Positions 1 to 36,345 of a stretch of 36,345 nt of DNA are shown piece by piece. A program made the translations under genes and the position numbers. The stretch spans positions 1 through 36,345 of the forward strand of contig JARGFV010000014.1 in the NCBI GenBank assembly GCA_029210545.1, given 5' to 3'. This stretch comes from a bacterium. Lineage in GTDB: Bacteria > BMS3Abin14. The notes beneath the pieces are model-generated. The model did no database searches. It saw only the letters and a program-made list of their open reading frames with translations, and was not told the origin of the DNA. Within the stretch, counting starts at the first letter, position 1, and the number at the start of each line of letters is the position of its first letter.

Positions 1-1
1 G

Positions 2-70
2 GCTTCCAGGTTCGGCGTGCCTGTGGGATCGGAGAGGGCGATCGCCTATGTGTTCAGGTTGGAACAATGA
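2..70 (+). CDS. C-terminal tail of an upstream gene (partial)
   Basis: An open frame enters from the left edge and ends in TGA at 68-70, giving 22 residues that finish GSERAIAYVFRLEQ. The stop overlaps the ATG of the next gene as ATGA, which suggests translational coupling within one operon. The fragment is too short to assign a family. Its coding status rests only on the overlap. Confidence 0.4.
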   Translation, partial: ASRFGVPVGSERAIAYVFRLEQ

Positions 71-1095
71 GATCCAGGAACCAAAATCCAAGATCCGAAA
101 AGGCTTTTGATCTCAGATCTCAGATCTCATGTCTCAAAGGTTGCGTTTTGCCACGCTTCACCCTTTACGCTTCACGCTTCACTGCCTGGAAAACAGCGCT
201 GATAATTCTGGTAGCTGTTTTCCAGTCATCCTGCTCCGATCCCTCAGTCGCCCCCTCGCCCCCTCGCCCCCTCGACGATGCGGAAGTCACCCGCATCGTC
301 TCGTTGGCCCCCAGCGTCACCGAGATCCTCTTCGAACTGGGATTGGGGGAAAAGGTCGTGGGCGTGACCCGCTACTGCGACTACCCGCCCGAAGTCCTGG
401 AAAAACCGAAGGTGGGGGGCTACCTGGACGTCAATTACGAGGCTGTCCTCGCCCTGGCGCCGGACCTGGTGATCCATATCGCGCAGCACGAAGAGGCCCG
501 TGACCGTCTGCGCGAACTGGGGATCGCAACCCTGGCCGTGGACCACAGCCGGGTGAACGGTATCGTGGATTCAATCGCCGTCATTGGAAGGGCCTGCGGT
601 GCACCTGCCTTAGCAAGGAAGCAGGTAAAGGAGCTTAAGGCCCGCTTGTCGAAGGTCGTTTCCGGTTACAATTTCAATTTCACACCGAGGGTCCTGGTTG
701 CCGTGGGCCGAAGCCTGGAACCGGGAGCTTCAGGGGAGATATACGTTTCCGGGAAAGACGGGTTTTATGACGACCTTATCAGGTTGGCGGGAGGACAGAA
801 CGCCTACAGCGAAGAGACCCTCAAGTTCCCGGCGCTGTCCGCGGAGGGGATCGCCAGGATCGATCCGGATGTCATCCTGGAGATGATCCCCGATCTCGGG
901 CCGGATGATGACATGCCGGCTCTCCTCTCGCGGTGGAACGACATTCCGGGTCTGCGGGCAGTGAAGAACGGGAATGTTCACATCCTGGGCGGGGACTACG
1001 TCGTTATCCCGGGACCCAGGTTCGTGACTCTTCTGGAGGAAATGGCTGGCCTGATCCACGAGAGTGGATCGAGAGTGGAAAGTGGAAAGCCATAG
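67..1095 (+). CDS. btuF: Periplasmic cobalamin/iron-chelate-binding protein (BtuF/FepB-like)
   Basis: Substrate-binding protein of a class III (vitamin B12/siderophore) ABC importer; it captures ligand in the periplasm and delivers it to the permease and ATPase encoded downstream. The family fold is visible from about residue 78: TRIVSLAPSVTEILFELG, then VVGVTRYCDYP, a VGGYLDVNYEAVLALAPDLV strand-turn, and IPGPRFVTLLEEMA near the C-terminus. A membrane segment TALIILVAVFQSSC at about residues 43-56 looks like a lipoprotein signal with Cys56 as the acylated residue. The ATG at 67 is chosen because it overlaps the upstream stop, but residues 2-39 are encoded by short tandem repeats (71-98, 114-134, 154-181), so the functional start could lie further in. 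The 3' end also runs into a repeat. Cobalamin versus ferric-siderophore specificity cannot be told from sequence. Confidence 0.85.
   Translation: MRSRNQNPRSEKAFDLRSQISCLKGCVLPRFTLYASRFTAWKTALIILVAVFQSSCSDPSVAPSPPRPLDDAEVTRIVSLAPSVTEILFELGLGEKVVGVTRYCDYPPEVLEKPKVGGYLDVNYEAVLALAPDLVIHIAQHEEARDRLRELGIATLAVDHSRVNGIVDSIAVIGRACGAPALARKQVKELKARLSKVVSGYNFNFTPRVLVAVGRSLEPGASGEIYVSGKDGFYDDLIRLAGGQNAYSEETLKFPALSAEGIARIDPDVILEMIPDLGPDDDMPALLSRWNDIPGLRAVKNGNVHILGGDYVVIPGPRFVTLLEEMAGLIHESGSRVESGKP
71..181 (+). repeat. Three heptamer arrays inside the btuF 5' end
   Basis: Four 7-bp units lie at 71-98 (gatccag, gaaccaa, aatccaa, gatccga). Three lie at 114-134 (cagatct, cagatct, catgtct). Four lie at 154-181 (cgcttca, cccttta, cgcttca, cgcttca). 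All are within the open frame of the binding protein, ahead of its signal peptide. Confidence 0.8.
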
Positions 1096-1197
1096 GCCCT
1101 GAGCTTGTCGAATGGGTGGAAAATGGAGAATGGATTGCGGTGACGTCACAATGGAGCCTGAAAGGCGGCCTCACGCCAAGACGCCAAGACGCAAAGA
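1062..1197 (+). repeat. Heptamer and octamer arrays at the btuF 3' end and in the following gap
   Basis: Units gagtgga (1062-1068, 1073-1079) and aagtgga (1080-1086) run up to the btuF stop. Further units are gggtgga, aaatgga and gaatgga (1114-1134). An octamer set cgccaaga, cgccaaga, cgcaaaga follows at 1174-1197. The word TGAGCTTGTCGA, which recurs in the window, sits at 1101-1112. The rest of the 456-bp gap between btuF and the ATPase gene (to 1551) shows no convincing gene; part of a word shared with the lolA leader lies near 1411-1440. Confidence 0.75.
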
Positions 1198-1538
1198 AAG
1201 GCGAGAAACAACGCGCCCTGGGGCCAAAAAGTCAAAACCATCTCTCGCCCGCTCTCACGCCATTGGCGTGAGAGCTTGAGCACACAGAGATCGCAGAGAA
1301 GAACATGGTGTCTGGTTCAGTGTGGTTGGAGAAGCAAAAAGGTCTTGGGTATGGCCTGAACCCTACCAGGATTTGAGTACTGTTTTATCCTTACCCCGTG
1401 TAACCCTGTGGAGCGGCCTTCAGGTGGCCGCGCTGTGGTCAAGCTTTTGAATCTGATGGATGAGTCCTGGGGTTTTTTAGAGAGTCGTAGACCATGAGCT
1501 TGTCGTAGAGTGAAACGAGCGGGTGAGAGGCTGGTTTT

Positions 1539-1566
1539 TGAGATTTGAGATATGAGATCTGAGATT
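1539..1566 (+). repeat. Heptamer array spanning the btuD start codon
   Basis: Four perfect-register 7-bp units (tgagatt, tgagata, tgagatc, tgagatt). The proposed ATG of the ATPase gene at 1552-1554 is created by the second and third units. Confidence 0.85.
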
Positions 1567-2364
1567 GATATAAAAAATGATCTTGTTCTCGAAATTGAGA
1601 ACCTTTCCCTTTCGATCGGGAACGTGATGATCCTCAGGGATGTGACCTTCTCCGTCCCCAGGGGGCAGTACCTGTCGATCGTCGGACCCAACGGGGCGGG
1701 AAAGAGCTCCGTTTTAAAGTGCCTCATGGGGATCAGGTCGGACTGGTCCGGCAGGGTGCGTGTCCAGGGGCGGTCGACTTCGGACATGACCCAGAAACAG
1801 CTGGCCGCCCGGGTCTGCTACGTTCCCCAGGCCGACGGGACGGCGTTCCCTTTCACGGTCCGGCAGTTCGTTCTCATGGGCCGCTACCCCCATCACAGCC
1901 CCTTCACCTTCACCGGAACCGAAGACCTTGAGATCGTGGACCGGTCCCTCACCCTGACGGGGACCGCCCGCTTTGCCGAAAGGGACATCCGGACCTTAAG
2001 CGGTGGAGAGCGGCAGAAAGTTTTGATCGCGGCGGCCCTGGCCCAGGGCGCCAGGATCCTTCTCCTGGACGAACCCACGACATTCCTGGACCCGCTCCAC
2101 GCCGGCGACGTGCAGTCCCTTCTGCTCAATCTTAACCGTGACTCCGGGGTCACCGTCCTGGCGGTGACCCATGACATCAACCACGCGGCCCTTTACTCGG
2201 ACCGGGTGGTGGCCCTCGTGGACGGGGAACTCGTTTTCGACGGCCCGCCGGATGCGTTCATGGACAACGCCGTTCTCGAGCGCATCTACACACGCCCATT
2301 TACCTTCGTCGGGCACCCGGTCACAGGCCGCCCCATGGTGGTGCCGGAAGGGCCCGGTTCATGA
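1552..2364 (+). CDS. btuD: ABC transporter ATPase (BtuD/FecE-like)
   Basis: Cytoplasmic ATPase that powers the cobalamin or iron-chelate importer. Walker A is GPNGAGKSS at residues 45-53, the ABC signature LSGGERQ is at 149-155, Walker B ILLLDEP ends with D173-E174, and the switch histidine lies in VTHD. The 270-residue length is normal for the family. The first residues (MRSEID) come from a heptamer array, and no better Shine-Dalgarno-supported start was seen, so the exact N-terminus is uncertain. The stop overlaps the permease ATG by four bases (ATGA at 2361-2364), which supports coupled translation. Separation from the binding-protein gene by 456 bp of repeats is unusual for such an operon. 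Confidence 0.9.
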   Translation: MRSEIDIKNDLVLEIENLSLSIGNVMILRDVTFSVPRGQYLSIVGPNGAGKSSVLKCLMGIRSDWSGRVRVQGRSTSDMTQKQLAARVCYVPQADGTAFPFTVRQFVLMGRYPHHSPFTFTGTEDLEIVDRSLTLTGTARFAERDIRTLSGGERQKVLIAAALAQGARILLLDEPTTFLDPLHAGDVQSLLLNLNRDSGVTVLAVTHDINHAALYSDRVVALVDGELVFDGPPDAFMDNAVLERIYTRPFTFVGHPVTGRPMVVPEGPGS

Positions 2365-3374
2365 AAGCCGGGAGAGTCACCCTGGTCCTTATCGTCCTGG
2401 CCGCGGCGACGATCGTCGTCCTCGGCGTGGCCCCCTTCGTGGGGATGACCCCCATTTCGCTCCTCGATATCTTTGGCGGGGGACCGGTTCCCGGCAAGGA
2501 ATACGATATTTTCTGTAAGATCCGGCTGCCGAGGGTCCTGGCGGCGTGGCTCACCGGCGCGGGGCTGGCTGTCGCCGGGATGGCGTTCCAGGCCCTGTTC
2601 CGTAACCCGCTGGCGACCCCCTTCACCCTGGGTGTCGCGTCGGGGGCCGCCCTGGGCGCGGCCATGACCATCCGGTTCGGAGTGTCTGTGGCCCTGCTGG
2701 GGATCTCCGGCATCTCCATGGCGGCCCTTTCAGGGGCTGCCCTTTCCGTTCTCCTGGTTTACGGGATATCGAGGGCGCTCACCCGGTCTGGAGCCATGCT
2801 CACTACGGCCACCCTGCTGCTGGCGGGAGTGGCGGTAAACTTTTTCTTCTCCAGCCTCAACCTGTTTATCCAGTACCTGTCCGATTTCACCCACACCTTC
2901 CGGATCATCCGCTGGCTCATGGGTGGACTGGAGGTGGCAGGGTTCAGGTCGGTGTTCCAGATGGTGCCCTTTGTAGCGGCGGGCATCGCTCTTGTCCTGA
3001 TCAGTTCGAGGGAGTTGGACCTGCTCACCACCGGGGAGGAGATCGCCGCCAGCCGGGGGGTGAGTGTGGTCGGCGTGCAGCGAAGGCTGTTCTTCGCCAC
3101 GTCGCTGCTGGTGGGAGGGGTGGTCGCCGTGTGCGGGCCCATCGGGTTCGTGGGGATCATGGTCCCACACATCTGCCGCCTCATGGTCGGACCCGGTCAC
3201 CGGGCTCTCATCCCGGCCACCGTCTTGTTCGGCGGGATATTCCTCACGGTATGCGATACTTTCGCCCGGACCGTCATCGCACCCGCCGAGATCCCGGTGG
3301 GGGTGATCACGGCGCTGCTCGGGGGGCCGTTTTTCCTCCTGTTGCTGATTCGCGGATCGAAGTATTTGGATTGA
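2361..3374 (+). CDS. btuC: FecCD-family permease (BtuC-like)
   Basis: Inner-membrane permease forming the translocation channel for a vitamin B12 or ferric-siderophore importer; it works as a homodimer with the ATPase encoded immediately upstream. The 337-residue protein is almost wholly hydrophobic, with family landmarks KIRLPRVLAAWLTGAGLAVAG, NPLATPFTLGVASGAALGA, GPIGFVGIMVPHICRL and a closing segment with IPVGVITALLGGPFFLLLL. Length and order match BtuC/FecD/FhuB-type subunits. It begins within the ATPase stop codon and is the last gene of the operon. It then faces the convergent lipoprotein gene across a 199-bp gap containing inverted heptamer arrays. Confidence 0.92.
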   Translation: MKAGRVTLVLIVLAAATIVVLGVAPFVGMTPISLLDIFGGGPVPGKEYDIFCKIRLPRVLAAWLTGAGLAVAGMAFQALFRNPLATPFTLGVASGAALGAAMTIRFGVSVALLGISGISMAALSGAALSVLLVYGISRALTRSGAMLTTATLLLAGVAVNFFFSSLNLFIQYLSDFTHTFRIIRWLMGGLEVAGFRSVFQMVPFVAAGIALVLISSRELDLLTTGEEIAASRGVSVVGVQRRLFFATSLLVGGVVAVCGPIGFVGIMVPHICRLMVGPGHRALIPATVLFGGIFLTVCDTFARTVIAPAEIPVGVITALLGGPFFLLLLIRGSKYLD

Positions 3375-3396
3375 TCGATGAATCAGCAACAGAAGA

Positions 3397-3568
3397 ATCC
3401 AAGATCCAAGAACCAAGATCTAAAATGCATTTTGAGTCTGAAATGTTTTGAGCATAACCTGGGTCTGCCTGCAATCGAGAATAGCAAGCAAACCCGGAAA
3501 CAAAACAACTTTATACAATACAGGAATTTTATGGTTTTATCTTGGATTTTGGATCTTGGACCTTGGAT
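3397..3568. repeat. Inverted pair of heptamer arrays between convergent genes
   Basis: The left arm at 3397-3424 is atccaag, atccaag, aaccaag, atctaaa. The right arm at 3541-3568 is cttggat, tttggat, cttggac, cttggat, the reverse complement theme. Transcripts from either direction could fold into a long imperfect hairpin, so the pair may act as a bidirectional terminator. That role is inference. Confidence 0.75.
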
Positions 3569-3573
3569 CGCTT

Positions 3574-5580
3574 TTAGTCGAATTCTATTTCGTATGGCAC
3601 AATCTGCCCGCTTTCCACCGTGAGCAGGAAAGGCCGCTGGAGGATATCGCCGTTCCCGTCGGTGGTCAGGGGGCCCTCGGCGGAAGGATAATCCCTGAGG
3701 CCCATGAGGTACTCCCTCAGGCTGCTCCTGTCTGTGACCTGTCCCGATTCGATACCGGCGCGGATGATCCGGGCCGAATCCCAGGCCTGGACGGCCATGG
3801 ACTGGGCGTCCTCCCCGAAAGCCAGCCAGTACTTTTCAGTGAGTTCCCTTACCTGGGGGTTTTCCAGGTCGTGGACGTAACCTCCCGTAAAAAGGGTTCC
3901 TTCCACGTGGTTCTCTCCGAGTTCCACCAGCCAGGGACTGTTCCAGCCGTCGGTACCCAGTACCAGCACCTCGTTGACGTCGTAAAATGCAAGCTGCGGA
4001 GCCATGAGCCCCACCGTCTGGAAATCGGCGGGGATGAAAAGAGCTTCGAAATCGATGACCGGTTCCAGCTCGATCCTGATCCCGGACTCTTTCCGGGCCA
4101 GTTCCTCGGCGGTCATCTTCCTGTTGAGCCCCACCATGGCCCGGATCTGCGGACCAAAGTCGGTCTGCCCCTCGGGGAAGCTCTCCGCTGCCACCACTTC
4201 GCCTCCCCGCAGGTCGACCTGGTCCCAGAACCTGTGCATCATCTCCTTGCCGTAGGCGTTATCAGGGTAAAGGAAGGCGAACCGTGTCATCAGGAGCCGG
4301 TCACTGACCATGCGGACGAGGGAGCTGACCTGCTGGGCGTCTACCAGGGCGCGCCGGAACACGTTTTTCCCAAGGTAGGGGATCTCGGGGTCGGGGGAGA
4401 GGGAGATCATGGGGGTTTTCGATTCTTCCGCAGCCTCGGCCGCCGCCCGGGTTGTTCTCGAGAAGATGGGCCCGATGATGGCGATAACCTGGTCTGACTC
4501 GGACAGGTCTCTCACTGCCTGGGCAGCCTGCACAGGATCGGCCCCCGAATCTTTCACCACCAGGTTGAACGCCCCCGGCTCCCTGCCCGTGTCGGGAAGC
4601 TGAAAGTCGAAGGCGGCCTGGATGCCCTGCAGGGCTTTCTGGCCGAAAACGGCGTAGCGGCCCGAAAGGGGCAGCACCGCTCCGATGGTGTTGGTCCGCA
4701 CCAGCAGGCGGTCCTGGATGAGAGAATACGCGGCCTGGACACGTTCATCGGGAAGCTCGCCCGGGTAGTTGATGAGAAGATCCATCAGCGTGGACATGGC
4801 TTCGGCGTTGTACCCTTTTTCCAGGTCCCTTTCGATGAGGATCATGGCGAGGGTGCCGTAAGGTTCAAAACCGTCCGAACCCGCAAGGATACTCTCGATA
4901 CCGCGGTCATTGAGATTTGCCGTCACTGTACCCAGGACGGCGAGCGCCTTTGCCCTCGCGTCATCGGTCATGGCGGCGCGATAGCCCCGCACCAGGTCGG
5001 CAAACGCTCCTTCACGGTCCCGGCGCTCCGCCCGGCACACGGCCGAAGCTGCCAGGATGTCGGCCTCCTCGTCGGGCAGGGGCGACAGCGTGAGAACGCT
5101 TTGGGCAGCCTCGATGCAATCTTTCCACCTGCCCTGATCCTTGTGGATCAGGGCGAGTTCCATGAAAGCCCGTTTCTTCAGGGAAGTCCCCGGATACTTT
5201 TCCAGGAGGCGGTTGATGAGGCTGACAGCCTTGCGCGGTTCTCCAAGGTGGAGATGGATCCTGGACTGTTCCAGGAGGGCGTCGTCGGCGTAGACGCTGT
5301 CAGGGTGCATCTGCCCAAAACTCTCCAGCATCTGGAAAGCTTCCTCAGGGCGCATCTCCTCCCGGAAAAGGCGCACGGCCTCCTGGTACTTGAGAAGTTC
5401 CTCCCGTTCCCTGGCGGGGCCTGCAGCGGCTTTTTTCGGGGCCGGGGCGGCGGCCTCCGGCGCCGGTTTCGCGGCAGGTTCGGGAACCCCGACGCGGGGC
5501 GGGGTGGCGCAGGCGGACAAAGTTGCTACCACGACCGTTGTAAGGTATAACCAGCGAAAATGTCTGGTAAATGGAAACAT
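3574..5580 (-). CDS. LpoA-like lipoprotein: TPR plus periplasmic-binding (Peripla_BP_6) domain
   Basis: Probable outer-membrane lipoprotein of the penicillin-binding-protein-activator type. The start at 5580 gives MFPFTRHFRWLYLTTVVV followed by a lipobox ending LSAC, a classic lipoprotein signal; the longer open frame from 5721 would bury it. A Pro/Ala-rich linker (PEPAAKPAPEAAAPAPKK) leads into TPR-like helices (roughly residues 60-240 from this start), then a leucine/isoleucine/valine-binding-protein fold starting at NTIGAVLPLSGRYAVFGQKA and running through IAIIGPIFSRTTRAAAE and FAFLYPDNAYGKEM. In characterised relatives this architecture stimulates peptidoglycan synthases; a solute receptor for an ABC transporter is the alternative. 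It lies alone on the minus strand. Confidence 0.8.
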   Translation of the reverse strand: MFPFTRHFRWLYLTTVVVATLSACATPPRVGVPEPAAKPAPEAAAPAPKKAAAGPAREREELLKYQEAVRLFREEMRPEEAFQMLESFGQMHPDSVYADDALLEQSRIHLHLGEPRKAVSLINRLLEKYPGTSLKKRAFMELALIHKDQGRWKDCIEAAQSVLTLSPLPDEEADILAASAVCRAERRDREGAFADLVRGYRAAMTDDARAKALAVLGTVTANLNDRGIESILAGSDGFEPYGTLAMILIERDLEKGYNAEAMSTLMDLLINYPGELPDERVQAAYSLIQDRLLVRTNTIGAVLPLSGRYAVFGQKALQGIQAAFDFQLPDTGREPGAFNLVVKDSGADPVQAAQAVRDLSESDQVIAIIGPIFSRTTRAAAEAAEESKTPMISLSPDPEIPYLGKNVFRRALVDAQQVSSLVRMVSDRLLMTRFAFLYPDNAYGKEMMHRFWDQVDLRGGEVVAAESFPEGQTDFGPQIRAMVGLNRKMTAEELARKESGIRIELEPVIDFEALFIPADFQTVGLMAPQLAFYDVNEVLVLGTDGWNSPWLVELGENHVEGTLFTGGYVHDLENPQVRELTEKYWLAFGEDAQSMAVQAWDSARIIRAGIESGQVTDRSSLREYLMGLRDYPSAEGPLTTDGNGDILQRPFLLTVESGQIVPYEIEFD

Positions 5581-5902
5581 TTCGAGAATTTGCCCCACCC
5601 TTCCATAATTGTCAACGGGAACCCGAAATCCGCAATGGGTATTGGCTGGTTCCCGGTCGGTGCTTTTTAGGAGTTTTTCATATGGGACGGAGTTTACTGA
5701 TAGCTGATCGTCCGGCATCATCCATCAGATGCCCTGCCCCGACCAGAAGGGTGTTTTCGGCGGATTTCGGGTATGATTTCTCCCCAGGAATACGTGACCT
5801 GATTCTATCAGCAAGATTTTTTTACCTCCAGAATCCTGGAAGTGTGATCAAACAAGACTCTGCACTCTGCACCCTGCACTCTCTTTCACGGCGGACTATG
5901 CC
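5581..5902. other. Divergent intergenic region (322 bp)
   Basis: Separates the minus-strand lipoprotein gene from rsmA, so it should hold promoters for both, but I cannot name one with confidence. A short plus-strand open frame covers most of it but has no family features. Four heptamers (actctgc, actctgc, accctgc, actctct) lie at 5857-5884, close to the rsmA start. Confidence 0.5.
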
Positions 5903-6721
5903 GTGAAAGGCCGCCCTTACGTCCCCCCTGCCTACGGGCAGCACTTCCTCCATGACAAGAATATTCTCAAGGCCATCGTGGCCGCAGCCCGGCTGTCCCC
6001 GGACGACCCGGTGATCGAGATCGGGGTAGGTACGGGCCGTCTGACGGAGATGATCCTCGACGAGGGTGTGAAGGTCAGGGGCGTAGAGGTGGATTCCAGG
6101 CTATTCGACGATCTCGTGAAAAAGTTCGGGGGGAACCCGGATTTCGAGCTTGTCCGGGGAGACATCCTGAGGGTTTCCTGGGACGACCTCCTGCCGCGGG
6201 AGGGGAAAGCTGTCCTGCTGGGCAACCTTCCCTATGCGGTCTCGACACAGATCATCTTCAGGGCGCTGGAGTTCAGGGCCCGGGTGTCCCGGGCGGTTTT
6301 CCTGGTGCAGTGGGAGGTGGGCCGAAGGATGTGCGCACCTCCCGGCGGCAAGGATTACGGGATCCTTTCGGTCGTGTGCCAGCTGTTTGGGAAGCCCGAG
6401 ATCGTTCGCAAGGTACCCCCCGGTGTCTTTCTCCCGCCACCCAGGGTGGACTCCGCGCTGGTGCGGTGGGAGGTGCTGGAGCAGGCGGTGTACCCTGTTC
6501 CGGACAGGGCGTTCACCAGGAGAGTGATCAAGGCGGCCTTCGGACAGAGGCGGAAGAAGCTGGTCAACAGCCTGGCCGCGGGCCTGGCCCCGGCGGGTAA
6601 GGACACCATGCGCGACGTCATCAAGGAGATGGGACTCGGCGCCAGTGTTAGGGCGGAACAGCTCTCGGTCGAGCAGTTCGCGGAACTGGCCACGCGATTG
6701 TCAGACACGGTGACACGGTGA
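5903..6721 (+). CDS. rsmA: 16S rRNA dimethyladenosine transferase RsmA (KsgA)
   Basis: Dimethylates the two adjacent adenosines in helix 45 of 16S rRNA during small-subunit assembly, using S-adenosylmethionine. The N-terminus YGQHFLHDKNILKAI is the family opening, the SAM-binding motif is IEIGVGTGRLTE, and the catalytic NLPY motif is N108-Y111. FLVQWEVGRRMCAPPGGKDYG and PPGVFLPPPRVDSALV follow as in KsgA. The protein is 272 residues, the normal size. A GTG start is used. The stop codon lies inside an octamer array, so the last residues (DTVTR) are repeat-encoded. Confidence 0.95.
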   Translation: MKGRPYVPPAYGQHFLHDKNILKAIVAAARLSPDDPVIEIGVGTGRLTEMILDEGVKVRGVEVDSRLFDDLVKKFGGNPDFELVRGDILRVSWDDLLPREGKAVLLGNLPYAVSTQIIFRALEFRARVSRAVFLVQWEVGRRMCAPPGGKDYGILSVVCQLFGKPEIVRKVPPGVFLPPPRVDSALVRWEVLEQAVYPVPDRAFTRRVIKAAFGQRRKKLVNSLAAGLAPAGKDTMRDVIKEMGLGASVRAEQLSVEQFAELATRLSDTVTR

Positions 6722-6780
6722 CACGGGGACACGGGGAAATGACAATTAGACACGGTGACACGGGGACACGGGGACACGGA
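6704..6780 (+). repeat. Octamer array crossing the rsmA stop codon
   Basis: Four 8-bp units lie at 6704-6735 (gacacggt, gacacggt, gacacggg, gacacggg). After 13 bases four more lie at 6749-6780 (gacacggt, gacacggg, gacacggg, gacacgga). Each block keeps exact register. The first block contains the rsmA TGA. Confidence 0.9.
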
Positions 6781-6857
6781 GTAAAAGCTTTATCGTCGCG
6801 TCGCCGCGTCTCCCCCTCTCCGCGTCGTGAGGGGCGCCAGGTCTGGAGGGTGTTCTC

Positions 6858-8534
6858 GTGAAAGAAGGCGCCCTGCGCTTCATCCCCTTAGGCGGTGTCG
6901 GGACCTTCGGCATGAACTGCTCCGTCCTCGAGTTCGCCGACGAGATGCTCCTCATCGATGTGGGTGTCAAGTTTCCACAGGGCAACTACCCGGGGGTGGA
7001 CCTTTTCCTGCCGGACCTGACTTACGTCACCGGGAACGCCCACAGGCTCACCGGAGTGGTCCTGACCCACGGTCACGACGATCACGTCGGCGCCCTTCCG
7101 TATCTCCTGAACCAGGTGGATGTGCCGGTGTACGGAACGGCTTTCACCCTGGCGATGGCCTGGGAGAGGCTGGCTAACGGCGGCAGGGGGGGGCGAAACG
7201 GTGAAGGGAAGATCGGGGGGGAGATGAATCAGGTCCTTTTCGGCAGCCCCTTCGAGGTGGGCAGCGCCGTGATCGAGGCGGTGCCGGTGGATCACAGTAT
7301 TCCCGACTCGGCGGCGCTGATCATCAGAACGCCTGCGGGCACCGTCGTCCACTCCGGGGATTTCAGGATCCCGGGAGGGAGAGCCGGGCCCGGACTCGAA
7401 CCCCTGCGCCAGGCAGGAAGGGATGGGGTGGACCTGCTCCTGTGCGACAGTACAAACGCCGAAAGGCCGGGAGTTACCGGGTCCGAAGAGGATGTGGCCG
7501 ACAGCATCGAGGCCATGTTCCGGGAGACCGAAGGGCGCGTCTTCGTGGCGACCTTCGCTTCCCATATCGGGAGGATGGGAGCGGTGCTCAGGGCCGCGCA
7601 CAGGACGGGCCGCAAGGTGGTCCTGGAAGGCCGCCGAATGGTCCGCAACTTCGAGATCGCCAGAAATTTGGGTTACCTGGTCCCCCCCAGGGGGGTGGTG
7701 ACCGCGGACAGCGGGCTTATGCACGCCGATGCCGGGAGAGCGGTTTACCTGACCACCGGTACCCAGGGAGAGCCGTTCAGCGCCCTGACCCGCATCGCCC
7801 GGGGCGAACATTCCCAGATCCAGGTCGGGCCCGGTGATACCGTGATCTTTTCCTCCCGGATGATCCCGGGCAACGAACTGGCCGTGGCTCAGAACATCGA
7901 CAACCTGTTCCGCATGGGGGCCATGGTCTATTACCAGGCGCCGCCCCGGATCCACGTTTCGGGCCATGCCTCGGCCGGGGAGATCCTGACCCTCCTTTCC
8001 ATGACATCTCCCCGCCATTTCGTCCCGGTGCACGGGGACTACCGCAACCTTGTCGCCTGTGCCGGACTGGCCAGGAAAGGCGGCGTCCTGCCCGAAAACG
8101 TCCACATCCTGGACCCGGGCCAGGTCCTGGAGGTGGGACCTGAAACGGCGTCATTGGGAGAATCGGTCCTGGCGGGCAGGATGCTGGTGGACGGAACCAT
8201 GATCGCCACCCTTGGCGACCCGGTTATCAAGGATCGCCGGCGGATAGCGAGGGAAGGGGTCGTCGTGGTGGCTGTCAGCCTTCCCGGGAAGGGGAAGTCG
8301 ATCCCGGAGCCCGCTGTCCACAGCCTGGGCGTCAGCGTCGGCCCGCAGGGGGAGGAGATCGACCTTGCGGCAGCCGCAGCCGCAAGGCAGGTGTTGAAGG
8401 CGTGGAAGAAGGAGGGCGGCTCCCGGGAGGATCTGGAGAACAGCCTGAAGATCGCCGTTAGGGGCATCTACCGGAAGGAACTGGAGAAGCGCCCGACCAT
8501 TATCCCCGTGATATTGGATAATGGCGAAGGATAA
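6858..8534 (+). CDS. rnj: Ribonuclease J
   Basis: Metallo-beta-lactamase/beta-CASP ribonuclease with 5' exonuclease and endonuclease activity in RNA turnover and processing. The zinc motif HGHDDH is at residues 71-76, preceded by the typical GGVGTFGMN and LIDVGVKFP. Further landmarks are VDHSIPDSAALIIRTPAG, HSGDFR, the beta-CASP segment FASHIGRM, the GTQGEP loop and SGHAS. The C-terminal region (from about residue 450) matches the RNase J C-terminal domain. 558 residues is the expected length. GTG start at 6858, with ctggaggg about eight bases upstream as ribosome binding site. It lies between rsmA and uppP in a housekeeping block. Confidence 0.93.
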   Translation: MKEGALRFIPLGGVGTFGMNCSVLEFADEMLLIDVGVKFPQGNYPGVDLFLPDLTYVTGNAHRLTGVVLTHGHDDHVGALPYLLNQVDVPVYGTAFTLAMAWERLANGGRGGRNGEGKIGGEMNQVLFGSPFEVGSAVIEAVPVDHSIPDSAALIIRTPAGTVVHSGDFRIPGGRAGPGLEPLRQAGRDGVDLLLCDSTNAERPGVTGSEEDVADSIEAMFRETEGRVFVATFASHIGRMGAVLRAAHRTGRKVVLEGRRMVRNFEIARNLGYLVPPRGVVTADSGLMHADAGRAVYLTTGTQGEPFSALTRIARGEHSQIQVGPGDTVIFSSRMIPGNELAVAQNIDNLFRMGAMVYYQAPPRIHVSGHASAGEILTLLSMTSPRHFVPVHGDYRNLVACAGLARKGGVLPENVHILDPGQVLEVGPETASLGESVLAGRMLVDGTMIATLGDPVIKDRRRIAREGVVVVAVSLPGKGKSIPEPAVHSLGVSVGPQGEEIDLAAAAAARQVLKAWKKEGGSREDLENSLKIAVRGIYRKELEKRPTIIPVILDNGEG

Positions 8535-8611
8535 CGGTTGGCTAACGGATGTGTGTGCTTGCTTATGTGCGTGATTGCGAATGGCAAAAAGCGAATAAGT
8601 TCCTTCGGCCT

Positions 8612-8640
8612 TACGCACGTACGCATCTACGGACGCACGG
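8612..8640 (+). repeat. Octamer array upstream of uppP
   Basis: Three 8-bp units (tacgcacg, tacgcatc, tacggacg) followed by cacgg, in the 155-bp gap between rnj and uppP. Confidence 0.65.
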
Positions 8641-8689
8641 AATTTCGTGAGACACTATCGATCGTGTTAGCTCAACTCGGAGATATCAA

Positions 8690-9463
8690 ATGTTCGAATC
8701 CATACTGCTAGGCATATTGCAGGGTCTCACGGAATTCCTCCCCGTCTCCTCCTCGGGGCACCTGGTCCTGGCCCAATCACTGCTGCCGGGGTTCGACGGT
8801 ACGCCGGCCGCCTTCGATATACTCCTCCACGGCGGGACCCTGGTGGCTGTAACAGCCTATTTCCGGGCGGACATCGGCAGGATCGTCCGGGACTGCGGGC
8901 GCCCGTCAGAAGAGGGACTGCGGCTGCCCATCCTCCTGATCGTCGGAAGTGTCCCGGCCGGGATGGTGGGTGTTCTTTTCGCCGACGCGATCGTGCCGCT
9001 CTTCGCTGCGCCCCGCATAGCCTCACTGGGGCTCGTATTCACGGCAGCCTTGCTTTTCGCGGCTTTCAGGCTCGGAACCGGGAGCGGTCGTACCCTTGCG
9101 GGCCTCACGATCCCGGCAGCGTTTCTCATCGGAGCCTTCCAGGCGATGGCGCTCGTTCCGGGCGTGTCCCGCTCCGGAGCCACCATCGCCGCCGGAATTT
9201 TCATGGGGCTTTCGGGACCCAACGCCGCCCGGTTCTCCTTCCTCCTTTCCATCCCGGCCATTGCCGGAGCCCTGGTCCTGGAATCAGGGGACCTGCTCTA
9301 CACCGGTCTGCCCCTGCCCTACATTGCAGGAGCGGTTGCCGCGGCTGTCGCGGGATGGGCTTCCATCGCCCTTCTCATGCGGATCCTCGACCGGGGCAAC
9401 CTTCTGCCCTTCGCGGTTTACTGCCTGCTGGTCGGTGTACTTTCCCTGCTCTTTTTGATATAA
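8690..9463 (+). CDS. uppP: Undecaprenyl-diphosphatase UppP (BacA)
   Basis: Inner-membrane phosphatase that recycles undecaprenyl pyrophosphate to the monophosphate carrier for peptidoglycan and other envelope polymers; it also confers bacitracin tolerance. The start MFESILLGILQGLTEFLPVS, followed by SSGHLVL, contains the family QGLTE motif. The second conserved motif PGVSRSGATIAAG is also present. The 257-residue protein is polytopic throughout. A gagat sequence about seven bases upstream is a modest ribosome binding site. Confidence 0.95.
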   Translation: MFESILLGILQGLTEFLPVSSSGHLVLAQSLLPGFDGTPAAFDILLHGGTLVAVTAYFRADIGRIVRDCGRPSEEGLRLPILLIVGSVPAGMVGVLFADAIVPLFAAPRIASLGLVFTAALLFAAFRLGTGSGRTLAGLTIPAAFLIGAFQAMALVPGVSRSGATIAAGIFMGLSGPNAARFSFLLSIPAIAGALVLESGDLLYTGLPLPYIAGAVAAAVAGWASIALLMRILDRGNLLPFAVYCLLVGVLSLLFLI

Positions 9464-9470
9464 GGAGAAG

Positions 9471-9547
9471 ATTTCAAATCTCAAATACAAATCTTAAACA
9501 CTTTGAATTCACGGCGCTTTTTCTGCGATGTGAGATATGAGATGTGA
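9471..9547 (+). repeat. Heptamer arrays between uppP and ftsK
   Basis: Units atttcaa, atctcaa, atacaaa lie at 9471-9491. Units gatgtga, gatatga, gatgtga lie at 9527-9547. The two sets are related in opposite orientation (tctcaaa versus tgagat themes). Confidence 0.75.
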
Positions 9548-9577
9548 GATTAAACCACCCTTTGATTGAAGGCTTCC

Positions 9578-11767
9578 ATGTCTAAAAAAGAGTCCCCGAA
9601 AGAGAAAAAATCACCCGGTCCGACATCCCATTCCCGCTGGCGTGAGATCGTGGGAGTGGCCTTTGTCGCCCTTGGCCTGTTCCTGGTTCTCGCCCTCGTA
9701 TCCTATTCGCCCCGGGACATCTCCCTGAACAGCACCGGCGCGGCAAAGGGCGCCGTTCAGAACATGGGCGGTGTCGTGGGCGCCTACCTGGCGGATCTCA
9801 GCATCCAGGCCCTGGGCTGGGCCGCCTTCATGATCCCGCTGTTCTTCCTGTTCCTCGGGATCACCCGTTTTTTCTACCGGAACCGGGGAAGCTGGGCCCT
9901 TCGCTCCGGAGGCGCCCTCCTTTTCGTCCTGACCTTGTGCGTCCTTATCCAGCTCCGGCTGGGACCGATCACCTTCGCGGCAGGAGGAGGGGCTCCGGCG
10001 GGGGGCATCGTCGGAAAACTGGCGGCAGACGGTCTTGTCGGCCTGTTTAACGTGGCCGGAGCCCACGTCTTCGTTATCGCCATGTTCGTGGCTTCGCTCC
10101 TCATCATGACCAACCTGTCCCTGAGGGCGGTCACCGGCTGGATCGTCAGCGGGATGCGGCGGCTGTTTACATCCGTCGTGAAAAGGAGAGAGCGGACACG
10201 CCGGCAGAAAGTGGTGAGCAAGGCCAGGGAGAAGGAGAAACGGGTCACCCCCCCCAGGATCACCAACAGGACAGCCGTGGTCAGCAGGACGAAAGCTGGC
10301 ACACCCCGGCAGGAGACCTTCGACACCCTGCCGAGGCCCAGGGGAAAATTCTCCCTGCCGCCCCTCCAGCTCCTCGATTCTCCCGAGGATCAGCACCGTG
10401 GTGTCAGTGAGGAGGAACACCTGGCCCGCAGCCGCATGCTGGTCAAGAAGCTCCAGGATTACGGGATCAACGGGCAGGTCACCGCGGTTAACCCGGGACC
10501 GGTCATCACCGTTTTCGAGTACGAGCCCGCACCCGGTGTCAAGGTGAGCCAGATCGTGAGCAGGGCCGGGGACCTGTCCCTGGCCATGGGCGGGGTCGAC
10601 ATCCGCATCGTCGAAAGGATCCCCGGAAAATCGGCCATTGGTATCGAGGTGCCGAACCTTGAACCCGAAACGGTCCGGCTGCGGGAGATCCTCAGCTCGG
10701 CCGAGTTCGATTCCTCGGGGGGCATCCTCCGGCTGGCCATAGGCAAGGACACCTCCGGTATCCCCTTCGTGACGGAGCTCGATTCCATGCCCCACATGCT
10801 CGTGGCAGGGGCCACGGGGACCGGGAAGAGCGTGGCTGTCAACTCCATGATCCTCTCCTTGCTCTTTTACCTCACACCGGAAGATGTCCGCCTGCTCATG
10901 GTGGACCCGAAGATGCTTGAACTGTCCCCCTACGAGGGTATCCCCCATCTCCTGGCGCCGGTGGTCATGGAGCCCAAGAAGGCGGCGTCTGCCCTGCGCT
11001 GGCTGGTGGTGGAGATGGAGCGGCGATACCAGCTCCTCGCCAGCCGGAAGGCCCGCAACGTCGACAGCTACAACAAGAAGACCGCCAGGATGGAAGACCT
11101 GCCGGATGACGAGGATAAGAAGCTTCCCCACATCGTGGTCATCATCGACGAACTCGCCGATCTCATGATGACCGCCTCCCGGGATGTGGAGGAGTGCATC
11201 GCCCGCCTGGGCCAGATGGCAAGGGCGGCCGGTATCCACCTCATCATCGCCACCCAGAGACCTTCAGTCGACATCATCTCGGGAAGCATCAAGACCAATA
11301 TCACCGGGAGGATCGCTTTCAAGGTCACCGACAAGGCCAACTCCCGGGTTATCCTGGACTACAACGGGGCGGAGCAGCTCCTCGGCAGGGGAGACATGCT
11401 GTTTGTCAAGACGGGGATGTCCCAGCTCGTCCGGCTCCACGGTTGTTATACCACCGAGGAGGAGGTCGCGCGGGTGGTCAAGTTCCTCAAGGAACAGGCC
11501 AAACCGGAGTACCGGGAAGACCTCTTCGATTACCAGCCAGCCACCTCACTTCAGAGCGAGGAGGGGGATGAAGACGAAAAATACCAGGAAGTCCTGGATT
11601 TCGTTTCCAGGAAGGGGTACGCCTCCGCCTCCATGATCCAGAGGAACTTCAAGGTGGGATACAACCGGGCGGCGCGCATGGTGGAACGCATGGAGACCGA
11701 CGGTCTCATAGGCCCCCCGGACGGCGCGAAACCCAGGCCTGTTCTGCGGAGATACGAGGTGGATTAA
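9578..11767 (+). CDS. ftsK: DNA translocase FtsK
   Basis: Septal DNA pump that clears chromosome ends from the division plane and activates dimer resolution. The N-terminal ~200 residues contain several membrane helices (GVAFVALGLFLVLALVSY, LGWAAFMIPLFFLFLGITRF, LLFVLTLCVLIQL, VFVIAMFVASLLIM). A basic linker follows, then the alpha domain (GINGQVTAVNPGPVITVFEY), the RecA-like motor with Walker A GATGTGKS at residues 411-418, Walker B IVVIIDELADLM, and a C-terminal winged-helix gamma domain (RKGYASASMIQRNFKVGYNRAARMVE). Start set at ATG 9578 because gaagg lies six bases upstream; a TTG at 9566 would add four residues. 729 residues is usual for the short-linker form. Confidence 0.95.
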   Translation: MSKKESPKEKKSPGPTSHSRWREIVGVAFVALGLFLVLALVSYSPRDISLNSTGAAKGAVQNMGGVVGAYLADLSIQALGWAAFMIPLFFLFLGITRFFYRNRGSWALRSGGALLFVLTLCVLIQLRLGPITFAAGGGAPAGGIVGKLAADGLVGLFNVAGAHVFVIAMFVASLLIMTNLSLRAVTGWIVSGMRRLFTSVVKRRERTRRQKVVSKAREKEKRVTPPRITNRTAVVSRTKAGTPRQETFDTLPRPRGKFSLPPLQLLDSPEDQHRGVSEEEHLARSRMLVKKLQDYGINGQVTAVNPGPVITVFEYEPAPGVKVSQIVSRAGDLSLAMGGVDIRIVERIPGKSAIGIEVPNLEPETVRLREILSSAEFDSSGGILRLAIGKDTSGIPFVTELDSMPHMLVAGATGTGKSVAVNSMILSLLFYLTPEDVRLLMVDPKMLELSPYEGIPHLLAPVVMEPKKAASALRWLVVEMERRYQLLASRKARNVDSYNKKTARMEDLPDDEDKKLPHIVVIIDELADLMMTASRDVEECIARLGQMARAAGIHLIIATQRPSVDIISGSIKTNITGRIAFKVTDKANSRVILDYNGAEQLLGRGDMLFVKTGMSQLVRLHGCYTTEEEVARVVKFLKEQAKPEYREDLFDYQPATSLQSEEGDEDEKYQEVLDFVSRKGYASASMIQRNFKVGYNRAARMVERMETDGLIGPPDGAKPRPVLRRYEVD

Positions 11768-11989
11768 GCCCCGTCCCGGGGCAGCGCGAAGTGCGAAGAA
11801 CGAAGGGGTAAGTGCAAACGCCCAGGCGCGGAAAGAAGGGTGTCACCGCGAGCCGTTATTGAGCGAAGCGGTCTCAGGCCCTGCGGCATAAAGTCCTGGA
11901 ATTTCAACCACAGGGTACACCCGTCTTCGCCACTCAAAAGGCGTGACTTCGACGTGGCTAAGCAGGGTGACACAGGGTAATAATAAAAC
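11768..11989. other. Repeat-rich gap between ftsK and lolA
   Basis: Contains a GC palindrome just after the ftsK stop (gccccgtcccggggc, about 11768-11782) with no T tract, then drifting short words such as gcgaagtgcgaagaacgaag. No gene was recognised. Confidence 0.5.
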
Positions 11990-12775
11990 ATGGAACAGGA
12001 TGAAAGAACATTTACTGGAGCTGGTTTACTCTGTGAAACCCTGCCTGACAAGCCGACTTGTCACGCCACAGCCGAAGGCGACGGCGAAAGCTTCAGAGAA
12101 GGCTGTTGGAGCGGCCTCAAGCTGGCCGCGCTGTGGTTAGTTGGTTCATGTATCTTTGCGCCTCTATTGCTATTCCCGGCCATTGCCGTCTGCGACGACG
12201 AGGCGGACCGGGCCCTGGCCCTCGTCCGCAGCACCTACGATTCCCTGACCGGTCTTACGGCGGCTTTCGTCCAGACCGAGGAACGGCCTGGCGTCGGTGT
12301 CACTGTCAGGGAGGAGGGAGACCTCTCCTTCATCCCACCCGACCGGATGCGTTGGGATTACCGCGGCAAACAGCCCCACCATGTGGTCCTTAACGGCTCC
12401 AGGGTCTGGATAAACACTCCGTCCAGGAAACAGATCATCCTGAGGCAGATGACCCCCGAGGAGATGAGGAAGGGGGCCGCCACCTTCCTGGGAGGCCTGG
12501 AGGGGGTGGAGCGGGATTTCACCGTACAGTCGAGACGGACCGATCCCGGACAGAGCCTCCCTCTGGACCTCTTCCCCGTGGAAGACAACCTGCCCTACGA
12601 CAAGATCTCCCTCCTGGTGGCTTCCGAATCCGGCCTCGTGGAGAGGATCTCCATCCATCATAAGCTGGGCAATGTGACGACCATAACCTTTCATGGCTTC
12701 AAGACGGGGACGAAACTTCCGGATGATCTGTTCAAGTGGGATGTGCCGGAAGGAACGGACGTTATAGAGCCATGA
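11990..12775 (+). CDS. lolA: Outer-membrane lipoprotein carrier protein LolA
   Basis: Periplasmic chaperone that ferries lipoproteins from the inner-membrane LolCDE complex to the outer membrane. From about residue 70 the sequence is a LolA domain: ALALVRSTYDSLTGLTAAFV, a Gln-Thr after it, LSFIPPDRMRWDYRG, VLNGSRVWINTPSRKQIIL, and a closing TITFHGFKTGTKLPDDLFKW. A hydrophobic signal segment KLAALWLVGSCIFAPLLLFP precedes it. The start is uncertain: the open frame from ATG 11990 adds about 40 residues with no family match. Part of the signal-peptide region (about 12109-12136) is encoded by a word also found at 1411-1440 outside any gene. The FtsK-LolA order is common in this group. Confidence 0.88.
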   Translation: MEQDERTFTGAGLLCETLPDKPTCHATAEGDGESFREGCWSGLKLAALWLVGSCIFAPLLLFPAIAVCDDEADRALALVRSTYDSLTGLTAAFVQTEERPGVGVTVREEGDLSFIPPDRMRWDYRGKQPHHVVLNGSRVWINTPSRKQIILRQMTPEEMRKGAATFLGGLEGVERDFTVQSRRTDPGQSLPLDLFPVEDNLPYDKISLLVASESGLVERISIHHKLGNVTTITFHGFKTGTKLPDDLFKWDVPEGTDVIEP

Positions 12776-12793
12776 AATGAGATCGTTGTCACT

Positions 12794-12977
12794 GTTTACA
12801 GTTTACGGTTCACAGTGCGATCTCACAGCTCTTGCATTTTCTGTAGACCGTAAACCGTTTACTGTTAACTGTCCCACAAGGGGCCGTCATTGAACCCTGA
12901 AATGTGATCGTGGAATGAGGAATAGGGAACAGGAAATAGAAAACAGTGCGCTTTCATTCCACCTTCCACCTTCCATC
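12794..12977. repeat. Inverted and direct heptamer arrays before rimO
   Basis: Units gtttaca, gtttacg, gttcaca (12794-12814) face gtagacc, gtaaacc, gtttact, gttaact (12843-12870), partly as an inverted pair. Then come ggaatga, ggaatag, ggaacag, gaaatag, aaaacag (12912-12946) and ttccacc, ttccacc, ttccatc (12957-12977), again opposed in strand sense. Confidence 0.8.
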
Positions 12978-12994
12978 TTCATGGTATCTCAACC

Positions 12995-14368
12995 ATGAAA
13001 ATTGCTGTTACGTCGTTAGGTTGTAACAAAAACCTCGTCGACACGGAAGTAATGCTCGCCCGCCTTCAAAAGGCCGGGTGCGTCATCGTGGACGAACCCG
13101 AACTGGCCGACTGCCTGCTCATCAACACCTGTTCCTTCCTCACCGAGGCTGTTGAAGAATCCCTGGACCGCATCGTCGAACTGGCGTCCCTGAAAGGTCC
13201 GGAGGGCCCCCGGCGCCTGGTGGTGACCGGGTGCATGGTAGCCCGGTACGGGGAGGATCTGTTGAAGGAAGTGCCTGAGATCGACGCGCTTGTCCTGCCC
13301 GCCGAACTGGATAATGTTGTTGCAGCTGTCTCCGGTGGGCAGCAGAGCGAAGCGCAAAGCGCGAAGAGCGAAAGAATACAGGTTGTCAATACTCAATTCT
13401 CGACGCTTAACGCTCCACTCTCAACTCCCAACTCTCAACTCTCTTTTCCCCCTCGGGTCCTCTCCTTTCCACCCCATCGTGCTTATTTGAAGATCGGGGA
13501 GGGCTGCTCCAACCGGTGTTCCTACTGCCTCATCCCGTCCATCCGGGGAGATTTTTCAAGCAGGAGCGTCCCATCCCTGACCGCCGAGATGGAACATCTC
13601 GTGGGGTCGGGCGTGAGGGAAATCACCCTGGTGGCCCAGGATTCCGGGCGGTACGGAATCGACCTTGCAGGCACTGGGGGAGGTCCGGGCCTGCCGGGAC
13701 TGGTGAACTCCCTGCTGGGGGTGCCGGGAGATTACTGGCTCAGGGTCCTGTACGTCCACCCCGCCCGGGTGACCGGTGAACTCCTGGAGGCGATGATCTC
13801 GGACCCGCGGATCTGTCCCTACCTGGACATCCCCTTCCAGCATGTGGCCCCGCAGGTCCTGGCGAGGATGGGCCGGGGAGACGCGCCGGCTCCCATGGAA
13901 GTGGTGAAAAGGGTCCGCGCGGCCGTCCCGGGCGTGTTTATCAGGACGACCCTCATGACGGGGTTCCCCGGAGAAACCCGGGAGGATTTCGAGCGCCTCC
14001 GGGAGTTCGTCCGGGAGGCGGGGATCGATCATCTGGGTGTGTTTTCGTACAGCTGCGAGGAGGGGACCGCGGCCTCGAGGATGGGCGCCCAGGTGCCCGG
14101 CGAAGTGGCGAAAGAGAGGGCAGAAACACTCATGGAAGAGCAGTCAGAAGTCTCGGCCGGACTCCTGCGCGGACTGGTGGGCAGGGAGATGACGGTGATG
14201 GCGGAAGGGTTCGATGAAGAAGGCTCCTTCGGCCGGCACCAGGGACAGGCTCCCGAGGTTGACGGCGTGGTCAGGGTGGACGAGGGGGTGGAGGCCGGGA
14301 GCTTTGTCCAGGTGAAGATCGTCGATAGCGGGATTCATGATCTCAAGGGGGAAGTTCTTGACACGTAA
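12995..14368 (+). CDS. rimO: Ribosomal protein uS12 methylthiotransferase RimO
   Basis: Radical-SAM enzyme that methylthiolates an aspartate of ribosomal protein S12. The N-terminal UPF0004 domain opens with KIAVTSLGCNKNLVDTEVM and uses C-containing loops NTCSFL and VTGCMV for a second cluster. The radical-SAM triad is C171, C175, C178 (CSNRCSYC), and a C-terminal TRAM domain ends the protein. NKNLVDTE distinguishes RimO from MiaB. Residues about 116-150, between the two cluster domains, are low-complexity (QSEAQSAKSER, then TLNAPLSTPNSQL) and are encoded by heptamer arrays at 13347-13442. The frame stays open, so the protein is probably functional with an enlarged linker. Confidence 0.94.
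   Translation: MKIAVTSLGCNKNLVDTEVMLARLQKAGCVIVDEPELADCLLINTCSFLTEAVEESLDRIVELASLKGPEGPRRLVVTGCMVARYGEDLLKEVPEIDALVLPAELDNVVAAVSGGQQSEAQSAKSERIQVVNTQFSTLNAPLSTPNSQLSFPPRVLSFPPHRAYLKIGEGCSNRCSYCLIPSIRGDFSSRSVPSLTAEMEHLVGSGVREITLVAQDSGRYGIDLAGTGGGPGLPGLVNSLLGVPGDYWLRVLYVHPARVTGELLEAMISDPRICPYLDIPFQHVAPQVLARMGRGDAPAPMEVVKRVRAAVPGVFIRTTLMTGFPGETREDFERLREFVREAGIDHLGVFSYSCEEGTAASRMGAQVPGEVAKERAETLMEEQSEVSAGLLRGLVGREMTVMAEGFDEEGSFGRHQGQAPEVDGVVRVDEGVEAGSFVQVKIVDSGIHDLKGEVLDT
13347..13442 (+). repeat. Heptamer arrays inside rimO
   Basis: Four 7-bp units lie at 13347-13374 (gcgaagc, gcaaagc, gcgaaga, gcgaaag). Eight more lie in exact register at 13387-13442 (caatact, caattct, cgacgct, taacgct, ccactct, caactcc, caactct, caactct). 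The whole tract is 96 bp, a multiple of three, so the reading frame is kept. Confidence 0.88.
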
Positions 14369-14417
14369 AGCGTGGGCGAGTGGAGCGTGCATGGGACACA
14401 AGCTCACGAGCTTCTTA

Positions 14418-14445
14418 ACGCTACACGCACTTACGCTTCACGCAC
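14418..14445 (+). repeat. Heptamer array upstream of the trmN6-like gene
   Basis: Four 7-bp units (acgctac, acgcact, tacgctt, cacgcac) directly before the proposed methyltransferase start. Related words (cgtgggcgagtggagcgtgc) lie just upstream. Confidence 0.7.
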
Positions 14446-14473
14446 GTACGAAGGTTTGGATGAGAAACCATTG

Positions 14474-15202
14474 ATGACAGAATCTTACGACCAGATCGGC
14501 CCCATCAAACTCGTACAGAGCGCCTCCGGCGTCAAAGCGTCCATCGACGGCCTTCTCCTGGCCCGTTTCCTCAGGCCGTCCCCCGACTGGTACGTGGCCG
14601 ACCTCGGGTGCGGTAACGGGTTCGTGGGCCTTCTGCTGGCCAGGGAGAGCCCCTTCTGCCGCATCGTGGGAATCGAGATCCAGGAGGGGCTCGTCCGGCA
14701 GGCTGCGGAAAACGCCAGGATCAACGGCCTTGCCAACGCCCGTTTCGTGCGGGCCGATCTGAAAAATTACCCGTGGCCCGAGGAACTCGACCGTTTCGAC
14801 CTCGTTGTGGCCAACCCTCCCTACAGGAAGGTGGGCACGGGGCGGATCAGCCCGGATCCGGAAAGGGCGGCAGCCCGCCACGAACTGCACGGGGAAGTGG
14901 GCGATTTCGCCAGGGCCGCCGCGGCTCTTCTCAGGGACGGCGGCGCTTCCACCTGGATCTACCTTGCCCGGCGTTTCGACGACCTGACGGAGGCGGTCGA
15001 GTCTGCCGGCATGGAACCGTTCCGGACCCGGTTCGTGGTTTCCCGTGAAGGGGAGGAGCCGTCCCTGGTCCTGCTGGAAGCTATCAAGGGGGGCGGAGTT
15101 GGAATGGCTTTTACGGAGGAGCCGCTGGTGCTGTACCGGGAAGGAAGCGGAAGGGATTACACTGAGGAAGCCAGGGGCATCCTTTACGGGGGAAACGCGT
15201 GA
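14474..15202 (+). CDS. trmN6: tRNA1(Val) adenine-N6-methyltransferase-like protein (TrmN6/YfiC family)
   Basis: Class I SAM-dependent methyltransferase; by family it would methylate N6 of A37 in valine tRNA. The start at 14474 (MTESYDQIGPIKLVQS) is preferred over the longer open frame from 14372, whose first 34 residues are repeat-encoded. Visible motifs are the SAM motif ADLGCGNGFVGLLLA, the acidic IVGIEIQ strand, and the adenine-N6 catalytic NPPY at residues 114-117 (start 14474). The C-terminal GILYGGNA closes the family domain. 242 residues is close to YfiC. A related 50S or HemK-type N-methyltransferase is the alternative. It follows rimO closely. Confidence 0.8.
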   Translation: MTESYDQIGPIKLVQSASGVKASIDGLLLARFLRPSPDWYVADLGCGNGFVGLLLARESPFCRIVGIEIQEGLVRQAAENARINGLANARFVRADLKNYPWPEELDRFDLVVANPPYRKVGTGRISPDPERAAARHELHGEVGDFARAAAALLRDGGASTWIYLARRFDDLTEAVESAGMEPFRTRFVVSREGEEPSLVLLEAIKGGGVGMAFTEEPLVLYREGSGRDYTEEARGILYGGNA

Positions 15203-15351
15203 AAAAATTCTCCATGACCCCGGACACCGGATTTGTTGTTCCTCCCTTCCCTTTCTGGTAGAGTTCCTGGTTGGCGGCACCTGATGGAAATTGACTCCAG
15301 ACCGGGTCGGCCAGCACCCTGCGCCGGGTCCCAGCCAAAAAAGGAAATTTT

Positions 15352-15963
15352 ATGAAAAGGATCGTTCCGGTCTCACTCGCAGCTCTCATGGTGCTTTCCA
15401 TTGTCGGATCCGCATGGGCCGAATCCGGGGCAAGGATCATGAGAGGGGGCTATTATATTTCAGCCAGGAGCGGAGGTTCGGCGCTGTCAGATATCCTCTT
15501 CACCTCGGCTCTGGACCCGGATATCAGTGATGTGAACGTTTCCCTCGAGGATGCCAAGGAAAGAGCGGTAGCTTTCGGTTTTGCATTAAAGGACGGAAAG
15601 GTCGGGTTGGAGTACTCCGTTTTTTCTGTCGGGGACGGTGCGGGTGCCGAGTTCGATGTGAGCACCATGATGGTCGACGGGAGTTATGAGCAATCTTTCC
15701 TGGGCCCCTTGCATTACTACATGGGGGCCGGGATCGGATCCATCGCCCTGGCACTCCACTTTCTTGGGGAAAAGGACGAGATCCAGAGACTCGCCTACAA
15801 GTTCAGGGGTGGTCTGTTGCTGGACCTTGGTAAGGCCTTTTCGGCAGATATCGGGTATTCATACCTTTGGAGCGGCAATTTCAACCTTGGAACCTCCCTG
15901 GGAGAATTCTCGGGTAACTTTATCAATCGTGGCATCACTGCCGGCCTTTCCTTCTACTTCTGA
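15352..15963 (+). CDS. Small outer-membrane beta-barrel protein
   Basis: 203 residues with a clear Sec signal peptide (MKRIVPVSLAALMVLSIV, cleavage near SAWA/ES). The mature part alternates polar and hydrophobic residues in short strands (VGLEYSVFSVG, LHYYMGAGIGSIALAL, RGGLLLDLGKAFSADIGYSY) and ends with an aromatic C-terminal Phe in GLSFYF, the usual signature of beta-barrels recognised by the Bam complex. It resembles the eight-stranded OmpA/OprF-like beta-barrel group. A good ribosome binding site (aaaggaaa) lies before the ATG. No specific function can be assigned. It faces dciA convergently. Confidence 0.75.
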   Translation: MKRIVPVSLAALMVLSIVGSAWAESGARIMRGGYYISARSGGSALSDILFTSALDPDISDVNVSLEDAKERAVAFGFALKDGKVGLEYSVFSVGDGAGAEFDVSTMMVDGSYEQSFLGPLHYYMGAGIGSIALALHFLGEKDEIQRLAYKFRGGLLLDLGKAFSADIGYSYLWSGNFNLGTSLGEFSGNFINRGITAGLSFYF

Positions 15964-15995
15964 TCCGGGGCAGGGGAAAAATGCTGATCCCAAGT

Positions 15996-16049
15996 CTTAA
16001 ATCTCATATCTCAAAGCCAGGGGACGTGAGTTTTCCTGAGATCTGAGAT
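15996..16049. repeat. Inverted heptamer arrays between convergent genes
   Basis: Units cttaaat, ctcatat, ctcaaag (15996-16016) are opposed by ctgagat, ctgagat (16036-16049). The arms are complementary in theme and lie between two converging genes, as at 3397-3568. Confidence 0.7.
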
Positions 16050-16068
16050 ATAAAACCTGGGACCTTTC

Positions 16069-16416
16069 CTATTCCCTCCTCTTCTTCTTCATCTCAAACC
16101 TGATGTCGGTGACGACCTTTTCCCCTACCGCCCTTTCCAGGCGGCCGATGAGTTCCGTCTTCCTCATGGAAAGTTCGTTGAGCCATACGGGGGAGTCCAC
16201 CTCCACCACCAGGGTTGATCCGCGGAAGCGGAATGCGCTGGAATGGGGCGCCGCGTTCCCTGCGGCCTCTTCCCATACCGTGAACACCTTGCCCTTTGCC
16301 TGGGTGTCCTCCGGCATGTCCAGGCGCGTCATGAGGGATTGCAGGATCTCTTCGACACGGACGAGTTTTGCCCCTTTTCCTGTCCGCTGTCTCCCGCTTT
16401 TCCTGTTGTGGTCCAT
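16069..16416 (-). CDS. DUF721/DciA-like protein
   Basis: 115-residue protein of the DUF721 family, whose characterised members (DciA) assist loading of the replicative helicase. Family features are the early helix VEEILQSLMTRLDM, the central VWEEAAGNAAPHSSAFRFRG, followed by TLVVEVDSPVWLNELSM and the C-terminal KTELIGRLERAVGEKVVTDI. The basic N- and C-termini (RKSGRQRTGKG and MKKKRRE) fit nucleic-acid contact. It stands alone on the minus strand. The helicase-loading role is carried over from family knowledge. Confidence 0.78.
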   Translation of the reverse strand: MDHNRKSGRQRTGKGAKLVRVEEILQSLMTRLDMPEDTQAKGKVFTVWEEAAGNAAPHSSAFRFRGSTLVVEVDSPVWLNELSMRKTELIGRLERAVGEKVVTDIRFEMKKKRRE

Positions 16417-16540
16417 TCTGGTTTATCCACCTTTGGGGAAGATATGTAAACGGTCAGAACGACGATCGGAAAATCCTTCGATCACGCCTGTGGCGTGATT
16501 CAAGACAGGCGATGAACGAAGAGAGGAATCAAAACCTGAT

Positions 16541-16648
16541 GACTTTTTGCGAAGTCATCTTTTGATAGGGTCGCAAAAAGTCCAGGCGGGACTTTTCCTG
16601 GCTCCTTAATGTCCTGGGGAAAGGGAAAAGCGGGGTTTTTCCTTTCCA
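16541..16648 (+). repeat. Dispersed palindromic element, copy A (ends outward)
   Basis: Contains GACTTTTTGCGA (16541-16552) followed after 18 bp by TCGCAAAAAGTC (16571-16582), the two terminal inverted repeats seen in copies B and C but in the opposite order. A hairpin-forming segment similar to the internal part (gggaaaagcggggtttttccc, 16624-16644) follows. A separate palindrome ATCACGCC/GGCGTGAT lies at about 16482-16500. Confidence 0.7.
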
Positions 16649-16675
16649 CACAATTTCCACTACCAATCAGGACAA

Positions 16676-16691
16676 TTTGTGTATACAATGT
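16676..16691. promoter_or_regulatory. Candidate GntR/FCD operator
   Basis: The 8-bp palindrome TGTATACA at 16680-16687 lies 60 bp upstream of the first regulator gene, inside an AT-rich promoter-like stretch. FCD-type GntR proteins commonly bind short TTGTATACAA-like palindromes. Autoregulation is inference. No second copy was seen upstream of the formate dehydrogenase genes. Confidence 0.35.
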
Positions 16692-16749
16692 GCAGTATTC
16701 AATTTTCTTTAAGGGGGGTCATCCTAAGTAGCTGTAAGAAAAGGTAATT

Positions 16750-17400
16750 ATGAGACTCAAGAAGCACAGGACTTTACGTGAGCAGATCGTCGCCTCACTC
16801 CGCGATTCCATCGTCAAGGGTGAGCTGCGGTCGGGTCAGAAACTGACGGAACCGGAACTGGCCGATAAGCTTGGGATCAGCCGCACACCCATCAGGGAGG
16901 CGTTCCGCCAGCTGGAAAGCGAGGGGTTCCTTACCGTGATCCCGCGGCGCGGGGCAGTGGTTTCGAGCATCACCCGCAAGGAGGTCCAGGATTTTTACGA
17001 GATCAAGAGCCTCCTGGAAGGTTACGCGGCGCGCATTGCCGCCGACAGGATCACGAAGAAGGACATCGACAAGCTCAAGAAGCTCAACGAACAGCTCGAA
17101 GCGCTCGTCCCGGGGAATGATGTTGAAGCGTTTTTTCGGAAAAACAATGAATTTCACAACACTTTCATAGCCCTTTGCGGCAACGAAAAGCTGCTGGAGA
17201 TCAGGGGCACCCTTGTTCAAAGGTTCCTCAGGTTCCGGCTCCAGGCTCTTTCGGTCCCCGGTCGATTCATGGATTCGGTAAGGCAGCACCGGGTCATCAT
17301 CCGGGCGCTTGCCAAAAAGGACGGGCGCCTGGCCGAGGCGGTGGTGTTGGAGCACTCCCTGTTGAGTGGGGAGGAACTGGCCGAGCAGCTCGATGAATAA
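16750..17400 (+). CDS. GntR-family regulator with FCD domain (first of a tandem pair)
   Basis: 216-residue transcription factor. The N-terminal winged helix-turn-helix has the GntR signature IVKGELRSGQKLTEPELADK followed by LGISRTPIREAFRQLESEGF and RRGAVV. The C-terminal all-helical FCD domain (about residues 75-210) has the metal/ligand residues expected in EFHNTFIALCGN and VRQHRVIIRAL. FCD regulators usually sense carboxylic acids. Ribosome binding site aaaaggt lies six bases before the ATG. Its position ahead of two formate-dehydrogenase genes suggests it senses formate or a related acid and controls them; this is inference. Confidence 0.88.
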   Translation: MRLKKHRTLREQIVASLRDSIVKGELRSGQKLTEPELADKLGISRTPIREAFRQLESEGFLTVIPRRGAVVSSITRKEVQDFYEIKSLLEGYAARIAADRITKKDIDKLKKLNEQLEALVPGNDVEAFFRKNNEFHNTFIALCGNEKLLEIRGTLVQRFLRFRLQALSVPGRFMDSVRQHRVIIRALAKKDGRLAEAVVLEHSLLSGEELAEQLDE

Positions 17401-17463
17401 GGTGGCGGCCATACCTGGGATCCGGCGGTTTGATGACCGCGTGCCAGGAACGGGGAGGGGTTA

Positions 17464-18150
17464 ATGAGCGATTTCAAGATCAGGATCGAAGAGCCAAAAC
17501 TGCTCTCCGAGGACATCGCCGAATCGATCAAGACAGCCATTATCAAGGGGAAGTTCAAGCCCGGGGAAAAGATCTCGGAAGGGGAGTTGGCCGAATCCAT
17601 GGGAATCAGCCGCACACCTCTCAGGGAAGCGTTCCGCAAGCTGGAAAACGAAGGTTTCATCAGGATCATTCCCAGGAAAGGGGCCGTCGTCACTCCGATC
17701 GACGCTGACGAGACGTACCACCTTTACGAGATCAAAAGCACCCTCGAAGGGTTGGCCGCCAGGTTGGCTGTGGTGAACATGCAGGAAAAAGACCTGGACA
17801 AACTGGTCAGGATCAACGGGGAGCTGAGAGAACTCATCGACAAAAACGACCTGGAGGCGTTCTACAAGGCCCATACGAGGTTCCACGAGGTGTTCGTGAA
17901 ACTCTCCGGTAATCAGAGGCTTATCCAGATCATCTACAACCTAAACGACCATTTCAAACGGTTCGGCATCGTTTCCCTGACCCTCCCGGGCCAATACGAT
18001 AACGCCATCCGCCAGCACGAGGAGATCATCGAGGCTTTCAGACAGGGCGACGATAAACTCGTGGAGGAAAGGGTCAAGAGCAACGTCATGACCGGTGGCC
18101 AAGTCCTCATTGACCACCTGTGCGAAGTCGAGAGCAGTAAAGAAAAATAG
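17464..18150 (+). CDS. GntR-family regulator with FCD domain (second of a tandem pair)
   Basis: 228-residue paralogue of the preceding regulator, 63 bp downstream and on the same strand. The DNA-binding domain is very similar (MGISRTPLREAFRKLENEGF, RKGAVV) and the FCD domain keeps RFHEVFVKLSGNQRLIQI and IRQHEEIIEAF. The recognition helices (SRTPIREAFRQL versus SRTPLREAFRKL) are nearly the same, so the two proteins may share operators or form mixed dimers. Ribosome binding site gggagggg lies four bases before the ATG. Confidence 0.88.
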   Translation: MSDFKIRIEEPKLLSEDIAESIKTAIIKGKFKPGEKISEGELAESMGISRTPLREAFRKLENEGFIRIIPRKGAVVTPIDADETYHLYEIKSTLEGLAARLAVVNMQEKDLDKLVRINGELRELIDKNDLEAFYKAHTRFHEVFVKLSGNQRLIQIIYNLNDHFKRFGIVSLTLPGQYDNAIRQHEEIIEAFRQGDDKLVEERVKSNVMTGGQVLIDHLCEVESSKEK

Positions 18151-18157
18151 CTGTATT

Positions 18158-18199
18158 CAGTAATCAGTAATCAGAACCCTAAACCCGAAACCCGAAACC
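18158..18199 (+). repeat. Heptamer array after the second regulator
   Basis: Six 7-bp units in exact register: cagtaat, cagtaat, cagaacc, ctaaacc, cgaaacc, cgaaacc. The unit changes step by step along the array, which shows the drifting character well. Confidence 0.85.
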
Positions 18200-18250
18200 G
18201 TAGTTCCCCCCATTGATTCAAAGCCCTTTCTCTGCCATTATCGGCCGGTA

Positions 18251-18280
18251 CCGCAAAAAACGTGGGATCGGTTTTTGCGG
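18251..18280. other. Inverted repeat CCGCAAAAA...TTTTTGCGG
   Basis: A perfect 9-bp inverted repeat with a 12-bp loop in the 311-bp gap before the formate dehydrogenase-like gene. The rest of the gap is AT-rich (18340-18420), as expected of a promoter, but no clear -10/-35 pair was chosen. The repeat could be a terminator for the regulator transcript or an operator; it has no trailing T tract. Confidence 0.4.
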
Positions 18281-18461
18281 TGAAATGTGAACCGTAAAAT
18301 GAACGCTATTGCCGTTGATCCGTTGCATCTGACCATGCGATTTTTTCTGAAAAGGGACTTTGATTGTTAACCGCAACTTAATTAATTACCAAATAGGCCT
18401 ATATCGAATTGAAAACACGCTTCACCATTCACTTTTCACGTGTCACCAGCCTAAATAATCC

Positions 18462-21275
18462 ATGAAAATCAACCGTCGAACCTTCCTCAAAACGAGCGGC
18501 TGTATGCTCGCTTCCATCCTTTCGGGCGGCAAGGCCTTTCCCCTGGGGGCAGCCCCGGCTGCCAGGGTCCTGTTCGGCCGAGAGGTTGCAAGCAGATGTC
18601 CACTGTGCTCCCTGGGGTGCGGACTCATCTATCGATCCCGGGGCCAGGGCCGCTGGCACGTGGAAGGAGATCCGGACTGTCCCATCGCGGAAGGGTCGCT
18701 GTGTGCCCGGGGCAGTGTTCTTACCACCTCCATCAATGACAGCCCGGCCGGGGTCACTCCGCTTTACAGGCCGCCCGGTTCAAACCGGTGGAAGGAGATC
18801 GGCTGGGAAGAGGCGGTTAAGCTGACCGCCAGACGTATCAAGGACCTGAGAGATCGGGAACTCGGGTACGTCAACGGTGACGGGGGAAAGCCGGTCAACC
18901 GTTTCGACGGGCTCGGGGTTCTGGCGGGCGGCAGCCTGACAAACGAGGAAGCGTACACCGTATCCAAGCTGTTCCGCGCCCTCGGCGTGACAAACATGGA
19001 CACGACGGTCCGGTCGAGCCACGCCATGGCGCTTCTCGGACTCATGGATTCCCTCGGGTTCCCCGGAGCGACCCATCCGGCCCCCCAGGTTGTCCACAGT
19101 GACGTGGTGGTCCTCGTGGGCTGCAACCCCGGCCTGACGGCTCCTCCCCTGGCCAGGGCCCTGAACCGGGTTCGACAGCGGAGGGGGACGGTCATCGTCA
19201 TTGATCCCCGACGTTCCGAAACCGTTAAAGGGGAGGATCTCTGGCTCCAGCTGCGCCCTGGAACCGACAACGCCGTACTCGGCGCCATGCTCAGCTGGAT
19301 CCTCACCAACGCCGACATAAGCAAGGGCGATCTCATCGAGTACACCGACGCGTCGTATATCTCTCTCAGCGAGGTGATGGGTCGATACGAGAGATACACG
19401 ACGGGCAAATACCAGAACTGGAACATCGTTGACGAGTCCCTTCAGGAGCCCTACTCCATATTCCAGCGGATGAAGGAGAACTTTGAAAGGTACGATATCC
19501 GGAAGGTGTCCAATATCGCCGGGGTGGACGTAGGGCTTTTACGCCGTGCCTGCTCGCTCCTCGCACGCACCACCAGCGCCGATTTTTCGGCTACCTTTGT
19601 GTTCGGGTCCGGTGCGCTTTCAAGCCCTTCGGGACCTGGCAAGGTCCGGATGGCCCTGGCCATCCAGGCTCTTCTCGGAAACCTGGACAAAAAAGGGGGC
19701 GGAATCGTTCTGCCGGTGGGGGCAGGGAATGCCCAGGGGGTCTGCGACATGGGACTGCTTGCGCCTTACCTGCCGGGTTATCTGCCGTTGCCGCGGCAAG
19801 GTGACAACCCCGACGGAGAAGGGTCCGGGGAAGCGTTGGAGGCGCTGCTGCGTTCATGGTATCCGGGCCAGACATCCCAAAGAGCGAAAAGCTACCTGCC
19901 CGTACTGGAACCTGACGAGCATCCAACCATCAGCACCATCCTCGAGGGGATGGAAGATGAGAGGGTGAGGGCTCTCATCACCATCGGCGCTGATCCCGCG
20001 GGAAGCGTTACCGACAGCTCCTCCATTTTACCGGCCCTCGACAATCTCGATCTCCTGGTCGTGATGGATTCCACTCTCAACCGGACCAGCCTGTTCTGGA
20101 GCCTTGAACCAGGCAGGGAAACCTCCATCAAGACCGAAGTTCTTTTTATCCCTATCCAGGCACCCGTGCAAAAGAACGGGTCCATGACCGACGGGGGCCG
20201 CAGGGTCCGGAGGGTTACGCCGCCCGAGGGCAGTGAAGATACCTCCCCGGGCCTGCTCCGGTTCGTTGTGCAGCTCGGCAACTCCATCCAAACCAATTAC
20301 AGCCATGAAGGGGGAGTCCTTCCCGGTCCCGTGAAAGATCTGGATTGGCCCCTGGAGCGGCTTCCGGAGGAGGTGGCAGCGGAGATCAACGGTTCAAGGT
20401 CGGCCTTGTCAGGAGATATCCTCCTTCCTCCCGGTAAAGATTGGCAGAGTTCAGACCGCTGCCCGAATCACCTTTACAGGGGATGGGTGGAGGCCGGCCG
20501 CTGGAAGGCCTCTGACAGGGATCGCTCTGATCCGTACGCTCTGGGCCTGTATGAAAGGTGGGGATGGTTCTGGCCCTGGGGTATTGCGGACCCGTTCTCA
20601 TGGATAATCCGTCGAAAAAGTGCGAGGGGTGTCTACCTGAGGTGGCACGGACAGGAGACAAGACCCTTTGCCTCCATTGATGTGCTGCCTATCCGTCCCC
20701 ATTTGCCGGTGAAGTTCTGGAAACAGGTTCAGCAGGGCAGCCCGTTCCCGGAGCACTATGAGCCTTTCCACAGCCCTCTGTCCGACTTCCTGACAGGGGG
20801 GCGCTCCAATCCAAACATGGTACCCAGGCATGAGGGAAAAGATCAGTGGGGGTACCTTTCGAGGCGGCCTGGGGACATCCTGACCACCTATCCCGTCATT
20901 ATCACCTTGCACAGGACAGCGAATATCATGGGCACAGGCGGCGTCACCGCCGGTTGGGATGCCCTGAGGGAACTGGGGACAGGCAGGATCGTGGAGATCG
21001 GTGTGGAGCTGGCCGATGGAATGGAGTTGATAACCGGGGACCTTGTCAGGATCATTTCCCCCCATAATGAAAAGGGTGTCGAGGCCCGTGTCCACGTCAC
21101 GCGGAGAGTCGGCGTGTTCACGGACAACGGCAAACAGTATCATGTGGCGTCCGTCACCCTTTTCGGTGAGAACGGTCCCGGTATCAACACACTGACCCCG
21201 CCGGCCTTTGACCGCATCAGCGGGGGCATGGAGATGAAGGTGTTTATGGGGAGGATCGAAAAAGATGACGGCTGA
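18462..21275 (+). CDS. Formate dehydrogenase-like molybdopterin oxidoreductase, Ser at the Sec position
   Basis: 937-residue bis-MGD enzyme paralogous to the Sec-containing alpha subunit downstream. A Tat signal (NRRTFLKTSG) implies folded export. An N-terminal [4Fe-4S] set is C-P-L-C-S-L-G-C, with the fourth Cys in GSLCARG. Aligning by the FDH-N landmark, the Sec-His pair of the classic enzyme corresponds to Ser186-His187 (RSSHAMALL, codon AGC at 19017-19019). The catalytic Sec/Cys is therefore replaced while the adjacent His is kept. The C-terminal molydopterin-dinucleotide-binding domain is present (TLHRTANIMGTGG). No electron-transfer partner is encoded directly beside it. It may be a divergent oxidoreductase, a non-catalytic partner or an enzyme with serine-ligated metal. 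Confidence 0.82.
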   Translation: MKINRRTFLKTSGCMLASILSGGKAFPLGAAPAARVLFGREVASRCPLCSLGCGLIYRSRGQGRWHVEGDPDCPIAEGSLCARGSVLTTSINDSPAGVTPLYRPPGSNRWKEIGWEEAVKLTARRIKDLRDRELGYVNGDGGKPVNRFDGLGVLAGGSLTNEEAYTVSKLFRALGVTNMDTTVRSSHAMALLGLMDSLGFPGATHPAPQVVHSDVVVLVGCNPGLTAPPLARALNRVRQRRGTVIVIDPRRSETVKGEDLWLQLRPGTDNAVLGAMLSWILTNADISKGDLIEYTDASYISLSEVMGRYERYTTGKYQNWNIVDESLQEPYSIFQRMKENFERYDIRKVSNIAGVDVGLLRRACSLLARTTSADFSATFVFGSGALSSPSGPGKVRMALAIQALLGNLDKKGGGIVLPVGAGNAQGVCDMGLLAPYLPGYLPLPRQGDNPDGEGSGEALEALLRSWYPGQTSQRAKSYLPVLEPDEHPTISTILEGMEDERVRALITIGADPAGSVTDSSSILPALDNLDLLVVMDSTLNRTSLFWSLEPGRETSIKTEVLFIPIQAPVQKNGSMTDGGRRVRRVTPPEGSEDTSPGLLRFVVQLGNSIQTNYSHEGGVLPGPVKDLDWPLERLPEEVAAEINGSRSALSGDILLPPGKDWQSSDRCPNHLYRGWVEAGRWKASDRDRSDPYALGLYERWGWFWPWGIADPFSWIIRRKSARGVYLRWHGQETRPFASIDVLPIRPHLPVKFWKQVQQGSPFPEHYEPFHSPLSDFLTGGRSNPNMVPRHEGKDQWGYLSRRPGDILTTYPVIITLHRTANIMGTGGVTAGWDALRELGTGRIVEIGVELADGMELITGDLVRIISPHNEKGVEARVHVTRRVGVFTDNGKQYHVASVTLFGENGPGINTLTPPAFDRISGGMEMKVFMGRIEKDDG

Positions 21276-21303
21276 CAATTTCCGCCGCCATCTTTTTCGA
21301 TCC
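21253..21303 (+). other. Long hairpin straddling the stop codon of the FDH-like gene
   Basis: GGATCGAAAAAGATG (21253-21267) is the perfect reverse complement of 21289-21303, and CGGC/GCCG extends the stem inward past one mismatch. The TGA stop (21273-21275) sits in the loop. There is no T tract after the stem, so it is more likely a 3' stabiliser or weak terminator than a classic intrinsic terminator. Confidence 0.7.
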
Positions 21304-21304
21304 A

Positions 21305-21496
<192 letters not shown>

Positions 21497-21531
21497 GCCC
21501 TGTTGCATAACGCGCAACAATGGAGATTCCA

Positions 21532-22458
21532 ATGTCTGAAAGCACTATCAGGAACAGGTCATTTAAAGATGCCCTCTTTTCTGGGTCCATGGACGCGGAG
21601 GGTATGGAAGACGTTCTTCAGCTTTACCGGGATCTTTTCCCCGTGGTCAGTGTCGGTGCAGGCGAGGGTGCCGATACCAGGGAACTGGGGGAAGAAGAGA
21701 TCCAGATGCGGCTCGACGAAGGGTTCACACTTTTAGAGCCGGTCGATATCCTGCCCGATACCGGGGAATTGGCAAAAAGAGCCGAAGAGGTGGTGAAGAT
21801 CCTTGTCGGTCATTCCGAAGACGCCGAGACTGTTACTTTGACCATGTCTTCCCTCCTTGAAGATCCGGATGCCTTCCATGGGCTTGCCGCTGTCTGGCTC
21901 AAGGAGGGAGATGCCGTCCTGAGGGAAAAGCTGGGGGACCTGGAAGGGGTAAACCCCGAGGCAGTGATGTTTGTCCTGTTTAACTCTCTCAAAGGGTCCT
22001 TCCTCGAGGCTGCCGCCAGGTTCTCCCATTTCGATACCGGTAAATGGGAGCAGGGACGATGCCCTGTCTGCGGTGGAGAACCGGCGGCCGCCTATACCAT
22101 GGGAGAGGGCGGGAAAAGGCATCTCATCTGTCACCGCTGCGAGACTCACTGGCGGTTCAGGCGCCTTACCTGCCCTTACTGCGGCCACGAGAGCCCGGAG
22201 GAGTCCGGCTATCTGTTTTCAGAAGACCCGGAATACAGGTTCCTGACCGGCGCCGTCTGCGGTGAATGCCGCTCCTACATAAAGAGCTGGCGCGTGGAGG
22301 GGGACGATCCCGGTGATCTGCACCCTGAGGTGGAGGATCTGAAGACCCCCGGATTCGACAGGGCCGTGGAAGGGGAAAGCTACCGCAGGGGAGCGCCCAA
22401 TATCTTCGGCGTCCGGGTCGGGACCGCGGAGGATAAAGGTCGCCCTGAAAGAGTGTGA
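21532..22458 (+). CDS. fdhE: Formate dehydrogenase accessory protein FdhE
   Basis: Cytoplasmic maturation factor needed for active periplasmic formate dehydrogenases; it is a rubredoxin-like iron protein. The C-terminal half carries the paired cysteine motifs RCPVCGGEPAAAYTM, RCETHWRFRRLTCPYCGHES and CGECRSYIK, the family signature. The N-terminal half (RNRSFKDALFSG onward) is the helical FdhE domain. Start set at 21532 (MSESTIRNRS) because tggaga lies seven to ten bases upstream; an ATG at 21520 would place that element inside the coding region. Lying between the two FDH catalytic-subunit genes, it should serve the Sec enzyme and possibly the Ser paralogue. Confidence 0.88.
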   Translation: MSESTIRNRSFKDALFSGSMDAEGMEDVLQLYRDLFPVVSVGAGEGADTRELGEEEIQMRLDEGFTLLEPVDILPDTGELAKRAEEVVKILVGHSEDAETVTLTMSSLLEDPDAFHGLAAVWLKEGDAVLREKLGDLEGVNPEAVMFVLFNSLKGSFLEAAARFSHFDTGKWEQGRCPVCGGEPAAAYTMGEGGKRHLICHRCETHWRFRRLTCPYCGHESPEESGYLFSEDPEYRFLTGAVCGECRSYIKSWRVEGDDPGDLHPEVEDLKTPGFDRAVEGESYRRGAPNIFGVRVGTAEDKGRPERV

Positions 22459-22811
22459 TTTTTATTTCAATCGCCCAGTTTACCCTTGAAAAATGAAGCT
22501 TCGTAGGATATGTTCATGTTTCATATGCATGCTGTGTCCCGGGGTGGGCGCTGTATGCATCCAATCCGGCATCATTCAAGATGCCCGTTTTGAGGGGTAG
22601 GACGAGTTTAAGATCCGGTTGCATTCAATTTGTAACCTCGCGGGAAGTCTCTTCGATATTTTACGGGCAGTCATGCCAATCGCACTACAGGCGTGATGAC
22701 TCCCCCGTCGGGATGCGCACTCTGCGCACATCCTGTTTGATGGGTTTTTCAAGCCTATCACCACATACGGGCAGAACAGCCCGCCATAATATCTGACGAA
22801 AAAGTCAGTTA
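22459..22811. other. Intergenic region ahead of the structured leader
   Basis: 353 bp with no recognised gene and, unusually here, no clear heptamer array. A small hairpin (cgggcagaacagcccg, about 22768-22783) and a -10-like cataat (22785-22790) sit just before the leader; the latter would place a transcription start close to 22797, but no convincing -35 was found. Confidence 0.4.
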
Positions 22812-22905
22812 GGGGCCTTCCGATCCCGTCACATCCCTCCGGGATGGCCGGGACGATAGGGTGCCGGGAGCAATCCCGCCGCCTGCCGATTGCGCAAAGG
22901 AAGCC
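22812..22905 (+). ncRNA. Candidate molybdenum-cofactor (Moco) riboswitch in the fdh leader
   Basis: A multi-stem RNA can be drawn. P1 pairs cttcc (22817-22821) with ggaag (22899-22903), extended by gg/cc past a bulge. A stem cgtc/gacg (22827-22830/22852-22855) encloses CATCCC/GGGATG (22832-22837/22841-22846). A further hairpin CGGGA-GCAA-TCCCG (22865-22878) carries a GNRA tetraloop. Agg/cct (22858-22860/22882-22884) closes above it. The 3' side of P1 is also the 5' arm of the following terminator, so folding of P1 and termination exclude each other. Moco riboswitches precede molybdoenzyme genes and use a GNRA-loop contact, which fits, but the assignment is from memory of the class, not a model search. 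Confidence 0.5.
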
Positions 22906-22937
22906 ATGACATGCTCATGGCTTCCTTTTTGTATTTT
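22899..22937 (+). terminator. Intrinsic terminator in the fdh leader
   Basis: An 11-bp perfect stem, GGAAGCCATGA (22899-22909) and TCATGGCTTCC (22915-22925), with loop CATGC and a following T-rich tract (ttttt, then gtatttttt). It lies 110 bp upstream of the alpha-subunit ATG on the sense strand, so it must be a conditional terminator or attenuator for the operon. Confidence 0.9.
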
Positions 22938-23047
22938 TTAGAAGAAAAAACCGCAAAGGGGGGAGGAGGTGAAAGAGCCGAATTATCAGCGGACTGGTTG
23001 TCCACCGTCTTAACCATAACCCGTAAGAAAGGAAGGTGTAGACAAGG

Positions 23048-26000
23048 ATGAACGTAACCAGGAGAGATTTTCTTAAGATCTCCGGTGCGACCATGTCTGG
23101 CGCCGCGCTCGGTGGCCTCGGCCTCCGGGGTACAGCGATGGCGGGAACCCGTACGGGTAACGTCGCCATCAAGTACGCCAAGGAGTCGACCACCGTCTGC
23201 CCTTACTGTGCCGTGGGCTGCGGCATGATCGTCAGTGCCCACGCCGGTAAGGTAGTGAATATTGAGGGAGATCCCGATCATCCGATCAACGAGGGAGCCC
23301 TCTGTTCCAAGGCGCAGGCAGTCAGACAGGTATCGGAGAACCCCTGGCGCATTACCAAGCCTCTGTACCGCGCGCCGCGCAGCGGTGAGTGGAAAGAGGT
23401 CTCTTGGGACTGGGCCTTCAACGAGATCGCAAAACGTGTGAAGAAAAGCCGTGACGCCGGTTTCACCAAGGTCAACGACAAGGGCCAGGTGGTGAACCGG
23501 AACGACGGGATGGCTTCCGTCGGTTCCGCGGCCCTCGACAACGAGGAATGCTATGTTCTCCAGAAGTGGCTTCGCGCCCTCGGCCTGGTGTATATCGAGC
23601 ACCAGGCGCGCATATGACACAGCGCAACCGTAGCGGCTCTGGCAGAGTCGTTTGGAAGGGGCGCGATGACGAACCACTGGATCGACCTCCGGAACTCGGA
23701 TGTCATCATGGTAGCTGGTTCGAACGCCGCCGAGAACCACCCCATCAGCTTCAGATGGGTCATGAAGGCCAAGGAGCAGGGCGCCAAGCTGCTTAGTTTG
23801 GACCCGCGGTTCACCAGAACCTCCTCGAAGGCCGACATCTACGCTCCGATCAGGTCCGGTTCCGACATCGCCTGGCTGGGCGGCATGATCAAGTACATCC
23901 TCGACAACGAGCTGTACCACAAGAAATATGTCGAGCTGTACACCAACGCTCCGTTCCTCGTGAACAAGGATTTCAAGATGCCGGGCGACCTGGACGGCGT
24001 GTTCTCGGGGTACGATCCCAAGAAACGGTCCTATGACAAGAAGGCCTGGGCCTTCCAGACCGACGCCGACGGTGTCGTGAAGAAGGATCCGGAGATGAAG
24101 GACCCGATGTGTGTCCTCCAGCTCCTCAAGAAGCACTACTCCAGGTACACCCTTGACAAGGTCTCGGCCATCAGCGGGACCCCCAAGGAAAAACTCCTCG
24201 AGGTGTACAAGACTTATGCCTCCACGGGCAAGCCCAACCGGACAGGCACCATCATGTACGCCATGGGCTGGACCCAGCACACCGTTGGAGTCCAGAACAT
24301 CCGGGCGATGGCCATGATCCAGCTGCTTCTCGGAAACATCGGGATGGCCGGCGGCGGCGTCAACGCCCTGCGTGGTGAGTCCAACGTCCAGGGGTCCACG
24401 GACCACTGCCTGCTGTTCCACATCCTGCCCGGGTACCTGGGCACCCCCAACGCGGCCCAGGCGACTTTCGCACAGTATAACGAGGCGAAAACGCCCAAAA
24501 CGAAAGAGCCCTATTCGGCCAACTGGTGGAGTAACTACCCGAAGTACAGCGCCAGCCTCCTCAGGGCCCACTTCGGCCTGAGCGCGGATCTCGGAAAGCA
24601 GTACACCTGGCTGCCCAAGCTCGACGTAGGCCAGAACGCCTCATGGCTGATGCTCTTCGACGAGATGCTCAAGGGCAAATTCACGGGCTTCTTCGCCTGG
24701 GGGATGAACCCCGCCTGTTCGGGCGCCAACTCGAACAAGACGCGTGCGGCTCTCGGCAAACTGGACTGGATGGTCAACGTCAACCTGTTCGACAACGAGA
24801 CCGGCTCGTTCTGGCGCGGTCCCGGCATGGACCCCGGTCAGATCAAGACCGAGGTGTTCTTCCTGCCGTGCGCCATGTCCTTCGAGAAGGAAGGGTCCAT
24901 CACCAACTCCGGCCGCTGGGCCCAGTGGCGCTACGCCGCTGTCAAGCCGCCGGCACCCACCGACGCGGACCTCGTCAACGAGCTCCAGTGGCGTGTGAGG
25001 AAGCTGTATGAGGAGCAGGGCGGAGTGTTCCCCGATCCGATCCTCAACCTCGCCTGGGATTACGGCCCCAAGGGCCCCGACGGCAAGACCACCCACATGG
25101 ACGCACACCTCATCGCCAAGGAGATCAACGGCTACTACCTTGAGGACATCAAGGACGACAAGGGCAACGTCATCGCCAAAAAGGGTGAACTGGTGGTTTC
25201 CTTTGCCAAGCTAATGGCCAATGGGAAGACCTCCTCGGGCAACTGGCTGTACAGCCAGTCCTACAACGAGAGCGGCAACAACATGGCCCGGCGAGGCAAG
25301 TCCGACCCCACCGGAACCGGCCTGTACAACGGCTGGTCCTGGTGCTGGCCCGTCAACCGCCGGATCATCTACAACCGCGCCTCCGTGGACGAGTACGGGA
25401 GGCCCTTTGCTCCCCACAAGCCGGTTGTCTACTGGAACGGCGCCAAGTGGGTCGGCGACGTCCCGGACGGAGGATGGCCGCCCCTGCGCAAGCCCAACGG
25501 CACCTGGAACGAAGCGACGAAACTTGCCTACATCATGAAGCCCCACGGCGTTTCGCACCTCTACGGTCCCGGTCTCGCGGAAGGCCCCTTCCCGGAGCAC
25601 TACGAGCCTCTGGAGTGTCCCATCGAGCGCAACCTCATGAACCCCCAGAGGATCAACCCGGTAGCGAAGCTCTTCACCGGGAAGATGGACCAGTTCCTCA
25701 ACTGTGACGACAGGTATCCTATTGTCGCGACGACCTACCGGGTCAGCGAGCACTGGCAGACCGGTGTCCTGACAAGGTGGTTGCCGTGGCAGGCCGAGTT
25801 GATGCCGGCGAGCTTCCTTGAGATGAGCCAGGAACTCGCCAAGGAGAAGGGCATCAAGAACGGAGACAAGGTCGTCGTCTCCTCGGCTCGCGGCAAAGTT
25901 GACGCCGTCGCGGTCGTCACGATACGGTTCAAACCCTTCCAGGTAGCAGGTGCTACCGTCCATCAGGTGGGTCTCCCCTGGCACTTCGGTTGGGCAACAA

Positions 26001-26149
26001 CGGCAGAGTACGACGTCATGGCTAACGGGAAGCCTTACAGCAACCCGACCTATGGCGATGCGGCCAACCTGCTTACGCCCAACATAGGGGACGCCAATAC
26101 CATGATCCCAGAGACGAAGGCCTTCATGGTCAGCGTCGAGAAGAAATAG
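23048..26149 (+). CDS. fdnG: Formate dehydrogenase-N alpha subunit, selenoprotein (UGA read as Sec)
   Basis: Catalytic subunit oxidising formate to CO2 in the periplasm at a Mo- or W-bis-MGD centre. It is one gene of 1033 residues, although an in-frame TGA at 23615-23617 splits it into two open frames. Reading the TGA as Sec190 gives QARI-U-HSATVAALAESFGR, then GAMTNHW, the exact FdnG/FdoG active-site context. A Tat signal (TRRDFLKISG) opens the protein, followed by a [4Fe-4S] motif (CPYCAVGCGM, with the fourth Cys in GALCSKA). The length matches FdnG (about 1015). A ribosome binding site lies in gaaaggaaggtg before the ATG. It is first in a three-gene operon with beta and gamma subunits, behind a leader with a terminator. 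Confidence 0.97.
23615..23617 (+). other. Selenocysteine codon (UGA)
   Basis: Codon 190 of the alpha-subunit frame. The flanking residues before and after it match FDH-N on both sides with no frame change, and selA and selB follow 4 kb downstream. Recoding is the only reading that restores the active site. Confidence 0.95.
23618..23657 (+). promoter_or_regulatory. Bacterial SECIS element
   Basis: Directly after the UGA, the RNA can form an apical hairpin from cggctct (23634-23640) and agagtcg (23644-23650) with loop ggc; a G-U pair and an A-U pair can lengthen it to about 23632-23652. A short lower cc/gg pairing (23628-23629/23654-23655) is possible. The hairpin begins about 14-16 bases after the UGA, the distance expected for SelB-binding bacterial SECIS hairpins. 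Confidence 0.75.
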
Positions 26150-26166
26150 GGAAGGGGGTGATTTGA

Positions 26167-26994
26167 GTGGCTGAAAAAATAATCGTAATCGATACTTCCA
26201 AATGCACTGCCTGCCGCGGCTGCCAGACAGCCTGCAAGCAGTGGAACTCTCTGTCCGCAGTCAAGACAGAAAATTACGGCAGCTACGAGAACCCCCCGGA
26301 TCTCTCCTTTAACACCTACACCAAGATTCGCTTCAACGAGGTGGAAAAAGGTGGAGAACTGAGTTGGTTCTTTGGCCAGCACCGGTGCATGCACTGTTCA
26401 GACGCCGGATGCATGAAGGCCTGCCCGGTCCCCGGAGCCATCACCCGCGACGCCAGCGGCGCCGTCGTGATCAACCAGGGCCTGTGCACGGGCTGCAAGT
26501 ACTGCGTGTTCGGCTGCCCCTTCGACGTTCCGCGTTACGACGCCATGAACGCTGAAGGGTTCGGAGTCGACAAGGCGTTCAAGTGCACCATGTGCTTCGA
26601 TCGCCAGGAGATGGGAATGGAGCCCGCCTGTACGAAGACCTGTAACACCGATGCCCTGAGCTTCACCAGCAGGTCGAAGCTCGAGACCATCAAGGCCGAC
26701 GCTGCCCAGCGCGGTCTCACGGTCTACGATGGCGGGTCACTGAACACCGGCGTGGTGTTCCTGCTGGAGGATAAGGCCGATCAGTACGGTCTTCCCGTCA
26801 GTCCGGCGATACCTACCCCAACGTTCCTGTGGCGCACGGTCATGAAACCACTTGGCGTTGTCGGGTTCCTCGCAGCCATCTTTGCCGTTATCGCGCACTA
26901 TGTCATCATTGGTCCCAAGGACATCGAGGAAGAGGACGGAGGAGCACCACCATCTCCGCCCAAGTCACCGATGGGGGAAGGGGGTGAGTACTGA
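26167..26994 (+). CDS. fdnH: Formate dehydrogenase beta subunit (four [4Fe-4S] clusters)
   Basis: Electron-transfer subunit linking the alpha subunit to the cytochrome b subunit. Four ferredoxin-type cysteine groups are visible: CTACRGCQTACKQ; CMHCSDAGCMKACP; CTGCKYCVFGCPFDVP; and CTMCFDRQEM with ACTKTC. A single C-terminal membrane helix (PLGVVGFLAAIFAVIAHYVI) anchors it, as in FdnH. 275 residues is slightly shorter than E. coli FdnH. A GTG start is supported by a near-perfect Shine-Dalgarno (aagggggtga) six bases upstream. Its stop shares one base with the next ATG (TGATG), indicating coupling. Confidence 0.95.
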   Translation: MAEKIIVIDTSKCTACRGCQTACKQWNSLSAVKTENYGSYENPPDLSFNTYTKIRFNEVEKGGELSWFFGQHRCMHCSDAGCMKACPVPGAITRDASGAVVINQGLCTGCKYCVFGCPFDVPRYDAMNAEGFGVDKAFKCTMCFDRQEMGMEPACTKTCNTDALSFTSRSKLETIKADAAQRGLTVYDGGSLNTGVVFLLEDKADQYGLPVSPAIPTPTFLWRTVMKPLGVVGFLAAIFAVIAHYVIIGPKDIEEEDGGAPPSPPKSPMGEGGEY

Positions 26995-27593
26995 TGTCTC
27001 ATCATCTCGTCAAACGATTCTCCTCCGGTGAGCGGTTCATTCACTGGGTCCACATGATCTCCTTCATCACCCTGGCCCTGACCGGTCTCGGGCTGTACGC
27101 CAGGTCGTTTTTCGGCCTGACCGGCCTGTTCGGCGGGATCGACTCTTCACGGGTGATCCATCACTACACCGGACTGGTGTTCGCGGTCACGTCCCTTGCG
27201 GTCTTCTTCCAGTGGTTCAAGGATTTCTCGGCCCCTGGTGAGGATTCCCTCGCAGACGTGATCAAGGGCTACCTGGATCACAGCTTCCACCCCCAGTCAG
27301 GCAAGATAAATTTCGGCCAGAAGCTCCTTGGCTGGTTCTCTTTCCTGTTCGGAGTGGGAATGATCGTAACCGGTCTTGCCATGTGGTTCCCCTTCACGCT
27401 GGGACGCGGTCTGCAGCAGTGGATGTACTTCCTGCACAACTTCGTGTTCATATGCTTCATGCTGCTGATGATCGTTCACGTTTACCTGAGTACCACAGGT
27501 AACCCAGGCACCTGGAGAGCCATGTCCAGGGGCACGGTAACCAAGGGCTGGGCCAAGAAGCATCATCCCAAATGGGATGGTGAAGAGGCCTAA
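26994..27593 (+). CDS. fdnI: Formate dehydrogenase gamma subunit, cytochrome b556
   Basis: Integral membrane dihaem cytochrome that passes electrons from the beta subunit to quinone. Four membrane segments are evident (HWVHMISFITLALTGLGLYA; VIHHYTGLVFAVTSLAVFF; LGWFSFLFGVGMIVTGLAMW; YFLHNFVFICFMLLMIVHVY) with histidines positioned as haem ligands (HWVH, HHYTG, LHNF, VHVY). 199 residues is close to FdnI (217). It ends the operon; a strong terminator follows 19 bp later. Confidence 0.93.
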   Translation: MSHHLVKRFSSGERFIHWVHMISFITLALTGLGLYARSFFGLTGLFGGIDSSRVIHHYTGLVFAVTSLAVFFQWFKDFSAPGEDSLADVIKGYLDHSFHPQSGKINFGQKLLGWFSFLFGVGMIVTGLAMWFPFTLGRGLQQWMYFLHNFVFICFMLLMIVHVYLSTTGNPGTWRAMSRGTVTKGWAKKHHPKWDGEEA

Positions 27594-27612
27594 AGACCTG
27601 TACAAGTTGGTT

Positions 27613-27647
27613 AAAAGGGGCGCTGCTTTGGCAGCGCCCCTTTTTTT
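27613..27647 (+). terminator. Intrinsic terminator of the fdh operon
   Basis: A 14-bp perfect stem AAAAGGGGCGCTGC/GCAGCGCCCCTTTT with tetraloop tttg and seven T residues. It separates the fdh operon from selA. Confidence 0.95.
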
Positions 27648-27684
27648 GGTGCAGGTCTTCAGGCCCTCCAGTGTAGAGTGCAGA

Positions 27685-27795
27685 ACCTGGACCGAGACCG
27701 AGAACTAGACCTGGACCTAGTCCTGGAAAGAACTTCTGAGCCTTTCTCTACGACTAGGACCAGGACTTGGACTACGACCAGGACCTGTACTTCGG
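27685..27795. repeat. Inverted hexamer arrays between fdnI and selA
   Basis: Seven 6-bp units lie at 27685-27726 (acctgg, accgag, accgag, aactag, acctgg, acctag, tcctgg). Eight lie on the other side at 27748-27795 (ctacga, ctagga, ccagga, cttgga, ctacga, ccagga, cctgta, cttcgg) with the complementary theme. The period here is 6 instead of 7. Confidence 0.8.
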
Positions 27796-27828
27796 TACTA
27801 GGAACTAGGCACTGGGTACGCTTTCCTT

Positions 27829-27834
27829 TATAAT
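27829..27834 (+). promoter_or_regulatory. Candidate -10 element for selA
   Basis: Perfect TATAAT ten bases before the selA ATG; a weak -35 (taggca) lies 17 bp upstream. If used, the mRNA would start within a few bases of the ATG, and indeed no Shine-Dalgarno is visible there. Confidence 0.4.
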
Positions 27835-27843
27835 CCCCTGGTT

Positions 27844-29262
27844 ATGTCCAAATTTCCTCCCGACAAGAGTCTTCTTCGCCATCTGCCCAAGGTCGATTCG
27901 GTCCTGGAGCACCCAGCCGTTAAAAAACTTTGCGGCTGCGTGCCTGAACTGATCATTAAAGATGGGGTCCGACGGGAGGTTGACCATCTGAGGCACAGGA
28001 TGCGTGAAGGCGATATCACTTCAGTAAAATACCTGGCACTGGATCGTGTGGCAGCCGGTGCCGTCCACAGGATCCGGGAGATGGACCGGCCCAGGCTTCG
28101 GAAGGTCATCAACGCCACCGGTGTCGTGATCCATACCAACCTTGGACGAAGTCCCCTGCCCGAGGAAGCCATCCGACAGATCGGGCTGGCCGCCAGGGGC
28201 TACTCCAACCTGGAGTACGACATCGAAGGTGGAAAGCGCGGCTCCAGGGACGACCTGGTGGAAGAGCTCCTGTGCCGTCTCACCGGCGCTCAGGCCGCCA
28301 CCGTGGTCAACAACAACGCGGCCGCTGTCATGCTCGTCCTGCGGACCCTGGCGGCGGGTCGTTCGGCCGTCGTCTCCAGGGGGGAACTCGTGGAGATCGG
28401 AGGCAGTTTCCGGATCCCCGACGTCATGGAGGCATCGGGAGCGAAACTGGCCGAGGTGGGCACCACCAACAGGACCCGCATCGACGACTACCGCAAGGGC
28501 ATCACCGGCGAAACGGCTCTTCTGCTCAAGGTCCACACCAGCAACTACCGGATCGTGGGGTTCGCCGAGGAGGCGTCCGTCACCGAACTGGTTGCCCTTG
28601 GCCGTGAGAAGAAGATCCCGGTTGCCGTGGACCTGGGAAGCGGGTGCCTGGTGGACCTGAGGAATCTGGGTCTCAAATACAGCGAACCCACGGTGGACGA
28701 GGTCCTCTCCCAGGGGGCCGACGTGGTGACCTTCTCGGGGGACAAGCTCCTGGGGGGACCCCAGGCCGGTATCATCGTCGGAAGCGGCAGGGCCATGGAA
28801 GCGATCAAGAAGAACCCGATGAAGAGGGCCCTGAGGGTGGGCAAACTGACTCTTTCCGCTCTCGAGGCGGTCCTCAAGGCATATCTTGACCCTGCCACCG
28901 CGGTTCACCAAATCCCGGTTCTTCGCATGATCTCCACTTCAAAGGAGAAGATCGCCCAAAGAGCCCGGCGTTTTGCCGGACGCCTCGCGGATCTCCCGAT
29001 GCGGTCTTCGACCGTTTTATCCGTCTCCCGGGTGGGCGGCGGTTCCCTTCCCCTGGAGGAACTGCCCACCATGCTTTTGGCCCTGGAACCGGACGGCATC
29101 TCGGCACAGGAGCTGGAGGGACGCCTGCGCATGGCTGATCCGCCGGTGGTGGGACGGATCGTGGATGATAAGCTGTGTCTGGATCTGAGGACCGTGGCAT
29201 CAAGTGAACTGGGGGAACTGGAGAGAGCGATCAGGGGAGCGCTCCATGATGTTCAACCGTAA
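27844..29262 (+). CDS. selA: L-seryl-tRNA(Sec) selenium transferase SelA
   Basis: PLP enzyme converting seryl-tRNA(Sec) to selenocysteinyl-tRNA(Sec) with selenophosphate. The PLP lysine is K301 in FSGDKLLGGPQAG, the counterpart of E. coli K295. Other landmarks are VINATGVVIHTNLGRSPLP, YSNLEYDIEGGKRGSRD, VVNNNAAAVMLVL and HTSNYRIVGF. 472 residues is typical. It sits directly upstream of selB and behind the selenoprotein operon it serves. selD and selC are not in this window. Confidence 0.97.
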   Translation: MSKFPPDKSLLRHLPKVDSVLEHPAVKKLCGCVPELIIKDGVRREVDHLRHRMREGDITSVKYLALDRVAAGAVHRIREMDRPRLRKVINATGVVIHTNLGRSPLPEEAIRQIGLAARGYSNLEYDIEGGKRGSRDDLVEELLCRLTGAQAATVVNNNAAAVMLVLRTLAAGRSAVVSRGELVEIGGSFRIPDVMEASGAKLAEVGTTNRTRIDDYRKGITGETALLLKVHTSNYRIVGFAEEASVTELVALGREKKIPVAVDLGSGCLVDLRNLGLKYSEPTVDEVLSQGADVVTFSGDKLLGGPQAGIIVGSGRAMEAIKKNPMKRALRVGKLTLSALEAVLKAYLDPATAVHQIPVLRMISTSKEKIAQRARRFAGRLADLPMRSSTVLSVSRVGGGSLPLEELPTMLLALEPDGISAQELEGRLRMADPPVVGRIVDDKLCLDLRTVASSELGELERAIRGALHDVQP

Positions 29263-29270
29263 GATCGCTC

Positions 29271-29408
29271 GTATCGGTGTGTCGGAGTATCGGCGTGTCG
29301 GCGTGAGAACCAAAACATTTCATAGAATCGGCGTATCGGTGTGTCGAGGTAGAGATCAGGGTCCTTATGTTTCTTTACCCCGTTACTCCGTTACCCCGAT
29401 ACCTCGTT
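29271..29408. repeat. Inverted octamer arrays between selA and selB
   Basis: Units gtatcggt, gtgtcgga, gtatcggc, gtgtcggc lie at 29271-29302. Units gaatcggc, gtatcggt, gtgtcgag lie at 29325-29348. Opposed units accccgtt, actccgtt, accccgat, acctcgtt lie at 29377-29408. The period is 8 and the last arm is complementary in theme to the first two. Confidence 0.85.
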
Positions 29409-29427
29409 ACCATGGAGGTCAGTAGCG

Positions 29428-31365
29428 TTGACCACCCAGGGCCACATCATAATCGGCACGGCCGGGCACATCGACCACGGCAAGACATCGTTGGTCAAGC
29501 TTTTAACCGGCGTCGACACCGACCGTCTCAAGGAGGAGAAGGAAAGGGGGATCACTATCGAACTCGGGTTCGCCCCGGTCACCCTCCCTTCAGGTGCGCG
29601 TCTCGGTCTCGTCGATGTGCCCGGACACGAGCGATTCATCAAGAACATGGTCGCCGGCGCCACCGGCATCGACATGGTGCTCCTTGTCATTGCCGCCGAC
29701 GAGGGGGTGATGCCCCAGACAAGGGAACACCTGGATATCTGCCAGCTTCTCGGTGTGAAGATCGGGGTCGTCGCCCTGACAAAGGCCGACATGGTGGACG
29801 CGGAGTGGCTGGAGATGGTCACTGAAGATGTGCGTGACTACCTTTCCGGGTCCTTTCTCGAAGGAGCTTCCATCGTCCCCTGCTCTTCCGTTACCCGACA
29901 GGGAAGGGAGGATCTCCTCGCTGCCGTGGACGAGGCCGCAGCAAGGGTCTCCTCCCGCACCAGCGAGGGCATTTTCCGCCTTCCGGTGGACCGCGTGTTC
30001 ACCATGAAAGGGTTCGGTACAGTGGTCACCGGAACTCTCATATCGGGGGCAGTTTCTTCCGGGCAGGATGTGGTTTTCCTGCCGGGGGAGAAAAAGGCCA
30101 GACTGAGAGGGATGCAGGTCCACGGTGAGCTGGTTGACAAGAGCTCAGCGGGGACAAGGACCGCCCTCAACCTCCAGGGGATCGACAAGGACGAGATCCA
30201 GCGGGGCCAGACGGCAGCGGTAGAAGGCGTGCTCAGGTCCACCCTCATGCTGGACGCGAAGATCACGCTGCTGGGATCAGCCCCCCGTCCCCTCAAGAAC
30301 AGGGATCGGCTGCGCCTGCACCTTTTCACCTCCGAGGTAATGACCAGGGTGACCATCCTGGAAGGTGAAGTCATCGAACCAGGGTCGGAAGGACTGGTGC
30401 AGCTGCGCCTCGAAGAACCGGCCATCGCGCTGCCCGGAGACCGCTTTGTCGTCCGGAGCTACTCCCCCATGACCACCATCGGTGGCGGGCACATTATCGA
30501 CGTCCTTCCCAGAAAACATCGCCGTAACCGGCAGCCGGTCATCGACCTCCTGCTTCGTCTCGACCAGGGCAGCAGGGAGGAACGTGTCCTGGCGTTCCTT
30601 ACCGAAGCGGCGGACAATGGTCTCTGGGCCGTTGACCTGGCCCTCAGGAACAGTATGGAGGCCTCCGCCATGGGAAGCCTCCTGGACCAGCTGGCGGGGG
30701 AGGGCAAGGTGGTTGTCGCCGCCGCAGGGGAGGGGACCCTCGTCTACTCGGCCGGGTCATTCGGGCAGCTTCAGGAGCGTTTCGTAAGAGCCCTGGAGAA
30801 GTTCCACGAGTCCAACCCGGCGAAGAGCGGGATCGGCCGGGAAGAACTCCGGATGAGGGTGGCCCGGCAGATGCCCGACCGGCCCTACCGGAACCTCCTG
30901 TCTGCCCTGGAATCGAGAAATAAGATCGCCCTTGACGGAGATAACGTGAGGCTTTTTGCCCATCAGGCGACGCTGTCGCCCGACCAGGAAAAGGTGGCGG
31001 CGAAGGTAGTAAAAACCCTCACCGCGAACGGGGTCTCCGCCCCGTTCCTCACGGACCTGGCCGAGGAGCTGAAACTTCCGGTTCCAGATCTCAAGGCGGT
31101 CATGAACCTCCTGGCCGAGCGGGGTGACCTTGTCCGGATAAAGGACGATTACTTCATCATACCCCAGGCCCACACCGGTCTCATGAACGGTGTCGAAGCC
31201 TGGTACGCGTCCAATACCGAGATGGCTCTTGCCGATTTCCGCGGGATCGTGAACACGACCAGGAAGTGGATGATCCCGCTCCTGGAGTACCTGGACCGGA
31301 CCCAGGTCACCATGCGCAAGGGGGATGTGAGGATCAAGAGGGGGGCTGTGAGGCGTGAAGCATAG
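29428..31365 (+). CDS. selB: Selenocysteine-specific elongation factor SelB
   Basis: GTPase that carries selenocysteinyl-tRNA(Sec) to ribosomes paused at a UGA next to a SECIS hairpin. G1 GHIDHGKTS is at residues 13-21, G2 lies in the [10 protein letters not shown] segment, G3 DVPGHE is at 63-68, and G4 TKAD is at 118-121. EF-Tu-like beta-barrels follow, then C-terminal winged-helix repeats for SECIS binding ([20 protein letters not shown] and the final [20 protein letters not shown]). 645 residues, standard. A TTG start is chosen because ggaggt lies nine bases upstream and no ATG is in frame. The last residues and the stop lie in a heptamer array. Confidence 0.96.
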
Positions 31366-31387
31366 AGCGTCAAGCGTGAAGCGTAAA
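31353..31387 (+). repeat. Heptamer array crossing the selB stop codon
   Basis: Five 7-bp units in register: gcgtgaa, gcataga, gcgtcaa, gcgtgaa, gcgtaaa. The selB TAG (31363-31365) is inside the second unit. A palindromic word (agctgatagctatcagct, about 31402-31419) follows. Confidence 0.85.
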
Positions 31388-31468
31388 AGCATTTAGCTGG
31401 CAGCTGATAGCTATCAGCTAACCGCGGCCTTTTAGCATCACATCCTTAAAATCTGTCTCGCGCAGGGA

Positions 31469-31504
31469 CTAGCAGCGTGTCGGGAAACCGTGTCACGCTG
31501 CTAG
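31469..31504. repeat. Inverted repeat at the edge of the IS remnant
   Basis: CTAGCAGCGTG (31469-31479) and CACGCTGCTAG (31494-31504) are perfect reverse complements. It lies 33 bp beyond the transposase stop codon and may mark the end of the insertion sequence or a transcription terminator. Confidence 0.5.
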
Positions 31505-31536
31505 ATAGTGTTTGTCGGAAGATGTTGTTTCGCATT

Positions 31537-31857
31537 TTATTTCCCGTATCTGAACAGCTTCAACAGGTTGTGCGTCAAACACACCAGATCCCATTCGGCC
31601 TGACAATGATCCAGGCCACGGAAACTGAACCGTCTGAATCCACGCACCTGTTTGATCTGCCCGAACACCGGTTCCACACCCGAAATCCACCCGGAACGTT
31701 CCTGAAGCGTGGATTTCGGGTCTTGAAACGAAGATCCTCGGGCAACTCGTCACCACGCGCACCTTTGCCGTAAACAGCGTCCCCCTTCTTGTCAACCTTA
31801 CCGGCAAGAACACGAAAGGGAACCGAATGCCAGGTCGCCTGTTCAACCTTGACAGGG
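31537..31857 (-). pseudogene. IS1182-type transposase remnant (C-terminal fragment, frameshifted)
   Basis: On the minus strand, the frame ending in TAA at 31537-31539 reads GVEPVFGQIKQVRGFRRF, then SFRGLDHCQAEWDLVCLTHN and LLKLFRYGK, the unmistakable C-terminus of IS1182-family DDE transposases. Upstream sequence continues in another frame (KGDAVYGKGARGDELPEDLRF), so at least one frameshift has occurred near 31750. The upstream end stops where the MITE-like copy B begins at 31858; the N-terminal two thirds are gone. No functional product is expected. Confidence 0.8.
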
Positions 31858-32010
31858 TCGCAAAAAGTCCAATCCGGGACTTTTCGCTCCACGGAAAGGG
31901 AAAAGCGTCGTTTTCCCTTTCCTTACAAATCAATGACTTACGGAGTGAGTCATTGATTTGGGCGCCCCGCGCGGGGCGCGTTGATGACTTTTTGCGAAGT
32001 CATCAACATT
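31858..32010. mobile_element. MITE-like element, copy B
   Basis: Bounded by TCGCAAAAAGTC (31858-31869) on the left and GACTTTTTGCGA (31986-31997) on the right, which are 12-bp terminal inverted repeats. Inside are a gggaaaa/ttttccc hairpin, a stem built on aatcaatgact/agtcattgatt (about 31928-31959) and the 18-bp palindrome GCGCCCCGCGCGGGGCGC (31962-31979). The right end folds as TTGATGACTT/AAGTCATCAA. Its last 61 bp (31950-32010) are identical to copy C. There is no coding capacity. The stretch from here to 32260 otherwise shows nothing recognisable. Confidence 0.8.
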
Positions 32011-32260
32011 AATGTCTAACAGTTGCGGAACTCCCTTGCAATGCAGTAAAATATTGGCACATGGTTGGGGAGAAGGTGGGGAAGTAAACATCCTGGGAAT
32101 GTCATCATTGAGATCACACCAAACCGTCTTTCCGGAAGGGGAGGCGGATTTTTTGGTTAAAGAATTTATGGTTGCGTTTGGAAAGTCTGAGAACCAGAGG
32201 TGCGACCCCAAGGGGTACCACTGAGGCCTCAAAGGAACTACTCTTATAGGGAGATACTAA

Positions 32261-32705
32261 TTGAGCAATGGGGTTATTAAAGTAATATTTGACTGCAATG
32301 TTCTTGCTAGGTTTACAGAACTACCAATGGAGGATTACAAGCGAGCTGTGAGCATTATCAGAGATAAATATTCATATTACCAAACACCACATCTCACCGC
32401 TGAAATGAGTGGTGTTGCATTGTCAAATAAAACAGAAAAGTTGCACCGCTACTGTAGGTTCTTGATGCAAATAACAAGTAAAAATAGGCGTTTGTTGAAG
32501 TCATGCAACGATATTGCTCGAAATCAATTAAAAGGTGATGTGACAATTTATGAGGAAGATGGTGAGTGTAGGAAATGGAGGCGATTTGTTAGTGAACCAG
32601 TTTTGGGGAAAACTTTTTAAATATATATCAGAAGCGGATAATATGGTTTTTTCTAATAAAAGAATAGTTGGTTTTGATGAATTCATGAAAACAATCTTAC
32701 AATAA
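32261..32705 (+). pseudogene. AT-rich PIN-like gene broken by a frameshift
   Basis: The first frame (TTG start, gggaga eight bases upstream) encodes NGVIKVIFDCNVLARF, resembling the first strand and catalytic Asp of PIN-type nucleases, and stops at 32618-32620 after 119 residues. From about 32613 the +1 frame continues smoothly as KLFKYISEADNMVFSNKRIV, then GFDEFMKTILQ, ending at 32705. This tail ends as PIN proteins often do, with a target-name-like GFDEFMK. So one base is out of place near ggggaaaacttttt, giving about 148 residues if repaired. Base composition is far more AT-rich than all neighbours, a sign of transfer. It could be a sequencing error, decay or a recoding site. The PIN assignment is tentative. 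Confidence 0.55.
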
Positions 32706-33097
32706 CTTTCTCGGTGCCAGAGACCGGGGGGAATTAAGATTAGCGCACTAGTGCACCTGGGGAAACTCAGGATGATTTGAGGTATGGGCCACGATTGTGG
32801 ATGCAGAGTCTTATATTGGAATCATAATGTCTGTTGTTTATAGCCTTCCCTTCAGGCGGCCCGAAGTTTTAATAACCGCTTTGAACTGTCATGCCATCAA
32901 GCAAGGCTTTCCACGTGGACCCTTATCAAAGGTCATACGTTTCAGAGGGTGACCCCTGGTAGGGGCAAAGCTTGGGGTCAGGGGAATACCAGTAACAGGT
33001 AACAAGTGAAAAAAATGCAGGCGGGACGAAAAGCGAATCGCTTATTGAATAGTGGCCCGCTTTATGGTTGTTTCTTCGGATAAAAATCATTCCCGCC
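32706..33097. other. Gap without a recognised gene (392 bp)
   Basis: Mixed-composition sequence between the AT-rich gene and the glycosyltransferase remnant. It includes the word aagcttggggtcagggg (about 32970-32986), of a kind often seen next to transposase genes, but no transposase is visible. Nothing else was recognised. Confidence 0.4.
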
Positions 33098-34113
33098 ATG
33101 CCATTCGGAAGCGGCCTCCTGGACATTGTTCACCGCCGTCCCGCCGCCGTAACAGCGTTCCTGATCCTCCTGTACGCCGCCATGGCCTGGTCCCAGAGGT
33201 CCATCCTGGATGATGCCTTCATCTCGTTCAGGTATGCGGCCAACCTGGCTCAGGGCCATGGCCTTGTCTGGAACACGGGTGAAGCGCCCATCGAGGGGTT
33301 CACGAACTTTCTCTGGGTGCTGATCATGACGGTCCCGCACCTTGCCGGCATCGATCCTGTTGCGTTCAGTATGATTCTCGGCATCCTGGCGTTCGCCGCT
33401 GCCCTTGCGGTCCAGTTCCGGCTCGCGGCTGTGGTTACAGGGCAACCTTGGGCGGGTACCGCCGCGGTACTTGTCCTCGGCGGGCTCTAATCATTCCATC
33501 AGGCGACCCACAGGTCTACCGCGGACAACTCCCAGACGGAATCGATCAGGGTCTTGGCCACCTGATGGACTACGGTGACGCCTGGATCACCACGGGCGTG
33601 ATGCTCGGAGAGTATCTGGGAAACGCGCGGGGAGAGCCGGTGACCATCGCCCTGACCCCGGCGGGAGCCATCCCCTATTATTCGAAGCTTAGGACCATCG
33701 ACATGCTCGGGCTGAACGACCGCGGGGTAGCCGAAAACGGCCTGCATGCACCGCAAAATGCCGCCGGTCACCAGCTGGTGGCGCCGATCAGCTACCTGAG
33801 GGATCGCGGGGTCAACCTTTTGCTTGGACATCCTGCCACCTACGATACCGCGGCCGATCCCCGGGTTTACCTGGAGAAGGCGATCTCCCGGGTCGCCTTC
33901 ATGAGCGAGGCCAACATCCGTCAGCTGTCTCCGGTGGTCCGCATCGTGGAGATCCCGGTGTTGAAAAACAGGAAGATCGTGGCCGTTTACCTTAACGATC
34001 ACGAACATATCGACCGCCTGATCACCACGGGCACCTTCAGGTCTTATCAGGTTGAGATCATGGAAAGCCATACCCGGAAAACTTTTCATAAAACTGCGGC
34101 GGTGCTGGAATGA
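33098..34113 (+). pseudogene. Membrane glycosyltransferase (GT-C, arabinofuranosyltransferase-like) with internal deletion
   Basis: The 5' part (33098-33490) encodes the start of a GT-C transferase: a first membrane helix (AAVTAFLILLYAAMAW), the catalytic-loop acidic motif DDAFISFRYAANLAQGHGLV and EAPIEGFTNFLWVL, and two further helices. It then stops. From about 33485 another frame, ending at 34113, encodes the soluble C-terminal domain typical of the same family (GEPVTIALTPAGAIPYYSKL, followed by RTIDMLGLND). The expected middle, perhaps 300 residues of membrane helices, is missing, and the two parts are out of frame. The enzyme is therefore dead unless the assembly is wrong. The 3' end overlaps the next ATG (ATGA), a trace of the original operon. 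Confidence 0.75.
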
Positions 34114-35897
34114 GTGCTAAAACTACCAAGGCCGATCTCGTCAAGAGGATAAAGCGACTCGAGAAAATCGAGAAGAACCTCAAAAGAGAAAACCGGCAGT
34201 ATGTTCTGGCGGCCAAAAGTTCCAAGGACGGCCTGTGGTTCTGGGACCTCGGAGCGGACCGGATCTTTTATTCCGCGCGGTTTAAATCGATGCTCGGCTT
34301 CAAGGATAATGAGATGACGGATCGCCCCGAAGAGTGGTTCAAACGTGTCCACCTGGAGGACCTCCCGCGACTTGAGATGGAGATAGCCTCGCACCTGAAT
34401 GGGGGTTCAAAAGAGCTGGCGGTCGAGTTCCGGATGCTCCACAAGGACGGCACGCAGCGCTGGTTCGACTGCAGGGGCATGGCAGCCCGCAGCGGCAGGA
34501 AAAAACCGGATAGCATTGCGGGATCGCTTACCGATATTACTATCCGGAAAAAGGAATATGAACAACTCAATCTTCAAACCTTTTATGACTATCTGACCGG
34601 ACTCCCGAACCGTGCCTATTTCCTGGAACAACTCAAACAGGCCTTTAAAAACGTCCACCGTAACCGTGACTCGATGTTCGCCGTTATGTACCTGGACCTG
34701 GATCGCTTCAAGATCTTCAACGAAGGCCTCGGGCACAGTTCGGGAGACGAACTACTGAAGATCATCTCCCATGTCCTGGAAAGCGCACTGCGCCCGAAAG
34801 ACATAATCGCAAGGGTCGGAGGGGACGAATTCACCATTCTCCTTAACGATATCTGGGACACGAAAGACGCGGAACTCGTGGCCAGGAGGATTCAGAGCAA
34901 ACTGAGCAAGCCCCTCAAGGTGGGCGGCCAGGAAGTCTTCATCAGCACCAGCATAGGGATTGCCACCAGTGACCTTGATTTTGCCATGCCTGACGACCTG
35001 GTTCGGTATGCCGATGTGGCTATGAGACAGGCCAAGGCGCTCGGCGGGGGTCGCTATACTCTGTTTGACAGGACGATGCATGTAAACACTAAGGGTACAT
35101 TGCGCCTGGAGACGGATCTGAGAAGAGCGATTGAACGAAAGGAGTTTAAAAACTTCTATCAGCCGATCATCCAGCTGGATACTGGCGAAGTTGTAGGATT
35201 CGAAGCGCTGATAAGGTGGTTTCATCCAGATCGTGGTCTGGTGCCGCCCGGGGATTTTATCCCCCTGGCGGAGCAGACGGGCCTGATCATCGATATCGGC
35301 CAGTGGGTCCTTTCGGAAGCCTGCCGCCAGTTGCGAATATGGAAGAAGAGATACGTGAACGGCAAGGATTGCATGGTGAGCGTGAACCTTTCCGGGAAGC
35401 AGTTCAGTCAGCCTGATATAGTTGAGGCATTCCAAAAGATCATCACCAGGGGGAAGGTTGACCCTAAAGACGTCTGGCTTGAGATCACCGAGACCGCCAT
35501 CATGCAGAACCCGGCTACCGCCGCCAGCATGCTTGCCAGGATAAAGAAGATGAAGATCCAGCTCTGCATTGACGATTTCGGGACGGGTTACTCGTCACTT
35601 GGAACCCTCCACAACTTTCCCATCGACAAGTTGAAGATCGACAGGTCGTTCATCAACCGCCTTGGGAGCGACGAGGAGAGCCTGGAGATCGTCAGGACCA
35701 TCATCGCATTGGCAAATCATCTGAAACTTGACGTGGTGGCTGAAGGTATCGAGACAAGAAAACAGATGGCGATCCTGCAGGATCTGAAGTGCATGTACGC
35801 ACAGGGGTTTCTCTTTGCCCGCCCGATGGAGGCGTCCAAGGCGGCCGGATTGCTGGGGAAGAACATCTTTAAACGAATGATGAAGGCAGCCGGTTGA
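34110..35897 (+). CDS. PAS-GGDEF-EAL cyclic-di-GMP enzyme
   Basis: 595-residue cytoplasmic signalling protein. A short coiled coil (LVKRIKRLEKIEKNLKRE) leads into a PAS domain (about 30-150: WFWDLGADRIFYSARFKSML, EFRMLHKDGTQRWFDCRGMA). The GGDEF domain (about 165-325) keeps the active-site GGDEF at 237-241 and an inhibitory-site RxxD at 227-230. The EAL domain (about 345-590) keeps E365-A366-L367, DDFGTGYSS and the QGFLFARPM end. Both synthase and phosphodiesterase sites look intact, so it may do either, tuned by the PAS sensor. It starts within the stop of the glycosyltransferase remnant. Confidence 0.94.
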   Translation: MSAKTTKADLVKRIKRLEKIEKNLKRENRQYVLAAKSSKDGLWFWDLGADRIFYSARFKSMLGFKDNEMTDRPEEWFKRVHLEDLPRLEMEIASHLNGGSKELAVEFRMLHKDGTQRWFDCRGMAARSGRKKPDSIAGSLTDITIRKKEYEQLNLQTFYDYLTGLPNRAYFLEQLKQAFKNVHRNRDSMFAVMYLDLDRFKIFNEGLGHSSGDELLKIISHVLESALRPKDIIARVGGDEFTILLNDIWDTKDAELVARRIQSKLSKPLKVGGQEVFISTSIGIATSDLDFAMPDDLVRYADVAMRQAKALGGGRYTLFDRTMHVNTKGTLRLETDLRRAIERKEFKNFYQPIIQLDTGEVVGFEALIRWFHPDRGLVPPGDFIPLAEQTGLIIDIGQWVLSEACRQLRIWKKRYVNGKDCMVSVNLSGKQFSQPDIVEAFQKIITRGKVDPKDVWLEITETAIMQNPATAASMLARIKKMKIQLCIDDFGTGYSSLGTLHNFPIDKLKIDRSFINRLGSDEESLEIVRTIIALANHLKLDVVAEGIETRKQMAILQDLKCMYAQGFLFARPMEASKAAGLLGKNIFKRMMKAAG

Positions 35898-35935
35898 CCA
35901 GACCGGGACTTCTCCGGTTCGAAGGTTGATGCACC

Positions 35936-36121
35936 TCGCAAAAAGTCCAGGCGGGACTTTTCGCTCAACGGGAAGGGAAAAGCGTGGTTCTCCCTTCCCT
36001 CACAGATCGCTGACATATTTGCCGGTCATTGATCCGGGCGCCGCTCCCAGGCGCGGCTATTCATTGATTTGGGCGCCCCGCGCGGGGCGCGTTGATGACT
36101 TTTTGCGAAGTCATCAACATT
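35936..36121. mobile_element. MITE-like element, copy C
   Basis: Same ends as copy B: TCGCAAAAAGTC at 35936-35947 and GACTTTTTGCGA near the right end (36097-36108). The last 61 bp (36061-36121) are identical to 31950-32010, including the 18-bp GC palindrome. The middle differs, with an extra GC-rich stretch (about 36030-36060). Non-coding. Confidence 0.8.
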
Positions 36122-36185
36122 CTACCATATCATCGACGGGGTTCGGCACCGGCGTCGCTTTTGGGTATGGAGAAAAAATTTGTGT

Positions 36186-36344
36186 CTACCTTCGAAACAG
36201 GGCGTAAATCGCCACCCCGATCCCCATATAGATCATCTTGTTGCCGGGCAGGTCCGTTACCTCAGAGATAAGGATCATCCCCATCCCGAAAATAACCATC
36301 CAGAACAGTTCAGCGCCCTGTAACGGTATTCCCATCAGAGTATA
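36186..36344 (-). CDS. C-terminus of a small membrane protein (partial)
   Basis: A minus-strand frame enters from the right edge and ends in TAG at 36186-36188, giving 52 residues. It reads as two hydrophobic segments, AELFWMVIFGMGMILIS and KMIYMGIGVAIYALFRR, joined by EVTDLPGN. It is too short to name. The helix-loop-helix pattern and lack of stops support a real gene. Confidence 0.5.
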   Translation of the reverse strand, partial: YTLMGIPLQGAELFWMVIFGMGMILISEVTDLPGNKMIYMGIGVAIYALFRR

Positions 36345-36345
36345 G

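Follow-up and report, generated by a model that had tools for sequence, protein, structure and literature searches.

A P3-less Moco RNA whose P1 stem overlaps a terminator upstream of a selenoprotein formate dehydrogenase operon: a likely ON riboswitch of the tungsten branch

The formate dehydrogenase locus

The window analysed here, a stretch of 36,345 nt (contig JARGFV010000014.1, assembly GCA_029210545.1), encodes a formate dehydrogenase operon preceded by a structured leader. The first gene, fdhA (23048–26149, +), specifies the alpha subunit and contains a selenocysteine UGA at 23615–23617 (codon 190), consistent with a preliminary description, made from the sequence alone, which had named a selenoprotein formate dehydrogenase as the target of the leader. 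It is followed by fdhB (26167–26994, +), encoding an iron-sulfur subunit for which FDH-beta was the best family at a score under the curated cut-off, and by fdhC (26994–27593, +), encoding a cytochrome b gamma subunit. Upstream of the leader lies a gene for an fdhE-like maturation protein (21520–22458, +), which also scored under the curated cut-off and is assigned with the aid of synteny in relatives. The nearest solved relatives of FdhA are the tungsten or tungsten/Sec formate dehydrogenases of Desulfovibrio (D. gigas, 1h0h, 1312 bits; D. vulgaris, 6sdr, 1290 bits), compared with 954 bits for E. coli Fdh-N.

Genes for selenocysteine synthase (selA, 27844–29262, +) and the selenocysteine elongation factor (selB, 29428–31365, +) adjoin the operon, and a tRNA-Sec gene is present in the genome. 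A hairpin is located 3' of the fdhA UGA and does not exceed in strength what is expected by chance at this composition. Between fdhC and selA lie 250 nt that contain a promoter-like site, and selA and selB may be transcribed separately from fdhABC. The earlier suggestion that the operon ties together two scarce resources holds for the enzyme itself, which requires both the cofactor and selenocysteine. The promoter-like sequence (10/12) is situated at 27806–27834, directly before selA. As to transcription of the leader, a sigma-54 pattern scan of the 350 nt upstream returned nothing, and the only sigma-70-like promoter, 300 nt upstream, is at chance level.

Elsewhere in the window, positions 18462–21275 encode a formate-dehydrogenase-like molybdopterin protein with Ser-Ser-His in place of the Ile-Sec-His of FdhA, the C-terminal part of which occurs upstream of fdhE in several relatives. 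In three MAGs labelled Geobacteraceae/Desulfuromonadaceae, tRNA-Sec was observed close upstream of fdhA (L061 3461–3554, L062 3572–3665 and L066 3558–3651), accompanied by a Moco RNA in two of them.

Aptamer fold and conservation

A cmscan search matched RF01055 (Moco RNA; Molybdenum/Tungsten riboswitch) at 22806–22918 (+) with 40.3 bits (E 2.2e-6) against a gathering threshold of 36 bits, and this was the only Rfam family to reach its gathering threshold within the window. The aptamer core (22814–22905, +), composed of P1, P2, P4 and P5, scored 101.3 bits with a model (R2) built from 14 aptamers, a value to be read in the knowledge that R2 was built in part from that same sequence. P1 is formed by a 5' strand CUUCC (22817–22821), a sequence that recurs within the terminator 3' arm, and a 3' strand GGAAG (22899–22903), which is common to the terminator 5' arm. 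P2 (22824–22853) includes a small triloop hairpin, P4 (22859–22884) is capped by a GCAA tetraloop of the GNRA type (22870–22873), and P5 (22885–22895) consists of two pairs, G-C and C-G, rather than the C-G and C-G of classic Moco RNA. P3 is absent. The GAAA tetraloop on P4 and its receptor in P2, which are typical but not universal in the family, are missing: by inspection, no CCUAAG-type receptor was found in P2 of the window aptamer. The automated receptor pattern is crude and gave a small number of doubtful positives among relatives.

Membership of the family is indicated by the score, by the P1-P2-P4-P5 arrangement around the conserved junction with covariation, and by the Mo/W gene context. 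The preliminary description, which had placed a candidate Moco riboswitch with a multi-stem fold and a GNRA-capped hairpin at 22812–22937, was therefore borne out as to family and fold and, to within a few bases, as to span. Since the folding energy of the aptamer alone is ordinary (z –1.15) and uninformative, it is the comparative evidence that carries the aptamer.

The comparison covered 12 genomes from the phylum of the window, which all belong to one family. The sub-type was detected in 12/12 of these, and in 11/12 it is situated between fdhE and fdhA; the copy in genome G005 is cut by a contig end and, by reading, adjoins an fdhE-like gene. Alignment of 11 family members showed pairing in 95% of cells and nine pairs changed on both sides, with P1 and P5 invariant. 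When two FdhA leaders from outside the family (L094 and L058) and an AOR (aldehyde:ferredoxin oxidoreductase) leader (L044) were added to give the set of 14 aptamers, 14/31 pairs were changed on both sides, with 94.5% of cells paired. The covariation score was 0.342, compared with 0.160 for shuffles, none of 500 shuffles reached that value, and the signal collapsed when the partner strand was slid. Within this set, both sides of a P1 pair changed once, and U-A gave way to U-G several times in P1. This covariation, the comparison that had been proposed for orthologous leaders, supports the predicted aptamer fold.

The RF01055 score exceeds the cut-off by only ~4 bits, which would be compatible with a chance match beside a terminator that simply belongs to the gene upstream. 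That explanation was rejected and has a negligible probability, in view of conservation in all 12 genomes, which is accompanied by covariation; the end of the fdhE-like gene, moreover, lies ~350 nt upstream.

Terminator overlap and direction of control

The aptamer runs into an intrinsic terminator with a U-rich tail (22896–22938, +), consisting of a 14 bp stem (22896–22928), a loop of 5 and the tail TTGTATTTTT. The GGAAG that pairs with CUUCC in P1 is also located inside the terminator 5' arm, so that five bases are common to both pairings and the two are mutually exclusive. The closing-stem overlap seen in the preliminary description was thereby recovered. Together, leader and terminator fold better than 200/200 shuffles (z –3.66). 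The full leader folds to the terminator state, which is expected without ligand and carries no information on the ligand, whereas P1 forms when the RNA is cut before the terminator 3' arm. The RNAalifold consensus likewise favours the terminator state, and P1 is hence not displayed in it. When P1 was forced, mean pairing of the terminator stem in the window fell from 0.98 to 0.41, the residual pairing being that of the distal half, which has no adjacent U run.

Among aptamers of this sub-type, the P1 5' strand, the P1 3' strand and the terminator 3' arm were shown to co-vary: CUUCC/GGAAG/CUUCC in the window corresponds to GGCUUC/GAAGCC/GGCUUC in L126, GGUUCC/GGGGCC/GGCCUC in L044 and GCUUCC/GGGGGU/GCUCCC in L094. 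The P1 3' strand variants GGAAGC, GAAGCC, GGGGCC, GGAGCC and GGGGGU still complement both partners. Maintenance of this three-way match despite sequence drift is what a choice between P1 and terminator requires. In L035 and L042, the terminator finder took a shorter stem in the P1-forcing test, and the automated overlap test gives full overlap.

The moaA leaders of the same genomes contain the classic aptamer form, and in 6/6 of those tested the terminator lies downstream and has no P1 bases in common. Blocking the P1 5' strand lowered terminator pairing from 0.84 to 0.04, from 0.77 to 0.08 and from 0.95 to 0.51 in three of these leaders (L043, L047 and L049), a modelled response that fits an OFF switch; little change was seen in the remaining 3/6. 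In the genome of the window itself, moaA is likewise preceded by a Moco RNA, the second in that genome, which is P3-less and classic in type and has a separate downstream terminator (L003 4017–4145, G000:C125, minus).

A P1 3' strand that is shared with the 5' arm of an intrinsic terminator, and conserved as such, is the arrangement of a transcriptional ON riboswitch, and conservation of this overlap across lineages supports the earlier proposal that P1 precludes the terminator and that ligand switches expression on. The best-studied Moco RNA represses, and Moco RNAs bearing terminators are known, so that an OFF switch, in which the cofactor promotes termination via a more complex rearrangement, has to be considered for the fdhA leaders as well. 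It is very unlikely, as the five bases common to P1 and the terminator prevent the two from coexisting, the fdhA leaders show no visible antiterminator pairing, and the OFF-type layout is found instead in the moaA leaders.

We therefore consider it likely that the leader is a transcriptional ON riboswitch of the Moco RNA family, belonging to the tungsten (P3-less) branch; both direct ligand binding and the direction of control in the cell are what we infer from this architecture. According to the model, nascent GGAAG would pair with the downstream CUUCC arm when cofactor is absent, the terminator would form and RNA polymerase would stop before fdhA. Binding of a tungsten pyranopterin cofactor to the P1-P2-P4-P5 core would hold GGAAG in P1, the terminator would be unable to form fully, and fdhABC, possibly with selAB, would be transcribed. 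At the moaA copy of the same organism, the cofactor would switch its own synthesis off. The simplest account is probably one in which binding of the cofactor represses moaA and activates fdhA.

Direct binding of Moco to the E. coli Moco RNA has not been demonstrated in vitro, Moco being unstable, and the family as a whole is without such a demonstration. This would leave room for a sensor protein, responding to the cofactor or to the metal, that binds the leader in place of the free cofactor, a reading to which we assign a low probability, given that a large multi-helix core is conserved across phyla (the argument of Regulski et al. 2008); nor did a linked gene for an RNA-binding protein come to notice.

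The GC-type sub-type and its cofactor

Model R2 was searched in the phylum of the window, in a second phylum (54 genomes) and in 395 genomes of a third phylum. Ninety aptamers were sorted by their P5 pair into a GC-type (n=43), defined by an inverted pair (GC/GC, not CC/GG), and a CC-type (n=47). Aptamers with a GC-type P5 had a GNRA loop other than GAAA in at least 33/43 cases, while those with a CC-type P5 had a GAAA loop in 40/47. With the family of the window counted once, FdhA, AOR or an AOR-type ferredoxin was encoded downstream of 28/33 GC-type compared with 6/47 CC-type aptamers; these counts, like those that follow, represent an association and not independent tests, as R2 itself contributed to collecting the set, whose members are related. 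The automated test for overlap between P1 and the terminator was positive for 26/33 GC-type (again counting the family once) and 10/47 CC-type aptamers, the latter ten being partly noise because the test accepts weak stems; it also missed L127, in which the overlap is visible by eye. Beyond the phylum of the window, the sub-type was mostly located before FdhA or AOR genes, usually with the P1/terminator overlap. Exceptions were seen on both sides: a classic aptamer precedes FdhA in L098 and L066 and AOR in L007 and L050, and transporter-like genes follow GC-type aptamers with a GAAA loop in L146 and L153. At locus L171 (1501–1793), an AOR gene is preceded by two tandem GC-type aptamers, and each of them has a terminator of its own that overlaps P1.

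The preliminary description had named Moco as the ligand. The family assignment stands, but the ligand is probably not Moco itself; a tungsten counterpart of that cofactor is probably what the window riboswitch senses. Moco RNAs are divided by the presence of P3, the P3-less forms being linked to the tungsten cofactor and tracking the tungsten use of organisms (Regulski 2008, PMC2408646). Both RF01055 copies of the genome, in the fdhA and moaA leaders, are without P3. Also encoded in the genome are two AORs, a TupA-like protein for tungstate binding, with 3lr1 as its nearest solved relative, and a TupB-like permease, for which the Tup family was the best specific match; both Tup-like bit scores were under the NCBIfam curated cut-offs, and TupA had no other family match. 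No ModA was recognised among the PF13531 matches of the genome, which comprise TupA and two proteins resembling iron-type binding proteins, as judged by reading the sequences. The P3-less form, the Tup-like and AOR genes, the absence of a recognised ModA and the similarity of FdhA to tungsten formate dehydrogenases make the tungsten reading better supported than the molybdenum one, and it is from these features that we infer the ligand.

The same RNA could operate by the same ON mechanism with Moco, or with both cofactors without discrimination, as its ligand. Formate dehydrogenases of the D. vulgaris type can hold Mo or W, and the enzyme class can use either metal. The tested family member senses Moco, and the E. 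coli RNA did not switch specificity when P3 was deleted (PMC2408646). Against this stand the genomic features listed above and the occurrence of the sub-type before AOR, a tungsten enzyme, and we regard a Moco ligand as improbable, if less so than the protein-sensor and OFF-switch readings. Contrary to the rule that P3 marks molybdenum, a P3 hairpin is apparent in two aptamers that precede the gene for a TupA-like tungstate binder (L149 1501–1609, L151 1501–1609, minus).

Extending the tungsten reading to the sub-type, it is possible, though we propose it only tentatively, that P5-inverted, mostly receptor-less aptamers constitute a distinct tungsten-cofactor class that chiefly switches tungsten enzymes on, with classic forms of the same genomes turning off cofactor synthesis and uptake, so that two variants of a single aptamer would serve a split regulon. 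One cofactor is suggested to control supply and demand in opposite directions. Tungsten-cofactor sensing by P3-less Moco RNAs has rested on correlation since 2008, and the sub-type offers compact candidates (~92 nt plus terminator) with a simple transcriptional read-out before tungsten-requiring enzymes. The present Rfam model scores the GC-type form near or under its cut-off, as exemplified by the orthologue L033 (33.9 bits). Four GCAA-loop RNAs without receptor are mentioned in the main text of PMC2408646, as are terminators in some members; neither there nor in passages of other papers was a description found of a group with inverted P5 or of ON control.

In comparison with known systems, the window RNA has in common with RF01055 (Regulski et al. 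2008) the P1-P2-P4-P5 fold, the conserved junction (CCGA, GAUAGGG and AAAGG) and a position upstream of a pterin-enzyme operon, but differs in its lack of P3, its inverted P5, a GCAA loop that lacks the customary receptor in P2 and a terminator directly overlapping P1. It shares the absence of P3, and an organism with tungsten transport and enzyme genes, with the branch named 'Tuco' or 'Wco' in PMC2408646 and PMC9481103. P3-less members before moaA or tupA in the present sample mostly have a CC/GG P5, a GAAA loop and usually a receptor, features not found in the sub-type of the window. Its FdhA is closest to the Desulfovibrio W/Sec enzymes, from which the locus differs by a cytochrome b subunit gene and adjoining selA and selB. 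Competition between P1 and a terminator is an established principle of transcriptional ON riboswitches, of which the adenine riboswitch is an example: here, too, the 3' strand of P1 doubles as the 5' arm of the terminator, although the adenine-type aptamer and its ligand are unrelated to those of the window.
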